From positions 186,001 through 250,000 of the forward strand of contig NZ_JADPRZ010000001.1 of NCBI RefSeq assembly GCF_017347095.1: a stretch of DNA of 64,000 bases, read 5' to 3'. The stretch comes from Sporosarcina sp. E16_8 (GTDB taxonomy: Bacteria > Bacillota > Bacilli > Bacillales_A > Planococcaceae). Below the pieces are notes generated by a model, which saw nothing but the letters and a program-made list of their open reading frames with translations, ran no database searches and had not been told where the DNA came from. This document shows, piece after piece, positions 1-64,000 of the stretch; the first letter of the stretch is position 1; each line of letters opens with the position of its first letter. The translations under genes were made by a program, and so were the position numbers.

Positions 1-182
1 TGCACGTGGACATCTATGAAGCCCGGTGCAAGTAAAAGTCCCTTGCCCTCGATTACTTCTGCGTTTTCTACTGGTAGCTGATGACCGATTTCTGTGATCT
101 TATCACCCGTTATTTTCACGTCTGTTGTAACAAGTTCCCCGTCACCGTTTAGCATCTGAACCCCTTGAATAAGTTTCATCAT
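1..182 (-). CDS. pyrC: Dihydroorotase, N-terminal fragment
   Basis: This is the first 60 codons of dihydroorotase, which closes carbamoyl-aspartate to dihydroorotate in UMP synthesis; the rest lies outside the window. The translation begins MMKLIQGVQMLNGDGE and reaches GFIDVHVH at the window edge, the start of the amidohydrolase metal-binding HxH motif. Two adjacent ATG codons (182 and 179) could start it. A GGAGG is 7 nt before the first, so 182 is preferred. It begins 1 nt after the pyrB stop codon, which suggests translational coupling inside the pyr operon. The order pyrR-pyrP-pyrB-pyrC matches Bacillus. Confidence 0.93.
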   Translation of the reverse strand, partial: MMKLIQGVQMLNGDGELVTTDVKITGDKITEIGHQLPVENAEVIEGKGLLLAPGFIDVHV

Positions 183-183
183 G

Positions 184-1314
<1,131 letters not shown>

Positions 1315-1326
1315 TTAAAAGGTTTT

Positions 1327-2613
1327 CTATTCTTTTTCATCAACTAGACTTTCATTTGTTCTTCCTGGCAAGGCCAAGTTGAGTATCACGCCGATAATTG
1401 CCGCTAGAGCCATTCCTTCAATTTGGAAATTTTCATTAAATTTGATGCTCGCACCACCGATTCCGATGACTAGGATGACTGAAGCGATAACAAGGTTTCG
1501 TTGGTTGCCAAAATCAATTTTGTGATCCACGAGCATGCGTAAGCCGGATGAAGCGATAATTCCGAACAAGAGAATCGAAACCCCGCCGAGCACCGCCGTC
1601 GGAATCGTCGCAATCAATGCCATCACTTTTCCTAAGAATGAGAAGGCTATGGCGAAAACAGCAGCTCCTAAAATGACATAGACACTATAGACCCGAGTAA
1701 GCGCAAGGACACCGATATTTTCACCGTATGTCGTTTTAGGTGGACCTCCTACAAGACCACTTATTAGTGTTCCAAGTCCATCACCTAGTAATGAGCGATT
1801 CAAGCCAGGATTTTTTATGTAATCTCTTCCAACGATTCGTCCAAGGACGAGTTGATGGCCGATATGCTCCGATATAGTGACAATCGCAATTGGCACCATA
1901 AGAAACAGGAGCGTAGGTGTAATGACGAAATCATAATCCACACCTGGAATTAGCATTTCAGGAAATTCAAACCACTTTGCTTCCACAACTTTTGTAAAAT
2001 CCAATATTCCAATGAAAGCCGAGTAAATGTAGCCAACGCTGATGCCGATTAGTATTGGCATTAGGCTGATGATTCCTTTGAAAAACATGAGGCAGACAAT
2101 AGCAGCCGCTAGTGTGACAATCGCTGCTGAGAAATGAAGAAGATTGTATACCCTGTCATCTCCAACTTGGATTGTACTTGCCATGCTGATTGCAGTTGGT
2201 GAAAGTGCCAGTCCAATTACGATAATAACAGGCGCTACTACAATCGGAGGCAATACTTTCATGATCCAATTATAGCCCGTTTTCCAAATGAGTAATGAAA
2301 TGATTCCGTAGACAAGTGCCACAAACATACTTCCAATCATCGCACTGCCAATTCCACCCGTTTCAGTCGCGACTTGTATCGGAATGATAAAGGCGAAAGA
2401 TGAGCCTAAGTACGCTGGTACTTGGAAACGCGTAACCAGGATAAAGACGATTGTTGCAATACCACTTGTTAGTAGGGCGATTGCAGGACTTAATCCGACG
2501 AGTTGAGGAACTAATATTGTTGCTCCAAACATGGCAAACATATGTTGTAAACTAAGTATAACCCACCTGGTTGGTGCTGGTTTTTCATGCACATCTAATA
2601 CTTTTTCATCCAT
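1327..2613 (-). CDS. pyrP: Uracil permease
   Basis: A polytopic membrane protein of the nucleobase/ascorbate transporter family that imports uracil with protons. The 428 residues are almost entirely hydrophobic segments separated by short loops. Family-like stretches include the QHMFAMFGATILVP N-terminal helix and a segment near residue 245 with SEHIGH. The start is placed at the ATG at 2613 (MDEKVLD), 8 nt from GGGGG. The TTG at 2619 lies only 2 nt from that ribosome site and is less likely. It sits between pyrR and pyrB, as in the Bacillus operon. Confidence 0.95.
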   Translation of the reverse strand: MDEKVLDVHEKPAPTRWVILSLQHMFAMFGATILVPQLVGLSPAIALLTSGIATIVFILVTRFQVPAYLGSSFAFIIPIQVATETGGIGSAMIGSMFVALVYGIISLLIWKTGYNWIMKVLPPIVVAPVIIVIGLALSPTAISMASTIQVGDDRVYNLLHFSAAIVTLAAAIVCLMFFKGIISLMPILIGISVGYIYSAFIGILDFTKVVEAKWFEFPEMLIPGVDYDFVITPTLLFLMVPIAIVTISEHIGHQLVLGRIVGRDYIKNPGLNRSLLGDGLGTLISGLVGGPPKTTYGENIGVLALTRVYSVYVILGAAVFAIAFSFLGKVMALIATIPTAVLGGVSILLFGIIASSGLRMLVDHKIDFGNQRNLVIASVILVIGIGGASIKFNENFQIEGMALAAIIGVILNLALPGRTNESLVDEKE

Positions 2614-2796
2614 TGCCAATACCCCCGTGCGGACTACTTTATTTTGTATTTTTTATATTTATTCTGTTGAAATAAAGAATTCCATTAAATCTACTTCGGT
2701 GCTAGGGTTGCCTACCGCCCCAAGTAAGGCGCATTCGCCTAGTTTATATAAGCGTTGATTTGTTCAACTTATACCGCCTTCAACCGAATCACACTT
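2614..2796. other. pyrR-pyrP intergenic region with hairpin and a degenerate short repeat
   Basis: The 183-bp gap holds an AT-rich hairpin (TATAAGCGTTGA pairing with TCAACTTATA, 2749-2776) without a clear T-tract. It also has a stretch at 2697-2745 (GTGCTAGGGTTGCCTACCG) that resembles the GATGCCTCC repeats at 21357 and 38071. I see no convincing PyrR-binding loop here, although B. subtilis has an attenuator at this position. Confidence 0.5.
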
Positions 2797-3363
<567 letters not shown>

Positions 3364-3429
3364 CTACTTTGGTCTTTCGGTCAAATGCCCTCCAGGAGCC
3401 GGTCGGATTGGATGTTTTTCATATTATAA

Positions 3430-3460
3430 GCACAAGCCGCATGGCGACTGGAGCTAGACA
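3430..3460. repeat. Fragment of the GTCTAGAC-family repeat in the pyrR leader
   Basis: Only the right end is present: ATGGCGACTGGAGCTAGACAT (3441-3461). It directly abuts the A-tract of the pyrR attenuator terminator at 3462. Confidence 0.6.
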
Positions 3461-3585
3461 TAAAAAACCTCCCGGCCTTGGATGGCGGGAGGGTATACGT
3501 GCAGAAATAAATGTACATAGAAACTGCGCGCAGCAGTTTGACTGTACTTCCGTGCAACCTTCCCAGCCTCTCTGGACTGATTTTA
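3461..3585 (-). promoter_or_regulatory. PyrR-binding attenuator of the pyr operon leader
   Basis: On the minus strand the leader contains AGTCCAGAGAGGCTGGGAAGG (plus 3560-3580), an excellent match to the conserved PyrR-binding loop. It is followed by the terminator hairpin CCTCCCG/CGGGAGG and a TTTTTT tract (plus 3462-3490). By the known Bacillus mechanism, UMP-bound PyrR stabilises the binding loop, blocks the antiterminator and stops transcription before pyrR. Confidence 0.93.
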
Positions 3586-3613
3586 AAGGTATCGCTATTC
3601 AATTGCTTCGTTC

Positions 3614-3643
3614 AGTATACATTTCACTCTTCCTTTTTGTCAA
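3614..3643 (-). promoter_or_regulatory. Sigma-A promoter of the pyr operon
   Basis: TTGACA (plus 3638-3643) and TATACT (plus 3614-3619) are separated by 18 nt on the minus strand. The -35 box lies inside the last codons of rluD. Transcripts starting near 3606 would enter the PyrR attenuator directly. Confidence 0.85.
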
Positions 3644-4577
3644 CGCTTTTCCTAACTTTATCGACCAACTCTATAAAATCTTCAGGTAGGGGGCTGCTGA
3701 ATTCCAAGTACTCCCCTGTTACAGGATGATCAAAACCGAGCGTTCCTGCATGCAATACTTGTCCGTTAAATTCAAGTGTTTTTTTCGGTCCATATTTCGG
3801 ATCTCCAACAAGCGGATAACCAATATATTTCATATGCACGCGAATTTGATGTGTTCTACCTGTTTCTAATCTGCATTCCACAAGAGTGTAATCGCCGAAT
3901 CGCTCCATTACTTTGAAATGCGTCACCGCATGCCTTCCTTTATCAACGATCGCCATATTCTGACGCTCCCGTGTGTCACGGCCGATTGGCGCTTCAATTG
4001 TTCCATTATCGTGTGGAATATGGCCATGGACAAGTGCAGTGTAAACACGTGTTACAGACCTTTTAACAAGTTGGTCTACTAACGACACATGCGCCTTATC
4101 ATTTTTAGCGACCATCAAAAGCCCAGACGTATCTTTATCAATACGATGAACAATTCCAGGACGAACTACACCGTTGATGCCAGAAAGGTCCGTGCAATGG
4201 TGCATAAGCCCGTTGACAAGCGTTCCCGAAGGATGGCCCGGTGCAGGATGAACAACCATGCCACGTGCTTTATTGACAACGAGTACGTCTTTATCTTCAT
4301 AAACGATATCGAGATCTAGTTCTTCCGCAACAACGTCAAGTTCTTCCAGTTCAGGTTCTTCCACCGTCACTGTATCTCCCAGTCTTACTTTATAATTCGG
4401 TTTCACTGTAATACCGCCAACAAGAACAAGACCATTCTTTAGCCATGTTTGAATTTGTGTACGTGACCATTCAGGATTGACTGCAGACAATGCTTTGTCT
4501 ATACGGCTTCCTTTGTGTTCTTCAGTTATTTCAATTTCAGTTATTTCATTTTCATTTTCAATTTCAATTTTATCCAT
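3624..4577 (-). CDS. rluD: Ribosomal large-subunit pseudouridine synthase, RluD family
   Basis: It isomerises uridines of 23S rRNA to pseudouridine. An S4 RNA-binding domain covers about residues 18-75 (HKGSRIDKALS at its start). The RluA/RluD catalytic motif HRIDKDTSGLLMVAK lies near residue 142 and contains the essential Asp. At 317 aa it has the length of the Bacillus YlyB/RluD paralogue. Its ATG overlaps the lspA stop codon (TAATG), so the two are probably translationally coupled. The neighbours lspA and pyrR are the same as in B. subtilis. Confidence 0.93.
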   Translation of the reverse strand: MDKIEIENENEITEIEITEEHKGSRIDKALSAVNPEWSRTQIQTWLKNGLVLVGGITVKPNYKVRLGDTVTVEEPELEELDVVAEELDLDIVYEDKDVLVVNKARGMVVHPAPGHPSGTLVNGLMHHCTDLSGINGVVRPGIVHRIDKDTSGLLMVAKNDKAHVSLVDQLVKRSVTRVYTALVHGHIPHDNGTIEAPIGRDTRERQNMAIVDKGRHAVTHFKVMERFGDYTLVECRLETGRTHQIRVHMKYIGYPLVGDPKYGPKKTLEFNGQVLHAGTLGFDHPVTGEYLEFSSPLPEDFIELVDKVRKSVDKKEE

Positions 4578-5053
4578 TACGACACCTTTTTCTTATTCTT
4601 TTTTTCATCCAAAATAATATGGATGATGATCATAATCACACCGACCGTTAAGGCTGCATCTGCAACATTAAAGATTGGAAAATCGTAGTTGATAACCGGG
4701 ATTGTGACATCGACAAAATCGACAACTTCCTTGCGCCACAGACGATCGATAAAGTTACCAATCGCTCCACCAAGAAGAAACATTAAACTGACTCCAAAAA
4801 GCGGTTGCCCTTTCGCTTCTTTATGGAAGAAATAGATAATACCAATTGCAACGACAACTGTGACGATATAAAATAACCACATTTGTCCTTCAAGCATGCC
4901 CCAAGCCGCTCCCTTGTTACGGTGAGATAGAAGCCCTAAATAAGGATCCGCAATGCTAATTTTTTCGCCAAGTTCCATATTTTTAACGACTAGCCATTTC
5001 GTAAACTGATCCAAAATAATGACGAATGCCGCCAATCCGTAATAAATGAACAA
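4577..5053 (-). CDS. lspA: Lipoprotein signal peptidase (signal peptidase II)
   Basis: LspA removes signal peptides from diacylglyceryl-modified prolipoproteins in the membrane. The 158-aa protein has four hydrophobic helices. The two conserved aspartate regions are GNFIDRLWRKEVVDF and FPIFNVADAALTVG, which carry the catalytic dyad. I place the start at the TTG at 5053, 8 nt after a GGGGG, giving FIYYGLAAFVIILDQFTKW as the first helix. The reading frame extends to 5317 only by running into repeat DNA. Its substrates in this window include the lipoprotein CtaC. Confidence 0.92.
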   Translation of the reverse strand: MFIYYGLAAFVIILDQFTKWLVVKNMELGEKISIADPYLGLLSHRNKGAAWGMLEGQMWLFYIVTVVVAIGIIYFFHKEAKGQPLFGVSLMFLLGGAIGNFIDRLWRKEVVDFVDVTIPVINYDFPIFNVADAALTVGVIMIIIHIILDEKKNKKKVS

Positions 5054-5138
5054 TCCAAATACCCCCGTCCGACAGATTACGTTCCATTTTAACACATCGA
5101 CACCTATATGAGCGCGTTTCAACGCTAAATGAGTAATA

Positions 5139-5354
5139 TAAGAAAAGCGCAAGGCGCCGTTAATCCCCGACAAGTAGGAGGCATGAAGTTCATTCCCCCC
5201 TGCTGGAAGTCTTGATGATAAAGGCGTACTATGCCTTTTCAGCAATAATAAAGTTAAAGGAAGGCAGTCTAAAGTCACGATGTCCTGTCGTAGGGCTGGC
5301 GTCTGGAGTCTAGACACTGATCCACGTAAAAACTTTATACTTTCTCATCTTTTA
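5139..5354. repeat. GTCTAGAC-family repeat between ileS terminator and lspA
   Basis: A full-size copy. GAAAAGCGCAAGGCGCCG is at the left, an internal module contains GAAGGCAGTCTAAAGT and TGTCCTGTCG, and GGAGTCTAGACACTG is at 5305-5319. The conserved AT-rich arm (ACTTTATACTTTCTCAT) then runs to the A-tract of the ileS terminator. Confidence 0.88.
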
Positions 5355-5401
5355 AAAAACCGCTGCAACCAGTCTTATATAAAGACAGCAGCAGCGGCTT
5401 A
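5354..5401 (-). terminator. ileS terminator
   Basis: The minus-strand stem AAGCCGCTGC/GCAGCGGTTT encloses a GTCTT/AAGAC inner helix and is followed by TTTTTT. It lies just downstream of the ileS stop and separates ileS from lspA. Confidence 0.85.
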
Positions 5402-5414
5402 CAGTTTGACAATT

Positions 5415-8177
5415 TTATGAATAATGCACTTTCACTACTTCTGCACAACGCGTACATAGTGTAGGATGTGTTTCGTCTGATCCGATTGTTTCAGAAATCG
5501 TCCAGCAACGCTCACATTTTTCGCCATCTGCATTTTCAACAAGAACACTTACAGTATCTAGTTTCAAAGTACCTTCCGGCATGTTAGAGATATCTCCTTC
5601 AACAAACTTCGAAACGATGAAGAATTGTGCGAAGTCGATATCGTCCGCTGCGAATACATCTTTCAGATTTTCAGGAACAGCAACTGTTACTTTCGCTTCA
5701 AGCGATTTCCCGATAACTTTACCATTACGTGCTTCTTCAAGTGCCTTCAGAACGTCATCACGTACAAGCATCAAAGTAACAAACCGTTCACGCAACGCCT
5801 GTGCTTCTGCTCCTAGATCTTGTGCTTCTGGCATATCTGTTAGCTGAATACTTTCTTCAGTCTTATGCTCGATAAATGCCCACATTTCATCTGTCGTATG
5901 CGGCACAATCGGCGTTAATAATTTCAACATCGTAATCAGCGTTTCATACATCACTGTCTGCATTGCACGACGATGTGAATGGTCTGCCCCTTCGATATAG
6001 ACAACATCTTTCGCAATATCAAGGTAGAACGAGCTCAATTCGCCCGTACAGAAATTATTTACCGCATGGTAAACAGTAGCGAACTCATAGTTTTCATAGG
6101 CATTGCGCACTTCTTTGATTAAGTCCTGTAATTTAACATAGACGAATTTGTCGACTGTACGAAGATTTTCAAACGCTACTGAATCTGTAGCCGGATTGAA
6201 ATCTGATGTATTCCCGTGTAGGAAACGAAGTGTGTTACGAATTTTTCTATACACTTCAGATACTTGCTTGAAGTTAGAATCAGAAACCCGCACGTCCGCT
6301 GTATAATCAACAGACGATACCCACAGGCGAAGAATATCTGCACCAAGTTGGTTCATTACCTTTGCAGGGATGATGACATTACCAATAGATTTACTCATTT
6401 TACGTCCTTCGCCGTCAAGAGTGAACCCGTGGCTTAGCACACCTTTATAAGGTGCATGGCCATTGATGGCAACACTTGTCGTAAGCGATGAGTTAAACCA
6501 TCCACGGTATTGGTCAGATCCTTCAAGATATAAGTCAGCCGGGTAAACAAGATCATCTCGTTCTACTAGCACACCTTGGTGCGTTGAGCCTGAATCGAAC
6601 CAGACGTCCATGATGTCCGTCTCTTTTGTAAACTCTCCGTTCGGGCTTCCTTCGTGCGTGAAGCCTTCTGGCAGTAAATCTTTTGCTTCTCGTTCAAACC
6701 AGACATTTGACCCGTTTTCACGGAACAGTTCCGAAACGTTTGCAATCGTTTCATCTGTAATGATTGGTTCACCGTTTTCAGCGTAAAATACTGGAATTGG
6801 AACACCCCATACACGCTGACGAGAAATACACCAGTCACCACGGTCGCGAACCATGTTATACAATCTCGTTTCGCCCCATGAAGGAGTAAATTTCGTATTT
6901 TTGATAGCGTCAAGTAATTCCGTGCGGAACGATTCGATTGAAGCGAACCATTGTGCAGTCGCGCGGTAAATTACCGGTTTTTTCGTGCGCCAGTCATGTG
7001 GATACGAGTGCGTGATAAATGATAATTTCTTAAGTGCGCCCACTTTTTCGAGCGCTTCTGTCACTGCTTTATTTGCATCTTCATAAAATAGACCTTCAAA
7101 GCCTGGTGCTTCATCAGTCATGACACCACGGTCATCGATAGGAGAAAGGGCATCAATGCCATAAGATTTAGACACGTAGAAGTCATCTTCACCGTGGCCT
7201 GGAGCTGTATGGACACATCCAGTACCCGCTTCAGCTGTAACGTGTTCGCCTAACATGACAAGTGAGTCACGGTCATACAATGGGTGCTTCGCAACAACAC
7301 GGTCAAGTTCAGAACCTTTCAGTTCACGCTCAACAGCATGGTCTTCCCAACCAAGTTCCTCTGCAACAAATGTAAGCAGATCTTTAGCAATTAGGAATTT
7401 CTCTTCCCCAGCTTTAACAATGACATATACGAATTCAGGATGTACAGTAATTCCAAGGTTTGCAGGAATCGTCCAAGGAGTCGTCGTCCAGATTAAGAAG
7501 TTAACATCTTCGTCAATAATGCCCAGTCCATCTTTCACAGGGAAACTAACATAAATAGATGCTGATTTCTTATCTTGATATTCGATTTCTGCCTCAGCAA
7601 GTGCAGATTCACTTGATGGTGACCAATAAACCGGTTTCAACCCTTTAAAGATATATCCTTTTTTAGCCATCTCACCAAATACTTGAATTTGACGCGCCTC
7701 AAAAGCTGGTTTTAGCGTGATATATGGATTATCCCAATCGCCCCTTACACCAATCCGTTTGAACTGGCTACGCTGATTGTCAATCTGGCCAAGTGCATAT
7801 TCCTCACACATTTTACGGAATTCTGCTACTGACATTTCTTTTCTTTTTACACCCTTGTTCACTAATGCCTGCTCAATCGGCAGTCCGTGTGTATCCCAGC
7901 CTGGGACGTATGGTGCGTGGAAGCCTGTCATTGATTTATGACGAACAATCATATCTTTCAATACTTTGTTCATGGCATGACCCATATGCAGGTCACCATT
8001 CGCATATGGAGGCCCATCGTGTAAGACGAAGAACGGGCGTCCCGCAGTTCGTTCCTGTACTTTTTTATAAATATCCATCTCTGCCCACTTTTCTTGCAGC
8101 AACGGCTCTTTGTTAGGTAAGTTACCTCTCATCGGGAATTCTGTTTTCGGCATTAGTAATGTATCTTTGTAATCCAT
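5415..8177 (-). CDS. ileS: Isoleucyl-tRNA synthetase
   Basis: A class I synthetase that charges tRNA-Ile and edits misactivated valine. The 920-aa length equals the Bacillus enzyme. The HIGH-type signature appears as HMGH in [10 protein letters not shown] near residue 66. The KMSKS signature ([10 protein letters not shown]) lies near residue 595, and the C-terminal zinc finger ends with CERCW ... CTRC. The start is the ATG at 8177 ([18 protein letters not shown]), directly behind AAAGGAGG. The upstream reading frame is repeat DNA. A T-box leader controls it, with a repeat lodged between the T-box terminator and the start codon. Confidence 0.98.
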
Positions 8178-8199
8178 GTTTTTTTCCTCCTTTAAAATT

Positions 8200-8335
8200 G
8201 AAAAGCGTAAGGCGCCGCACAGCCCCGACAGGCATAAGTGATAAGGAAGGCAGTCTAAGTGCGCGACGTCCTGTCGCAACAAGGAGGGATGTAGTTCAAT
8301 CCCTCCCCACTGCATACCTGCATCCTGTAGACACA
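8200..8335. repeat. GTCTAGAC-family repeat between ileS T-box and ileS
   Basis: A copy with left end GAAAAGCGTAAGGCGCCGC at 8200, internal modules GACGTCCTGTCGCAAC and AGGGATGTAGTTCAATCC, and right end GTAGACAC at 8328-8335. The right end touches the A-tract of the T-box terminator. Confidence 0.9.
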
Positions 8336-8605
8336 AAAAAATCCCCGCCCCTAAAAAGGGACGAAGAATTATTCTCGCGTTACCACCCTACTTGTAGCAA
8401 ACGAATTTGCTACCACTCAGACACCATAACGGGGTGTTTCCGGGATTACGTAAATCATTCCGCAATCCGGCTCAAGAGTGATTTTCATTTCCAATCCGTT
8501 GACCGGGCTTCCACCACCCCCGGCTCGCTGTTCTCAGATTTGGAAGGTACTTTCTCTTTCATCGCCTGTTCTAAATATATGCCTATAAGTATATGTGTGA
8601 ATTAA
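8336..8605 (-). promoter_or_regulatory. Isoleucine T-box leader of ileS
   Basis: On the minus strand the T-box sequence AGGGTGGTAACGCG (plus 8376-8389) is followed by the terminator GTCCC/GGGGC plus a T-run (plus 8335-8362). Upstream are stem-I elements and an AUC specifier codon (plus 8480-8482) in the context GAAAATCACTC, which fits isoleucine. Uncharged tRNA-Ile should stabilise the antiterminator and allow ileS transcription. Confidence 0.92.
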
Positions 8606-8623
8606 GACCAAAGTCAAGTTTCC

Positions 8624-9133
8624 TTACGAATCCAGGTCGGCTGCCATTTCTAAACGCTCCGCATCGATTTCATACTCAAGTAAAACATCCCAATCATCTG
8701 ACTGAATCAGATCAAGTTGCGCTTCAATGAGCATTTTGAAACGTGTACGGAAAACCTTAGACTGTTTCTTAAGATCTTCAATTTCCACAGAAATTCTACG
8801 TGCGCGGGAAAGTGCCTCATTAACAATCCGGTCCGCATTTTTTTCCGCTTCCCTGACAATCAGTTTCGATTCTTTCATAGAGTTGCGACGAACGTCTTCA
8901 GCGGCTTCCTGTGCGATAAGAATTGATTTTTGAAGCGTTTGTTCTATTGAGTTAAAATGGGAGACTTGAGCTTCCGATTGTTTCAAATTGCTTTTTAATG
9001 TTTTATTTTCCTCAATAATATTTTCAAAGTCTTTCATGATTTGTTCCAAAAACTCATTTACTTCATCCTCATCATATCCACGAAACTTATTGGCAAATTC
9101 TTTATTATGTATATCAAGTGGTGATAAAGCCAT
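8624..9133 (-). CDS. divIVA: Cell-division/polarity protein DivIVA
   Basis: DivIVA binds negatively curved membrane at septa and poles and positions division and sporulation factors. The 169 residues start with the conserved lipid-binding N-terminus (MALSPLDIHNKEFANKFRGY) followed by DEDEVNEFLEQIMKDFE. Two coiled-coil stretches cover roughly residues 28-60 and 70-140. A GGGGA precedes the ATG at 9133. It sits between ylmH and ileS as in Bacillus. An own promoter (-10 TATAAT at 9168-9173) and the repeat-rich gap upstream suggest independent expression. Confidence 0.96.
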   Translation of the reverse strand: MALSPLDIHNKEFANKFRGYDEDEVNEFLEQIMKDFENIIEENKTLKSNLKQSEAQVSHFNSIEQTLQKSILIAQEAAEDVRRNSMKESKLIVREAEKNADRIVNEALSRARRISVEIEDLKKQSKVFRTRFKMLIEAQLDLIQSDDWDVLLEYEIDAERLEMAADLDS

Positions 9134-9167
9134 TTAAAGCATCTCCCCTTTAACTTATTCATTCTCT

Positions 9168-9196
9168 ATTATACATGTTAGGACTTCAGATAACAG
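9168..9196 (-). promoter_or_regulatory. Probable divIVA promoter
   Basis: A perfect TATAAT (plus 9168-9173) stands 35 bp before the divIVA start. The only -35 candidate, CTGTTA at 9191-9196 with a 17-nt spacer, is weak. Confidence 0.45.
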
Positions 9197-9480
9197 TTCT
9201 TTTTCAAACTATTATCTGATAAAGTGAAACTTCAATCAATGGAGAAGTTCCATTCCATTGATTGTTAAGGAACTCAGATTACGAACGCCGCGTCCTGCGG
9301 CAACATCTGAGTGACAAACATCCTTTTAGCCCGAACCAATCGGGCTTTTACGGGCAGTTGCCCCCCACTTACGTTTCCATGCTGAGGTTAAAACTTAATA
9401 CAGGGGGCTTATGACGTACAGGATGTACTAATGCCGACCTTGCCACAGGACGTGGCGATTTTAGTCGGCCTGCCAGTTAA
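9188..9480. repeat. Hairpin- and repeat-rich ylmH-divIVA intergenic region
   Basis: This 358-bp gap has no gene. It contains inverted repeats CAGATAA/TTATCTG (9188-9220), CAATCAATGG/CCATTGATTG (9233-9268), CTCAGAT/ATCTGAG enclosing GCCGC/GCGGC (9273-9313), and GCCCGA/TCGGGC (9330-9346). A module at 9410-9476 (GACGTACAGGATGTACTA, TTGCCACAGGACGTGGCG) is shared with the GTCTAGAC-family copy at 35390-35450. One of the hairpins probably ends the ylmH transcript. Confidence 0.65.
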
Positions 9481-9491
9481 TGCGGGGAAAG

Positions 9492-10268
9492 TCATTCTAA
9501 TTTCCCAACAATGAGCCGAATCTTATCTTTACGCGTTCTTCCTTCAATTGCAATCACTTTAAAACGCCCCGAACCTCTAATTGATAACATATCTGATTCT
9601 TGAAGTTCGAATGCAGGCTGATCCCTAACAGCCCAATTCACTTTCACTTTTTCCCCGTGCACAAGTGATGCCGCTTTTTGACGGGGAATAGTAACTAATG
9701 CCGCGGTTACTACATCGAGTCGTAATGAACTGACGATATGCATTTCCTCAGTCCATGTATCTGTCGTGACTATCCAGTCTTCCGGACGATTACTTTCTTC
9801 AACCGTGACTTTCGCTTTCCCTATTGATAAAAAATTAGCCTTCATATAATCCTTTAACTCATCCGCGACCGCAAACTGTACTTCATCATTAACCACTCGG
9901 ATGTCTCCGAATTTCGAACGGTCGATGCCTAAAGACATCATCGAACCTAGGATGTCCTTATGATCCAGTTTTAAAAACTTAGAAGCATACTTCACATCAA
10001 ACATAGCTATTCGATAATCCGCTGGTTCCGGCACAAAATAATCTGGATAGATAAGAACTCTTTTTCTTTCCGCTTCTGGAAAAGCTCCGTACAATCCGAC
10101 CAACAGCATCGAACCACCCGCTAATGATTCTACAATGCGCTGTTGCCTAGGATCCAGAAACCCCGTTAATTTAGGAGAATAAGTATCCTCCACTTCACGT
10201 ATCCAGCCAATCGACATTTCGATGAAAGGCTGTTCATCTTTTCTGAAATGCTGCAGTATTGTTTCCAT
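9492..10268 (-). CDS. ylmH: S4-domain RNA-binding protein YlmH
   Basis: A 258-aa protein with a C-terminal S4 domain (about residues 182-250, ending GRFKVIAIEGRTRKDKIRLIVGKLE). The N-terminal part is the conserved YlmH domain (FLDPRQQRIVESLAGG near residue 37). In B. subtilis YlmH binds 50S subunits and acts with ribosome-associated quality control, and the gene is part of the division-linked ylm cluster. The ATG at 10268 has a weak upstream AAGGAG. Order ylmG-ylmH-divIVA is conserved. Confidence 0.93.
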   Translation of the reverse strand: METILQHFRKDEQPFIEMSIGWIREVEDTYSPKLTGFLDPRQQRIVESLAGGSMLLVGLYGAFPEAERKRVLIYPDYFVPEPADYRIAMFDVKYASKFLKLDHKDILGSMMSLGIDRSKFGDIRVVNDEVQFAVADELKDYMKANFLSIGKAKVTVEESNRPEDWIVTTDTWTEEMHIVSSLRLDVVTAALVTIPRQKAASLVHGEKVKVNWAVRDQPAFELQESDMLSIRGSGRFKVIAIEGRTRKDKIRLIVGKLE

Positions 10269-10285
10269 TTCACAGGCTCCTTATA

Positions 10286-10310
10286 GAAAAATCCTCACAT
10301 AAGTGAGGAC
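10286..10310 (-). terminator. Terminator between ylmG and ylmH
   Basis: The minus-strand hairpin TCCTCAC/GTGAGGA with a 4-nt loop is followed by TTTTT. It may be a partial attenuator, because ylmH otherwise lacks an obvious promoter. Confidence 0.7.
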
Positions 10311-10321
10311 AACATAATCAT

Positions 10322-10597
10322 TTATAAAACCAAATCAAATATTGCTTCAACACCACTTGAGATAAACCTCAACGCGAATATGCCAACGATTGGTGAAATA
10401 TCAATCATTCCAAGAGGCGGAATGAATTTTCTGAAAAACCCTAAATATGGCTCGGTAATCTTTCCAAGCATTATACCAAATTTCGTCTCACGCGAAGCAG
10501 GTACCCATGACATTAGTATATAGATAATAAGAAGTATTGAGTATATAGATATTGCTCCTAAAATGCCTTCTTTAATTAACTCTAAAATATTTTCCAT
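10322..10597 (-). CDS. ylmG: YggT-family membrane protein YlmG
   Basis: A 91-aa membrane protein with two hydrophobic segments (about residues 15-32 and 65-85) around the YggT signature LMSWVPASRETKFG ... ITEPYLGFFRKFIPPLGMIDISPIV. YggT proteins are linked by context to division and membrane organisation, but their biochemical role is unclear. It lies 26 bp downstream of sepF and is likely co-transcribed with it. Confidence 0.92.
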   Translation of the reverse strand: MENILELIKEGILGAISIYSILLIIYILMSWVPASRETKFGIMLGKITEPYLGFFRKFIPPLGMIDISPIVGIFALRFISSGVEAIFDLVL

Positions 10598-10623
10598 TCT
10601 GTTTGGTACACCTCATTCAATTT

Positions 10624-11073
10624 CTATCGTTCAAAGTAATCGGAAATTGCACCAGCAACCTCCACATTTTCCGGCACGCAAAGGAAAATATCCGTTCCAA
10701 TTCGCTGTATGTCTCCACCAAGCGCATAAACAGTACCGCTTAAAAAATCGACAATTCGAATTCCTTGATCACGCTCAATTCGTTGCAAATTCACAACAAC
10801 TGCCCGTTTATTTTTCAAGTGCTCAGAAATATCTTGCGCCTCCGCATAGACTCGTGGCTCAATTAGTATGACTTTAGAAGACTTCTGAACACTTTGCAAG
10901 CTGACAACCGTTGCTGATTGTTGTGGTTCGCCAGCTATTTGCTTCCTCATTGGTGCCCTGCTACGTGGCTGTTCCTGCGCAGGGCGCTGTTCTTCCCGGC
11001 GTGGCTGTTCTTGTACTTCTTTTTCTTCATCGTCCAGGTAAAACCATTTCTCAAACTTGTTTTTAATGCTCAT
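10624..11073 (-). CDS. sepF: Cell division protein SepF
   Basis: SepF polymerises into rings that bundle FtsZ filaments and tether them to the membrane. It has an N-terminal amphipathic helix ([17 protein letters not shown]) and a linker rich in Gln, Arg and Pro at about residues 20-55. The SepF core ([20 protein letters not shown] ... [12 protein letters not shown]) runs from about residue 65 to the end. The 149-aa length is normal. Its ATG overlaps the ylmE stop (ATGA), which indicates coupling. Confidence 0.95.
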
Positions 11074-11771
11074 ACGTCTCCCTCGCTTTCTGCTCCGACA
11101 AGTGCTGACCCGATTCTTACATGGGTTGCACCTTCTTCAATAGCGATAATGAAATCATTTGACATTCCCATGGACAATTGAGTACAAGGCGCGTGTGGCA
11201 AAGTTTTCGCTGAGATCCCATCTCGAAGTTCCCTTAATGAACGGAATACAGAACGTATCTTATCCGTATCCTTTGTGAATGGAGCCATTGTCATTAAACC
11301 TATAATTCGAACTTGATTATAAGCCGCCACTTCTTCAACGAAGCTATCAAGTTCAGCTGGCGTTACGCCTGATTTACTTGATTCACCTGAAACATTTACT
11401 TGAATGAAACAATCAACAACATGGTTGGCACGTTTATGGATTTCTTTAACCAAACTCATTCGATCAACGGAATGTAAATAGTCAATTCGATTGATAATTT
11501 CTTTCACTTTTCTGCTTTGAACATTACCTATGAAATGCCAAATGGCACCACTTTGTATCGTTTCCTGTTTCCCTAGAAGGCCTTCAGGACGATTTTCACC
11601 AAGATGTCGGATATGTTCCTCCAGCACTGAAGACGTTCTTGCTGTCGAAACTTCCTTCGTAACAGCAACGACCGTAATTTCAGATCTGTTTCGACCTATG
11701 CGGTCACAAGTTGCTTGTATATCTTGTTCGACTTTTTGTATTCGTTGTTGTAGATTCCCCATTTTCATCAC
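11070..11771 (-). CDS. ylmE: PLP-binding protein YlmE (YggS/PROSC family)
   Basis: A single-domain, fold-type III pyridoxal-phosphate protein involved in PLP homeostasis. The PLP lysine lies in VVAVTKEVS near residue 39, and the phosphate-binding end is seen in [28 protein letters not shown]. The 233-aa length fits. Possible starts are GTG 11771 or ATG 11768, both behind AAGGAAAA. The gene lies between ylmC and sepF. The ylmD gene that separates ylmC from ylmE in B. subtilis is absent here. Confidence 0.93.
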
Positions 11772-11831
11772 TACTTTTCCTTAATCTTTCTCTTCATTGT
11801 ACCAACCTAGGCTGAACATATCAATAATGAA

Positions 11832-12077
11832 TCATTTTTCTGCATTCTTTTTGCCCACAAGCACAATATCTTTACCGATTGTTGTAATCTCTTTAAGATT
11901 GACTCGTTTGGTATCCTTGTCTTTTGTATCAAAAAAACTGTTCCGTTCTCCACCGCCGACATGTAAGGATTCAACTTTTCCAGTTACAGTGTCAATTGTT
12001 GCATCCTGGACGAATCCAAGGAGTGTCCCCTTAGTAGCGTCGATAACTTCTTTTTTTTGAATTTCTGAAAACCTCAT
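11832..12077 (-). CDS. ylmC: YlmC/YmxH-family PRC-barrel protein
   Basis: An 81-aa protein of the YlmC/YmxH sporulation-associated family with a PRC-barrel-like fold (MRFSEIQKKEVIDATKGTLLGFVQDATIDTVTGKV). The start is the ATG at 12077 behind AAGGAGGGA; an upstream in-frame start at 12107 lacks a ribosome site. It follows sigG and shares that gene's terminator-bounded context. Its precise function is unknown. Confidence 0.88.
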   Translation of the reverse strand: MRFSEIQKKEVIDATKGTLLGFVQDATIDTVTGKVESLHVGGGERNSFFDTKDKDTKRVNLKEITTIGKDIVLVGKKNAEK

Positions 12078-12121
12078 AAAATCCCTCCTTACAATGAATA
12101 TATGCACATAGGCGCAAGAAA

Positions 12122-12151
12122 AAACGCAATGCAGTTAGCGCATTGCGTTAC
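12122..12151 (-). terminator. sigG terminator
   Basis: The minus-strand hairpin AACGCAATGC/GCATTGCGTT with a 7-nt loop is followed by TTTTTT, 10 bp after the sigG stop. Confidence 0.9.
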
Positions 12152-12159
12152 ATTTATCA

Positions 12160-12939
12160 TTATTGTTCCATTCCTTCCCGAATGGTTTGAACTGCACTCT
12201 TCTCCAATCGGGAAATTTGGGCTTGTGAAATGCCGAGTTCCTTGGCAATTTCGGTCTGCGTTTGTCCCAAATAAAACCGTTTTGAAAGGATTGATTGCTG
12301 TCTTTCATCCATAGTAGATACTGTTTCTTTTACTGATACATACGTCAGCCACCGTTCTTCTGAAACCGTTTTGTCTTGTATCTGATCCATCATGAACACT
12401 GGATCACCGCCGTCACCATTCATAGGCTCATGAAGAGACATGGGATCTTGAATTGCATCAAGTGCAAACAGAATGTCGTCAGCAGGTATACCTGTCGCTT
12501 CAGACAAATCCGATATTCGCGGTTCTCTTTGATTATCATTAATGAACTGCTCTTTCGCCCTTATTGCTTTATATGCGGTATCTCGAAGCGATCTCGATAC
12601 CCGTATTGAATGATGATCACGCAGATGTCTTTTAATTTCTCCGATAATCATCGGGACTGCGTATGTTGAAAATCGGACATTATGTTTCAAATCGAAGTTA
12701 TCAATTGATTTAAGCAAGCCGATACAGCCGACTTGAAATAAATCATCCGCTTGTTCCCCCCTGTATGCGAATCTTTGGACTAGACTGAGGACGAGTCGCA
12801 AATTGCCAATGACTAGCTCTTCTCTGGCTGAATGATCTCCGCTCTGTAACCTGATAAACGTTGCTTTCATCACGTCGTTTGTGAGTAACGGCAATTCGGA
12901 CGTATCTATTCCACAAATTTCAACTCTTGTACGCACCAT
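12160..12939 (-). CDS. sigG: RNA polymerase sigma-G, late forespore
   Basis: SigG directs late forespore transcription. The 259-aa protein begins MVRTRVEICGIDTSELPLL, like B. subtilis SigG. It carries region 2 (DDLFQVGCIGLLKSIDNFDLKHNVRFSTYAVPMI, roughly residues 70-105) and a region 4 helix-turn-helix (TQTEIAKELGISQAQISRLEK, near residue 228). The ATG at 12939 is 8 nt from GGAGG. Upstream is a promoter resembling sigma-F/sigma-G recognition. sigE is 94 bp upstream, the standard spoIIG-sigG arrangement. Confidence 0.97.
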   Translation of the reverse strand: MVRTRVEICGIDTSELPLLTNDVMKATFIRLQSGDHSAREELVIGNLRLVLSLVQRFAYRGEQADDLFQVGCIGLLKSIDNFDLKHNVRFSTYAVPMIIGEIKRHLRDHHSIRVSRSLRDTAYKAIRAKEQFINDNQREPRISDLSEATGIPADDILFALDAIQDPMSLHEPMNGDGGDPVFMMDQIQDKTVSEERWLTYVSVKETVSTMDERQQSILSKRFYLGQTQTEIAKELGISQAQISRLEKSAVQTIREGMEQ

Positions 12940-12977
12940 TCGCTCTTCCTCCGCATTCTGTAGATGACTGTACAAGA

Positions 12978-13006
12978 TAGTCTGTCCGCAGTCGTCCAGA
13001 ATATGC
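12978..13006 (-). promoter_or_regulatory. Probable sigma-F/sigma-G promoter of sigG
   Basis: On the minus strand GCATA (plus 13002-13006) is followed after 14 nt by GGACAGACTA (plus 12978-12987). This is close to the sigma-F pattern GYWTA-N15-GGnnAnAnTW. It lies 39 bp before the sigG start, where B. subtilis has its sigma-F-dependent sigG promoter. Confidence 0.6.
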
Positions 13007-13033
13007 GGGAATTCGCATCGCCAATTTCACCCA

Positions 13034-13744
13034 TTATGCAATCGGATGATTCAAGCTTTCACGCAGTTCTGAGATGATTTTCTTTTCGAGCCGAGAAATA
13101 TAGGATTGAGAAATTCCAAGCAGTTCCGCCACTTCTTTCTGCGTCATTTCCTCTTGTCCTGTCAAACCGAAACGGCATTCCATAATATAGCGTTCTCGTT
13201 CATCGAGACTCGTAATCGCTTCAATCATATGCTGACGTTCAATTTTTCTTTCGACATCATCGATGATAATATGCTCATCTGTGCCAAGAATATCCGATAA
13301 CAGTAATTCATTGCCATCCGCATCTGAATTTAACGGTTCATCAAATGAAATCTCAGATCGCGTCTTGTTTGTTTTTCGAAGATGCATTAGAATTTCATTT
13401 TCAATACAGCGAGATGCATAAGTGGCTAACTTAATATTTTTATCGGTCTTAAATGTTTCGATTGCCTTTATAAGTCCGATAGCACCTATGCTGATGAGGT
13501 CTTCGATATGTGTATTTGTGTTGTCAAAACGACGTGCAATGTAAACAACGAGACGAAGATTTTTTTCAATTAACCTGTCACGCGCATTCATATCACCTTC
13601 CATAAATGCTTTGATTGTTATTGCTTCTTCTTCCCGAGTCAACGGCTTTGGAAGGGACTCATGACCTCCGATATAATATGTGCCGCTTTTCCGTTTAAAA
13701 AAGCTGGTGATTATCGACATCCATTTTCTAAATTTATACAGCAT
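13034..13744 (-). CDS. sigE: RNA polymerase sigma-E precursor, early mother cell
   Basis: Pro-sigma-E is activated by SpoIIGA cleavage and drives early mother-cell genes. The 236-aa protein has a basic, amphipathic pro-sequence of about 27 residues ([19 protein letters not shown]) before GTYYIGG, the region cleaved in Bacillus. Region 2 ([19 protein letters not shown]) and region 4 ([21 protein letters not shown]) are intact. The start ATG at 13744 is 8 nt from GGGG and lies inside the end of spoIIGA, an 11-bp overlap consistent with coupling. Confidence 0.97.
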
Positions 13745-14588
13745 AAGCAGTTCCCCTCTCTCCATTTAATGACTCCATTGCGGATACATGCAAAATTGCT
13801 CCCGCGCCGTCCGGATAACGGCGGTCATTTTTTGTCACTACAATATAACCAGGTTGCAGCGCGCTATTTCCTTCTAAAACCCATTGTTTAAAACGAAAGC
13901 CAACTGCCCAAGACTGTCCTTGTACCGTTATTAATCGAATCAACCGTATTTGTTTGTGATAGCCATCAGGAAACCCCGACATTGAAGGTGTCCCCTGGGG
14001 ATTCCAAGCAAGCAAAGGCTTCATCAAATCTTCTGGTATATGGTTTTCCAGCACCTTTAACGATACAAAATGGACAGGCGAACCAGACAATGGCTCCGTG
14101 CAACCGTTCCCCGAATCGATAAATACATCAACCTCAACATCTGCATCCCAAATCGAGAGTACGGAAGAAGCCCGAAGCGCAGATACATGGCGTGCAGTTC
14201 TAACATCAAGCCACTTTTTTTTCATGAAATAAAGGGAGACGTATGCGACAACTGCATAGATAAGAACTGTAAACGATGAACCGGCCATATGGATGCGGTA
14301 TTGAAAAGCCGTTAGTAAACCACCAGCAAAAACCGCCCCTATCAAAACCATTGTTGCGGATTTTTTCCACAGCTCAAAATTCTTTCCAAAAGCGCAAATG
14401 GTCATGCAAATAAAAGATAAAACCACAACACTCACCGATGATGAAAAGATAACGACAGGCACTGCTCCCGCAAAAGAGGCGAACAATAGACGTCCGCGAG
14501 CGGCTTGTACGTTTCCTACTTTGTTGGCGAATGAAAGAATTGCATAATTGAATAGCATATTCACTCCGACAATTATTTCCCCGTACAT
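13734..14588 (-). CDS. spoIIGA: Sigma-E processing peptidase SpoIIGA
   Basis: A membrane-anchored aspartic protease that matures pro-sigma-E on signalling from the forespore. The N-terminal half (residues 1-150) has about five transmembrane segments. The C-terminal half is the protease domain, with the active-site motif [14 protein letters not shown] near residue 163, where family members have D-S/T-G. At 284 aa it is slightly shorter than the B. subtilis protein. GGAGGG precedes the ATG at 14588. A Spo0A-type site TGTCGAT lies about 85 bp upstream, but no confident promoter is visible. Confidence 0.94.
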
Positions 14589-14724
14589 AAGCCGCCCTCC
14601 CTGACAACAACGATAGCACCTATACCGTAAAATGTTTGTCGGAACTAGGGGCAGGCAAAAAAAAAAAATCGACAGGATTCGATTTTGGGTTTTGGATAAT
14701 TTAGTTGGTTGGGTGAGAAGATAT

Positions 14725-14881
14725 GATCGGTCGGTTGGGTTATATGATTGGTCAGCCAGGCTTTTTGATCGGTTGGCACGTTATATGATTGGTCCGTCAT
14801 GCTTTATGATCGGTCGGCACGTTATATGATCGCTCAGCCACGCTTTTTGATCGGTTGGCACGTTATATGATCGCTCAGCCA
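14725..14881. repeat. 41-bp minisatellite between spoIIGA and ftsZ
   Basis: Three and four-fifths direct repeats of a 41-42-bp unit beginning GATCGGTTGGCACGTTATAT, with unit starts at 14725, 14767, 14808 and 14849. Units differ at a few positions. More degenerate related sequence runs back to about 14690. The 383-bp gap contains no gene; a plus-strand reading frame (14632-14829) is just repeat translation. Confidence 0.9.
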
Positions 14882-14913
14882 TCACATAACCCACCTCATA
14901 CCGAACCTAACGT

Positions 14914-14959
14914 AAAAAAGCTTTCCAGAAAGTGCGATTGCACTTTCTGGAAAGCTTTT
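14914..14959. terminator. ftsZ terminator
   Basis: A long perfect palindrome, AAGCTTTCCAGAAAGTGC paired with its complement around a GATT loop. It has an A-tract on one side and a T-tract on the other, so it can work in both directions. It ends the dcw cluster transcript. Confidence 0.93.
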
Positions 14960-14971
14960 GATTTTTCATTA

Positions 14972-16144
14972 TTAACGACGACGATTGCGTAAAAACGTCG
15001 GAATATCGAGCGTATCATCCTGTTGACTACTTTGAGGTTGGCGTGTCGGTTCCGGTTGTTGGAACTGTGGCGCTTCCTCTCTGCTACGCTCTCGCGTCGC
15101 AGGCTGTTGTGTTGGCGGTTGCTGCTCACGCGTTTGTGGACGACTAGCACCGAAGCCAGGGCTTCTTGCAGGACGTGCTACGGTAAGCTGTTCTTCACTG
15201 AAGCCTGTTGCAATGACTGTTACGATAATTTCATCCTTCAAGTTGTCATTGATGACAGAACCGAAGATCATATTCACATCTTCATCTGAAGCTGAAGCAA
15301 CGATATCTGCAGCTTCTTGCACTTCGAATAGACTCAAGTTTGAACCACCTGTGATATTCATAAGTACACCTTTTGCACCGTCGATTGACGTTTCGAGAAG
15401 TGGGCTTGAAATAGCTTTTTTCGCCGCTTCAGCCGCACGATTTTCTCCCGTCGACATCCCGATTCCCATAAGAGCTGAGCCTTTATTAGACATGATTGTC
15501 TTAACGTCGGCAAAGTCCAAGTTGATAAGTCCAGGAACCGCGATCAAGTCGGAAATACCTTGAACCCCTTGACGTAGTACATTATCAGCTTCACGGAAAG
15601 CTTCTAGCATCGGCGTATTTTTATCTACGATTTCAAGCAATTTATCATTAGGTATAACGATAAGAGTATCCACAGATTCTTTCATAGATGTTATACCACC
15701 AATGGCCTGTGTCTGACGTTTCCGTCCTTCAAAAGTGAATGGTCTAGTTACAACCCCAACAGTCAGTGCACCCAGATCTTTCGCAATTTGTGCGATGACC
15801 GGAGCAGCCCCAGTACCTGTTCCACCGCCCATTCCTGCAGTAACAAATACCATATCAGATCCACGCAATGCTTCTTCGATTTGTTCTCTGCTTTCTTCAG
15901 CAGCTTTTTTACCAACTTCCGGATTCGCACCTGCTCCAAGTCCGCGTGTCAATTTACCACCAATCTGTAATTTCACTTCAGCCGTAGATAGGTTTAATGC
16001 CTGTGCATCAGTATTCACCGCGATAAACTCCACACCTTGCACACCATGTTCAATCATTCTATTTACAGCATTATTACCGCCGCCGCCTACACCAATTACT
16101 TTGATGACTGCTAACGCGTCAACATTAGTATCAAATTCTAGCAT
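14972..16144 (-). CDS. ftsZ: Cell division protein FtsZ
   Basis: The tubulin-like GTPase that forms the Z ring. The GTPase domain (about residues 10-315) shows [15 protein letters not shown], the tubulin signature [11 protein letters not shown] near residue 107, and the T7-loop region [11 protein letters not shown] near residue 205. A Gln/Pro/Arg-rich linker (about 320-375) leads to the C-terminal peptide [15 protein letters not shown] that binds FtsA and SepF. 390 aa is typical. It lies 41 bp downstream of ftsA. Confidence 0.98.
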
Positions 16145-16185
16145 CGTCTCTCCTCCTAGTCCATTTCATACAATTGTTTATTGAC

Positions 16186-17469
16186 TCATTCGAAAAAATT
16201 GTCAAAGACTTTCTTTGCTTTATCTAAAATACCAGGTTTCTTTTCTTTGTTCCGGTCTACTGACTTTTTCTTGTTGACCGGAGCCGGCGTATGATTATCA
16301 GAAGCCGAAACTGTCGCTGATTCTGGGACATGGCCAAAATAAGAATCTTGCATATGTGCATAGCGTATAAGACCTACCGCAGTTGAATACATCGGTTCTC
16401 TTACCCCGATATACTCCGGTGTATGGATACGGACCCTAGTTTTCAACACATGTCTTGCTAGTTGTAGGAGACCATCCATCTTCGTTATACCACCGGTCAA
16501 TACGACTCCGCCTGGTAGATCATGCACGCCCATGCGGTACAACTCTTCCAGTACAAGATCAAAAAGTTCTTCAAGCCGAACACCGATAATTTCCGATATG
16601 TATCTTTGGCTGTATTGATCTTTTGAATCAGCACCGATGACAGGTACTTCAAAAAATTCATCATCCGATGCATCATCTGAAAAAGCATGTCCATACTGGT
16701 GCTTAATTTTCCTTGCCTGTTCAGTTGGCGTTTTCAATATAATTGAAAGATCTTTTGTAATATGATCCCCACCTACCGGTATGACCGCTGTCGCCATGAA
16801 TCGGTTTTCGCCAAAAATGGAGACTGTAGTGGAACCTCCTCCGATATCGATAAATGCACTGCCGTGATTCTTTTCATCATTCGTCAGGGCAAACGTACCC
16901 GCAGCCAGCGGTTGCAAATAGATTTCTCGAATCACAAGACCTGCTCGCTCCACGCAGCGTAGTATATTATGAATAAGTGTTTTTGATGTAGTGATAAGCG
17001 TTCCGTCCATTTCGAGACGGACACCAATCATTCCTCGTGGATCCGTTATTTCATCATAATCGTCAACGATGAATTGTTTCGGAATGATATTAACGATTTC
17101 TCGATCAGGCGGAACTGACATGACTTGTGCAGATTTCATAACCCGATCGAGGTCATCATCGGTAATTTCACGATTTTCCGAGTTAACTGCTACAACTCCT
17201 TTGACGTCCTGTAACAAAACGCCATTTGCAGGAATGCCCAGAATGACTTCGCGGATTTGCATCCCAATCATTCTCTCAGCCTGCTCAACCGCTTTTCGGA
17301 TAGATTGGACAGTTGCATCAATATCGATGATTGTCCCTTTCCGGATTCCCGCAGATTGAACATTGCCAACTCCGATTACGTGCAAGGATCCGCCATCCAC
17401 TTCACCTACTAACACTTTAACCGACGAAGAACCTATATCAAGTGATACATATAATTCTGATTGGCTCAA
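16186..17469 (-). CDS. ftsA: Cell division protein FtsA
   Basis: An actin-like ATPase that attaches FtsZ to the membrane. The N-terminus SLDIGSSSVKVLVGEVD carries the phosphate-1 motif, and SAFIDIGGGSTTVSIF near residue 200 the phosphate-2 motif. The C-terminal amphipathic membrane helix is KAKKVFDNFFE, preceded by a charged linker. 427 aa is normal. The start is a TTG at 17469, 9 nt after GGAGG. It is followed by ftsZ. Confidence 0.97.
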   Translation of the reverse strand: MSQSELYVSLDIGSSSVKVLVGEVDGGSLHVIGVGNVQSAGIRKGTIIDIDATVQSIRKAVEQAERMIGMQIREVILGIPANGVLLQDVKGVVAVNSENREITDDDLDRVMKSAQVMSVPPDREIVNIIPKQFIVDDYDEITDPRGMIGVRLEMDGTLITTSKTLIHNILRCVERAGLVIREIYLQPLAAGTFALTNDEKNHGSAFIDIGGGSTTVSIFGENRFMATAVIPVGGDHITKDLSIILKTPTEQARKIKHQYGHAFSDDASDDEFFEVPVIGADSKDQYSQRYISEIIGVRLEELFDLVLEELYRMGVHDLPGGVVLTGGITKMDGLLQLARHVLKTRVRIHTPEYIGVREPMYSTAVGLIRYAHMQDSYFGHVPESATVSASDNHTPAPVNKKKSVDRNKEKKPGILDKAKKVFDNFFE

Positions 17470-17566
17470 TTACTGGCACCTCCCAAATCAACTCTTAACT
17501 CCCATTCTATTGCATTGGGAGTGCATTGTCTAAATATTTTCGACATCTGTTATTCAAACCCCTTCA

Positions 17567-17935
17567 TTAATGTGCATTTGTGTTGGTAACTTTACCCCGC
17601 TCTGTCCATTTAACAAGCAGAATTCTTCTAATAACAGCGATATTTTGGAATAACCTAACGCCAAATGCGAAAATTGCCGCAAGATATAAATCTACTCCTA
17701 GATGCACCCCCAAAAAGGCCAGTGCGGCCGCGAGTGCTATGTTGAAGAAGAATCCGGATATAAACACCTTATCATCGTATACTTGCTGTAAATGAGCCCT
17801 GATGCCCCCAAATAGCGTATCAAGGGCAGCGAGTACAGCAATCGATAAGTAATTGTCATATACCTGTGGAATTTGAATGTCTGATAATAGACCCAGCGAG
17901 ATTCCGAGTACAAGACCAAGTAATGGTAACCACAT
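17567..17935 (-). CDS. sbp: Small basic protein Sbp
   Basis: A 122-aa membrane protein of the DUF1290 family, always found between ylxX and ftsA in Bacillus. It has three to four hydrophobic segments (MWLPLLGLVLGISLGLL at the N-terminus) and a basic C-terminal tail. Its function in division or sporulation is not established. It starts 3 bp after the ylxX stop, which indicates one transcript. Confidence 0.9.
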   Translation of the reverse strand: MWLPLLGLVLGISLGLLSDIQIPQVYDNYLSIAVLAALDTLFGGIRAHLQQVYDDKVFISGFFFNIALAAALAFLGVHLGVDLYLAAIFAFGVRLFQNIAVIRRILLVKWTERGKVTNTNAH

Positions 17936-17938
17936 AAG

Positions 17939-18658
17939 TCATTCCCCTTTCGGCAATTCCTCTAAAAACTGATTTTCCAACCTTTCCGGATAACCGCGGA
18001 TTTCCACCGCCATTTCTGGTTCCCCAACTTCAAGAATTAAATCATCCAGATAAAAGTCATCATGAATCGCCGAGGCTACTAAATAATTGTATATTTTCTC
18101 ACTATCTGCATAGGTCGGGGAAATGATTTTCATAGAAAAAGGCGGTGTTGAAACATTCAAGCCATTTACAGTCGTCATTCCATTAATATCTCTGATGGAG
18201 CTCAATATCGAATATCGTTTGCCATCAATTTCGAAAATGATGCTTTTAAAACGATTCAACTCATTGACAAAACGTGTGAGTAGATCTGGAGATATTCCGG
18301 TGATGGGCAAACCTAAGGCTACACTTTCAGCAGATGGCCGAACTTTGATAATAATCCCCGGCCCTTCAACGTCAGTAACACCCGCTTGCCGATAGAGCTT
18401 GTCCACTGTTTGAGTTAGAGCCCTTCCCGTGTTTTCTATATTTAACGATTTGTATGTAAGTATTGTCTTGTCCAACTCACGTATTTCAGAAAGTAATTCA
18501 GAGTGGAATCGCTTTTCGCTCGCCAAGTCTTGACGGATTGCCCAAATGTCCCTCGTATCTCGTTCTTTTGGGTTTTTCATCGAATTGAATTGGACGGCTG
18601 TCATAAACCCGACAAGGAGCAAGATCATTGTGAATCTCCAGTGTATTGTTTTTCTCAT
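17939..18658 (-). CDS. ylxX: DUF881 protein YlxX
   Basis: A 239-aa single-pass membrane protein with an N-terminal anchor (about residues 8-24), a coiled coil at about 35-85 and an extracytoplasmic DUF881 domain (VEGPGIIIKV near residue 100). B. subtilis carries the tandem paralogues ylxW and ylxX here. The ATG at 18658 follows a GGGGTGG. The role in division is unproven. Confidence 0.87.
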   Translation of the reverse strand: MRKTIHWRFTMILLLVGFMTAVQFNSMKNPKERDTRDIWAIRQDLASEKRFHSELLSEIRELDKTILTYKSLNIENTGRALTQTVDKLYRQAGVTDVEGPGIIIKVRPSAESVALGLPITGISPDLLTRFVNELNRFKSIIFEIDGKRYSILSSIRDINGMTTVNGLNVSTPPFSMKIISPTYADSEKIYNYLVASAIHDDFYLDDLILEVGEPEMAVEIRGYPERLENQFLEELPKGE

Positions 18659-18682
18659 CCGTCCACCCCCCTACACTAATAC

Positions 18683-19405
18683 TCAACTCTCATTGCGCAA
18701 AGCCGACAATCTGATATCCTTTGATTGTTCCGTAGTGACCACGATATTATCCCGAATAAGGCTATCGATCACACCACCTTTTAAATGTAAAGCTGATGAA
18801 AGGACGTTCATATCACCAATGGCTTCTATAACAAATGGTGCCGGATAAGTTCTTCCATCAACCATAATGACTGGCCCTGTGCATTTTATATACGTGTTTG
18901 ATGTGATTCGGTGTCCATTTATCGCTAATCCTTGCGCTCCGGAAATCCTTAATTCATTGACGACCCGAAGAATATGACTTTCATGAACAATATAATCGTT
19001 CGGGTTCTGTTCAACGGGATCATAGTCGGCATCTTTCAAAGTAACCTTAACACCTTGTCCGATAGCAGGGATTACACCAAGCAGCAAGCGAAGATTTTTC
19101 GCCTCATCAACGAGGCTTGCATGATCCTTCTCCCCCATGGAGAAAGAACGTTCATACTCACGTATCTCTTCCTGCTTGGCGGCGATTTCATCGGTCAGTT
19201 CCTTATTTCGTTCCTGCTGAATGATTAGTCCTTCCCGGTAATCCTCTTCCTTGTTAAATGCAGGCGACCTAGTACTATCGATCTCCTGATTTATGCCGAG
19301 GGTTCGATATGAAAATGCGAGGATGAAGCCCAGTACTAGAAAGACAATCGAAAAAAGAATATTTCTTCCCCTCTTTTTGTATGCTTCATTCACCTTCTTC
19401 GTCAA
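18683..19405 (-). CDS. ylxW: DUF881 protein YlxW
   Basis: A 240-aa paralogue of YlxX with the same plan: N-terminal membrane helix (NILFSIVFLVLGFILAF), coiled coil at about residues 50-95, then the DUF881 domain (IGQGVKVTLKDADYDP near residue 118, and LAINGHRITSNTYIKCTGPV). The start TTG at 19405 overlaps the end of divIB by 20 bp behind a GGAGGAG. It belongs to the divIB-ylxW-ylxX-sbp-ftsA-ftsZ string. Confidence 0.87.
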   Translation of the reverse strand: MTKKVNEAYKKRGRNILFSIVFLVLGFILAFSYRTLGINQEIDSTRSPAFNKEEDYREGLIIQQERNKELTDEIAAKQEEIREYERSFSMGEKDHASLVDEAKNLRLLLGVIPAIGQGVKVTLKDADYDPVEQNPNDYIVHESHILRVVNELRISGAQGLAINGHRITSNTYIKCTGPVIMVDGRTYPAPFVIEAIGDMNVLSSALHLKGGVIDSLIRDNIVVTTEQSKDIRLSALRNES

Positions 19406-20177
19406 TCGGCTCCTCCTCCTCCTCTATTAACCCATATACCTTACTAAAAGGAGTGAAAAACGTCCCTACTTCCATGTCTATTATGCCTTTTTCATAGCTG
19501 TTCAATTGTGCTGTTACATCAGGATAATAAGCCATTTTTTCTGCGAACGTTGAGATGAATGCGCGGACCTCGAATCCATCGTCCATATAGACCGTAATAC
19601 TATCTGAATCCTCTTCATCCTCTGCAACAATAATTTCTGAAATCAAGTGATAGACAGTGTCGTCCATTTTCAGCAACTGTGCTGTTATCCGCTTCCGCGT
19701 ATCTGGATTCTTGAAATTATTCAAAATAGGCGATTCAGCCTCAGGCAACAACATGCCAGTTGGGAATGTTTCCCCACTTTCTAACAGTAAACTATATTGT
19801 CCACCGTCTTCAAGATAGGCAACCGTCTTCCATTCGGTAATTACGATTTCAATATTCCTAAACCATTCCCGTGACACTGACACCTTTTGTACGCCTTCGA
19901 TTTTCTCCAGCGCTTCTTCGATGTCACCGGTGCTGAAGCTCCAAAGTGAGTTGTCTATTGTTAAACCACTTTGTTCTTCATAAAATGCCTGCTCATGGAG
20001 AACTGCACCGCTAACCTTAATCGTCTCAAGCTTACTAAGAGGTGATTGGAAATAAAGGATAGCTAGGAGCGCAACAACAAAAACAGTCAACATGAACAGG
20101 AATTTTTTATTCGTTTTTCTGCGACGTTTTTCCCGCAATGATGGAATTCGCTCCTCGATGTCAATGACTTTGTCCAT
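19386..20177 (-). CDS. divIB: Cell division protein DivIB (FtsQ)
   Basis: A bitopic divisome protein that works with FtsL and DivIC. It has a basic cytoplasmic N-terminus (REKRRRKTNKK), a membrane helix at about residues 27-44, a POTRA domain (LETIKVSGAVLHEQAFYEE), and an acidic C-terminal tail rich in Glu. 263 aa is typical. GAGGAGGGG precedes the ATG. It directly follows spoVE; the murG and murB genes that lie between them in B. subtilis are missing. Confidence 0.94.
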   Translation of the reverse strand: MDKVIDIEERIPSLREKRRRKTNKKFLFMLTVFVVALLAILYFQSPLSKLETIKVSGAVLHEQAFYEEQSGLTIDNSLWSFSTGDIEEALEKIEGVQKVSVSREWFRNIEIVITEWKTVAYLEDGGQYSLLLESGETFPTGMLLPEAESPILNNFKNPDTRKRITAQLLKMDDTVYHLISEIIVAEDEEDSDSITVYMDDGFEVRAFISTFAEKMAYYPDVTAQLNSYEKGIIDMEVGTFFTPFSKVYGLIEEEEEPIDEEGE

Positions 20178-20192
20178 TTTGCCCCTCCTCTA

Positions 20193-21308
20193 TCAACTCG
20201 TTTTTCTACCCATTGTAAAATGCATGATGGTCCCAGCCGCTATCCACGTCGTCATCAGTGATGAGCCTCCATAGCTTATAAAAGGCAATGTGACACCCGT
20301 TACAGGCAAAAGCCCTGATACAACGCCGACATTCAAGAACGTTTGAAAAATGATCATCGAACCCATGCCTGCAACCATCAGAAATGAATGTCGTTCTTTC
20401 GTTCTGATTGCAATTCCGAAAGTTGATGCCAACAATACAGCAAATAGCAACAACACCAACGTCGCCCCAATGAATCCCGATTCTTCCGCGATAATCGAAA
20501 AAATGAAGTCATTTTGGGGTTCAGGCAAATAAAGATACTTCTGACGGCTATTACCGTATCCATGACCAACCAATCCTCCGGGCGCAATCGCAAACAACGA
20601 CTGAATTCCTTGGAAGCCCTTACCAAGCGGGTCGCTCCATGGGTCGATATAAGATTTGATACGATCCAACCTGTAAGGCGCCGCGGCAATCAGTGCAACA
20701 AAAGCACCTATTCCAGCGAAACCAAGAAATGCGAAAAATTTTAGCGGGTAGCCTGCAATGAACAGAATAACGAACGCCGAGACAATCATAATAACCGCGG
20801 AACCAAGATCGGGTTGTAACATGATTAGAGCAGCAGGTAGCAGGATCAATCCGAAGTGGCTAAACCGGAAAATTCCTTTTCCTTGGATTTCATTCATACT
20901 GCACGCCAGTTTCCCAATGAGTGCGACTTTAACGAACTCAGCTGGTTGAATACTAAACGAGCCAAGTGCAATCCAACTTTGAGATCCATTCCTCACTGCG
21001 CCAACACCCGGAATAAGGACAGCAACGAGTAACAGGATCGTCATCCAATAAACAAACGTCCATGTTTTCGGACTGGATGTAAGAGGACTTTTCATAATTA
21101 CAAGTGCAATGCCGATTGACACTGCCATATAAATTGCTTGTTTCACGATAAACGGCGAGGAGTCGGCATAATGGACCGCCCCCCAATATGAACCGGCGGA
21201 ATGGACAAAAGCCAATCCGATGAATGATAAGGCTACGGCAGAAACGATAAATGACGTTTTCAACTTAGCTTCCAGTGAACGCATCCTTCCGCAAATTTGC
21301 TGAATCAA
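20193..21308 (-). CDS. spoVE: SEDS-family peptidoglycan polymerase SpoVE (FtsW/RodA type)
   Basis: A ten-helix SEDS glycosyltransferase that polymerises lipid II, in Bacillus for the spore cortex together with SpoVD. The signature segments are WIALGSFSIQPAEFVKVA near residue 113, PEPQNDFIFSIIAEESG near residue 275 and LPFISYGGSSL near residue 343. The start is uncertain: TTG 21308 has no ribosome site, and ATG 21284 (MRSLEAKLK) abuts GGAAGG with almost no spacing. Its position between murD and divIB fits spoVE rather than a distant ftsW. Confidence 0.88.
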   Translation of the reverse strand: MIQQICGRMRSLEAKLKTSFIVSAVALSFIGLAFVHSAGSYWGAVHYADSSPFIVKQAIYMAVSIGIALVIMKSPLTSSPKTWTFVYWMTILLLVAVLIPGVGAVRNGSQSWIALGSFSIQPAEFVKVALIGKLACSMNEIQGKGIFRFSHFGLILLPAALIMLQPDLGSAVIMIVSAFVILFIAGYPLKFFAFLGFAGIGAFVALIAAAPYRLDRIKSYIDPWSDPLGKGFQGIQSLFAIAPGGLVGHGYGNSRQKYLYLPEPQNDFIFSIIAEESGFIGATLVLLLFAVLLASTFGIAIRTKERHSFLMVAGMGSMIIFQTFLNVGVVSGLLPVTGVTLPFISYGGSSLMTTWIAAGTIMHFTMGRKTS

Positions 21309-21356
21309 GTAAATAACTATATAAGTTGAAATACAGAACTCATTGATTTCACTGTG

Positions 21357-21402
21357 GCGCTAGGGGATGCCTCCGTTAGGCTTCTTCGCTCAGTTTACAT
21401 AG
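21357..21402. repeat. Short GATGCCTCC repeat
   Basis: CGCTAGGGGATGCCTCCGTT followed by AGGCTTCTTCGCTCAGTTTACAT. It matches the copy at 38071-38120 and, more loosely, 2697-2745. It sits immediately before the 114-bp-type repeat. Confidence 0.7.
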
Positions 21403-21515
21403 AGAAAAATGCATGGTACCAGTTACCGAGACCGTTTGTGCCCTTCAAATTGTGGCAGCAGCTGGTACCACACACTGAGTACCCAAACACACACTGAACA
21501 ATCTCCAGCAGCTAA
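21403..21515. repeat. Solo copy of the 114-bp repeat
   Basis: GAAAAATGCATGGTACCAGT through CACACACTGAACAATCTCC is nearly identical to the units tandemly repeated at 40321-40662. The copy has internal inverted arms GGTACCAG and CTGGTACC. The whole murD-spoVE gap (21309-21531) is made of this and the preceding repeat. Confidence 0.9.
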
Positions 21516-21531
21516 ATATCCCCATTAATAC

Positions 21532-22881
21532 TTACAGTTCCATTACTGCATTGATAAATTGATCGCCCCTGGCTTCGAAACTTGGGTACTGATCCCAACT
21601 AGCACAGGCGGGTGATAGCAGGATAATATCCCCCGCTACAGTAAGCGGATAGGATTTTTGCACAGCTTCCTTCATATCTTCAGCCGCCATAATAATTTTG
21701 ACGCCGCATGACGCTGCGAATTTTGAAAAATCCTCGGCTGTTTCTCCGACAGCGATGACAGCTTTTACATCGCTCATATGAGGCCGTAACTCTTCAAATG
21801 ACTGTCCTCGATCCAACCCACCGGCAATTAGAATAGTCGGTATGTCAAACGCAGCTAACGCACTTTTCGTAGCCAGTGTATTCGTTGCTTTTGAGTCATT
21901 ATAAAACTTCCGGCCTTTTAATTCTTTAACGAATTGCATGCGATGTCGAACACCAGTAAAGGAACTTAGCACGCTCTCAATTGCTTTTTTGTCACACCCT
22001 AAAAGGATTGCAGCCGCAGTTGCAGCAAGTATATTTTCGAGATTATGTTGGCCCGGCAACTTGATGACGGATCGCAATACATAAGGTTCCCCATTCCAGT
22101 ATATTTTCTCATCATCGGCGGATATACCGGTTTCTTTCATGCCAGTTAAAGAAAAAGGGACTTTCACAGCAGATGAACAAGCCGCATGCTGTCGAAGCTT
22201 CGGCTGATCATCATTGTATATAAAGTAATCTTCTACCGTTTGATTTTTGGTGATGCCGTATTTTGCAATCGCATACGCTTCAGAAGTTCCATGATAATCG
22301 AGATGTGCATCATACAAATTCGTCCATATAGCGATTTTGGGTCGGAATGTATCTATCCCCATTAATTGGAAGGATGATGCCTCTAGGACGATAATGTCTT
22401 CTTCCGTAGCCTTTTCGGCAACCGTGCAAGCGACCGTCCCAATATTTCCCGCAATAAGTGGGTGCTTGCTACCAATATTAAGCATATGGTACAGCAACGT
22501 TGTTGTTGTCGTTTTACCGTTTGACCCTGTAATCCCCACAATCGGTGCTTCACTTATCCTGTAAGCAAGTTCAATTTCTGTCCACACCGGAATTCCTTTT
22601 CCGATTGCTTCCACAACTACTGAATTACTATAAGGGATTCCTGGATTCTTCACAATAATGTCATATCCCGCGTCAAGAATATCGGCAGGATGACCACCAC
22701 ATATAACTCGGATTCCTTTCAAACGAAGCTCTGCCGCCTCTTCATTGCCCACTTCTGGTGATGAATCATTAACCGTTACATGGGCACCAGCTGCATGCAA
22801 AAGCGCTGATGCAGCACAACCACTTTTCGCAAGGCCAAGAACAAGTATTTTCATTCCGTTAAACTGATTAGCATTTTTCAC
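21532..22881 (-). CDS. murD: UDP-N-acetylmuramoylalanine--D-glutamate ligase
   Basis: MurD adds D-glutamate to UDP-MurNAc-L-Ala. The three Mur ligase domains are recognisable: an N-terminal Rossmann-like domain (KILVLGLAKSGCAAS), the ATP-binding P-loop VGITGSNGKTTTT near residue 115, and the C-terminal domain with KFYNDSKATNTLAT near residue 317. 449 aa is normal. The start is the GTG at 22881, 8 nt after GGAGG and directly adjacent to the mraY stop codon. Confidence 0.96.
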   Translation of the reverse strand: MKNANQFNGMKILVLGLAKSGCAASALLHAAGAHVTVNDSSPEVGNEEAAELRLKGIRVICGGHPADILDAGYDIIVKNPGIPYSNSVVVEAIGKGIPVWTEIELAYRISEAPIVGITGSNGKTTTTTLLYHMLNIGSKHPLIAGNIGTVACTVAEKATEEDIIVLEASSFQLMGIDTFRPKIAIWTNLYDAHLDYHGTSEAYAIAKYGITKNQTVEDYFIYNDDQPKLRQHAACSSAVKVPFSLTGMKETGISADDEKIYWNGEPYVLRSVIKLPGQHNLENILAATAAAILLGCDKKAIESVLSSFTGVRHRMQFVKELKGRKFYNDSKATNTLATKSALAAFDIPTILIAGGLDRGQSFEELRPHMSDVKAVIAVGETAEDFSKFAASCGVKIIMAAEDMKEAVQKSYPLTVAGDIILLSPACASWDQYPSFEARGDQFINAVMEL

Positions 22882-23853
22882 TTACATCACCTCCAACAAG
22901 ACAGGGACTATTGCCGCCAAAAACGCGACTCCCCAAAAAACAATAACAATTTTCCATTCGGACCAACCTGATAATTCAAAATGGTGGTGAATGGGACTCA
23001 TTTTAAATACCCGTTTACCCGTCGTTTTGAAACTTATGACTTGGATAATAACGGAAAGCGTTTCAATGACATAAACAATTCCAATGATGACAAGTAGGAA
23101 TTCCTGTTTAATTAAAACTGACATCATCGCGAGTGCCCCACCTAGTGCCAAGGATCCCGTGTCCCCCATGAATACTTTGGCTGGCTTGACATTGAAAACT
23201 AAAAAACCAAGCATTGCTCCTGTAACCACAAACGCAAAGACTGCAATATCATGTTGGCCGTATATAAGGGCATGCACGCCAAAAGCAGCAAAGGCGATAG
23301 ATGATGTCCCCGCAACAAGTCCATCCAGTCCATCAGATAGATTTACTGCATTGGAAAATCCTACAAGCCAAAAAATAAGGAATGCAACATAGAAAACACC
23401 CAGTTCAATTTCAAATTCTGTGAATGGTATTTGTACCGCAGTATCGAATGGTCCTAACTTCAATAGGAAGAATGCAGCAACTGCAACGATAATTTGGCCA
23501 ATCAGCTTTTGAATAGAAGTGAGCCCAAGATTCCTTTTCAAAACGACTATAATAAAGTCATCTAGAAAACCGATGATGCCAAAACCTACAAAAACGAGCA
23601 ACAAGACAATCGTCTGTGTCGTCAGCACGCCATATATGTATGAAAGGGCGAGCGTCGAAATGATGATTGATCCGATAAAAATAAGCCCGCCCATCGTAGG
23701 TGTACCAGCCTTTTTCTGATGGGTTTTAGGGCCTTCCTCCCGGATACTCTGTCCAAACTTCAATCTCCTAAGGGCTGGAATAATAACAAATCCCAATAGT
23801 ATTGAAATGATAAACGCGACCGCAATGGCCGTCAATGTGGTGACAAGTGTCAT
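22882..23853 (-). CDS. mraY: Phospho-N-acetylmuramoyl-pentapeptide transferase
   Basis: An integral membrane enzyme that attaches phospho-MurNAc-pentapeptide to undecaprenyl phosphate to make lipid I. It has about ten membrane helices. The family motifs are GFLDDFIIVVLKRN (catalytic Asp pair), NAVNLSDGLDGL near residue 173 and FKMSPIHHHFE near residue 285. 323 aa is typical. The ATG at 23853 follows AAGGAG. In B. subtilis murE would lie immediately upstream; here spoVD is only 70 bp away and murE is absent. Confidence 0.96.
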   Translation of the reverse strand: MTLVTTLTAIAVAFIISILLGFVIIPALRRLKFGQSIREEGPKTHQKKAGTPTMGGLIFIGSIIISTLALSYIYGVLTTQTIVLLLVFVGFGIIGFLDDFIIVVLKRNLGLTSIQKLIGQIIVAVAAFFLLKLGPFDTAVQIPFTEFEIELGVFYVAFLIFWLVGFSNAVNLSDGLDGLVAGTSSIAFAAFGVHALIYGQHDIAVFAFVVTGAMLGFLVFNVKPAKVFMGDTGSLALGGALAMMSVLIKQEFLLVIIGIVYVIETLSVIIQVISFKTTGKRVFKMSPIHHHFELSGWSEWKIVIVFWGVAFLAAIVPVLLEVM

Positions 23854-23923
23854 AATATTTTTCTCCTTCTAACTTGTGATACAGCCACTTATTTATGCTG
23901 CATCAGACTTTGCATTTAAATGA

Positions 23924-25819
23924 TTATTCAGTATAAACGTGGATAACATCATCAACCGTGATTAATGTTTCAGCAACAGGTAACTGGTATTTCACTTGTT
24001 CTCCAGAACCATGCCATTCGATACGATACGTATACAATTGGCTTGTGATTTTCCCTTTTGTCATTCCCGTCAGATCAGGGACTCGATGTGCTATTGGGTC
24101 GCCCCACCTGTATTCTTTTTCAATTTGCCCTTCCCTGCTCGTTATGCCGGCTAGCGGGGCGATTTCTTCAATAATTCGACCCACGATAGGCGCCGCTATT
24201 ACGCCTCCGAACTGAATGGAGTTTTTCGGACTATCTATCGCTATATAGACAAGTAATTCTGGATCATCTGCTGGTGCAAAACCGATAAACGAAACGATAT
24301 AATCGCCGTCTTTATAAACACCATCGACAACTTTTTGTGCAGTTCCAGTCTTTCCACCTACACGCAGTCCATCTGTGAACGCATTACGGCCGGAACCATT
24401 TGCAACAACTGATTCTAGCGCTTCCCTTACTTGCTTGGATGTTTCCTCACTGATTACCTGACGCTGCATTTCCGGACCAAATGATTGAAGCGTCTTTCCC
24501 TTATCATCTGTAATTTCCTTCACGATATACGGACGATAAAGATAACCGCCGTTTATCGCTGCTGCAACAGCTTGAACTTGTTGAATCGGCGTCACCGAAA
24601 TCCCTTGACCAAATGCGGTTGTCGCCTGTTCCACAGGACCAAAGTTTTTTTCAGAAAATAGAATCCCTTTTGATTCGCCTGCAATTCCTGATCCCGTTGA
24701 TTCTCCAAAACCGAAGTCCTTGATGTATTTACTTAACTTTTTAGGCCCTAATCTCTGCCCGATTTCAACAAATCCTGGATTGCATGAGTTTTCAACGACT
24801 TCGAGAAATGTCTGATCCTTATGTCCTTCTCTTTTCCAACAGCGCAATCTCGCTTTTCCGATCATTGAATAGCCAGGATCGTAAAAATGCTCCTTATCAA
24901 GGTCAATGACTTTTTCTTCGAGTCCAGCAGCAAGTGTTAGAATTTTGAATGTCGAACCAGGCTCGAAAGTCATCCAAACAGGTAAGTTGCGATTGTAAAT
25001 ACTTGGGTCTACGTTTTGATATTCCGCTGGGTGAAAAGTCGGTGCAGAGGCAATCGAAAGCAATTCGCCTGTTTTAGGGTTCATGACTATCGCAAGTGCT
25101 TGAGTGGCATCATACTTATCCATCGCCTGCAACAATTCACGCTCGACAACTTCCTGCATCCCCAAATCGATTGTCAACTCAACCGAAGCACCTTTTTCAC
25201 CAGTTTTAAAACCGTCGTCCACATGTGGTAGCGGGATTCCTTTAGCATCCGTATATAAGCGGATCCTATCGCCCGTTCCTCGCAGAATTTCATCGTATGC
25301 GTATTCAATGCCTGCCAACCCATTACCATCATATCCCGTAAAGCCAACCAATCTCGATAGTAGCTCTCCGTTTGGATAATGCCTTGCAAAATCAACGCCT
25401 GTATATAAGCCATCTATTTGCAGAAGGGCTATTTCATCCGCTTGCTCTTTGGTAATATTTTTTCCTTCAGGCGCTATTTTAATCATAACTTCTCTTTTGG
25501 CCATTTTCTCTTCCAGTTTGGCTGCGTCTACATCTAGAATACTTGCAAGCGCAATCGCTGCACTTTTCACTTCACGGTTTTGAGATGGCATGAAATAAAG
25601 TGTCGGCGCCAATCTATTGCCGACAATTAGGCCACCATTGCGATCAACAATTTCCCCCCGCACTCCACCGAATGGGATTTCACGATCCCAACTCGCTTCC
25701 GCACGCTCTTTCAGCAATTCATGTTTAATGATTTGTACATAGAATAACTTTGCAACGACCATTCCAAGACAAATTAGAAATATGACAAATACTGCTCGTA
25801 ACCTTTTTTTAGATTGCAA
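23924..25819 (-). CDS. spoVD: Stage V sporulation protein D (class B PBP)
   Basis: A class B transpeptidase for cortex peptidoglycan that partners SpoVE. It has one N-terminal membrane helix (about residues 8-28), a dimerisation/pedestal domain, and a transpeptidase domain with STFK at 289-292, SCN at 345-347 and KTGT at 490-493. A single PASTA domain covers about 575-631. 631 aa fits SpoVD. The start (TTG at 25819, QSKKRLRAVF) has no strong ribosome site and is uncertain. Confidence 0.94.
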   Translation of the reverse strand: MQSKKRLRAVFVIFLICLGMVVAKLFYVQIIKHELLKERAEASWDREIPFGGVRGEIVDRNGGLIVGNRLAPTLYFMPSQNREVKSAAIALASILDVDAAKLEEKMAKREVMIKIAPEGKNITKEQADEIALLQIDGLYTGVDFARHYPNGELLSRLVGFTGYDGNGLAGIEYAYDEILRGTGDRIRLYTDAKGIPLPHVDDGFKTGEKGASVELTIDLGMQEVVERELLQAMDKYDATQALAIVMNPKTGELLSIASAPTFHPAEYQNVDPSIYNRNLPVWMTFEPGSTFKILTLAAGLEEKVIDLDKEHFYDPGYSMIGKARLRCWKREGHKDQTFLEVVENSCNPGFVEIGQRLGPKKLSKYIKDFGFGESTGSGIAGESKGILFSEKNFGPVEQATTAFGQGISVTPIQQVQAVAAAINGGYLYRPYIVKEITDDKGKTLQSFGPEMQRQVISEETSKQVREALESVVANGSGRNAFTDGLRVGGKTGTAQKVVDGVYKDGDYIVSFIGFAPADDPELLVYIAIDSPKNSIQFGGVIAAPIVGRIIEEIAPLAGITSREGQIEKEYRWGDPIAHRVPDLTGMTKGKITSQLYTYRIEWHGSGEQVKYQLPVAETLITVDDVIHVYTE

Positions 25820-25894
25820 TTGTATAAACGTCCGCAGCGGTTACACACCTCTCGTTTTTCTATCAACGTATGATGTGACATGGACGGCTATTCG

Positions 25895-28096
25895 TTAACC
25901 TCCTACAACGCTCTCTTCTTTGGTGTCTTCCTCTATGGGTTTATGGATCTCTGACGGCGACTGCAGCTTAATAACAACTGGATCTTCTAGTCCGATTACA
26001 GACCCTTTTGAAAGGCTTTGCTCAGTTACATAGCCATCGCCGTTAAGCCGTAAATCAAGCCCAGATAACATTTTATACGAAAGCACCATTTTTTTCGACC
26101 ATCCAGTGAAATCAGGCAATGCGGTTACACCTTTTGTCTGCAATAGGACGACTGAGCCTTCCACGAGTTTCGTACCGGCATATGGATATTGTATATCGAT
26201 TTCCCCACCCTCACCAATGATTTCAGGGACGAAGCCATCTGCCAACAATTTTGCAATTGCTTCAGTCGAATTTTTTCCAGTATAATTTTTTAGAACAGTT
26301 GCCTCAACTATGTCTTCTCCATTGGGTACGATGTTCATATAGCGTAAGCTGTTATCCATAATAGAGGTGAACAGTTTCGAAACCGGATCAGAACCGATTT
26401 CCCCAGCTTTCAGTTTCGGCTGCTGTACAAGTACATACGTTAACAACTGAGGATCTTCTGCCGGTGCCATACCGAGAAATGAATACAGATAATTCCCGTG
26501 TCCCGCTAAATAACCTCTCCCCGAAGGTTTCGGAATTTCCGCAGTACCTGTTTTACCACCTACTGTATAGCCATTAAGTGCAAACTTTTTACCGGTCCCA
26601 TATTCAGACGTAACTGTCGAAGCAAGTAATTCCCTTACTTCTTTTGCGGTCTTTGCAGAAATCGGACTCCCATTTTCCTCTGGTTTCTGATCCTGTATGA
26701 CTTTATCTGTATTCGGATCAGTAATTTTATCAATCACATATGGTTTCATCATAACACCATCATTAGCGATTGCAGTTGCCGCTTGCACCATCTGCATTAA
26801 CGTAACAGTTGAACCTTGACCAAAAGATGTTGTCAATCGTTCAATCGGATACGTATCTAGAATTATTCCCGCCGCTTCATTAGGTAAATCAATTCCGGTC
26901 TTTTCTCCGAATCCAAACTTCCGTAAATACTCGATATATGTTTTATCGCCCATCCGTTCGAGTAAATAAGCCATCGATACGTTCGAAGAGCGTTGGAAGC
27001 CTTGCAAAAATGAAATATAACCCCAACCTGTAATATTGTGGTCGCGAATTGTATCACCGTAAAGTGTATAACTACCAGATTTATAGAAGTCAGTTGGAAC
27101 CCATTTTTCTTCTTCAATCGCCGCAGCTACTGTGAACATTTTAGTTGTAGAGCCCGGTTCGATTGTTGTTTCAACAGCCTGATTCAACCAGTTCTCAGTA
27201 AGCCCTTCACGGGTAGATGGATGAAATGCGGGACGCTGACTCATTGCCAATATTTTGCCCGTCTTTGGATCCGCTACTACAGCCAGCATTTTTTTTGGTG
27301 AATATTCACTTTCAACACGATTCATCGCATCTTCCATGAAATTTTGAATAGTCTTGTCGAGAGTTAACTTAATTTCATAGCCGTCTTTGGCAGCGATAAT
27401 TGCTTCTTCTGCTTTCGGTAACATGAAACCGAATCCATCTGATTTAAAATCTACTCTGCCGTCAGTACCGTTTAACTGTTTATTATATGTTTTTTCCAAA
27501 CCCATTTTACCGACTGTGGATATATTACCTTTATCATCTTCTTCCTTCATCGCAAAGCCTATTAGATACGACGCAAATACGCCGTTCGGATAATATCTTT
27601 TTTGGTCTTCAATGAAATGGATTCCTGGCAGCTTCATCTTTTTTATCGCCAAAACTGTTTCGTGACTAATATCACGGCCAGCCTTTCCAAATTCCACTTG
27701 ATATGTATCTGCTTTCACATTCGTCAGGCGCGATACAATTGCATCTTTTTCAAGGGGAATATAGTTGGCAAGCACTTCAGCCGTTTTTTTAATATCAGTG
27801 ATATGTAATGGTTTTTTAGAATCTTTGCTTGCTTTTTCACTCAATACGGCGATGAGCCGGTAACTCAACGTATCAGAGGCAATTAGCTCACCGTTGCGAT
27901 CGACAATCGTTCCCCTGTCCGCTTTCAATACCGATTCTCTCGCGTATTTCGACTCTGCAAGCGTCGCCATCACTTTTCCTTCCGCTTGTCCTGTTGCTTG
28001 AATGAATACTATTCTTCCAAACAAAAGGAAAAAGAGCCCTCCGTATACCAAAAACATCAGAAAGGCTCCCCATTGGAATCGAAACTTTTTTTTCAT
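25895..28096 (-). CDS. pbpB: Penicillin-binding protein 2B, divisome transpeptidase
   Basis: The essential septal class B PBP. The 733-aa protein has one membrane helix (about residues 10-32), STTK at 316-319, SSN at 370-372, KTGT at 515-518 and two C-terminal PASTA domains (about 595-715). The start is the ATG at 28096, which overlaps the ftsL stop as ATGA, so translation is coupled. The in-frame extension to 28162 reads inside ftsL. The tandem pbpB-spoVD order is as in Bacillus. Confidence 0.95.
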   Translation of the reverse strand: MKKKFRFQWGAFLMFLVYGGLFFLLFGRIVFIQATGQAEGKVMATLAESKYARESVLKADRGTIVDRNGELIASDTLSYRLIAVLSEKASKDSKKPLHITDIKKTAEVLANYIPLEKDAIVSRLTNVKADTYQVEFGKAGRDISHETVLAIKKMKLPGIHFIEDQKRYYPNGVFASYLIGFAMKEEDDKGNISTVGKMGLEKTYNKQLNGTDGRVDFKSDGFGFMLPKAEEAIIAAKDGYEIKLTLDKTIQNFMEDAMNRVESEYSPKKMLAVVADPKTGKILAMSQRPAFHPSTREGLTENWLNQAVETTIEPGSTTKMFTVAAAIEEEKWVPTDFYKSGSYTLYGDTIRDHNITGWGYISFLQGFQRSSNVSMAYLLERMGDKTYIEYLRKFGFGEKTGIDLPNEAAGIILDTYPIERLTTSFGQGSTVTLMQMVQAATAIANDGVMMKPYVIDKITDPNTDKVIQDQKPEENGSPISAKTAKEVRELLASTVTSEYGTGKKFALNGYTVGGKTGTAEIPKPSGRGYLAGHGNYLYSFLGMAPAEDPQLLTYVLVQQPKLKAGEIGSDPVSKLFTSIMDNSLRYMNIVPNGEDIVEATVLKNYTGKNSTEAIAKLLADGFVPEIIGEGGEIDIQYPYAGTKLVEGSVVLLQTKGVTALPDFTGWSKKMVLSYKMLSGLDLRLNGDGYVTEQSLSKGSVIGLEDPVVIKLQSPSEIHKPIEEDTKEESVVGG

Positions 28097-28464
28097 TGTC
28101 CAGACACAACCTTTACGTTGTTCTCGTTTGGATTCAAGCCAAGTTCCTTCGCTTTTTTCCATATCCGATCATATGTAGATTTTTCTTTCACTTGGATGGA
28201 CAATTCCATATTTTGTTTTGTTGTTTCTGAAAAATCCCTGCCAAGCAATTGCACTTCCCTGTTTGTATAATTAATTTGGGATTGTGTATGTAGAATCATT
28301 GTTGAGAATAGGACTAGGATTGTTGCAAACAGCACGAACAGGAATTTCTCCCCGGCAGAAAAGACTTTTCGAGAAGGTCGTACTTGAGTCTGTTTTCTAG
28401 GAACTACTGGCGTTTCAACTTCACGTATAGCTGTCGACTGGAATTTTCTTTGTTCTAATGCCAT
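28093..28464 (-). CDS. ftsL: Cell division protein FtsL
   Basis: A small bitopic divisome protein of 123 aa. It has a basic cytoplasmic N-terminus (KQTQVRPSRKVF), one membrane helix at about residues 44-63, and an extracytoplasmic coiled coil (NREVQLLGRDFSETTKQNME) of leucine-zipper type. It lies between rsmH and pbpB and couples to pbpB by a 4-nt ATGA overlap. Confidence 0.93.
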   Translation of the reverse strand: MALEQRKFQSTAIREVETPVVPRKQTQVRPSRKVFSAGEKFLFVLFATILVLFSTMILHTQSQINYTNREVQLLGRDFSETTKQNMELSIQVKEKSTYDRIWKKAKELGLNPNENNVKVVSGQ

Positions 28465-28480
28465 TCACAAATTCCCCCTT

Positions 28481-29413
28481 TCATTTCTTTTCAACGATTC
28501 TGAGTTTAGCGGATCTTGCCCGCTTATTCTCTTCTATCTCTTTTTCACCGGGTACAATCGGTTTTCGAGTCACTAGCTTCAATATAGGTTCCATGCCTTC
28601 TGGTATTACTGGCAAGTTCGGTGGAAGATCTGGTAAAGAGGATGCTTCTTTAAATATCGTTTTACATAGTCTGTCCTCTAATGAATGGAACGTAATGACG
28701 CTAATACGTCCTCCTGGATTAAGCAATGTAATCGCATCCATTAAAGAGTCCTCGGCTGCACCAAGTTCATCATTAACGGCAATTCGAATAGCTTGGAACA
28801 CTCTTTTCGCAGGATGTCCGCCCGTCCGTCTTGTTGCCGCTGGAATGCTTAGCTTGATCAATTCAGCAAGCTCGGCAGTGCTTTGGATTGGGGACTGCTG
28901 TCTTGCTTCTTCAACTTTACGCGCAACTCTTTTCGAAAATTTTTCTTCGCCATAACGGAAAAAGATGCGGACCAAGTCTTCATATGACCAGTCATTAACA
29001 ACGTCATATGCTGTTAATAGAGCATCCGTATCCATACGCATGTCAAGTGGCGCGTCCAAATTATAGCTGAATCCTCGTTCAGCTGTGTCAAGCTGCGGCG
29101 ATGAGACACCTAAGTCATAAAGAATGCCATCTACCCCGGTAATTCCAATTTCATTCAATTCTGATTTCAAATTTCTGAAATTTGAATGGACAAACGTTAC
29201 TTGAGGAAGGTAATCCTTCAATCTTTCTTTCGCCACTTCAATCGCCGTTATATCTTGATCAAAGCAGATAAGTCTGCCTTCTGGTGATAACTTCTTAGCT
29301 ATTTCTATGCTATGACCGGCTCCACCTAAAGTGCAATCGACATATATGCCATCATTTTTTATATTTAGGCCTTCGACGGCTTCATGAAGTAAAACTGTTG
29401 TATGGTTAAAAAT
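28481..29413 (-). CDS. rsmH: 16S rRNA (cytosine-N4)-methyltransferase RsmH, apparent AUU start
   Basis: RsmH methylates C1402 of 16S rRNA. The frame carries [17 protein letters not shown] and the SAM-binding motif [12 protein letters not shown], which belong at residues 2-34. They lie upstream of the first ATG/GTG/TTG in the frame (29236), so a start there would remove the methyltransferase N-terminus. Back from this segment the frame runs AAG TGG GCG GTT CCA ATT to a TGA and offers only ATT at 29411-29413, positioned exactly like the normal initiator Met. GGGCGG lies 5 nt before it. From there the product is 310 aa, the usual length. Confidence 0.9.
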
Positions 29414-29445
29414 TGGAACCGCCCACTTTCAAAAATTCTTTTTGT

Positions 29446-29877
29446 TTAAAAGTCAAAGTCGATAATATTTTCTGCAATTTCATTGAACGATTGTTCAGAT
29501 TCATCATAATAGGCATCCCACAGTGCTTTAGACCAGATTTCAATACGGCCTGAAACTCCAATTACGACACACTCTTTTTCAACCTTTGCAAATTGGAGCA
29601 ATGATGCCGGAATATTGATGCGACCTTGCTTGTCCAGTTCAACTTCAGTTGCTCCAGAGAAGAAAAACCTAGCAAATGCACGGGCATCTTTTTTCGTCAC
29701 GGGTAAAGCTTTAAGCTTTTCCTCTAGACGTTTCCATTCATCCATCGGGTAACCGAAGAGACAGTTGTCCAGGCCACGAGTCAATACAAAGCCCTCTCCT
29801 AAATGTTCCCGAAATTTCGAAGGAACAATCAGGCGACCTTTTATATCGATAGTATGCTGATATTCGCCCATGAACAT
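29446..29877 (-). CDS. mraZ: Transcriptional regulator / division protein MraZ
   Basis: An AbrB-like DNA-binding protein that heads the dcw cluster and, in other bacteria, regulates its own operon. The 143-aa sequence [24 protein letters not shown] is nearly the same as in B. subtilis. Two SpoVT/AbrB repeats are present, the second around [13 protein letters not shown] near residue 88. The ATG at 29877 follows GGGGTGAAGAG. The longer reading frame upstream is not coding. Repeated GTGGG-type MraZ sites could exist in the upstream 190 bp (ATGTGGGGGGATGTGG) but are not certain. Confidence 0.96.
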
Positions 29878-30014
29878 ACTCTTCACCCCACTATATGAAA
29901 TTAATGTACCACATCCCCCCACATTCCTCCACCTGTTTCCTAACATTTCTGCTTTTTTTACATAAAAATGTGTCAATAGTACTTGTTTCAGTGAGATTTT
30001 TCTGAATATGAAGA

Positions 30015-30060
30015 AAGACACCCTCGTAGCACAAATTGTGCTTGCAAGAGTGTCTTTCTA
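30015..30060 (-). terminator. bshC terminator
   Basis: The minus-strand stem AAAGACAC/GTGTCTTT has an inner AGCACA/TGTGCT helix and a short T-rich tail, just after the bshC stop. It separates bshC from the dcw cluster. Confidence 0.8.
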
Positions 30061-30069
30061 GTTCACCAC

Positions 30070-31686
30070 TTATAAATAGATGATTTTGTGGGTCCCGTCC
30101 ATTTCAAATGGTAATCCTAGAATATCCCGGATAAGGGTTGGTCCATAGCTATTCAAATAGGTGTACGGAGTATAAAGTCGTTCTTGCAACACACCTTCTG
30201 GGAACAATTCCCCTTCCAGAATGCCAAATGTGCGAAGTTCAGCGTCATGCTTCAGCAATACCGCTTCTTCTGCTTTTCCTTTAAGATAATCCAACTGTTT
30301 TAAGTGGAATCGAAGATTTTTATCGAGCAATTCTTGCATCATAGGTCCTTGCTGCTCTGCAAATTCAGCAATTTTATCATACTGCTGGCCCAATATTTTT
30401 TCCGTTTCATTCACAACCGAATCGAAACGTTCATCCTGTAACCCACTAACGAATTGCTCTCGTGCAGTCAATACCACTCCCGACATGACGTCATCAATCG
30501 TGAATGTTTTTTCGTCTAATGTATGCCTCACTTGTGGTGTTACCAATGTCATGGACATCCTTGGTACAATAATAGGCATTTTCATATCTAGATGATGGAA
30601 CGCCTCTTTCAAGACTGCCCAATAAGCAATTTCTCCTGGCCCTCCAACGAATGCAAGTACCGGGAAGACCATGTCCTGCATCAGCGGTCTTGTCGCGACA
30701 TTATTGCTTAACAGCCAAGGTTCTTCTTGAGCAATTCTGAGCATCTCGGCTTTTGAAAACCGGAGGCCTATACTGTCATTGACGAAAAAGCCATCTTTTC
30801 TTGAAAGAAGAACTCGACCCGTGTCATGAATATAGAAGAGATTAGCGGCATCCACTTCAGCGCCAATTGGAGAACCAAATCCTTTTTCTGCAAACAGATC
30901 TTCTTTGTTTGAAATTACTTCAGCAAGCAGCTCAGATTCTTCAATTAAATGAACAAAATAAGGTTTTTCGAGCTCCCGTAACTGTTTGGATGCTGAATCT
31001 ATGAACAATAGACCTTCTTCTTTGAAAAGACCGTTCATAAGTTTTACAAAAAACTGTGTAAACGACTCTTCCTGCTCCACTGCACCTAGGACTTCATCCA
31101 ACAAGTCTTTTGTATATGCGGTTTCGCCAAACTTGCCAAAAATGTCTTTTACTAACGATGCCATCACTTGTTTGTCATACTTCGCATCGGACGCCATCAG
31201 CTTCAGGACGAAATTTCCACGGTATTGATGCTTCGCCCCGCGGCCTTCCATTTCCGTATAGACATGGTTAATTTCATTCAAGTCATGATCCTCACCGGCG
31301 ACCCAAAACACTGGGACAACAGGTACACCAAGCTTCTCCCTTTGCCTTTTTGCAAGCAGGATAACTGATATCGCTTTGTGAACAGAGTATAAGGGTCCCG
31401 TTAAAATACCCGCTTGCTGTCCTCCAACTACGGCAACTGCATTTTCCGCAAGTTCTTCAATATGCGTATTAGCATTCGCTGATATTCCAAAGGGCTCCAT
31501 GAATGAACGGATTGTTTCTGCAAGCTGACGCCTTTCAAACGTACGACCTGCAAGTTCATTTAGCCTATCGGGATAAGAGCTTTCTTCATTTCCATAATCA
31601 AAAAAAGTATGTAAAAATTCTTTATCGTTATTATACGATTGCATCACTTGATTCTTTTCTTGTAATGCTAATGATTCTAATTCCAT
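30070..31686 (-). CDS. bshC: Putative cysteine ligase BshC (bacillithiol synthesis)
   Basis: BshC adds cysteine to glucosaminyl-malate in the last step of bacillithiol formation. The 538-aa length and conserved segments (VAVVGGQQAGILTGPLYSVHK near residue 87, FWVAGEDHDLNEINHVY near residue 127, FVGGPGEIAYWA near residue 347) identify it. The ATG at 31686 follows AAAGGGG. An extended -10 (TGTTATACT, plus 31722-31729) lies upstream. The mraZ-bshC-panE neighbourhood matches B. subtilis. Confidence 0.94.
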   Translation of the reverse strand: MELESLALQEKNQVMQSYNNDKEFLHTFFDYGNEESSYPDRLNELAGRTFERRQLAETIRSFMEPFGISANANTHIEELAENAVAVVGGQQAGILTGPLYSVHKAISVILLAKRQREKLGVPVVPVFWVAGEDHDLNEINHVYTEMEGRGAKHQYRGNFVLKLMASDAKYDKQVMASLVKDIFGKFGETAYTKDLLDEVLGAVEQEESFTQFFVKLMNGLFKEEGLLFIDSASKQLRELEKPYFVHLIEESELLAEVISNKEDLFAEKGFGSPIGAEVDAANLFYIHDTGRVLLSRKDGFFVNDSIGLRFSKAEMLRIAQEEPWLLSNNVATRPLMQDMVFPVLAFVGGPGEIAYWAVLKEAFHHLDMKMPIIVPRMSMTLVTPQVRHTLDEKTFTIDDVMSGVVLTAREQFVSGLQDERFDSVVNETEKILGQQYDKIAEFAEQQGPMMQELLDKNLRFHLKQLDYLKGKAEEAVLLKHDAELRTFGILEGELFPEGVLQERLYTPYTYLNSYGPTLIRDILGLPFEMDGTHKIIYL

Positions 31687-31781
31687 TATTCATGCCCCTT
31701 TGTAACTATCGGTATGAACAGAGTATAACATTTCAAGCTACAGGATTGAAAAATATACGCCTACACAATAAACTCCGATAC

Positions 31782-32171
31782 CTATCTTACATACTCGACG
31801 ATATTCATTACCATCCCAGTGATTAGAAGAATGACATAGGCGGCCAATAAAACGAGAAAGTAAAATCGCCATGTTTTCCTTAAGAGCCGGGCAATTTGGA
31901 ATTCCTTAACTTTGCTGCGCTCAATGAAGGCGTAGAAAATGGCAATGATGATTGCAATCCCTATTATGTAAACCCATATTCCTTGTCCAAATACCGTCTG
32001 TGATACGACATAGACCGCTAGAAATAACAACGGGGTCGTAACGTCTGCCGCAAGCCCAAGAATGGATGCTGGAGCTTTACCTATCTTCCGCATAACAACC
32101 ATGAAGGCCACCGTAACAATGAACGGAAACAAAATGATTATTCCTAGAAACACAGTCATTACTTCAATCAT
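31782..32171 (-). CDS. DUF3397-type membrane protein
   Basis: A 129-aa protein with four hydrophobic segments (about residues 3-25, 38-58, 65-82, 103-124) joined by short basic loops such as RSKVKEFQIARLLRKTWR. It resembles the small DUF3397 proteins found next to bshC in Bacillales; the function is unknown. The start is the ATG at 32171 behind GGGGAAAAGCG, overlapping the panE stop (ATGA), so it is probably an operon partner of panE. Confidence 0.75.
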   Translation of the reverse strand: MIEVMTVFLGIIILFPFIVTVAFMVVMRKIGKAPASILGLAADVTTPLLFLAVYVVSQTVFGQGIWVYIIGIAIIIAIFYAFIERSKVKEFQIARLLRKTWRFYFLVLLAAYVILLITGMVMNIVEYVR

Positions 32172-33070
32172 CGCTTTTCCCCTTTCCACTCAACAGCAAA
32201 CAGCATTTGTTCATATGTCGCAAGAATTGGTAATGACTTGTTACGTCCATTCGCTTTTCGGATAACAGCAGTAACAATCGTCTCGATTTCCATCGGTCGG
32301 CCAGCTAAACGATCCACTAGCATCGAGGAGCGGTTTCGTGCGGTTTTTCTGCAGACATCCGCAACGTCTTCGTATGAGAGTATCAACCGCATTTCTGGAA
32401 ACGCACTTATCAGCTCTTCATACAACCCATTGAAAAGTGTAAGGCAATAATCGTTTGTAAGTAACTCTCCATTTTTCACCTCGAGGATGGCTGTCAATGG
32501 ATTGATCATGCAATTAATCAGTACCTTTCGCAGAAGGATCTGTTCCGCATCTGAATGGCGCCTTACTGGAAATTTGTCCGAATGTGCCTGTCCAATAAAA
32601 TCGTATAGACTGTCGTCACCGTGGGCAGTTGCGATTGTTACCATTCCAACCCCATTATGCGAGACAGTTCGGTCATCTACCCGGCGCGCCCCATGCTCGA
32701 CAGTCGCAAATGCAACATGCGGGAATCCACTATTTTTCACCAGTTCCAAATGCCCGATTCCATTCTGAACGAACAGGACAGGATTGATTATATGTGTTTC
32801 CTGCATTTCTGAAAGGAGGTCACGGAGACCTGCATATTTGACTGCCACAACCCAAAGCGCTGTAGCCGATAGATTTCGGATCTCCGTCGTCGCATGCACA
32901 CGCAATATGTCTGTAGTAGTGTCTTGATTAATGCGTTGAATTCCTTCCGCTCGAATAAGTTCCGCTTGCTCTTCTCTTCTTACGAAGAACGTCACGTCGA
33001 TTCCAGCTTCAGACAAAAATGATCCAAGCAGGAGTCCTATTGAACCTGCACCAGCAATGATTACCTCCAT
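32168..33070 (-). CDS. panE: 2-dehydropantoate 2-reductase
   Basis: It reduces ketopantoate to pantoate with NADPH for coenzyme A synthesis. The N-terminal Rossmann motif is GAGSIGLLLGSF. The family substrate-binding lysine lies in VAVKYAGL near residue 92, and the C-terminal domain begins around KVLINCMINPLTAI. The 300-aa length is normal. The ATG at 33070 is behind GGAAGGAGG. The in-frame upstream sequence is repeat DNA. The gene family also contains paralogues with other ketoacid substrates, so panE rests partly on position next to bshC. Confidence 0.9.
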   Translation of the reverse strand: MEVIIAGAGSIGLLLGSFLSEAGIDVTFFVRREEQAELIRAEGIQRINQDTTTDILRVHATTEIRNLSATALWVVAVKYAGLRDLLSEMQETHIINPVLFVQNGIGHLELVKNSGFPHVAFATVEHGARRVDDRTVSHNGVGMVTIATAHGDDSLYDFIGQAHSDKFPVRRHSDAEQILLRKVLINCMINPLTAILEVKNGELLTNDYCLTLFNGLYEELISAFPEMRLILSYEDVADVCRKTARNRSSMLVDRLAGRPMEIETIVTAVIRKANGRNKSLPILATYEQMLFAVEWKGEKR

Positions 33071-33088
33071 ATATTTACCTCCTTCCTG

Positions 33089-33210
33089 AGAAAAGCGTAA
33101 GGCGCCGTCTAGACGCGACAGGCATAAGTCGATCCAGCGACGTGGCGCTCTTTGCCACATAGCTGGATTGCTTATGACCCGAGCGGCTGGCGCCTGAAGT
33201 CTAGACACTG
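33089..33210. repeat. GTCTAGAC-family repeat, short form
   Basis: GAAAAGCGTAAGGCGCCG at the left and GGCGCCTGAAGTCTAGACACTG at the right (33189-33210), with an internal GATCCAGC/GCTGGATT palindrome. It is followed at once by a second copy. Confidence 0.9.
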
Positions 33211-33211
33211 T

Positions 33212-33545
33212 GAAAAGCGTAAGGCGCCTAAAAGGAACGCAGCTTAAGTGCGCCACTTCCTGTGGCAACAAGGAGGGATGTAGTTCAATCCCTCCCCACT
33301 GCATGACCTACATCCTGTTGGCCCCCGACAAGCATAAGTGAAAAGGAAGGAGTCTACGTACGCGACGTCCTGTCGCAACAAGGAGGGATGTAGTTCAATC
33401 CCTCCCCACTGCATACCTACTTCCTGTATGCACGAGGAGGCGCACTTCAGCCACCACAGCAAAACGACTTATGACCCAAGCGGCCTGCGCCTGAAGCTAG
33501 ACACTATTCCGTTTCAAAGAATTATACTTGTTTTTCATTAATTGA
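33212..33545. repeat. GTCTAGAC-family repeat, long form
   Basis: It begins GAAAAGCGTAAGGCGCCT. It holds two copies of an 80-bp module (CAACAAGGAGGGATGTAGTT through CCCCACTGCAT, at about 33267 and 33376) and ends CGCCTGAAGCTAGACACTAT at 33488-33507. The AT-rich arm then reaches the accA-type gene terminator at 33547. Confidence 0.88.
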
Positions 33546-33578
33546 AAAGGTCCACCTGAATTCAAGTGGACCCTTTTT
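33545..33578 (-). terminator. Terminator of the acyl-CoA carboxylase gene
   Basis: The hairpin GGTCCACCTGAA/TTCAAGTGGACC has an A-tract before it and a T-tract after it (plus strand), so it can act in both directions. It lies 16 bp after the carboxyltransferase stop. Confidence 0.9.
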
Positions 33579-33593
33579 TTGTTCTTTGTTTGA

Positions 33594-35144
33594 TTATACA
33601 GGATATACTGGATGTTTTCTCGGTGGTTGTGGAACATCTTTTGTACTGTAGAAACGATATCTATCTGCAAGCACGCCTCTTAAGCTTGACGGAGCTACAA
33701 TTTCATCAATAATCAGTTCAGATGCCAACTTATAAATATCGATTTCTTCTTTGTATTCCTTATGCTTCTCCTGAACGAATGCAATCCGCTCTTTTGGATC
33801 TTCAATCTCTTCGATTTTATTCGAATAGACTGCGTTTACCGCCGCTTCAGGTCCCATAACCGCAATTTGAGCAGTCGGTAACGCGATACAGACATCTGGT
33901 TCAAACGCTGGACCAGCCATCGCGTATAGACCAGCTCCATAAGCTTTACGGACAATAACTGAGATTTTCGGCACAGTCGCTGAACTCATCGCCATAATTA
34001 ATTTAGCACCGTGGCGGATAATTCCCGCTCGCTCAACTTTTGTCCCAATCATAAAGCCTGGAACGTCAGCAAGGAACAATAGGGGAATAGAGAATGCATC
34101 ACAAAGGTTAATGAATTTTGTCGCTTTGTCTGCAGAATCCACAAACAAGACTCCACCTTTTACTTTTGGTTGATTGGCAATGATACCGACCGGCTGGCCT
34201 TCGATTCTAGCTAAACCTGTAATAATTTCGCCTGCAAACAATTTTTTAACGTCAAAGTAACTGCCTTCATCAATCAATGCATCAATCGCTTCGTACATAT
34301 CAAATGGCGCGTTTTGGTTTTCCGGAATGATCGCTTCAAGCGTCCGGCCTACTTTCGCCTCCACAGTTTCTTTTAAAGCAGGTTTCTCTGTAAAGTTTGC
34401 AGGGAAAAATGCTAGATAACGACGCGCTTCGGCAATAGCTTCTTCCTCATCTACCGCAAGAACGTCGCCACAACCACTAACTGAACAATGCATGCGAGCG
34501 CCGCCCATTTCTTCTAATGTTACTTTTTCACCGATTACTTTTTCGGCCATGCGCGGTGACCCTAAATACATCGAAGCATTACCTTCTACCATAATTACGA
34601 TATCGCAAAATGCGGGTATGTACGCGCCTCCTGCAGCGGATGGACCGAATAGGATACAAATTTGAGGGATGAAACCCGATAATCTCACTTGGTTGTGGAA
34701 TATCTTTCCTGCTCCACGACGGTTCGGGAACATATCCAGCTGATCTGTAATACGAGCTCCCGCTGAATCAACAAGATACAGCATCGGTACACGGTTCTTC
34801 TCTGCAATTTCTTGGATACGAATAATCTTCTCAACCGTACGGGCTCCCCACGACCCTGCCTTCACCGTTGAATCATTCGCCATCACGCAAACCGTTTGGC
34901 CGTTCACTTTCCCCATCGCCGTAACGACACCATCCGCTGGTAAATCCCCTGCTTCACAGTTGGCAAACCTGCCGTCTTCTGTATATTCCCCGTCATCGAA
35001 AAGAAGTTCCAATCGATCACGCACGAAAAGTTTGTTCTGTTCTTTCAACTTCTCATGATATTTTGGATGGCCTCCTGCAAAAATCCCCTGCAGTTTTGCT
35101 TCAAGTTTTTCATTGTAAGCCGTCTGTTGTGTTACTTTTGTCAT
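33594..35144 (-). CDS. Biotin-dependent acyl-CoA carboxylase, carboxyltransferase subunit
   Basis: It transfers carboxyl from biotin to an acyl-CoA. The 516-aa protein has two crotonase-like halves. Conserved segments are FGPSAAGGAYIPAF near residue 160, FLADVPGFMIGTKVE near residue 370 and RKAYGAGLYAM near residue 405, as in propionyl- or methylcrotonyl-CoA carboxylase beta chains and B. subtilis YngE. The ATG at 35144 is 8 nt from GGGG. It is the last gene of a set with biotin carboxylase, a biotin carrier and an enoyl-CoA hydratase. The acyl-CoA substrate cannot be read from sequence. Confidence 0.93.
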   Translation of the reverse strand: MTKVTQQTAYNEKLEAKLQGIFAGGHPKYHEKLKEQNKLFVRDRLELLFDDGEYTEDGRFANCEAGDLPADGVVTAMGKVNGQTVCVMANDSTVKAGSWGARTVEKIIRIQEIAEKNRVPMLYLVDSAGARITDQLDMFPNRRGAGKIFHNQVRLSGFIPQICILFGPSAAGGAYIPAFCDIVIMVEGNASMYLGSPRMAEKVIGEKVTLEEMGGARMHCSVSGCGDVLAVDEEEAIAEARRYLAFFPANFTEKPALKETVEAKVGRTLEAIIPENQNAPFDMYEAIDALIDEGSYFDVKKLFAGEIITGLARIEGQPVGIIANQPKVKGGVLFVDSADKATKFINLCDAFSIPLLFLADVPGFMIGTKVERAGIIRHGAKLIMAMSSATVPKISVIVRKAYGAGLYAMAGPAFEPDVCIALPTAQIAVMGPEAAVNAVYSNKIEEIEDPKERIAFVQEKHKEYKEEIDIYKLASELIIDEIVAPSSLRGVLADRYRFYSTKDVPQPPRKHPVYPV

Positions 35145-35185
35145 TTTCAAAACCCCTTTCGTCAACCATTTCTACGCATTTCCCT

Positions 35186-35486
35186 TATGTCCTGCTCCAG
35201 GCGCCTCCGCTTTTCTATGTCTAGACTCCAGCGCCTAGCCCCTGGGCCCACACGAAGTGGGTCATGCAGCGGAGAGGGATTGAACTGCATCCCTCTTTGT
35301 TGCGACAGGACGTCGCGAACTTTAGGCTGCCTTCCCCTGTCGCTTTAGTCCTAAAGTTAAAGGCAAAAAGCGCCTTTCTCTTAAGGCCCTCCGACGTACA
35401 GGACGTACTAGTGCCGACGTTGCCACAGGACGTGGCGAATTTAGTTGGCCAGCGCTTTTCGGGTCTACCAAGGCGCCTCCGCTTTT
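35186..35486. repeat. GTCTAGAC-family repeats inside the carboxylase gene set
   Basis: Two head-to-tail pieces in inverted orientation relative to those at 33089. CAGGCGCCTCCGCTTTTCTA is at 35200-35219 and GTCTAGACTCCAGCGCC at 35220-35236. GACGTCGC and TTGCCACAGGACGTGGCG modules follow, ending AGGCGCCTCCGCTTTTCTATG at 35471-35491. The last bases overlap the stop codon of the biotin-carrier gene. Confidence 0.88.
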
Positions 35487-35702
35487 CTATGCTTCGATTG
35501 TAGCTAGAACGTCTTCTTCGTTAACGAAATCGCCGACTTGTACATTAATCGCTGTAACTTTTCCAGCGGTTTCTGCTTCAATCGGAATCTCCATTTTCAT
35601 CGATTCGAGTACGATGATAACTTGGCCGGCTGTTACTTCTTCCCCTACCGCTGCGTTTACTGTAAATACTGTACCTGCCATCGTTGCTTTTAATGCTGTC
35701 AT
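35487..35702 (-). CDS. Biotin/lipoyl attachment carrier protein
   Basis: A 71-aa single-domain carrier with the biotinylation motif VLESMKMEIP (Lys near residue 35), giving the mobile biotin between carboxylase and carboxyltransferase. It resembles B. subtilis YngHB. The ATG at 35702 is behind AAGGAGG and overlaps the biotin carboxylase stop as ATGA. Its own stop codon TAG is the first triplet before a repeat element. Confidence 0.92.
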   Translation of the reverse strand: MTALKATMAGTVFTVNAAVGEEVTAGQVIIVLESMKMEIPIEAETAGKVTAINVQVGDFVNEEDVLATIEA

Positions 35703-37060
35703 TTTATTATTTCCTCCTTTTGTTTTGCGCTCCAAGTCGTTAAAACAGATGTCGAATAGTCACCTGTAAGGAATTCCTCAGATTTTAGAAAGCTATTAAA
35801 GAACGGTATATTCGTTTTCAAACCTTCAATTTCTACTTTCGAAAGAAAGTCCTCCGATTTTTGAATGGCTTCTTCCCGTGTTGCTGCGTGGACGATTACT
35901 TTTGAGATAAGTGGATCATAGAAAGGCGTCACTTTTCCACCCTCGACATATCCTGAGTCAATACGGATACCTATAGTATCTCCCCAGTCCAGCTTCTGTA
36001 TCGTTCCTGGTGACGGCATGAATTTGATCGGATCTTCAGCATAAATACGGAATTCGATGGCATGGCCCGTCGACTTGATGTTCGTTTGATTAATCACAGG
36101 AAGCTTATGGCCTTTCGCAATTTCAAGCTGCCATTCGACGAGGTCAAACCCAGTCACTTCTTCAGTCACCGGATGTTCGACTTGTAGTCTAGTATTCATT
36201 TCTAAAAAGTAGTGTTCGTTATTTTCATCGACAATGAATTCGACCGTTCCTGCATTTTTATAAGAAACTGCTTTTGCCGCATCAACTGCCGCTTTATAAA
36301 GACGATGGCGCGCCTCTTCCGGCAAGTGTGGTGAAGGTGATTCCTCAATCACTTTTTGGTTACGTCGCTGTACTGAACAATTACGTTCAAACAAATGAAC
36401 AACATTTCCGAAGTTGTCTCCGAAAATCTGCACCTCTATATGACGTGCATTCGCTACAAATTTTTCAAGGAAAACAACATCATCCCCAAAATAGGCTTTA
36501 GCGCGAGCCTTTACGGATTGAAATTGTTGACTGAGCGCTTGCTCATCTTCACAACGAACCATACCGATTCCACCGCCGCCAGCACTTGCTTTTAGCATAA
36601 TCGGATAACCAATTTCAGCTGCAGCACGCACGGCGTCTTCCAAAGTTGCAATTCCCTCATCAGTTCCAGGCACGACCGGCACCCCTGCCGCTTTCATCGT
36701 TATACGTGAACCGATTTTGTCACCCATCTTATCAATCGTGTTCGCATCTGGTCCGATGAATTGGATGCCCACAGCTTGTACTTTACGTACAAATTCCGCA
36801 TTCTCAGAGAGAAGTCCATACCCCGGATGAATACCATCCACTCCCGCACGAACTGCAATTTCGATTATATCATCCGCTTTTAAATAAGATTGTTGCACTT
36901 GTGCAGGTCCTAGCAAGAACGCCTCGTCCGCTTCTTTCACGAACGGCATGTCCGCATCCGCTTCCGAATAGACAGCTACAGTGGCTATGCCTAGACGCTT
37001 ACAAGTCTTTATGATTCTAAGAGCGATTTCCCCACGATTCGCAATCAGTATTTTATCCAT
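35699..37060 (-). CDS. Acetyl-CoA carboxylase-type biotin carboxylase subunit
   Basis: It carboxylates biotin with ATP and bicarbonate. The 453-aa protein starts DKILIANRGEIALRIIKT. It shows the ATP-grasp segments KASAGGGGIGM near residue 160, FLEKFV near residue 200, EMNTRLQVEHPVTE near residue 288 and the C-terminal biotin carboxylase domain. It resembles YngH and AccC; its linkage to a propionyl-type carboxyltransferase favours a branched-chain acyl-CoA carboxylase over fatty-acid AccC. A GGGGG precedes the ATG. Confidence 0.93.
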   Translation of the reverse strand: MDKILIANRGEIALRIIKTCKRLGIATVAVYSEADADMPFVKEADEAFLLGPAQVQQSYLKADDIIEIAVRAGVDGIHPGYGLLSENAEFVRKVQAVGIQFIGPDANTIDKMGDKIGSRITMKAAGVPVVPGTDEGIATLEDAVRAAAEIGYPIMLKASAGGGGIGMVRCEDEQALSQQFQSVKARAKAYFGDDVVFLEKFVANARHIEVQIFGDNFGNVVHLFERNCSVQRRNQKVIEESPSPHLPEEARHRLYKAAVDAAKAVSYKNAGTVEFIVDENNEHYFLEMNTRLQVEHPVTEEVTGFDLVEWQLEIAKGHKLPVINQTNIKSTGHAIEFRIYAEDPIKFMPSPGTIQKLDWGDTIGIRIDSGYVEGGKVTPFYDPLISKVIVHAATREEAIQKSEDFLSKVEIEGLKTNIPFFNSFLKSEEFLTGDYSTSVLTTWSAKQKEEIIK

Positions 37061-37196
37061 ATTAATCCCCCAAACAATTTGATGTGTATTTCTCCATCCC
37101 CCTCTAGTTTATACGATGAATGAAAGCGATTTCAACCTTTGTCTGAAAAAAACATCTTTTCATGCCATTTCGACTAGTCCAAAGTCGTTTAGCAAT

Positions 37197-37252
37197 ACTA
37201 CATAAAAACCGCCATACATGCGTAAGACATGTACAGCGATTTTTATGTAGTA
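37197..37252 (-). terminator. Terminator after the enoyl-CoA hydratase gene
   Basis: A long imperfect palindrome, CTACATAAAAA(T/C)CGC with TACATGT/ATGTA inside, is rich in T after the stem on both strands. It lies right behind the hydratase stop and may separate it from the carboxylase genes. Confidence 0.75.
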
Positions 37253-37254
37253 TT

Positions 37255-38013
37255 TTATTTTTTCGATAAAAACTGCGCCACCGCTTCATGGTGTGCATCA
37301 CTTCCCCAAAGAATTGAGCATTGTCTTGATTCTTCAATCATTCGGTCACGAATAAAATCAGCCGTCCACTTTCGGATAGCAATCGTTTTATACGCCCGGT
37401 GGACAGCTGGATGATGAGCAGACATTTTGGCAAGAAATCGTTGAAGTCCTTCTTGAGTAGTGCCCTCATAAATTTCTGTTGCCCAACCCGCTTCAAGCAT
37501 TTGATCAGCCGTATGCACCCCGGCTTCAGATAGAAGGCGTAATACGCGGTCATGCTTGCCATCTTTTTCAAACAGCAGCGTAGCGCCGCCCCACCCGGTT
37601 GTAATAGCAAGTGTTCCTTGAATGAAACCAGCCTTGGCAGCAGATGACATGACCCTGTAATCACAAGCCGTAGCAATTTCACAACCACCACCTACAGCAG
37701 CACCATTGACGAGCGCAATGACAGGCATCGGCAGGGTGGCAACCCTATATAATAGGCCCGCCATTTTGCTTAGCATTGGATAGGCCTCATCGGCTGTACG
37801 CAAGGAATGGAATTCAGACAAATCCCCACCCGAACAGAATGCCCGATCTCCCGCACCCGTAATGACGGCGTATTCAACATCTTCATTATTTTCAATACGA
37901 TTTAGAAATTGTTCGAGTCCATCCATGACAGCATAGTTGATGGCGTTGCGCATTTCAGGACGGTCGATTGTAAATGTAGCAATTCCATTTTCGATAGCAA
38001 TGTTGTAAGACAT
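37255..38013 (-). CDS. Enoyl-CoA hydratase/isomerase family protein (YngF-like)
   Basis: A 252-aa crotonase-fold protein. The oxyanion-hole segments are AFCSGGDLSEF near residue 59 and VNGAAVGGGCEIATACDYRV near residue 102. Family catalytic glutamates can be at about 110 (GGGCEIA) and 130; at the latter position the sequence is GTLAITTGWGG, so dehydratase chemistry is not assured. With the carboxylase genes it resembles the yng cluster, which in B. subtilis is a sigma-E regulon for acyl-CoA breakdown. GGGGG precedes the ATG. Confidence 0.88.
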   Translation of the reverse strand: MSYNIAIENGIATFTIDRPEMRNAINYAVMDGLEQFLNRIENNEDVEYAVITGAGDRAFCSGGDLSEFHSLRTADEAYPMLSKMAGLLYRVATLPMPVIALVNGAAVGGGCEIATACDYRVMSSAAKAGFIQGTLAITTGWGGATLLFEKDGKHDRVLRLLSEAGVHTADQMLEAGWATEIYEGTTQEGLQRFLAKMSAHHPAVHRAYKTIAIRKWTADFIRDRMIEESRQCSILWGSDAHHEAVAQFLSKK

Positions 38014-38070
38014 GTCGATTCCCCCATTGTATATAGTATGTTGAAATAATGATTCCCTTCAAATCCGCTT

Positions 38071-38120
38071 CTGCGCTCGGGGATGCCTCCCGCCATAAGC
38101 CTACGCTCAGTTTGTACATT
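38071..38120. repeat. Short GATGCCTCC repeat
   Basis: TGCGCTCGGGGATGCCTCCC followed by GCCATAAGCCTACGCTCAGT. Same family as 21357-21402. Confidence 0.65.
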
Positions 38121-38164
38121 TATCCAAACACTACACCCCGGTATTAGAAAAAATGGGTATAGAA

Positions 38165-38204
38165 AAAAGGCCACCGTGAGCCATGGTCTCACGGTAGCCT
38201 TCAT
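38165..38204 (-). terminator. rpmF terminator
   Basis: The hairpin AAGGCTACCGTGAGACC/GGCTCACGGTGGCCTT is followed on the minus strand by TTTTTT, 14 bp after the rpmF stop. Confidence 0.93.
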
Positions 38205-38217
38205 AGGCAAATCTTAC

Positions 38218-38391
38218 TTATTCGCCTACAACTTCTTTTCCTTTGTAATGACCGCATGATTTACAAATGCGGTGAGCCAATTTGATTTCGCCACAGTTAG
38301 TACAAGTAGTCATTCCCGGTACTTGCAATTTATAATGCGTACGGCGCTTGTTTTTAACTGTTTTGGATGTTCTTCTTTTTGGTACAGCCAT
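38218..38391 (-). CDS. rpmF: 50S ribosomal protein L32
   Basis: A 57-aa ribosomal protein starting [21 protein letters not shown]. The zinc-ribbon cysteines CTNC and CKSC are all present, so this is the zinc-containing form. The ATG at 38391 follows AAGGAGGTG. It is downstream of the DUF177 gene, a widely conserved pair. Confidence 0.98.
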
Positions 38392-38414
38392 CTGGGGCAC
38401 CTCCTTACGTTCGC

Positions 38415-38948
38415 CTATTCGTCCTTGGATTCAAAGAACTTAGCTAAATCAGCAAGTCTAGGATCCACTTTCGTTTCCAGTTCCTTACGGAGTCTGGCAT
38501 TGTACACCTCGTCGGTCGCATATGACCAGCCTTTTCCTTCAGCCTCTTGCATATCATCAGCATTTTCGCCGAAAATTTGAAGCGGCACTTCGAGGAGGAC
38601 GAGCTCCTCAAATACAGGGGTCGGATCGACTACCTCACCCACAACAGGATGAATTTCATCATCTGCCGCGAGAGTCTCTTCATCCCAGCTGAACTGTTCG
38701 TCAGCTTCGATTACGAATGGTAATTCGACGTCTTCCCATGTTCGTGAACAGGGCAATGTCAACGTACCTTCAAGCCGGAATCGGCATATCAATTTCTTGG
38801 AGCCGATTGTACAACTTCCGGTCACTCGGACAGGCGTAATATTCCGGATTTCCGGATTCCGTTTTTTCACGGATTCAAGGTCGACAGCTTCGTCAAGCGG
38901 CATCGCACCTTGTCTGTATCTCTGCAATTGATGGATTGACCATTTCAT
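38415..38948 (-). CDS. ylbN: DUF177/YceD-family protein YlbN
   Basis: A 177-aa acidic protein of the YceD/DUF177 family that accompanies rpmF in most bacteria and is linked to 23S rRNA accumulation in studied members. Conserved features are [20 protein letters not shown] near residue 85 and the C-terminal [11 protein letters not shown]. The ATG at 38948 is behind GAGGTGAT; the reading frame extends upstream to 39053 without a ribosome site. Confidence 0.9.
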
Positions 38949-39013
38949 GTCTATCACCTCAAGACAACAATGTTGATTATATAATGGGCGAAAAGGGATG
39001 TCAAGATATTTTC

Positions 39014-39043
39014 TTGTCACTTCGTCAGCCGCATAGGTATAAT
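39014..39043 (+). promoter_or_regulatory. Sigma-A promoter of tmcAL
   Basis: TTGTCA (39014-39019), an 18-nt spacer and a perfect TATAAT (39038-39043), 32 bp before the start codon. It overlaps the untranslated upstream part of ylbN. Confidence 0.8.
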
Positions 39044-39074
39044 TAATATTCATTGTAGCAAAGGAGTGTCGAAT

Positions 39075-40295
39075 TTGAAAGCTTCAGGAATTATAGTCGA
39101 ATATAACCCGTTCCACAACGGGCATCTTTATCATGCGATTCAAGCGAAAATAACAACTGGGGCAGATATTGTTATTGCCGTCATGAGTGGTAATTTCCTT
39201 CAACGAGGGGAACCTGCCTTTGTTGATAAATGGGCCCGTGCGAACATGGCCTTGAGAAACGGCGTGGACATCGTTTTGGAGCTTCCTTACGCATTCGCAA
39301 CATCTAATGCCCCAACCTTTGCCCGAGGCGCTATTCAACTACTGGACGCTGCTCAGTGCAGTGCCTTCTGCTTTGGCAGCGAGGATGGTGAAGTAGAATC
39401 TTTTGAAAGAAGTCTTCTTCTTCTAAAACAAGCCGGCGACAATTATGAACAAACTGTGAAAGATGCTGTCAGACGAGGAATCAGTTATCCGAAAGCGTTA
39501 AATGAGGCTTATATCATGGCTACCAATTCTTCAACAATTGTAGGACCGCTAGCCGACCTCTCAAAACCGAATAACATTTTAGGTTTTCATTACATGGAAG
39601 CTGCTGAGAAGATTTGCTCCGAAATGAAAGCTGTCACAATTCCGCGCATTGTCGCCCAGTACCATGACGACGCTGTAGCAGGTAACCCAATTGCGAGCGC
39701 AACGGGAATCAGAAAATCCTTTTTTGAATCAGATACTCTCGGGGCGATAATAGACTTCATGCCCGATACAGCACACGACATACTACACGGCTGGCACGCC
39801 GAAAATCAATCATTCGGAAACTGGTCGACTTTCTATCCCCAGCTCCGTTTCACAATTTTACGTGAAGGGCCTAAACGTCTCGCTGAGATTGCAGACATCA
39901 CGGAAGGAATTGAGAATCTCTTGTACCGCGCTGCAGCAAATAACGGCACCTTTGAAGGCTTCATGAAGGATGTGAAATCCAAAAGGTACACTTGGACTCG
40001 ACTCCAGCGCATGCTTACTCATATATTTACCGGGTTCACGTACGATATACGGAGCAGTATGAAAAACCCATCCTATCTACGTTTACTTGGAATGACCTCT
40101 TCCGGAAGATTATATTTGAATGAACATAAAAAAAGGCTGAAGCTTCCTCTTGTCAGCAAAGCAGCCGCCTTCTCCAATCCTTCACTTGATTTCGATATCC
40201 ACGCAGCGGATATGTACGCACTTGGGATCGGCAACGGGACTTCTAGTTCCCGAATTGGAGTCGATTACACCACACATCCCATAATCGTTCAGTGA
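39075..40295 (+). CDS. tmcAL: tRNA(Met) cytidine acetate ligase TmcAL (YlbM)
   Basis: It activates acetate with ATP and forms N4-acetylcytidine at the wobble base of elongator tRNA-Met. The 406-aa protein opens with GIIVEYNPFHNGHLYH, containing the nucleotidyltransferase HxGH motif. I choose the TTG at 39075, 8 nt after AAGGAG, over the GTG at 39066 that overlaps the ribosome site. It is transcribed divergently from ylbN-rpmF, as in B. subtilis. Confidence 0.94.
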   Translation: MKASGIIVEYNPFHNGHLYHAIQAKITTGADIVIAVMSGNFLQRGEPAFVDKWARANMALRNGVDIVLELPYAFATSNAPTFARGAIQLLDAAQCSAFCFGSEDGEVESFERSLLLLKQAGDNYEQTVKDAVRRGISYPKALNEAYIMATNSSTIVGPLADLSKPNNILGFHYMEAAEKICSEMKAVTIPRIVAQYHDDAVAGNPIASATGIRKSFFESDTLGAIIDFMPDTAHDILHGWHAENQSFGNWSTFYPQLRFTILREGPKRLAEIADITEGIENLLYRAAANNGTFEGFMKDVKSKRYTWTRLQRMLTHIFTGFTYDIRSSMKNPSYLRLLGMTSSGRLYLNEHKKRLKLPLVSKAAAFSNPSLDFDIHAADMYALGIGNGTSSSRIGVDYTTHPIIVQ

Positions 40296-40320
40296 AGATA
40301 TAAAAACAATCTCTAGGAGC

Positions 40321-40662
40321 ACGAAGAAAAATGCATTGTACCAGTTACTGACACCACTCATGCACTTCGAATTGTGGAAGCAGCTGGTACCACACTCTGG
40401 GTACCAAAGCACACACTAAACAATCACCAGTAGCACGAAGAAAAATGCATTGTACCAGTTACTGACACCATTTGTGCCCTTCAAATTGTGGCAGCAGCTG
40501 GTACCACACACCGGCTACCAAAGCACACACTAAACAATCACCAGTAGCACGAAGAAAAATGCATTGTACCAGTTACTGACACCATTTGTGACCTTCAAAT
40601 TGTGGCAGCGGTTAGCACCACACACTAGGTACCAAAGCACACACTAAACAATCTTTAGGAGC
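40321..40662. repeat. Tandem triplication of a 114-bp repeat
   Basis: Three head-to-tail units with exact 114-bp period (starts 40321, 40435, 40549), each from ACGAAGAAAAATGCATTGTA to CACTAAACAATCACCAGTAG. Units differ at only a few bases. Each contains the arms GTACCAGTTA and CAGCTGGTAC, so it can fold into a hairpin. The 384-bp gap between the convergent tmcAL and ylbL genes holds no gene and no other terminator. Confidence 0.95.
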
Positions 40663-40679
40663 GTAAAGGACATGAAGAT

Positions 40680-41726
40680 TTACTTCTCTTCCAGTGTCTC
40701 CAAATAATCAAGTGCATCATCTACGGTTTTCACCGGCACGATTTTCATTTTCGTGCCGATTTTCTCTGCCATGTTTACAGCTTCTTCGTAATTAGTCAAT
40801 ATTCCAGGATTTGCCGCCCTTACTTCATCAGGCAAATCATCTGCTGGTGCGAAGAATATTTCCACGTCTTGGCGGGATGCCGCAATAACTTTAAAATCCG
40901 CTCCCCCAATTCTTCCAACGGTTCCATCCTCCAACATTTCTCCAGTTCCAGCAATGTTATATCCTTTTGTGAGGTCTTCATCAAGCAGCTGATTCATAAT
41001 TTCAAGCGTGAACATCAATCCCGCAGACGGTCCACCTATATCCGATGTTTTGAATTCGACTTCCGGCTTGGTCGTGAGTGTCCGATCCTCTTCAAAACGT
41101 ACGCCGAGCCCTGCACGCCCATCACTATCGGGTATCTCTTTCAAGACAAGCGTTACATCGAGCTTCTTGCCATCCCTATCCAACGATATCTTTACCTCAT
41201 CTCCCAATTTCTTATCTGCGATAAGTGTAAAGAATTGTCCCGATTCCTTCAGTTTCACGCCGTCAACCACATGAATCTTGTCTCCAAGTTCCAAGATACC
41301 ATCTGCCGCTCCCCCTTCGAGGACCATCATGACAAATACACCATCATACTGAATATCAACAGGAATACCCGCTTTTTCAAAAGCAACTGTAATTGCATTA
41401 AACTGTGAACCAGTCATGAGTTTCTTCTGCCGGATTTTATATTCCTTATCATTTTCTCCATCTCTTCTTACATTTTCAGCAGGAAGAAGCTTCTTCTTAT
41501 CGGTGAATTTTGATAAAACATAAGAAGCTGGTGTTGCTTTTAGTACGGAAATTGTCATAAGACTGAACGTCCCCTGATCGTTGTCATCTCCGCCTATCAC
41601 CTCGACGAGTGGATCCAAGTCATAAGCTCCTCCCGGCTGCGATATATAAGAATCGAGCGGGTAAATGAACAAAATGGCTAAGATGACAAGCAAAACACCT
41701 ATCATACCGAATTGTTTCTTTCTCAT
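40680..41726 (-). CDS. ylbL: PDZ/Lon-type serine protease YlbL (SepM-like)
   Basis: A 348-aa membrane-anchored protease. It has one N-terminal helix (about residues 7-25), a PDZ domain at about 125-200 (GAADGILELGDKIHVVDGVKL) and a Lon-type S16 protease domain. The catalytic Ser is in GGPSAGLMFTLE near residue 237 and the Lys in GGADFKVIAASR near residue 282. The ATG at 41726 is behind GGAGGTG. B. subtilis YlbL is involved in recovery from DNA-damage-induced division arrest. Confidence 0.93.
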   Translation of the reverse strand: MRKKQFGMIGVLLVILAILFIYPLDSYISQPGGAYDLDPLVEVIGGDDNDQGTFSLMTISVLKATPASYVLSKFTDKKKLLPAENVRRDGENDKEYKIRQKKLMTGSQFNAITVAFEKAGIPVDIQYDGVFVMMVLEGGAADGILELGDKIHVVDGVKLKESGQFFTLIADKKLGDEVKISLDRDGKKLDVTLVLKEIPDSDGRAGLGVRFEEDRTLTTKPEVEFKTSDIGGPSAGLMFTLEIMNQLLDEDLTKGYNIAGTGEMLEDGTVGRIGGADFKVIAASRQDVEIFFAPADDLPDEVRAANPGILTNYEEAVNMAEKIGTKMKIVPVKTVDDALDYLETLEEK

Positions 41727-41854
41727 TTTAGGTACACCTCCGTTAATAGCCTGTACTTTCTTTACATATATATAAGTGTAGCACCAAAAAAAGACTGACA
41801 AAAGATTTATAACTAATTTTTCGTCATGCTTGGAAATCGAAAGGAGCCGAGTGC

Positions 41855-42775
41855 GTGGTCAACGGAATACATGCACGCCTATATCATATGATAAATCTTT
41901 CAGTCGTTTGGGGACTTATCATTCTGTTCATTTTACAGCCAAGCGTCGCACATGCCGGGGCCGAAGCTGGCGCACAGTTATTTATCCATGCACTGCTTCC
42001 TTATTTGCTGCCCTATATTATATTGACACAATGGCTTTTAAAAATGCCAATTCGTACACGGAAAGCACCGAAGTGGAAGCGTTTTTTGAAAGCATACGTA
42101 CTCGGATCTTTTGGCGGATTCCCGGTCGGTGCCGTAACAGTAACCGAAATGATGAAAAACGGTGAATTATCTCAGAAGCAAAGCGGTCTACTTCTAGCTG
42201 CATGCCATGCACCCGGACCGATGTTCATCATTGGCTTCGTCGGAACAGAACTATTTGGAAATGTAGGCTCAGGGTGGAAGTTGCTTGCAGCCATCCATAT
42301 CGCAAATATTATATTCTTTTTACTGGCAGTAGCTTTTCTGCACCGCGAAAGCGATTTAGATATACCTCTTTCGCAACTTCCGAAGAAAGTAAAAGGGGTA
42401 CCGCTTCTTGACGCTATCAAGGAAAGTTCGACAATCATTATTCTTGTCGCAACGACCGTCATTTTCTTTTCTTCTCTCGGAACCGTGCTGTCAACAGTCT
42501 TTACTTCGGCATTCACTGTGGAAATGGGAATTTCAAAGACAATCGCCTTAGCCATTTTCGAAATGACATCAGGTGTTCAATCAGCAACAGATCATTTTTA
42601 TGGCTTGCCGATTTTCCCTTTTCTTATCGCCGCAATCATTTCAATGAACGGAATGAGTATCCATATGCAAGTTTTTGTCATCGCAAAGACCTGCAATATC
42701 TCTATGACCCCTTACGTAATAGGTCGAATTTGGAGCGTCATTGTCGTTCCTATAATCTTCTACCTTATCTATTAA
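41855..42775 (+). CDS. ylbJ: YlbJ-like membrane protein, short form
   Basis: A polytopic protein of the nucleoside-recognition/gate-domain type. It aligns with YlbJ through GSFGGFPVGAVTVTEMMKNG near residue 89 and SGLLLAACHAPGPMFIIGFVG near residue 113. YlbJ is sigma-E-controlled and needed for sporulation in B. subtilis. At 306 aa this protein is about 100 residues shorter than its B. subtilis counterpart. GTG 41855 is 8 nt after AAGGAG. It occupies the ylbJ position between coaD and ylbL but faces the opposite way from both. Confidence 0.78.
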   Translation: MVNGIHARLYHMINLSVVWGLIILFILQPSVAHAGAEAGAQLFIHALLPYLLPYIILTQWLLKMPIRTRKAPKWKRFLKAYVLGSFGGFPVGAVTVTEMMKNGELSQKQSGLLLAACHAPGPMFIIGFVGTELFGNVGSGWKLLAAIHIANIIFFLLAVAFLHRESDLDIPLSQLPKKVKGVPLLDAIKESSTIIILVATTVIFFSSLGTVLSTVFTSAFTVEMGISKTIALAIFEMTSGVQSATDHFYGLPIFPFLIAAIISMNGMSIHMQVFVIAKTCNISMTPYVIGRIWSVIVVPIIFYLIY

Positions 42776-42819
42776 AAAATGGTTATGATGAAAATTCAAT
42801 TTCATCATAACCATTTAAC
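42776..42819. terminator. Bidirectional terminator between ylbJ and coaD
   Basis: A perfect palindrome, AATGGTTATGATGAAA paired with TTTCATCATAACCATT around ATTCAA, between convergent genes. Confidence 0.92.
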
Positions 42820-42821
42820 AA

Positions 42822-43862
<1,041 letters not shown>

Positions 43863-43866
<4 letters not shown>

Positions 43867-45302
43867 TTGTCGACCTCCTCTACCTGTGTTGACATTCTGA
43901 CGATATCAATCGTATCTGCCGTTTTATCGATACCTAATAGGAACAACCGTTTAAACCAGCTCTCTTCAAAATAAAAATCACCTTCTAGCACTTCAAATGG
44001 CATCGTTACAACATCGTATCTTTGTTCATTGTAGACATAAAAAAGTTCTTTCTTGGGGAATCTAAAATTCCTAATACCGTTTTCAATGTAAATGGACCGC
44101 GCATTCGATTTGATGGTATAGCCCGCAAGGTTTAAGATCTTCTTCGCAGGATACAGGGTTTTTCCATCTATCAATAGGATTCGAATATCTGTAGTGCTTG
44201 TGCCATCAAACTTGATTTCTCGCGGATCTTCGATGAAAAACGGATGGGCAGCTGTATCATCATGAATATTTTTCATGAAGTACGATGTTTTAAAGCCAGT
44301 TACCTCTCCGACTAACGCGTCCAAAACAGATGCATTAAGCTCTTGCCCTGTCATATTATTCAACATTTCTTTGAATTCTTCAAGTTCCTTTACTGTAATT
44401 GATTCCGTAAGAACCTGATAAGCTTTACGTGATTTCCCAAGTCCTATTGGCGTCTCCCCTAAAATCGAAGCTACCAGTTCGGCCGTCATGCGTTCGTTTT
44501 CCGGTATTTTAAATCGTGCATACATACTTTCCCTTAGTAATCGGACAGATACTTTATCCACATCCACATTTTTCGAAACGATAAACCGCGTAGCATTAAC
44601 CGCAGGACGTGTATCATCAATTACAATCGTTGAATGGTTGGCATCAATTGCTTTAAGTACGTTATCCACTTCCCCAAGTCGCTCAGTACTGCCGCTTTCT
44701 CCAAATACCGAAAACCTATCCCCAGCATAGAGTATGGGTAAATTATTCCGCTGCCAATAAAGATCCTTGACCTCACCATTGCCACGGAATAACGCATAAT
44801 TGATGTTGGTCATTTTTTTAGTACCAACCCGCTCCAAGCCATTTACCCATAACCCACCAATCCCTGTTTCGTCAGTCATATGGAATAATGTGTACGAGGC
44901 AGAAGAACCATGTAGACCAGCGAACGGTTCATTGAATAAAGCTGTTTGTTTCATAGGGCCCTTTTTGGGTATTTCATACGAAATGGATTGACGTTCATTG
45001 TCCCCTTCAAGAAAGGCTATCGAATTCTCGTCCAATCGATTACAGGACGTTGCGTCCGCAAGATAACAAGTACGATTGGTGCTAGCTTTTGGCCATACAA
45101 TCTCATGGCGTGCGTCAGATAAGCCGCTGAAGTGCTGGCGGACATGAAGGGCATCGGGACGATTTATTACTTCAATCTCTTGGGTGAACGTTGCAGCACT
45201 AAGCCCTTTGCTATCTGCGCCAACCGCTTGATAATAATGCATATAAATTAAAAGGCCGTTCACAATCAGTAAAAGAATCATACTCCTTACGATAAATTTC
45301 AA
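43863..45302 (-). CDS. Unrecognised exported or membrane-anchored protein with a stalk-like C-terminus
   Basis: I do not recognise this 479-aa protein. Residues 5-24 (VRSMILLLIVNGLLIYMHYY) form a signal or anchor helix, and the rest is predicted to be outside the cell. The C-terminal 110 residues (LLIDGKTLYPAKKILNLAGY ... FYFEESWFKRLFLL) resemble the paired beta repeats of copper-amine-oxidase-N/stalk domains, where NGRT-LVP and a PLR-like helix recur. Two Cys (in CYLADATSCNR) may form a disulfide. It has no B. subtilis counterpart at this position and is translationally coupled to rsmD. Confidence 0.7.
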
Positions 45303-45398
45303 ATCCTACCCCCCTTAGAATGGATTGATGAATGCGCCTTCGCGTTCACAATGGTATGATGAGTCTAGATTTACGTATTCAGAGAGGTAGTGTTATGT

Positions 45399-45794
45399 AT
45401 GATATTAAACCAACGATTCATAGAGCTCGGCGAAGGATATGGAGACGTTTATGAACTATGTGAATTAATCAAGACAAATAGCGACCGCCTGCATAGGACA
45501 TTCATCTTATCCTCAGAAACGCCATCAGGTCATGCACTGTCACTTGCAGCAGCCTTCGAACCTGCAAATGACGGTAAGTTCATGCCTATTTACATTTGCC
45601 GAGAAGGAATCATCCAGCAAGATACCATCAAATCGAAAAGAAGATTGCTCTTTGAAGAAACAGCGGAAAGAGTTGGTAGCACACCAGCTGTTATCGTGTT
45701 GAAAAACTCTTCAGTATTTGCTGAACGGGAGTTGTTCTTTCAATACACAATTGGTATTCTACGCATCAACAAACTGCTTCCCCCGTTAAGATAA
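45399..45794 (+). CDS. Conserved-looking small cytoplasmic protein, function unknown
   Basis: A 131-aa soluble protein with no membrane segment and no motif I can name. The sequence ILNQRFIELGEGYGDVYELCELI is followed by regions with balanced charge. I place the start at ATG 45399, 11 nt after GAGAGG; GTG 45390 is too close to that site. It is transcribed divergently from the exported protein and convergently to ylbG, with stop codons only 3 bp apart. The codon usage and clear ribosome site support a real gene. Confidence 0.7.
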   Translation: MILNQRFIELGEGYGDVYELCELIKTNSDRLHRTFILSSETPSGHALSLAAAFEPANDGKFMPIYICREGIIQQDTIKSKRRLLFEETAERVGSTPAVIVLKNSSVFAERELFFQYTIGILRINKLLPPLR

Positions 45795-45797
45795 TTC

Positions 45798-46070
45798 TTA
45801 TAATCCGGTTTTATAATCATATTCTTTCGCTTTATCCGGTTTGGCATTTTCATATTCTGTTTTCACAAATGGGCGGTATGATGGCAAAACCTTTTTTACA
45901 GATGGCAGACGTTCTATTTTTCCCATGACCGTATCGACATCCTCCATATTGCAATAAAGGACAACATACTTCATAGTACGTGATATATAATGGACATGAC
46001 CGTATTTTCGAAATGATTTTGCTTGTTTCAAATGATGAAGATAGACAATAATACCTTGACGATCGATCAT
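45798..46070 (-). CDS. ylbG: DUF2129 protein YlbG
   Basis: A 90-aa cytoplasmic protein of the YlbG/DUF2129 family. The conserved core ([31 protein letters not shown]) and the C-terminal [13 protein letters not shown] match the B. subtilis protein. The function is unknown. The ATG at 46070 is behind GAGGGG. In B. subtilis it lies between ylbF and ylbH; here a phosphodiesterase and repeats separate it from ylbF. Confidence 0.9.
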
Positions 46071-46131
46071 AGATTTCCCCTCTTTTCCTAACCCATACAA
46101 TACCATAGGACTGAAAAGCCCTGCAACAAAA

Positions 46132-46310
46132 GAAAAGCGTAAGGCGTCGTGTAGCCCCGACAAGCGCTGGAGGGCCCCAGGAAAAAGGCGTTCTTTGCCT
46201 TTATATTCAAGAAGGAAGGCAGTCTAAAACGCCACTTCCTGTGGCTACGACTGCATGACCTACATCCTGTAGGCCCAAGCGACTCGAGGGGCTGACGCCT
46301 GAAGCTGGAC
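46132..46310. repeat. GTCTAGAC-family repeat, first of a tandem pair
   Basis: GAAAAGCGTAAGGCGTCGTG at the left, an internal palindrome around GCGCTGGAGGGCCCCAGG, the module GAAGGCAGTCTAAAACGCCA, and GACGCCTGAAGCTGGAC at the right. Confidence 0.92.
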
Positions 46311-46315
46311 AAAAA

Positions 46316-46498
46316 GAAAAGCGGAAGGCGTCGTGTAGCCCCGACAAGCGCTGGAGGGCCCCAGGATAAAGGCGCTCTTTGCCTTAATATTCAAGAAGGA
46401 AGGCAGTCTAAAAACGCCACGTCCTGTGGCAACGACTGCATGACCTACATCCTATAGGCCCAAGCGACTCGAGCATCTGGCGCTATAGCTAGACACTG
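46316..46498. repeat. GTCTAGAC-family repeat, second of a tandem pair
   Basis: Over 90 percent identical to the copy at 46132-46310 and in the same orientation, starting GAAAAGCGGAAGGCGTCGTG and ending TATAGCTAGACACTG. Only 5 bp separate the two copies. Confidence 0.92.
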
Positions 46499-46505
46499 AA
46501 CATTG

Positions 46506-46534
46506 CTGACAACTTTTATTTTTTGCACTATAAT
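46506..46534 (+). promoter_or_regulatory. Sigma-A promoter of the phosphodiesterase-like gene
   Basis: CTGACA (46506-46511), a 17-nt spacer and a perfect TATAAT (46529-46534), 36 bp before the ATG. It starts 8 bp after the end of the repeat pair. Confidence 0.85.
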
Positions 46535-46570
46535 AGGGGAAATAGAGCTGATTCATAAGGAGGCATCTAA

Positions 46571-47482
46571 ATGGGTAGAAAAACAAATGTGGCTCTTACA
46601 GTAGGTGCGGCAGGCGTTGCCGCGTGGGCGGCTTCGAAAGTTGTCGCAAAACCGGTACCACGTGAAGGTAAAAAAGCACTTGCTTTCGATAAACCAGTCA
46701 TTCTTGCCCACCGAGGTGGCCTAGCAGAAGCTCCTGAGAATACATTAGCCGCATTTTCAAAATCAGCCGAGCTTGGCGTGCATGGATTTGCGGTCGATAT
46801 CCGGTTAACAAAAGACGAGGAAATCATCGTTTTCCACGATGATTTTGCAGATCGAACAACAGATTTCTCTGGAAGAATTGCCGACTATACCCTAAGCGAA
46901 TTGAAAATGGCTGATGCAGGTTATCAGTTTGAAGACGAGGGCGGAAATCATTCTTATCGCGGAAAGAATGTAGAAATCCTTTCCCTTCGAGAGCTGATAC
47001 AAAAGTTTCCGCATATGCTAATTGCTATCAATCTGAAAGATCCTCCTGATACATACGAAGGAAGCTTGATACCTTCCAAACTCTGGAGACTTCTTGAAGA
47101 GCTGGGTGCTGAAGACTGTGTCGCTGTTACAAGTTCATATGATGAACAGACTGATAGATTCAACTTATATGCACAAAATAAAGTAGCTACCGGTGCGGGT
47201 GATAACGAAGTAAAAAAAGCATATGCCTCTTTTACAAGTTTGTTTGGTCATCTCTATAGCCCGCGTGCCGACTTGTTCAGTATTCCAGAAAAACTGGGCG
47301 TATTTTCTCTTGGCACTGAAAGTTTCATCAAGTTTCTCAGCCAAATTAATATTCCCGTTTATTTTGAAGGCGTGAATGATAAAGAGTCATTCGTTAAACT
47401 TCTACATGTTGGAGCAGCAGGTTTCATCACAGATAGACCGTCTATCGCTATGAAAGTCGTGCAAGAAAACATAGCTGAATAA
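46571..47482 (+). CDS. Glycerophosphodiester phosphodiesterase-like protein with altered metal site
   Basis: A 303-aa TIM-barrel GDPD-family protein with a hydrophobic N-terminus (about residues 6-22) that may export or anchor it. HRGG at 49-52 and PENTL at 57-61 are intact, as is FHDD near residue 93. The usual G-x-E-x-D metal motif reads GFAVDIR (Glu to Ala), and the second metal Glu in I-E-x-K reads INLKD (Glu to Asn). Both substitutions are expected to weaken or abolish ordinary metal-dependent hydrolysis. GGAGG precedes the ATG. It is monocistronic, with its own promoter and terminator. Confidence 0.88.
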   Translation: MGRKTNVALTVGAAGVAAWAASKVVAKPVPREGKKALAFDKPVILAHRGGLAEAPENTLAAFSKSAELGVHGFAVDIRLTKDEEIIVFHDDFADRTTDFSGRIADYTLSELKMADAGYQFEDEGGNHSYRGKNVEILSLRELIQKFPHMLIAINLKDPPDTYEGSLIPSKLWRLLEELGAEDCVAVTSSYDEQTDRFNLYAQNKVATGAGDNEVKKAYASFTSLFGHLYSPRADLFSIPEKLGVFSLGTESFIKFLSQINIPVYFEGVNDKESFVKLLHVGAAGFITDRPSIAMKVVQENIAE

Positions 47483-47488
47483 ACGAAA

Positions 47489-47537
47489 ACAGGTTGCACC
47501 CCATGTCGACTTTCCGACACGGATGCAACCTGTTTTT
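47489..47537 (+). terminator. Terminator of the phosphodiesterase-like gene
   Basis: AAACAGGTTGCA/TGCAACCTGTTT with an inner TGTCG/CGACA helix and a TTTTTT tail. A GTCTAGAC-family repeat begins 3 nt after the T-tract. Confidence 0.93.
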
Positions 47538-47540
47538 TAA

Positions 47541-47938
47541 TGTCTAGACTCCAGGCGCCTGTTCTTGCTTTGGAAATCATAAAATCTCGTACTGTGGATA
47601 AACTGCGAAAGGCGATATTTCACGTCTAGACTCCAGCGCCTAGAGGCTCGGAGGCCCACAGGATGTGGGTCACGCAGACATTGCCCCAGGACGCGGCGTA
47701 CTTTGGCTGTGTTCCTTTATTTGTCGGTCCGGCTAGGAAGGATTGAACTGCATCCTTCCCGGGCAAAGAACGCCGCTTGGGGATGCAGGTCATGCAGTCG
47801 TTGCGAACTTAGACTGCCTATCCTTTACCCGTCTTATGCCTGCCGCGGGCCTACAGGATGTAGGTCATGCAGCTGTTGCCACAGGAAGTGGCGTACTTAG
47901 GCTGCGTTCATTTGTAACAGGCGCTTCCGCTTTTGTTT
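47541..47938. repeat. GTCTAGAC-family repeats between the phosphodiesterase-like gene and ylbF
   Basis: GTCTAGACTCCAGGCGCCTG begins at 47541 as a broken end. A full copy starts GTCTAGACTCCAGCGCC at 47623, continues through modules with ACAGGATGTGGGTCACGCAG and GATTGAACTGCATCC, and ends AGGCGCTTCCGCTTTTG at 47919-47935. The end lies 3 bp from the ylbF stop codon. No gene lies in this 456-bp gap. Confidence 0.88.
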
Positions 47939-48379
47939 TTAAGCCGAACACGAACAGCCTCCGCCAGTGCCGCAACTTCCACCACAAGATGAGTCGGAAA
48001 AGAATGCACTGCCAGCTGGAACTTTTACTTCATCCGAAACCGATTTAGCGATGATTGAACCAATTTCGTCAAATATATATTGAACGTCATTCTCAGCCAA
48101 TCGAAGCGCCGCAACCCTGTCGTTCATATCAAGCTCACGTTTTTGAACTCGGATGCTTTTCATTACTATATTATGATCCGGATGGTATCTTCCGAATCGT
48201 TGGACTTCTTCATAACGTTCCTTCATTGTCGCGAACTCTTGAATTGATTTCACAAGTTCCGTGTCCGAATAAACATCATCATGGGCTTTACGGTATTCAG
48301 CCACCGCTTCAGAAGAAAGCAGCATTGCCGTTAGGTCTTCTGCATCTTCAATGATGGTGATCCATTCGTCTGTCATCAT
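47939..48379 (-). CDS. ylbF: YlbF, regulator of sporulation, competence and RNA processing
   Basis: A 146-aa helical protein of the YlbF/YmcA family. The family core is KERYEEVQRFGRYHPDHN near residue 50 followed by VQKRELDMNDRVAALRLAEN. The Cys-rich tail CGGSCGTGGGCSC matches the tail that, in the B. subtilis YlbF-YmcA-YaaT complex, helps bind an iron-sulfur cluster. That complex affects Spo0A activation and RNase Y. The start is ATG 48379, 8 nt after GGGG. It lies 57 bp downstream of a murE, with no clear terminator between. Confidence 0.93.
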   Translation of the reverse strand: MMTDEWITIIEDAEDLTAMLLSSEAVAEYRKAHDDVYSDTELVKSIQEFATMKERYEEVQRFGRYHPDHNIVMKSIRVQKRELDMNDRVAALRLAENDVQYIFDEIGSIIAKSVSDEVKVPAGSAFFSDSSCGGSCGTGGGCSCSA

Positions 48380-48436
48380 AGAATGATCCCCTCCAATCAT
48401 CCATATATCATAACAGAAGAGATGGTATACATGCAC

Positions 48437-49876
48437 CTATTCAATATTTATTTCTTTAATATCCAAAAATGTTTTTTCAGAAAGAGCACGTGCTGCTTCA
48501 TCAAGATCAGAAAATGGTATCAGGCCATCAGCAGTGTGCTGCGATTTTTCATGACCTTTGCCAGCAATAAGGACGATATCACCCGGTGCTGCACAGAAAA
48601 TCGCTTTCCGAATCGCATATTTCCGATCGAGTACAGCTTCAATCGACGAACACTCTCCTCCGAAGCCCTCCATAATATCCGAAATAATTGCTTTAGGATC
48701 TTCATTTCTCGGATTATCTGATGTCACAATGACACTTGAAGAATACAGAACAGCGAGTTCGCCCATCTCAGCTCTTTTTCCTTTATCTCGTTGGCCGCCG
48801 CAACCAAAGACTGTAATCAGTCTTCCGTAACATGAATTGGACAGCGTCTGCAATACCGCTTCGAGCGCATCTGGCGTATGGGCATAATCTACGTACACTT
48901 TTACACCATCGCGCTCTAATTGCTGCAATCTACCTTCTGGAAGCACCAGAAGTTCGCAGTGCACTAAAATGTCATCTAAGTAATAGCCAAGGACAAGAAG
49001 TGCACTAATTGCCGCTAATGTATTCATCCGATTATAATGACCCAGTATATCCGGATTCATTTTCAGTTCTGGGACTCGGACGTCAGCCGACGGATTCACC
49101 CCAAAATAAACCAGTGGAACAGTTGCATTTTTAACCATTTTCACACATTGTTGATCATCATTGTTAACAATGATTGTTTTCGCCATTTGGATTAAACGCT
49201 TTTTAGCATTAATATAAGCAGTTTTTCCACCATGTTCTTCGAAATGATCCGTACCAATATTCAAAAATATCCCTATATCGATGTCGCAATGATCTAAACG
49301 ATTTGAAGACAATCCAAGTGAAGATGCTTCAAGAACAATATGACTAACATTTTCATCAACACATTTTTTTAGTAATGGATGAAGATATTCCGCGGGTAAT
49401 GTTGTCATTTTTGGGCAATCATAGTCAATCTTAATGCCATCGATAAAAATGCCCGTCGTACCGATAACAGCCACCCGATTTCCAAATTTGCTTAGTAACT
49501 GACCGATGAAATGTGTGACTGTCGTTTTTCCATTTGTTCCAGTCACAGCGATCACCTTCATTCTTTTAGAGGGGTTACCAACTAATTGTGCACTTGCATG
49601 GGACATGAATTTTGTGCAATCCGAAACCGTAATGACAACAACACCAGCAGGTATTTCAGACAAATTCGTTCTATCAATAACAATAGCTGCAGCACCTTGT
49701 TCAATCGCTTTTTTAATATACATCGCACCATCGCTTTGATTGCCTTTCCTCGCTACAAACACAGATCCTTTCTTTACCCGTGAAGAATCCTCGGTTATTC
49801 CCGTGACAACAATCCTGAGTTCCCCGCCATTGACTGTACAAGGCCAGTCTTTTATAAGCTCCGTTAAAAACAGCAC
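48437..49876 (-). CDS. murE: UDP-MurNAc-L-Ala-D-Glu--meso-diaminopimelate ligase type MurE, outside dcw
   Basis: MurE adds the third amino acid of the peptidoglycan stem peptide. The P-loop VTGTNGKTT is at about residues 111-119, the carbamylated-lysine region is YINAKKRLI near 225, and VDYAHTPDALEAVL is near 329. The specificity motif is DNPR at 387-390 and the terminal motif GKGHE is present; DNPR with GKGHE is the meso-diaminopimelate type, whereas L-lysine enzymes differ there. I choose GTG 49876, 6 nt after GGGG; the frame extends to 49957 without support. The usual DHLDYHGT reads DHFEEHGG, marking a divergent paralogue. A sigma-K/sigma-E-like promoter lies upstream. Confidence 0.92.
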   Translation of the reverse strand: MLFLTELIKDWPCTVNGGELRIVVTGITEDSSRVKKGSVFVARKGNQSDGAMYIKKAIEQGAAAIVIDRTNLSEIPAGVVVITVSDCTKFMSHASAQLVGNPSKRMKVIAVTGTNGKTTVTHFIGQLLSKFGNRVAVIGTTGIFIDGIKIDYDCPKMTTLPAEYLHPLLKKCVDENVSHIVLEASSLGLSSNRLDHCDIDIGIFLNIGTDHFEEHGGKTAYINAKKRLIQMAKTIIVNNDDQQCVKMVKNATVPLVYFGVNPSADVRVPELKMNPDILGHYNRMNTLAAISALLVLGYYLDDILVHCELLVLPEGRLQQLERDGVKVYVDYAHTPDALEAVLQTLSNSCYGRLITVFGCGGQRDKGKRAEMGELAVLYSSSVIVTSDNPRNEDPKAIISDIMEGFGGECSSIEAVLDRKYAIRKAIFCAAPGDIVLIAGKGHEKSQHTADGLIPFSDLDEAARALSEKTFLDIKEINIE

Positions 49877-49911
49877 CACTCTCCCCTTCCCGAACATTTT
49901 TCTGTGAAAAT

Positions 49912-49964
49912 GAATATATTGAGAGCGAACATACTTTATCGTATGAAAAGAACTCAATGAACGT
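49912..49964. promoter_or_regulatory. Overlapping divergent sigma-E/sigma-K-like promoters
   Basis: CATACTTTATCGTATG (49930-49945) provides two -10 boxes. On the plus strand GAATATA (49912-49918) precedes CATACTTTA (49930-49938), a sigma-E-like pair with a short 11-nt gap. On the minus strand AC (plus 49963-49964), 17 nt, then CATACGATA (plus 49937-49945) fits the sigma-K pattern AC-N16/17-CATAnnnTA. Distances to the two start codons are about 48 and 61 bp. No TTGACA/TATAAT pair is seen in this interval. Confidence 0.65.
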
Positions 49965-49985
49965 CACGAAGAAAGTTGGGAGCTT

Positions 49986-50717
49986 ATGATCATCCAGAAA
50001 TTCGGTGGGGTAGCAATGAAAAATGAAGCAATGAGATTGAATTGCATTAACCATATAAAAGATGGACTGAATGAGTTTGGCGATGTCGTCGTAGTCGTAT
50101 CTGCAATTGGTCGCTATGGCGATCCTTATTCGACGGACAGCCTTCTTCAGCTCACGGATGCCTTTTCATCTTCAGCAGCCGCAAGCGACCTTGCAGTGTC
50201 GTGTGGTGAACTCATTGCTGCTGCAGTTATGTCTGCTGAACTAACACGGGCTGGCGTCCCAAACACGGTCCTGCACGGCATCCAGACTGGTATAATGACT
50301 TCTGGAGAATTTGGTGATGCCACGATTGACCACATCGACCCTGCCACTATTTTTGAATTCCTTAAACAAACCCGTTGTGTCATTATTCCAGGCTTTCAAG
50401 GAATTGATAACAACGGGCATGTCATGACACTTGGAAGAGGTGGCAGTGACTTATCTGCAATCGCGCTTGCTGCAGCACTCCAAGCCTCCCATGTAGAATT
50501 CTTTAAAGATGTACCTGGCGTTATGACTCATGATCCGCGCAAAGTAGAGAATCCCCGTAAAATTGACCTGCTGACGTTGGACGATTTCATTCAACTTCTA
50601 GATTGTGAAAGACCCGTCATTCAAAAACGGGCTGCATTACATGCAATAAAAACAGCGACACCTCTTTATATAAGAGGTGTCGCCAGTACGGAGACGGGAA
50701 CATGGATTATTCCGTGA
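49986..50717 (+). CDS. Short aspartokinase lacking ACT domains
   Basis: A 243-aa amino-acid-kinase-fold protein. IIQKFGGVAM is the aspartokinase N-terminal nucleotide motif (KFGGTS in most), GRGGSDLSAIALA near residue 151 is the catalytic loop, and DVPGVMTHDPRKV near residue 178 the aspartokinase signature. Ordinary aspartokinases continue with two ACT domains for lysine or threonine feedback; none is present here. Aspartyl phosphate feeds diaminopimelate, dipicolinate and lysine. The ATG at 49986 has a close GGGAG. The gene is divergent from the diaminopimelate-type murE. Confidence 0.88.
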   Translation: MIIQKFGGVAMKNEAMRLNCINHIKDGLNEFGDVVVVVSAIGRYGDPYSTDSLLQLTDAFSSSAAASDLAVSCGELIAAAVMSAELTRAGVPNTVLHGIQTGIMTSGEFGDATIDHIDPATIFEFLKQTRCVIIPGFQGIDNNGHVMTLGRGGSDLSAIALAAALQASHVEFFKDVPGVMTHDPRKVENPRKIDLLTLDDFIQLLDCERPVIQKRAALHAIKTATPLYIRGVASTETGTWIIP

Positions 50718-50749
50718 GCAGCAATGAATTTCATTGCTGCCTTTTTTCT
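50718..50749 (+). terminator. Aspartokinase terminator
   Basis: GCAGCAATGAA/TTTCATTGCTGC followed by CTTTTTT. The right arm overlaps the last codons of the convergent ylbC gene. Confidence 0.88.
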
Positions 50750-51801
50750 TCTGCAATCTCACGAATCATAACTTGTGTAAAATACTTTCCATATGCACCT
50801 GTCCCAAGATGCGTGACTTCTTTTTCAAACAGGACTTCACGGTGAGCGGGAGAATTAAGCCAACCATGGACCGCCTCTATTGCATCCACATAGTCAAAAG
50901 CAATATTTTCCCGGGCTTTACGATGTTCAATTCCCACTTCTTTTAACCTATCTGCAAGATTACCGGTCACAGGAGATTCATGGGAAAAGTAATTTTCATG
51001 CGCCATATCCTCACTATGTTTTCGCGCCACAACAGCTAGATCATAATCGCTCAAAAGTTCATTAAATCCATGATTTTTTCGATAAAGGTTAGTTAAATCG
51101 AAAATCTGACGCTCCATTGCCCGATCCACTTCCATCTGCATTGTTGACGATGGACGATTAGAACTGACGATTTCGCCCATATAAGCCATGTCATAGGGTT
51201 GGTGTAGAATTAGTGTAATTGGATCAATAAAACGAATCGCTTCCAATACCCCATCCACACCGTCAATATATAGCTGTGCATAGACATTTTCATATTCAAT
51301 AAGCAATCTATTTTTCACATCTTCACTGTTCAATGTAAATGTATAGATACTTTCCCCAATTTGTACAGCCACTTCTGACTCAACAATCGTAAATCGATGG
51401 ATGTCTTGCACATCCTGCCCAATCTCAAAAGGTTCAATATGGGAGGATAAATCTGCAGTATAAACTTGGTTTACTTTTCCTTCCCAAACACCTACCATTA
51501 ACTCCTGTTTTTGTTCATATATCCACCAATCGTACCCATAGTTCGACGGCTCAATGCGGTCTGGTTTACCTATCTGTTCAAATAGACCGTCTACACTCTT
51601 ACCAACAAGCAAGGATAGGCCAGTTTCAGGCCGCGCAGCTTGCTGTAGCGGCAAACCATCTCCGCTTCCAGGTACTGGAATGGCCGTTCCATGTTTCACA
51701 GGTGACTCAAGTGGTTTATTCTCTTTTACTCGATCATCCATAATATAAAATATCAATAGGACGATGATAAGCAAAAGTATTATTTTCCAAAGTACTTTCA
51801 T
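50731..51801 (-). CDS. ylbC: CAP-domain protein YlbC
   Basis: A 356-aa exported or anchored protein. Residues 1-22 form a signal or anchor helix. An N-terminal CAP-associated domain covers about residues 60-200 (IGKPDRIEPSNYGYDWWIY). A CAP/SCP domain covers about 225-350, with VDRAMERQIFDLTNLYRKNH, HSEDMAHENYFSHESP and ENIAFDYVDAIEAVHGWLNSPAHR. This is the arrangement of B. subtilis YlbC. The function is unknown. The ATG at 51801 is preceded by AAAGTAGG. Confidence 0.9.
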   Translation of the reverse strand: MKVLWKIILLLIIVLLIFYIMDDRVKENKPLESPVKHGTAIPVPGSGDGLPLQQAARPETGLSLLVGKSVDGLFEQIGKPDRIEPSNYGYDWWIYEQKQELMVGVWEGKVNQVYTADLSSHIEPFEIGQDVQDIHRFTIVESEVAVQIGESIYTFTLNSEDVKNRLLIEYENVYAQLYIDGVDGVLEAIRFIDPITLILHQPYDMAYMGEIVSSNRPSSTMQMEVDRAMERQIFDLTNLYRKNHGFNELLSDYDLAVVARKHSEDMAHENYFSHESPVTGNLADRLKEVGIEHRKARENIAFDYVDAIEAVHGWLNSPAHREVLFEKEVTHLGTGAYGKYFTQVMIREIAEEKRQQ

Positions 51802-51885
51802 TTTTCGACCTACTTTCGTGAGTACATAGTTTTGTCGGTTCTTTTAAGGTTAACACTACTTTATATATTGAACACATGAATACCT

Positions 51886-52052
51886 ATATAAAACGAGCGC
51901 AGGCACCTTACAGGGGTAGCCAACCGAACAACGAAGAGTTCGGTTTGTATAATTTCTGCGTTCTTCGCAGAAATTATACAGTTAATGCCAAGAGGTTATT
52001 CTATATAGGCTTATCTAGCATAGGGCGGCAGGCACCCCCTTGCGCCGCAGCG
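51886..52052. other. Structured element of unknown class upstream of ylbC
   Basis: The 459-bp gap between divergent genes contains nested inverted repeats. CCTATATA (51892) and TATATAGG (52002) enclose AACCGAAC/GTTCGGTT (51921-51946) and the perfect stem TATAATTTCTGCG/CGCAGAAATTATA (51949-51979). A GC-rich GGCGGC/GCGCCGC pair follows at 52023-52047. The short sequence GGCACC is repeated (GCAGGCACC at 51900 and 52026). A minus-strand TATAAT at 52107-52112 could transcribe it as a ylbC leader. It resembles no riboswitch class I can name; a dispersed repeat is the alternative. Confidence 0.5.
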
Positions 52053-52182
52053 GATTCAATAGGATATCTTTAATTAAGCATATATAACCGATGTCCTCTT
52101 TCATTATACTTCGTCATCCTGTTAAAAATGTTGAGTATTAACTTATTTATTAAATCATATGTTTCTTGACACAATGTTGTCA

Positions 52183-52211
52183 TTGCAACTATTGGTGATT
52201 TGTTCTATTAT
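52183..52211 (+). promoter_or_regulatory. Sigma-A promoter of the YugN-like gene
   Basis: TTGCAA (52183-52188), a 17-nt spacer and TATTAT (52206-52211), followed 50 bp later by the start codon with AAGGAGGA. Confidence 0.7.
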
Positions 52212-52260
52212 AAATAGGTATAGGGAATTGGCTCAACGATATATAAGGAGGATATAAACT

Positions 52261-52626
52261 ATGTATATTGAAGATACAGGCATCGAAAATATTGTTACCG
52301 ACTTATCAATACTTGATGAAATCATGTTAAAACACGACCTAGTCCGCGCGGGTCAATGGGACTACGAACGGGCAACATTTGATAAGAAATATATGATCAA
52401 AGAAGGTACGTATTATTTGCGTGTATTCAGTTATACAACTGATGGCGATGTTGACACACGCCAAGCGACTATGATCCTTAAAAAACCGGTTGTCGGCAAG
52501 CATTACTATCCACATGGTGTTGAATATGGCGAAGGGGAACATTTCCCTGAAAGCTTACTTAAAGACTGTGTTGCAACATTGAAAGCAGTAAGTGCAGCAC
52601 TAGAACCTTATAATCTTAAAAAGTAA
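52261..52626 (+). CDS. YugN-like family protein
   Basis: A 121-aa soluble protein resembling the YugN family (B. subtilis has YlbA at this position). Recognisable stretches are AGQWDYERATFDKKY near residue 35 and a C-terminal region with HYYPHGVEYGEGEHFP. The function is unknown. AAGGAGGAT lies 8 nt before the ATG. It has its own sigma-A promoter and terminator. Confidence 0.82.
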   Translation: MYIEDTGIENIVTDLSILDEIMLKHDLVRAGQWDYERATFDKKYMIKEGTYYLRVFSYTTDGDVDTRQATMILKKPVVGKHYYPHGVEYGEGEHFPESLLKDCVATLKAVSAALEPYNLKK

Positions 52627-52635
52627 TTTTGCACT

Positions 52636-52670
52636 GAAGACTGGCGAACTCAATGTTCTCCAGTTTTTTT
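52636..52670 (+). terminator. Terminator of the YugN-like gene
   Basis: ACTGGCGAAC/GTTCTCCAGT with a 5-nt loop and a TTTTTTT tail. Confidence 0.9.
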
Positions 52671-52771
52671 ATAGCCATTTTGAAGTAAGACAACATCTTC
52701 TATACTTTACTACTCAATCAGCGATCCGTTGGTTATAATTGAAACAGCGAATTAATATGGAGGAGTGCCCA

Positions 52772-53830
52772 TTGTCCAAATGGCTTACAAAACGTAATTT
52801 AATCATAACACTTACTTTAATAGTCATCATCTTGGTTAGTATGTTTATCTTGCCCGTTTCATTACCAATCATTTTCGCCCTGCTTACTGCGCTAATAATT
52901 GATCCCTTGGTAAGAGTGACTGAAAAGAAATTCAAATGGAATCGTAAAGTCTCAGTTATCTCAGTTTTCATTTTCATCCTCGCAATTATTACGTCCTTGT
53001 TCTATTTCACAGTCACACAATTGATTGGTAAAATTATTGATCTTACAATAGCAGCTCCCGGCTATTTTAATTCACTTTCAGGAATATGGATTGACAGTCA
53101 AAGTAAACTTTTACAATATACTGCAGGAATGCCCGAAGAGGTCGTCATTGGCGTCCAGAATGAATTTAAAAATGTCTTTGAATCAATACGCGAATCTATC
53201 CTTAATTTACTGAGCTATTCCAAAATTATGTCCCTTATGGCAGAGATCCCAAACTTCCTTGTCAGTTTTATCGTCTTCATAATTGCATTATTTCTATTTA
53301 TGCTTGAATTGCCTGAATTAAAAAAGACACTATTCAGACATCTGACTACCTCGACAGCAGAAAAAGTTCGATTTATGATTACCAAACTTAATTCCGTAAT
53401 ATTCGGATTCCTGAAAGCACAACTGCTTGTCAGCTTCATCATTCTAGCAACCACTTTTGTCGGTCTCTTACTGATCATACCCAAATATGCAATTGTCATG
53501 TCGCTAGTCATTTGGATTATCGACATTATCCCTATTTTGGGTTCAATCATCGTTTTAGCGCCTTGGTCACTCTATATGTTTATCAGTGGTGATGTAGCGA
53601 CCGGGACACAATTGGCCATTCTAGCAGCTGTCTTGCTGATTATACGACGAACTATAGAACCTAAAGTGATGGGATCTCAAATCGGCTTATCACCGCTCCC
53701 AACACTAATCGCCATGTTTATAGGACTGAAGCTATTCGGCTTCCTCGGGTTTTTTATTGGGCCATTAGCTGTCATTCTCTTTACAACAGCACGTGAAGCC
53801 GGAATCATCAAAATTAATTTTAGGATATAA
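52772..53830 (+). CDS. AI-2E-family membrane permease (YtvI-like)
   Basis: A 352-aa polytopic protein of the AI-2E/PerM family. An N-terminal pair of helices (about residues 8-43) precedes a soluble region (60-145) and four to six further helices. The family core is VIWIIDIIPILGSIIVLAPW near residue 250 and RRTIEPKVMGSQIGLSPLPT near 293. B. subtilis YtvI, a sporulation membrane protein, is the nearest named relative. The start is TTG 52772, 6 nt after GGAGGAG. The substrate is unknown. B. subtilis has no such gene between ctaG and ylbA. Confidence 0.82.
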   Translation: MSKWLTKRNLIITLTLIVIILVSMFILPVSLPIIFALLTALIIDPLVRVTEKKFKWNRKVSVISVFIFILAIITSLFYFTVTQLIGKIIDLTIAAPGYFNSLSGIWIDSQSKLLQYTAGMPEEVVIGVQNEFKNVFESIRESILNLLSYSKIMSLMAEIPNFLVSFIVFIIALFLFMLELPELKKTLFRHLTTSTAEKVRFMITKLNSVIFGFLKAQLLVSFIILATTFVGLLLIIPKYAIVMSLVIWIIDIIPILGSIIVLAPWSLYMFISGDVATGTQLAILAAVLLIIRRTIEPKVMGSQIGLSPLPTLIAMFIGLKLFGFLGFFIGPLAVILFTTAREAGIIKINFRI

Positions 53831-53842
53831 AACAAAAAAACG

Positions 53843-54224
53843 TCTGTTGATTAACCAGTTACTTGCATAAAAAACGGGTGAATAGGGCTTGATATCCTCC
53901 ATTTTGCTGAAAGTTCCTGCTCACTTTCAGCAAAATATTCATGACACGTTTGGCGAGGAATTGCAGTTCATTCCTCATTTGAGGGAAAAGTGTAGCGAAT
54001 AGTTACCTGTCGCGTACCTACACTGTTCAAGTGAAAAATGCAGGTATGTTTGAAAGAAACGAATAGAAGACTTTCTATAGAGATTGTAAGTGCCCGAAGA
54101 TACAATTTCGGGCACTTTTGCACGTTGTACAATGTTCTTCTTGCTTACTTTTAGCAAAGTTTAGGCATCTAGTCATGTAGCACCCAGTTTGTGGAGTGGT
54201 TATTTTTAGTTAATCAACAGACAC
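53843..54224. mobile_element. MITE-like element with terminal inverted repeats and flanking direct repeats
   Basis: The ends are TCTGTTGATTAAC (53843-53855) and its exact complement GTTAATCAACAGA (54209-54221). The 11-bp sequence ACAAAAAAACG flanks both sides (53832-53842 and 54225-54235). Inside are three hairpins: TTTTGCTGAAAGT/ACTTTCAGCAAAA (53912-53945), GAGGAAT/ATTCCTC (53955-53977) and GTGCCCGAA/TTCGGGCAC (54091-54116). No open frame over 60 codons with a ribosome site exists, so it is non-autonomous. Confidence 0.8.
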
Positions 54225-54225
54225 A

Positions 54226-54258
54226 CAAAAAAACGCTTTCACAAATGTGAGAGCGTTT
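54226..54258. terminator. Terminator of the DUF420 gene
   Basis: AAAACGCT(T/C)TCACA/TGTGA(G/A)AGCGTTTTT, with A- and T-tracts on both sides. It borders the MITE-like element. Confidence 0.9.
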
Positions 54259-54265
54259 TTCATCG

Positions 54266-54727
54266 TTAAAAACCAAGGATTGCTTTAAACATGGACGTTA
54301 CTTCTCCACCCTTATAAAAAACGTAAAGAAGTAAATAAACAGCAACACCTGTAATGGCTGTGAAGAACCATATAACACTGGTGATTGGACCTAGCTTCCG
54401 ATGCCTCACCAAATTATTCTTCAGCCCTGCATTAATCGTCACAGCACCAAATACGGCACCTGTTGTCGCAAGCACTATGTGAAATATTAGGAAAACCGTA
54501 TAATAGATTTTCAAATCATCCGGACCGCCAAACGACGTATTACCAACCAATATAGTTCTTGATACGTATATGATTAAAAATAGAATAGCTGATACCGCGG
54601 CTGCCAGCATCGTTTTCTTATGCGCTTCTATTTTCTTTTTTCGTATTAAGTTCCATCCTATTGCAACTAACACAGCTGACAAAACAATAAAAAACGTACT
54701 GATTGTAGGTAGAATTGGCAGATTCAT
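54266..54727 (-). CDS. ctaM: DUF420 membrane protein (YozB/CtaM type)
   Basis: A 153-aa protein with four or five membrane helices. Conserved basic and histidine positions include RKKKIEAHKKTML near residue 29 and VRHRKLGPITSVIWF near residue 107. DUF420 proteins (Staphylococcus CtaM, Bacillus YozB) are needed to assemble active aa3/caa3 oxidase. Its place after ctaG supports that role. The ATG at 54727 lies 43 bp from the ctaG stop. Confidence 0.85.
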   Translation of the reverse strand: MNLPILPTISTFFIVLSAVLVAIGWNLIRKKKIEAHKKTMLAAAVSAILFLIIYVSRTILVGNTSFGGPDDLKIYYTVFLIFHIVLATTGAVFGAVTINAGLKNNLVRHRKLGPITSVIWFFTAITGVAVYLLLYVFYKGGEVTSMFKAILGF

Positions 54728-54770
54728 TCATTATTCCCCCTGTTGGTAAAATGTCTCTGTATTTAGCCTA

Positions 54771-55694
54771 TTATCTGTACAACGTCATTCTTTGACGTTC
54801 CAATAATGCGTTAGCAGTAATTTCTTCTGCATTGTCCTGTTCTTCTCTATGCCATTTTATAAAAATACTGCCAAGGACACCAACATAAATGATTTCTTGG
54901 AATACTTTCATAATAATTCCGCCAAGTTGCTGATCAACTAATGTAGGCATATTGGTGAATAATTCAGGGCCTGAAATGCCTAAGCCCGCTAACCCTGAGA
55001 GTGTACTCGCGGGTACACAAAGCGCCATTGCCCGTAACCAAGATTCGCCAGATTTATATGTCTCATATACAGGTACATCTACAAAAATAATAAGTGAACA
55101 CGCGGGTGTGATTAATATTGCGCTTAATATAATATAGCCTATTTTTTTCAAGCCATGAAGCTTTGGCTGCCCCTTCAACGTATTAATGATTGGCCACCAA
55201 AAAAACACTGCTGAAACAAATAATGTTAATGTAAAAATTGTATGCAGTGGAGCGCTCAATTTCACATTATCTAAAACAAGTGGAATATGGTAAATGGAAA
55301 ACATACCACAGAATAACAATAGGCTGAGAACTGGTTTGGTGAAGAATGTCATTATGCGGTCAAGAATCTTAATATCAAAAACTTTTTTCCACATCCAATT
55401 AGGAATCCCCATCATGATTAATGGAGCAATCGCAAGCAATAGAACCGCCATTTGTACCATGTGAATTGAAAATAAGATATGACCAAGTAAATCTACAGGT
55501 GAACCTTTAACAACGTAAAGTAGAACCATCCCGGACATGAATAAGATTATTTGGTTTCTAGTAACGGGATGCGTATCTTGAAATCGATGACGCATTTTAG
55601 TCGTTAGTAATAAATATAAGACCATACCAAGTATGATAATCAGTAAGAACCACGGACTCCACAAAGCTCGAAATCCAAATATACTTAAAGGCAT
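54771..55694 (-). CDS. ctaG: Cytochrome c oxidase assembly factor CtaG
   Basis: A membrane protein of the caa3_CtaG family required for caa3 oxidase formation, probably in copper delivery. The 307-aa protein begins PLSIFGFRALWSPWFLL, as in B. subtilis CtaG, with seven membrane helices and conserved LLGHILFSIHMVQM and GMFSIYHIPLVLD. The start is ATG 55694, 8 nt after GGGAG. It is separated from ctaF by a terminator and a repeat. Confidence 0.93.
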   Translation of the reverse strand: MPLSIFGFRALWSPWFLLIIILGMVLYLLLTTKMRHRFQDTHPVTRNQIILFMSGMVLLYVVKGSPVDLLGHILFSIHMVQMAVLLLAIAPLIMMGIPNWMWKKVFDIKILDRIMTFFTKPVLSLLLFCGMFSIYHIPLVLDNVKLSAPLHTIFTLTLFVSAVFFWWPIINTLKGQPKLHGLKKIGYIILSAILITPACSLIIFVDVPVYETYKSGESWLRAMALCVPASTLSGLAGLGISGPELFTNMPTLVDQQLGGIIMKVFQEIIYVGVLGSIFIKWHREEQDNAEEITANALLERQRMTLYR

Positions 55695-55776
55695 TGCCAT
55701 CGCTCCCTTTTTAAAGTCTTTCTTTATTATAAAACTAAAAGCGCTGTAACTCAATGTACGAACTATGACAATTGAT

Positions 55777-55858
55777 AAGTAAAGCTCAAGGCGCCGTCCA
55801 GCGCCTTAAGCTAGACACTGCTCCATGGTGAAAAACTCATACTTTCTTATCTTTTAAA
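55777..55858. repeat. Minimal GTCTAGAC-family repeat between ctaF and ctaG
   Basis: GTAAAGCTCAAGGCGCCGTC followed directly by GCGCCTTAAGCTAGACACTG (55804-55822 region). The AT-rich arm (CTCATACTTTCTTATC) reaches the ctaF terminator. It contains only the two element ends without internal modules. Confidence 0.85.
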
Positions 55859-55859
55859 A

Positions 55860-55903
55860 AGAAAAAGCCTATGGAGAATAAAATCTTCCATAGGCTTTCC
55901 CAT
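55860..55903 (-). terminator. ctaF terminator
   Basis: The hairpin AAGCCTATGGA(G/A)/TCCATAGGCTTT with T-tract on the minus strand, 10 bp after the ctaF stop. Confidence 0.92.
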
Positions 55904-55912
55904 CTATTAATA

Positions 55913-56260
55913 CTACCACCAAACAATTGTTAGAAATGTTAACACAACAACGAATGCAAAAATGACTCCCGTATACATAAACATTTGTGGAATACCATGC
56001 CCTTTTTCATTCATGTGCATGAAGTAATACAATTGTAGACCAACTTGCACGGCTGCAAATAGCATCAGCGTTGGGATAATCAAGTATTTAGAAAATCCAA
56101 TTACGTCAGCTTGATAAGCCATAACCATCGAGAACGACATAATCGTTAAGAAAATCATAAGCGAAAACATCATAATCTGACCGCGCATTGACTTACGTGC
56201 GCGTCTTTGCCCTAAGTTAAATTCAGCTGGTGACTTTTTATAAACGTGTACGTCCGACAT
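55913..56260 (-). CDS. ctaF: Cytochrome c oxidase subunit IVB
   Basis: A 115-aa three-helix accessory subunit of caa3 oxidase. The N-terminus is soluble and basic (QRRARKSMRGQ), followed by helices at about residues 28-48, 58-78 and 90-112. QVGLQLYYFMHMNEKGHG is typical of bacterial subunit IV. It lies 1 bp after ctaE. Confidence 0.95.
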   Translation of the reverse strand: MSDVHVYKKSPAEFNLGQRRARKSMRGQIMMFSLMIFLTIMSFSMVMAYQADVIGFSKYLIIPTLMLFAAVQVGLQLYYFMHMNEKGHGIPQMFMYTGVIFAFVVVLTFLTIVWW

Positions 56261-56261
56261 G

Positions 56262-56888
56262 TTAACCTATCACTCCCATCAAGTAGACTACAGTGAAGAT
56301 GAATACCCAAACAACGTCGATGAAGTGCCAGTATAACGAGAAAGTGTAGTACTTCGGCGCGTTATACAAGTTCAGGCCGCGCTTAGAGTTACGGAAGATG
56401 AGTAACGTAAGCCAGACAAGTCCGATCGCTACGTGGAAACCGTGTGTACCAACAAGCGTGTAGAATGCAGAACTGAATGCACTGTTGTCAAATGTAAAGC
56501 CTAATTTAATATAGTGTACAAACTCGTACACCTCGAGCGCAAGAAAACCAAGCCCAAGGAATGCAGTGATGACAAGCCATAGCTGCATTTTCTTGAAATT
56601 GTAGTTTTTCAAATGATACATCGCATATACACTCGTCAAAGATGAAGTTAATAAAAGCAACGTCATGACGAAGACAAGCGGTAATTCAAAAAGTTCTTGT
56701 GTCGAAAACTTAAATCCACTTGGTCCTTTGTTCTTTAAAGCAAGATAGGTCGCAAAAAGTGTTGCGAACAAGATTGTCTCTCCGCCAAGGAACAGCCAGA
56801 ATCCAACAAATTTATTCTTTGCCTCTAACGTTGCTTTTTCCGGATGATCAGGCCACGTCTCAGGGGTGAATTTTTTATTCAAATCCAT
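56262..56888 (-). CDS. ctaE: Cytochrome c oxidase subunit III
   Basis: A 208-aa subunit III with five membrane helices. The conserved sequences are FWLFLGGETILFATLFATYL near residue 30 and FYTLVGTHGFHVAIGLVWL near residue 142, followed by FSLYWHFIDVVWVFIF. Its ATG overlaps the ctaD stop by one base (TAATG). Confidence 0.97.
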   Translation of the reverse strand: MDLNKKFTPETWPDHPEKATLEAKNKFVGFWLFLGGETILFATLFATYLALKNKGPSGFKFSTQELFELPLVFVMTLLLLTSSLTSVYAMYHLKNYNFKKMQLWLVITAFLGLGFLALEVYEFVHYIKLGFTFDNSAFSSAFYTLVGTHGFHVAIGLVWLTLLIFRNSKRGLNLYNAPKYYTFSLYWHFIDVVWVFIFTVVYLMGVIG

Positions 56889-58762
56889 TATTTTTGTCCC
56901 CCTTTACGTTTCATATCTTTTAAGATGTCTTCTTTCTTAACATAGTAGCCAAGATCGTCTTTCAATGAACGCATTGCCATTGCAGCGAAAGTCCATACAA
57001 GACCAATTACAAGAACGGCCATTCCCCATGGTTCCTCAGTACGGAACATTGCACCAAATCCTGCAATGAACAGACCTAAACTCAACATGAATGGAATGAA
57101 AGAACCGTTCGGCATATGGATATCTTGAACGGGTTCAGCCGGAGTAATTCCCGACAGATTACCCTCCATTTTTTCGATGTACACTGTATCAAGACCACGT
57201 ACTAGTGGTGTCTGCGCGAAGTTATAGAATAGCGGTGGAGATTCAATCGCCCATTCAAGCGTACGCCCATCACCCCAAGGGTCATTTGCTACACGTACAT
57301 TTTTAATGGAAGTTACGATAATGTTATAAACCATAACCGTAATCCCGATAGCCATAAGTAATGCTCCTACAGAACTAATTACGTTTGCTGAGTTCCAACC
57401 TTGACCATCCATGTATGTAAATACACGACGCGGCATTCCCCAGAAACCTAACCAGTGTTGAATTAGGAACGTTAAATGGAAACCGAAAAAGAAGAACCAA
57501 AACGTCACTTTACCGAGTGTTTCATTTAACATTGTACCGAACATTTTCGGCCAATATAGATGAGTACCAGCAAGTATACCGAATACAGTACCACCCACGA
57601 TTACATAGTGGAAGTGAGCAACAACAAAGTATGTGTCATGCAATTGGTAATCAAGTGGTGCAGTACCAAGCATAACACCCGTAACTCCACCCATAACAAA
57701 CGTTGGGATGAAGGCCAATGCCCAAAGCATCGGTGTTGTTACTTTTATACTTCCGCCCCATATGGTGAGCAACCAGTTAAATATCTTAACTCCAGTAGGT
57801 ATGGCAATTGCCATTGTCGCTACAGAGAAGATCGCGTTTGCTGTTGGCCCAAGACCAACTGTAAACATATGGTGAGCCCAAACCATGAAGCCTAGGAACC
57901 CAATAAGGACGGTAGCAAATACCATCGCTGAATAACCAAAAAGTCGTTTTCTAGAGAAGATCGTGAAGATCTCTGAGAAAATACCGAATGCCGGTAAAAT
58001 TAGAATATATACTTCAGGGTGACCAAATATCCAGAATATATGCTCCCAGATAATCGTATTTCCACCCATCGTAGGATCAAAGAAGTTAGCACCAAACATT
58101 CTTTCAAATGTCAGAAGGAATAGTCCTACTGTAAGTGGTGGGAATGCGAACAGAATCATAGCCGATGCAACGAACGTAGTCCATGTAAATAATGGCATAC
58201 GCATGTACGTCATCCCTGGAGCACGCATATTGATAATCGTTACGAGGAAGTTAATCCCCCCTAATAACGTACCACCACCGGCAATTTGAAGTCCTATTGC
58301 ATAAAAATCAACACCATGTCCTTCTGATGCCATTGCTAGCGATGCGTAAGAAGTCCAACCTGCATCGGGAACTTGACCAAAGAACCATGATATGTTTAGG
58401 AATACCCCACCGAAGAAGAACATCCAAAAACCTAGTGAGTTAAGAAATGGGAATGCTACATCACGCGCTCCAATTTGGAGTGGCATAATGGCGTTCATAA
58501 ATCCAATTAATATAGGCATGGCCGCCAGGAAAATCATTGTCGTTCCGTGCATCGTAATAATTTGGTTAAATATCCCCGCACTGACGAGATCGTTATTTGG
58601 CGTTAAAAGTTGCAAACGAATGATCATTGCTTCTATACCGCCGACTATGAAGAAGAATCCTCCACCTAGGAGATAAAGGATACCAATCTTCTTATGGTCG
58701 ACTGTTGTAAGCCAGTCCCATAGCGTTGCGCCAAAACCTCTTTTTTGAGCAACTGAACTCAA
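56888..58762 (-). CDS. ctaD: Cytochrome c oxidase subunit I
   Basis: The catalytic haem-copper subunit, 624 aa with about 13 membrane helices. Key residues include the haem a ligand in [11 protein letters not shown], the CuB-His/cross-linked Tyr motif [13 protein letters not shown] near residue 250, AHHMFT near residue 300 and the two haem ligands in [16 protein letters not shown]. The start is a TTG at 58762 behind GGAGG. The extended C-terminus is typical of Bacillus caa3. Confidence 0.98.
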
Positions 58763-58796
58763 TTTGTTTACCTCCTCTTCAAATTCACGTTAATCG

Positions 58797-59867
58797 TTAT
58801 TTTTCTACTGAAAGTCCCATGAGGTACTCAGCAATTGAATTTATTTCCTCGTCAGAAAGTTGTTCACCGAATGACGGCATCAAGTTTCCTGGCTTTTGTT
58901 TTTGAGTGTCAGAAATCCACTCAACTAGTTTTTCTTGCGTGTGATCCATGAATCCTGCAACGCGATTACGGTCACCAAATGACGCTAGGTTTGGTCCAAT
59001 TGCTCCGCCTTCACCGACTGCAGATGTCGCATGACATGCAATACAGCTTTGTTGGAACAATTCTTCACCTTGACCGGCTGCAGCAACATCTGTCGCTTCT
59101 TCGCCTGTTGCTTGCATTGCTGTAACCCATTTGTTGAATTCAGCACGTGGCAATGATTTTACTTTGAAATCCATAAGTGCGTGTGATGGACCACAAAGCT
59201 CTGCACACTTGCCGTAAAATACTCCGTCTTTCAGGTCTTTCGATGCTTTATCAAACGTTAAATAAAACTTGTTTACGTTTTCAACGTTTGTATCGAGTTT
59301 ACCACCGACTGCTGGAATCCAGAAGGAGTGCTTAACATCTGCTGCAAGAAGGTTGAAATATACTTTTTCTCCAGTTGGTACAACAAGTTCTTGTGCTGTA
59401 ACAATTCCGAGTGTAGGGTATTCAAATTCCCACCAGTACAATTTCGCCGTAACATCAACAACCAGGTTTTCTGACTCTCCATCCTCATTGACTTCATTCA
59501 TCGCACTGACATCGCTTAGTTTATATGTGTAATAAACTGTAGGGACAGCTAGAAGTAATACAAGGAGAACAGGAATAACCGTCCATACAAGTTCTAATGT
59601 ATGGCTTCCTTCAACTTCTTCAGGAACAAAGTCCTCACCCAGTTTCGAGCGTCTAAAACGAACAATTGCAACTACATAAATAATCACAACTACTAGAATA
59701 ACCAGTAACATGATTCCTGATGATAACATCAGCAATTTGAATTGGTCTTTCCCGACTTGACCGGCTGGAAGAAGTGTGGATAGTCCCTCCTGACCACATC
59801 CCGCAAGAAACACGGTAAGAGCTGCTAATAAAGAAAAAAGACGCCACTTTTTGAGTCCTTTCATCAT
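58797..59867 (-). CDS. ctaC: Cytochrome c oxidase subunit II with fused cytochrome c domain
   Basis: The caa3 subunit II, 356 aa. It is a lipoprotein (lipobox LAGCG, Cys near residue 24) with two membrane helices and a CuA domain (CAELCGPSHALMDF near residue 228). A C-terminal cytochrome c domain carries the haem site CIACH near residue 276 and MPSFG near residue 333 as Met ligand. The fused haem domain lets it take electrons from cytochrome c directly. AGAGG precedes the ATG. Confidence 0.97.
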   Translation of the reverse strand: MMKGLKKWRLFSLLAALTVFLAGCGQEGLSTLLPAGQVGKDQFKLLMLSSGIMLLVILVVVIIYVVAIVRFRRSKLGEDFVPEEVEGSHTLELVWTVIPVLLVLLLAVPTVYYTYKLSDVSAMNEVNEDGESENLVVDVTAKLYWWEFEYPTLGIVTAQELVVPTGEKVYFNLLAADVKHSFWIPAVGGKLDTNVENVNKFYLTFDKASKDLKDGVFYGKCAELCGPSHALMDFKVKSLPRAEFNKWVTAMQATGEEATDVAAAGQGEELFQQSCIACHATSAVGEGGAIGPNLASFGDRNRVAGFMDHTQEKLVEWISDTQKQKPGNLMPSFGEQLSDEEINSIAEYLMGLSVEK

Positions 59868-59967
59868 CGCTTAATGATACCTCTCTTTCTAAAAAAATGT
59901 TTTTCTTGGTGCGAGGACTGCTGACCTCTTTATGTGAATTCCTATGCAAAGAAAGAATTCCAATATG

Positions 59968-60885
59968 TTAGATGAATATCGAGAAGATAATCATGGCAAC
60001 AAAAAGGATCGTCATATAATTCAATGAATAGATGAACATACCCGTTGCCCATTTTATATCATCTTTCGCTTTAAATCCTTTAAGTGCTAAAAACAGCCAC
60101 CCTATATTCAACGCGGTCGCAAGTACTAAGAAGCCTACCCCTAGTTCAGTAAGTAGAAACGGCAATGGAAATAAAAACAGAATCCAAGCCAACATCGATT
60201 TCTTCGTTCTTGCAAAACCTTTTACAACAGGCAGCATTGGAATATTTGCTGCACGGTATTCGTCTGTCCGACGCATCGCTAGCGCATAAAAATGCGGCGG
60301 TTGCCAAACAAACATAATCAGGAATAACGCCAAGGCACCTGCACCGAGTGCTGGTTCAACCGCAGCCCATCCGATTAAAGGCGGTATTGCCCCTGAAATA
60401 CTTCCAACTACTGTATTAGCGACGTGCCTACGTTTCGACCACATCGAATAGAGTACAACATAACTGAAGATACCTGCAAGTCCCCAAAGACCAGCTGCTA
60501 CAGAAGCAGAAAACAAAAGCACTTCGCCTACTACGATGAAAGTCAGCGCAAGTGTCAATACAGCCGGCGCCTTGAAACGTCCGGTAACTGTTGGTCTGGA
60601 CTTCGTTCTCGTCATGACAGGATCAATATCACGGTCGATCAAGTTGTTAAGTGCCGCAGATCCAGCAATTATCAATCCTGATCCGAGAAGAGCAAAGACG
60701 AGCAAATCTATATTATGAAGAAAGTTTTTACCAGTGAACTGAAAAGCAAGGAATAGTCCCGTAAAAGTTGTGATCATGTTCGAATTAACAATGCCGATTT
60801 TAATGAGCGCAAGGAAGTCCTTATAAAGAGACGCTGTCACTACATTCGATTCGACAGGTGTGGAAATTGTATGACCGTTTGACAA
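59968..60885 (-). CDS. ctaB: Protohaem IX farnesyltransferase (haem O synthase)
   Basis: A UbiA-family membrane prenyltransferase that converts haem B to haem O for the oxidase. The 305-aa protein has about nine helices and the aspartate motif NNLIDRDIDPVMTRTKSRP near residue 85. FVWQPPHFYALAMRRTDEYR near residue 193 is the second conserved region. The start is a TTG at 60885 behind GGAAGGAGGGG. It is divergent from ctaA, as in Bacillus. Confidence 0.97.
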   Translation of the reverse strand: MSNGHTISTPVESNVVTASLYKDFLALIKIGIVNSNMITTFTGLFLAFQFTGKNFLHNIDLLVFALLGSGLIIAGSAALNNLIDRDIDPVMTRTKSRPTVTGRFKAPAVLTLALTFIVVGEVLLFSASVAAGLWGLAGIFSYVVLYSMWSKRRHVANTVVGSISGAIPPLIGWAAVEPALGAGALALFLIMFVWQPPHFYALAMRRTDEYRAANIPMLPVVKGFARTKKSMLAWILFLFPLPFLLTELGVGFLVLATALNIGWLFLALKGFKAKDDIKWATGMFIYSLNYMTILFVAMIIFSIFI

Positions 60886-60920
60886 GTTACCCCTCCTTCC
60901 AAAGTGGTGAGCGTTAACCG

Positions 60921-61042
60921 CTATAGCTAACTATAGCGAAATTCGGGTAGTATTTCTATACATATACAAAATTTCTACCGAATTCCTTGAAATATCGACA
61001 CATTTATTACTGAACCCCCTCTATAGTAAATCATTTCGGTAG
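60921..61042. promoter_or_regulatory. Inverted CTACCGAA motifs between ctaA and ctaB
   Basis: The 325-bp divergent gap contains AATTCGGGTAG (60940-60950) and CTACCGAATT (60975-60984) as an inverted pair, and a third TTTCGGTAG at 61034-61042. CTATAG is directly repeated at 60921 and 60931 and recurs at 61021. These could be operator sites for shared control of haem A synthesis. I cannot assign a regulator, and no clear promoter boxes are visible. Confidence 0.45.
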
Positions 61043-61210
61043 GTCTTTTGTGAAGTTAAAGCGTCTTCTTTATGAACAATTTGTGAAAAGGATCATTACT
61101 GAGGCATTTCCAGCCGTTCTTCGTTGTCTTTTTACTATTTTTTCGTTATCATCAAAAAAGCAGGGACCTTTTATACAATGGTCATCAATAAAAAAGTAGG
61201 TGTCATTTTT

Positions 61211-62122
61211 TTGCAATCTAATAGATATTTAAAATGGTTCGCCGTCGCTTCAACTGTCGGTATGCTTTTAATCTTACTCGGAGGCGCGCTTGTTACTAAA
61301 ACCGATAGCGGTATGGGCTGCGGAAGACATTGGCCTGGATGTAATGGGCAACTTATTCCTGACGAGATTACAGCAGAAGTACTTATTGAATTTTCACATC
61401 GGCTTGTAACCGGATCTGTCGGAATCTTGATTGTCATATTAGCTGTCTGGTCATGGAGATCAATCGGACATATAAGGGAAACAAAATTCCTAGCAATCGC
61501 AGCAGTGTTCTTCCTTATATTACAGGCATTGATAGGTGCCGCTCAAGTATTATGGGGTCAAGGTGATTTCATACTCGCGCTTCATTTCGGCATTTCACTT
61601 TTAAGCTTTGCATCAGTACTTCTATTAACCCTTCTCATATTTGAAGTGGATCGAAAGTTTGATGCAGATAAGTTACAAATAGGTAAACGGTTAAAATGGC
61701 ATACAATAGGTGTATCCATTTACTCATACTTTGTCGTTTATACCGGAGCACTCGTCCGTCATACTGAGTCTGGTCTCGCCTGTCTAGACTGGCCGCTGTG
61801 CAAGAACAGTGCATTCACCCTTCCGCGTAACATGTTTGAATGGGTTCAGATGGGTCACCGTACTGCCGCAGCACTTATCTTCATTTGGTTATTAGTCATC
61901 ATGATTCATGCAATTCGTCATTATAAAAATCAGCGTGTCATCTATTGGGGCTGGAGTATCGCATTTATACTTGTAGCGCTCCAAGCAACAACAGGAATGA
62001 TGGTTGTTCTGACAAGACTAAACCTTTATATTGCTTTGCTTCACTCTTTGTTTATCACGTTGTTATTTGGTTTGTTAACGTACATGATCCTACTTGTTTC
62101 GAGAAGTAAACTATCCAAATGA
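61211..62122 (+). CDS. ctaA: Haem A synthase
   Basis: It oxidises the methyl group of haem O to formyl to give haem A. The 303-aa protein has eight helices. It shows [21 protein letters not shown] with the Cys pair and the ligand His in [12 protein letters not shown], mirrored in the second half by [19 protein letters not shown] and [11 protein letters not shown]. The start is TTG 61211, 9 nt after AGGTG; the frame extends to 61124 without a better site. Confidence 0.95.
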
Positions 62123-62127
62123 ATGTA

Positions 62128-62154
62128 AAGGACTGGCCCTAGGCCAGTCCTTTC
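62128..62154. terminator. ctaA terminator
   Basis: Palindrome AAAGGACTGGCC/GGCCAGTCCTTT with a 3-nt loop and a short T-tail, 6 bp after the ctaA stop. Confidence 0.88.
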
Positions 62155-62176
62155 TACTTGTCTACCCAACTTATTA

Positions 62177-62231
62177 ACATAAAAAACAAGGGCACCCGAA
62201 TATAATTCGAGTGCCCTTGTTTTTTTATGTT
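62177..62231. terminator. pycA terminator, bidirectional
   Basis: A long palindrome with core AAGGGCACCCGAATATAATT and TCGAGTGCCCTT, bordered by A- and T-tracts. It overlaps the pycA stop codon by two bases. Confidence 0.93.
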
Positions 62232-64000
62232 AATGCTCCAATTCGATGAGAAGATCACCTGTAGCTATCGATTCTCCAGCAATTACATATATTTCTTTTA
62301 CTATACCATCGAAAGGTGCTTGAATCGTTGTCTCCATTTTCATAGCTTCTGTGATGAGCAAATGTTCTCCTCTTTTCACTTTCGCTCCCTTTGAGACTGC
62401 AACTTTCAATACAGTTCCCGGCATAGTGGCAGCAATATGCGCAGCATTTGAAGTATCCGCTTTTTGTTTCCTAACTGTGACAGACTCAACACTCATGTCT
62501 TCAATAATGACTTCACGTGGTTGCCCGTTCAATTCGAAATAGATGACTCTTGTTGCATCTGATTGCGGTTCGCTAATCGACACTAGTTTAACAATCAACG
62601 TTTTCCCTTTTTCTATCTCTACTTCAATTTCCTCACCGAGCCGCATTCCATATAGGAATTCAGGCGTATCAATAACAGATACATCCCCGAACTGCTTATT
62701 GGTTTGGGAATATTCTTCGAAAACTTTCGGATAAAGGGCATAAGAAAGTACTTCATGAATGGTAACTGGACGTTCTAATTTAGTATTCAATTCATCCCGT
62801 AGCTTTTCAAAATTAACATCTTCCAATAGTTCTCCAGGACGTACAGTAATCGCTTGGCGATCTTTTAAAATGATTTTTTGAAGTTCAGCTGGGAATCCGC
62901 CATACGGCTGTCCGATATACCCTTCGAAAAACTCAATTACTGATTCCGGGAAGTCAATGGACTTTCCGCGTACAAGGACTGACTTTTCATCAAGTTCGTT
63001 TTGCACCATAAATAAGGCCATATCGCCAACAATCTTCGATGAAGGTGTCACCTTCACAACATCTCCGAATAACAGGTTAACCCGAGAATACATGCCCTTC
63101 ACTTCTTCCCAGCGCTCCCCTAGACCTACCGCTTTCGCTTGTTGCTGTAAGTTAGAATACTGGCCACCAGGCATTTCATGAACATAGATTTCCGAATGTG
63201 GACTCATCATGCCACTTTCAAAGTGCTGATAATACTTCCGAACATCTTCCCAGTAGTACGATAAATCTTCAAGTGACTTCACGTTTGCACGTACATTGCG
63301 TTTACCGCCTTGCAGCGCGTAGTGTAGCGAACTTGCCGACGGTTGTGAAGTTAGACCTGCCATTGACCCTAAAGCCGTGTCAACGATGTCCACGCCAGCC
63401 TCAATCGCTTTGGCATACATATAAATACCGTTGCCACTCGTATCATGCGAATGTAGATGAATTGGGATGTCCACTGTTGCTTTCAATTCAGAAACAAGTC
63501 GATAGGCCGCCTCCGGTTTTAAAAGACCAGCCATATCTTTAATAGCTAGGATATGGGCTCCAGCCGATTCAAGTTCTTTTGCCATCTCTTTATAATAATT
63601 AACCGTATATTTCGCTCGAGAATCGTCAAGAATATCCCCTGTATAACAAATCGCGGCTTCCGCGACTTTCCCTGCTTCGCGTGTTGCGTCAATTGCAACT
63701 TCCATGCCTTTAATCCAGTTCAAGCTGTCGAAAATACGGAATACATCAATCCCAGCATCAGCTGACTTTTTAACGAACTCACGGATAACATTGTCAGGAT
63801 AATTCGTATAACCTACAGCATTTGCCCCTCGGAACAGCATTTGGAAAAGTACATTTGGAATTTGTTCTCGCAGTTTTAATAACCTATCCCATGGATCTTC
63901 TTTCAGGAACCTATAAGCAACATCGAATGTCGCGCCTCCCCACATTTCATAAGAGAACAGATCTGGCATCAGTCTTGCCGATTCAGCCGCAATTGACGTC
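62230..64000 (-). CDS. pycA: Pyruvate carboxylase, C-terminal part
   Basis: The last 590 codons of the tetrameric enzyme that makes oxaloacetate from pyruvate; the biotin carboxylase half lies outside the window. The visible part contains the carboxyltransferase TIM barrel (PDLFSYEMWGGATFDVAYRF at its start, LLKPEAAYRLVSEL and HSHDTSGNGIYM with metal-binding His). It then has the tetramerisation region and the C-terminal biotinyl domain with ITEAMKMETT. The frame is open to the window edge. Its location next to ctaA matches B. subtilis. Confidence 0.97.
   Translation of the reverse strand, partial: TSIAAESARLMPDLFSYEMWGGATFDVAYRFLKEDPWDRLLKLREQIPNVLFQMLFRGANAVGYTNYPDNVIREFVKKSADAGIDVFRIFDSLNWIKGMEVAIDATREAGKVAEAAICYTGDILDDSRAKYTVNYYKEMAKELESAGAHILAIKDMAGLLKPEAAYRLVSELKATVDIPIHLHSHDTSGNGIYMYAKAIEAGVDIVDTALGSMAGLTSQPSASSLHYALQGGKRNVRANVKSLEDLSYYWEDVRKYYQHFESGMMSPHSEIYVHEMPGGQYSNLQQQAKAVGLGERWEEVKGMYSRVNLLFGDVVKVTPSSKIVGDMALFMVQNELDEKSVLVRGKSIDFPESVIEFFEGYIGQPYGGFPAELQKIILKDRQAITVRPGELLEDVNFEKLRDELNTKLERPVTIHEVLSYALYPKVFEEYSQTNKQFGDVSVIDTPEFLYGMRLGEEIEVEIEKGKTLIVKLVSISEPQSDATRVIYFELNGQPREVIIEDMSVESVTVRKQKADTSNAAHIAATMPGTVLKVAVSKGAKVKRGEHLLITEAMKMETTIQAPFDGIVKEIYVIAGESIATGDLLIELEH

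Follow-up and report, generated by a model that had tools for sequence, protein, structure and literature searches.

A predicted cortex-specific MurE ligase and its divergently encoded DapG-like kinase in spore-forming Planococcaceae

The genome of Sporosarcina sp. E16_8 contained two genes for MurE proteins, and the product of one of them, here called MurE2, is probably a diaminopimelate ligase specific to the spore cortex, joined in half of the genera by a putative entry kinase free of regulation. The genes for MurE2 and the kinase were identified in a 64-kb stretch of DNA, which we refer to as the window, and their features are listed in Table 1.

Table 1. Coordinates of the features in and around the murE2-kinase pair, in window positions.
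Feature	Position	Strand	Basis
dcw cluster (murD, mraY, SpoVD-like, PBP) without murE	21532..28162	-	window annotation
YlbF-family gene directly downstream of murE2, conserved neighbor	47939..48436	-	Pfam, synteny
MurE2, predicted meso-diaminopimelate ligase (UDP-MurNAc-tripeptide synthetase) for spore cortex	48437..49879	-	480 aa, GTG 49879
Shared divergent intergenic region, 106 bp	49880..49985	.	sequence
-10-like CATACTTTA toward kinase, 2-bp overlap with murE2 box	49930..49938	+	conservation
sigmaK/sigmaE-type -10 box CATACGATA for murE2	49937..49945	-	motif scan, conservation
-35-like TGACG, 3/5 to KCACM, 15 nt from 10-base -10 element	49962..49966	-	sequence
Conserved 20-nt block GTCACGAAGAAAGTTGGGAG ahead of kinase start	49963..49982	+	conservation
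Short putative aspartokinase, DapG-derived catalytic domain without ACT domains, 243 aa	49986..50717	+	Pfam, NCBIfam, tree
YlbC-like CAP-domain gene, conserved neighbor on kinase side	50731..51801	-	Pfam, synteny

Organization of the murE2-kinase locus

The first-pass annotation had placed this murE outside the dcw cluster, and the cluster itself was located in the same window, with murD at 21532, mraY at 22882, the SpoVD-like gene at 23924, the PBP gene at 25895, and rsmH at 28481. No murE gene was identified in the dcw cluster of the window, where the SpoVD-like gene and mraY are separated by 70 bp. A SpoVD-like gene was located beside murE in all 17 MurE loci taken from other Bacilli families, 9 of which also had mraY in view, and the DNPR motif was present in each of these 17 dcw-type proteins.

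The start codon of murE2 was moved from TTG 49957, as previously read, to GTG 49879, in accordance with the ribosome-binding site AAGGGGAG, identified by eye, and with the ELxKDWPC-like N-terminus of most homologs. The head-to-head arrangement described earlier was retained, while the shared promoter region was corrected from 110 bp to the 106 bp that follow from the GTG start. Since the short kinase gene was located head to head with murE2 in 110 of the 111 genomes that contained it (109 by coordinates and G130 via locus L147), the pairing is not due to chance. The exception, G214, is a fragmented genome in which the 2 genes are on different contigs. Gene order across the family, which had been suggested as a check, was kept for the pair as well as for its neighbors in the representatives examined.

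Two types of MurE proteins

The MurE2 protein contained the 3 Mur ligase domains PF01225, PF08245, and PF02875, all above the Pfam cut-off, and matched TIGR01085 with 421.1 bits (cut-off 257.3). The DNPR and GKGHE motifs reported for it were present as DNPRNEDP and AGKGHE. The DNPR-type motif in MurE is a specificity motif. In an alignment of 25 MurE2 proteins from the family, from which L140 was left out, D388, N389, R391, and GKGHE444 were invariant in all 25, and the proline of DNPR was replaced by serine, alanine, or cysteine in genera g9, g11, and g17. The best solved relatives of MurE2 were mostly diaminopimelate ligases, the E. coli enzyme scoring 223.1 bits; the lysine ligases of Thermotoga maritima (4bub) and Staphylococcus aureus were placed 8th (218.3 bits) and 12th (170.9 bits).

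The prediction that a second murE of the L-lysine type would be found elsewhere in the genome was borne out by L001, for which the best solved relative was the S. aureus L-lysine ligase (4c12), with 427.9 bits versus 313.8 for the next. L001 contains DDPR, whereas MurE2 contains DNPR, and this distinction was maintained throughout, with DDPR in 26 of 26 lysine-type copies and DN.R in 25 of 25 MurE2 proteins. It was also noted that the arginine of the motif is kept in L001, such that the classical motif differs in a single residue.

A MurE phylogeny of 70 rows separated the 2 types. All 25 MurE2 proteins formed one clade with 100/100 support, apart from the lysine type and not inside the dcw-type MurEs and diaminopimelate ligases of the Bacilli, a placement to be read with caution given the long MurE2 branch. 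The 26 lysine-type copies clustered with the S. aureus enzyme (100/99; 88/95 for the 26 alone), so that L001 falls inside the clade of this L-lysine ligase and MurE2 outside it. No relative equally close to MurE2 was found among 228 Bacilli genomes outside the family.

The NCBIfam models were of no use for distinguishing lysine from diaminopimelate ligases, as NF001126, a diaminopimelate-ligase model, gave a higher score to L001 (537.4) than to MurE2 (435.4, cut-off 373). The additional MurE-like genes L180, L182, and L193 to L204 were rejected as MurE2, none of them having the kinase, YlbF, or CAP neighbors.

Co-occurrence with sporulation

MurE2 was identified in 193 of 261 Planococcaceae genomes, using a profile of 25 rows and 6 candidates per genome, with G174 and G193 added from a single-query search; the best E-value of such a search could not decide on presence where the hits of a genus were split. 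SpoIVA was taken as the sporulation marker instead of DpaA, which was dropped because the copy in the genome studied here was itself too divergent (56.8 bits against a cut-off of 319.65). SpoIVA was present in 197 of the 261 genomes, which were the same 193 that contained MurE2 and the 4 genomes of genus g4, where a SpoIVA sequence was found without MurE2 (the match in G015 being near full-length). None of the 64 genomes without SpoIVA contained MurE2. The genera without SpoIVA fall in about 5 places of the lysine-type MurE tree, which suggests that MurE2 and sporulation were jointly lost about 5 times.

The short kinase was found together with MurE2 in all 111 genomes of 6 genera, and MurE2 was found without the kinase in 82 genomes of 6 other SpoIVA-positive genera. 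The kinase is thus an optional part of the set. Of the earlier proposal that the pair constitutes a sporulation unit, the link between MurE2 and sporulation was upheld by the distribution and by the promoter-like elements described below, but the kinase did not follow sporulation in these 6 genera. The proposed role of MurE2 as the diaminopimelate ligase of sporulation gained support from the second, lysine-type MurE, the co-occurrence with SpoIVA, and the -10 boxes, while the substrate and the expression are predicted from sequence.

The short kinase and the missing dapG gene

Both open reading frames were confirmed at the positions given earlier, and the 243-residue kinase, as described, has no regulatory domains. 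PF00696 was its single Pfam domain, and the best NCBIfam model was NF006068, with a score of 243.9, below the full-length cut-off of 474. The match covers residues 3 to 245 of this 405-residue model, and hence the regulatory C-terminal half, with the ACT domains, is absent.

In the phylogeny, the short kinases formed a clade of their own (100/100) at the end of a long branch (1.3) and grouped with DapG rather than LysC (100/100). All 9 solved relatives were aspartokinases, and K[FY]GG, CGE, and GRGGSD were conserved in all 18 aligned short kinases. Other segments were altered in all 18: the TS of the DapG motif KFGGTS was changed to [VI]A, with alanine for serine, the TDV of [FY]TDV to K[DN]V, with lysine for threonine, and the GAKVxHPRA segment was missing. 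Four DapG proteins agreed at 20 aligned columns, plus one gap column, at which none of the 18 short kinases had the DapG residue.

The genes dpaA, dpaB, asd, and dapA follow each other in this genome, with asd adjoining dapA and the usual place of dapG empty, while asd and dapA were located on either side of DapG in all 30 DapG loci examined. No full-length DapG scored above the cut-off in 28 genomes from 18 genera of the family, nor in 61 genomes in another search; in a draw of 151 Bacilli genomes, of which 12 belong to the family, 103 contained one. We take the short kinase to be a truncated and relocated DapG, as judged from its sequence, and the labels "aspartokinase" and "feedback-free" are predictions of the same kind.

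Promoter-like elements in the intergenic region

The motif CATANNNTA was identified at most 170 nt upstream of MurE2 in 24 of 26 loci from 12 genera, as compared to none of 26 upstream regions of lysine-type murE genes and 3 of 55 upstream regions of open reading frames in the window. The looser CATANNNT was located on the murE2 strand, 54 to 61 nt from the kinase start, in all 48 distinct pair loci, and in the controls it was found before 5 of 26 lysine-type murE genes, before 13 of 55 window open reading frames, and anywhere within 100 nt in 2 of 30 DapG upstream regions. Because the controls for the loose pattern were less clean, the case for a promoter rests on the strict CATANNNTA and on the fixed position. 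CATANNNT was also found on the kinase strand in 34 of the 48 loci, and CATANNNTA occurred on both strands in 34 of the 48.

The sigmaK consensus is KCACM / GCATANNNTA (PMC3416734), with a gap of 14 to 16 nt between the -35 and -10 elements (PMC517825). The best sigmaK-like score was 9.35, compared to 8.03 (sd 0.78) in shuffled sequences, 3.5% of which reached this value. Among the best sigmaK-like matches of the 26 loci, 17 had a -35-like TGACA, TGACG, TGTCA, or TCACA at a distance of 14 to 15 nt; at L136, L140, and L144 the best score was placed elsewhere. The -35-like element of the genome studied here agrees imperfectly with the sigmaK consensus, at 3 of 5 bases. The scores for sigmaE (10.62 versus 10.19 in shuffles) and sigmaA (8.62 versus 8.08) differed little from the shuffles, and sigmaA and a sigmaE promoter with a standard -35 element were rejected accordingly. 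No sigma-70 type site was found between positions 49700 and 50150, which carries little weight as just 0.8 sites were expected by chance.

The conserved 20-nt block overlaps the -35 element of murE2 and contains the likely ribosome-binding site of the kinase gene, and its core, [GC][TA]CACGA, was present in 46 of the 48 distinct pair loci. A short peptide encoded in the block was considered and dropped, since the frame relative to the kinase, as inspected by eye, varies among species.

Upstream of spoIVA, CATACGATA was found in 2 genomes of genus g12 and CATANNNT was located no more than 60 nt from the assigned start in 17 of 18 upstream regions from the family; the set comprised 18 of 20 stretches, L228 and L229 being 60-base placeholders that were left out.

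Discussion

We suggest that the vegetative lysine-type wall is built with one MurE, L001, and that the spore cortex would be switched to diaminopimelate through a dedicated second enzyme, MurE2, whose gene a sigmaK-like promoter would turn on in the mother cell during sporulation. Its divergent partner would encode the catalytic core of DapG, relocated from the dipicolinate/asd/dapG/dapA operon and stripped of its ACT domains, so that aspartate could enter the pathway to diaminopimelate, and also to dipicolinate, when both are needed.

An alternative, which we consider unlikely, is that MurE2 is indeed a cortex diaminopimelate ligase but that the short kinase has been neofunctionalized into a protein of the amino acid kinase fold with another substrate or a role as partner of MurE2. 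The exchanged motif residues, the missing GAKVxHPRA segment, the loss of the DapG residue at the 20 columns, the long branch, and the absence from 6 SpoIVA-positive genera fit such a change, whereas the retained motifs and the uniform set of solved aspartokinases speak for the ancestral activity, and with the usual place of dapG empty the cell would otherwise be without an enzyme of the DapG class. It is far less probable that MurE2 also serves vegetative growth or peptidoglycan recycling and is linked to sporulation by shared ancestry only. The genomes are related and thus represent far fewer independent events than their number, and a few lysine-type murE genes are preceded by loose -10-like matches, but the joint loss at about 5 separate places of the tree, the absence of MurE2 from every SpoIVA-less genome, and the sharp difference in CATANNNTA between the 2 types of murE argue against this.

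Control of the pair by sigmaE in the early mother cell, rather than by sigmaK in the late mother cell, is possible but somewhat doubtful. It would agree with the presence of the same -10 patterns upstream of spoIVA, and cortex genes of Bacillus subtilis, spoVD among them, depend on sigmaE (PMC3533761); however, the TYATATTT -35 element of sigmaE is absent and its score scarcely exceeds the shuffles, while a -35-like element is spaced as for sigmaK in most of the best matches. As to the origin of MurE2, relocation of the old dcw murE in the family ancestor and acquisition of a copy from outside appear evenly poised: the dcw cluster here has no murE and DNPR is common to MurE2 and the dcw-type proteins, but the long-branched MurE2 clade was not placed inside the other Bacilli, with the caution noted above, and no equally close relative was found in the 228 Bacilli genomes outside the family.

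On a broader reading, the spore formers of the Planococcaceae, with vegetative walls not of the diaminopimelate type, would share a cortex-precursor module, consisting of a captured and deregulated DapG core and a dedicated diaminopimelate ligase expressed from one divergent late-mother-cell promoter. The module would have arisen in the family ancestor, with dapG departing from the dipicolinate operon and murE from the dcw cluster, been lost with sporulation about 5 times, and had its kinase dropped again in one subclade. We give this scenario as a whole about an even chance; if true, a developmental switch in wall chemistry is encoded by 2 genes. A feedback-controlled enzyme has seemingly been reduced to its core and rewired to a developmental promoter. 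MurE2 may serve as a genomic marker of the ability to make a cortex in the Planococcaceae, and the reasons for which bacteria with lysine-type walls revert to diaminopimelate in the spore cortex become open to experiment.

A diaminopimelate-adding ligase activity induced during sporulation was reportedly described in Bacillus (Lysinibacillus) sphaericus by Tipper, Pratt, and Linnett in the 1970s, and we know of no gene assigned to it. No account of the murE2-kinase pair and none naming the genes was found in an open-licence collection of papers, outside which most subscription papers lie. The pair provides candidate genes for an activity that is said to have been known for about fifty years. 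The 2 systems are alike in that a lysine-walled spore former has a separate diaminopimelate ligase for the cortex, here predicted from the gene, and differ in that a candidate gene, its family-wide distribution, a putative promoter, and a partner kinase are now described, in Sporosarcina. The dcw-type MurE of other Bacilli, a diaminopimelate ligase, shares the Mur ligase domains and DNPR with MurE2, but MurE2 is encoded outside the dcw cluster behind a putative sporulation-type promoter, forms a distinct clade, and is a second MurE in its genome. To the L-lysine ligase of S. aureus, L001 is close, whereas MurE2, with its DNPR motif, is remote. Finally, the short kinase groups with DapG, the aspartokinase I of the dipicolinate/asd/dapG/dapA operon in Bacillus, but unlike DapG it has no ACT domains, carries 2 changed motifs, and is encoded beside murE2.

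Two MurE ligases with different predicted substrates

The gene for the window's MurE, here called MurE2, and the gene for a 243-aa aspartokinase catalytic domain lacking ACT domains, here called the short kinase, were both present and arranged head to head, as described in the first-pass annotation. They are located outside a dcw cluster, likewise part of the window, that contained murD, mraY, rsmH and genes for a SpoVD-like PBP and another PBP, and in which no murE was found. In the 17 best-scoring MurE loci from a search of class genomes outside the family, a SpoVD-like gene was located by murE in all 17, and mraY was also in view in 9. The likely start of MurE2 is GTG 49879, which is preceded by AAGGGGAG and yields an ELxKDWPC N-terminus common to most homologues. 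The shared intergenic region measures 106 bp between this start and that of the kinase, rather than the 110 bp first noted. On the kinase side the pair is flanked by a YlbC-like CAP gene, and downstream of murE2 by a YlbF-family gene. The source genome is 4.38 Mb in size, and the window belongs to its contig C1; the closest named relatives were Sporosarcina, with 94% identity to the MurE of Sporosarcina sp. BP05. Direct and inverted repeats of 48 to 109 nt, up to 94% alike, flank a nearby GDPD-family gene on both sides.

Coordinates of features in the window and in other fetched loci of the study
Feature	Sequence	Coordinates	Strand	Annotation
MurE2	window	48437-49879	-	MurE
Short kinase	window	49986-50717	+	aspartokinase catalytic domain, 243 aa
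Repeats	window	46121-46483		
GDPD-family gene	window	46571-47482		
Repeats	window	47634-47913		
Divergent DpaA	L151	6336-7166	-	
Divergent DpaA	L148	1489-2319		
Lysine-type murE and adjoining gene	L152	2852-6114		adjoining gene prfC-like by eye

The Mur ligase middle domain was matched by 7 proteins of the source genome, 2 of which were matched by the MurE2 query at E <= 1e-20. The second, predicted lysine-type murE that was looked for was found (L001); it carries a DDPR motif, and its top solved relative was the L-lysine ligase of S. aureus (427.9 bits vs 313.8 for the next). The solved relatives of MurE2 were headed by meso-diaminopimelate (DAP) ligases, with the E. coli DAP ligase at 223.1 bits, the T. 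maritima lysine ligase eighth at 218.3 bits and the S. aureus enzyme 12th at 170.9 bits. The NCBIfam DAP model did not separate MurE2 from L001. In a tree of 70 rows, 25 MurE2 proteins formed one clade with 100/100 support, while 26 lysine-type copies grouped with the S. aureus enzyme at 100/99 and without it at 88/95. DN.R and GKGHE were invariant in all 25 MurE2 proteins, and DDPR was present in 26/26 lysine-type copies. DNPR is a mark of DAP ligases, and changes to Asp or Ala mark lysine ligases. The vegetative wall of Sporosarcina contains lysine, and the cortex of such lysine-walled species contains DAP. We infer that the two MurE proteins would serve two chemistries. PMC5962572 cites, in its reference list, work on a hydrolase of meso-diaminopimelate peptidoglycan that emerges as B. 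sphaericus sporulates.

The gene adjoining the lysine-type murE was identified as prfC-like by eye, and prfC is presumably a neighbor of murE in S. aureus too. A 480-bit lysine-type MurE was not found in G127 of genus g14 (L204) or in G013 (L182) and G012 (L203) of g4, which instead contained a divergent MurE of 286 to 295 bits with neither DNPR nor DDPR; as a guess, these are perhaps of the ornithine type. Further MurE-like paralogues outside the MurE2 locus (L193 to L202) were identified in g4, g5, g9, g12, g13 and g19, 4 of which (L198 to L201) have VDHPG in place of DNPR.

MurE2 largely tracks the sporulation marker SpoIVA within the family

The survey covered 261 Planococcaceae genomes from 19 genera. 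MurE2 was identified in 193 genomes, namely every genome of g1, g2, g6, g8, g9, g11, g12, g14, g15, g17, g18 and g19 (G174 and G193 from the MurE2-query search alone, not the profile search), and in 0 of the 68 genomes of g3, g4, g5, g7, g10, g13 and g16. The sporulation marker SpoIVA was found in 197 genomes, namely the 193 with MurE2 and 4 of g4; 192 were over the cut-off, and by E-value the 5 below it were G222, G244 and the remnants in G012, G013 and G014 of g4. None of the 64 SpoIVA-less genomes contained MurE2. The next weakest SpoIVA match, at 5.4e-141, was in G015, also of g4. The best matches in these four g4 genomes, in which MurE2 was not found, ranged from 5.6e-10 to 5.4e-141; SpoIVA seems to be in decay there, which looks like a recent loss of sporulation. 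The SpoIVA-less genera fell at about five places in the lysine-MurE tree: g5 with g13, g16 near g1 and g2, g7 with g15 and g19, g3, and g10 near g8. This tree included 1 to 3 genomes per genus, without g4 and g14, and some of the five joins were below full support. Among 228 class genomes outside the family, none reached MurE2-level scores (best 451 bits), as compared to 612 to 782 bits for the MurE2-bearing family members listed.

The short kinase and its origin

The short kinase was identified in 111 genomes, representing every sampled genome of six genera: g1 (68), g2 (8), g12 (9), g14 (19), g15 (4) and g19 (3). By coordinates, it faced MurE2 head to head in 109 genomes, and the arrangement was also present in G130 (L147); in G214 the two were on separate contigs. 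Partial matches were noted in G198 and G208. In the 82 MurE2 genomes of g6, g8, g9, g11, g17 and g18, no short kinase was found, the best matches being 1e-34 or weaker, in the range of full-length aspartokinases. In the synteny comparison across Planococcaceae, the order CAP-(kinase)-MurE2-YlbF was kept in the representatives fetched, and the kinase was absent from six MurE2-bearing genera. The MurE2-YlbF gap reached up to about 1.2 kb in some representatives; L136 showed no YlbF and L191 no CAP. In the MurE2 tree, the genera lacking the kinase group together as one nested clade (100/100), which is most simply read as a single loss of the kinase. The pair was present in seven named records, 4 titled Sporosarcina and one each Filibacter tadaridae, Rummeliibacillus stabekisii and Arthrobacter. 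The latter (L018, Arthrobacter beigongshangensis) has a Sporosarcina-like MurE2/kinase locus with 73% identity, and its organism name looks wrong.

In the phylogeny, 18 short kinases formed one clade (100/100) on a long branch, on the DapG side (100/100) and apart from LysC. Full-length DapG was not found in the source genome, which has one LysC-class and one AK3-class full-length aspartokinase, nor over the cut-off in 28 family genomes of 18 genera or in 61 of a second, overlapping draw; it was over the cut-off in 103 of 151 genomes of a class draw that included 12 family genomes. In 30/30 DapG loci from other families dapG was located between asd and dapA, with dpaB near in 29. The dipicolinate operon of the source genome reads ymxG, ymxH-like, dpaA, dpaB, asd, dapA and RNase J-like, with no gene between asd and dapA; apart from dpaA and dpaB, we take these names from inspection by eye. 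The DpaA of this genome, dipicolinate synthase subunit A, is very divergent, the C-terminal part alone matching (56.8 bits vs a cut-off of 319.65), and the adjacent DpaB is over its cut-off.

All 18 aligned short kinases retained K[FY]GG, CGE and GRGGSD, and all 18 showed KFGGTS changed to K[FY]GG[VI]A and [FY]TDV to [FY]K[DN]V, that is, Ala for Ser and Lys for Thr. An aspartokinase without feedback is thus the likeliest yet not a safe reading.

A conserved promoter-like element upstream of murE2

The strict form of a -10-like box, CATANNNTA, was present within 170 nt upstream in 24 of 26 MurE2 loci from 12 genera, 23 of them at a conserved site, as compared to 0/26 lysine-type murE genes and 3/55 window ORFs. 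The loose form, CATANNNT, was found in 26/26 MurE2 loci vs 5/26 and 13/55, respectively, a matched control less clean than the strict one. On the murE strand, the loose box was located 54 to 61 nt from the kinase start in all 48 distinct pair loci, 41 of which had the exact CATACGAT; CATANNNTA also faced the kinase in 34/48, and both boxes overlap in the window. In the kinase-less genera the box was located 20 to 33 nt before murE2 (13 loci). Only 2/30 DapG upstreams had a loose box anywhere in 100 nt.

Passages of PMC3416734 and PMC517825 give the B. subtilis sigmaK consensus as KCACM / GCATANNNTA and its gap as 14 to 16 nt, respectively. At 14 to 15 nt, most genera had TGACA, TGACG, TGTCA or TCACA as a -35-like element and the others TAACA, TGGCA, GTGTC, GTAGC or TTAGC; the best sigmaK-like score was located elsewhere in L136, L140 and L144. 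The mean sigmaK score was 9.35 vs 8.03 (sd 0.78) for base-shuffled upstreams, and sigmaE and sigmaA scores were barely above theirs. In 17/18 spoIVA upstreams the loose CATANNNT also occurred no more than 60 nt from the start chosen, and CATATGATG precedes ymxH in the dpaA operon. On these grounds, the -10 alone does not discriminate sigmaE from sigmaK.

The first-pass proposal of a sporulation DAP ligase locus was supported by the tests possible from sequence, and the underlying observation was correct. The evolutionary signature is firm; the regulatory signature is good by the strict pattern and less clean by the loose one. The locus is best read as a dedicated MurE of the cortex type, optionally accompanied by a DapG core, with predicted specificity, activity and timing, and it represents a new arrangement assembled from known enzymes.
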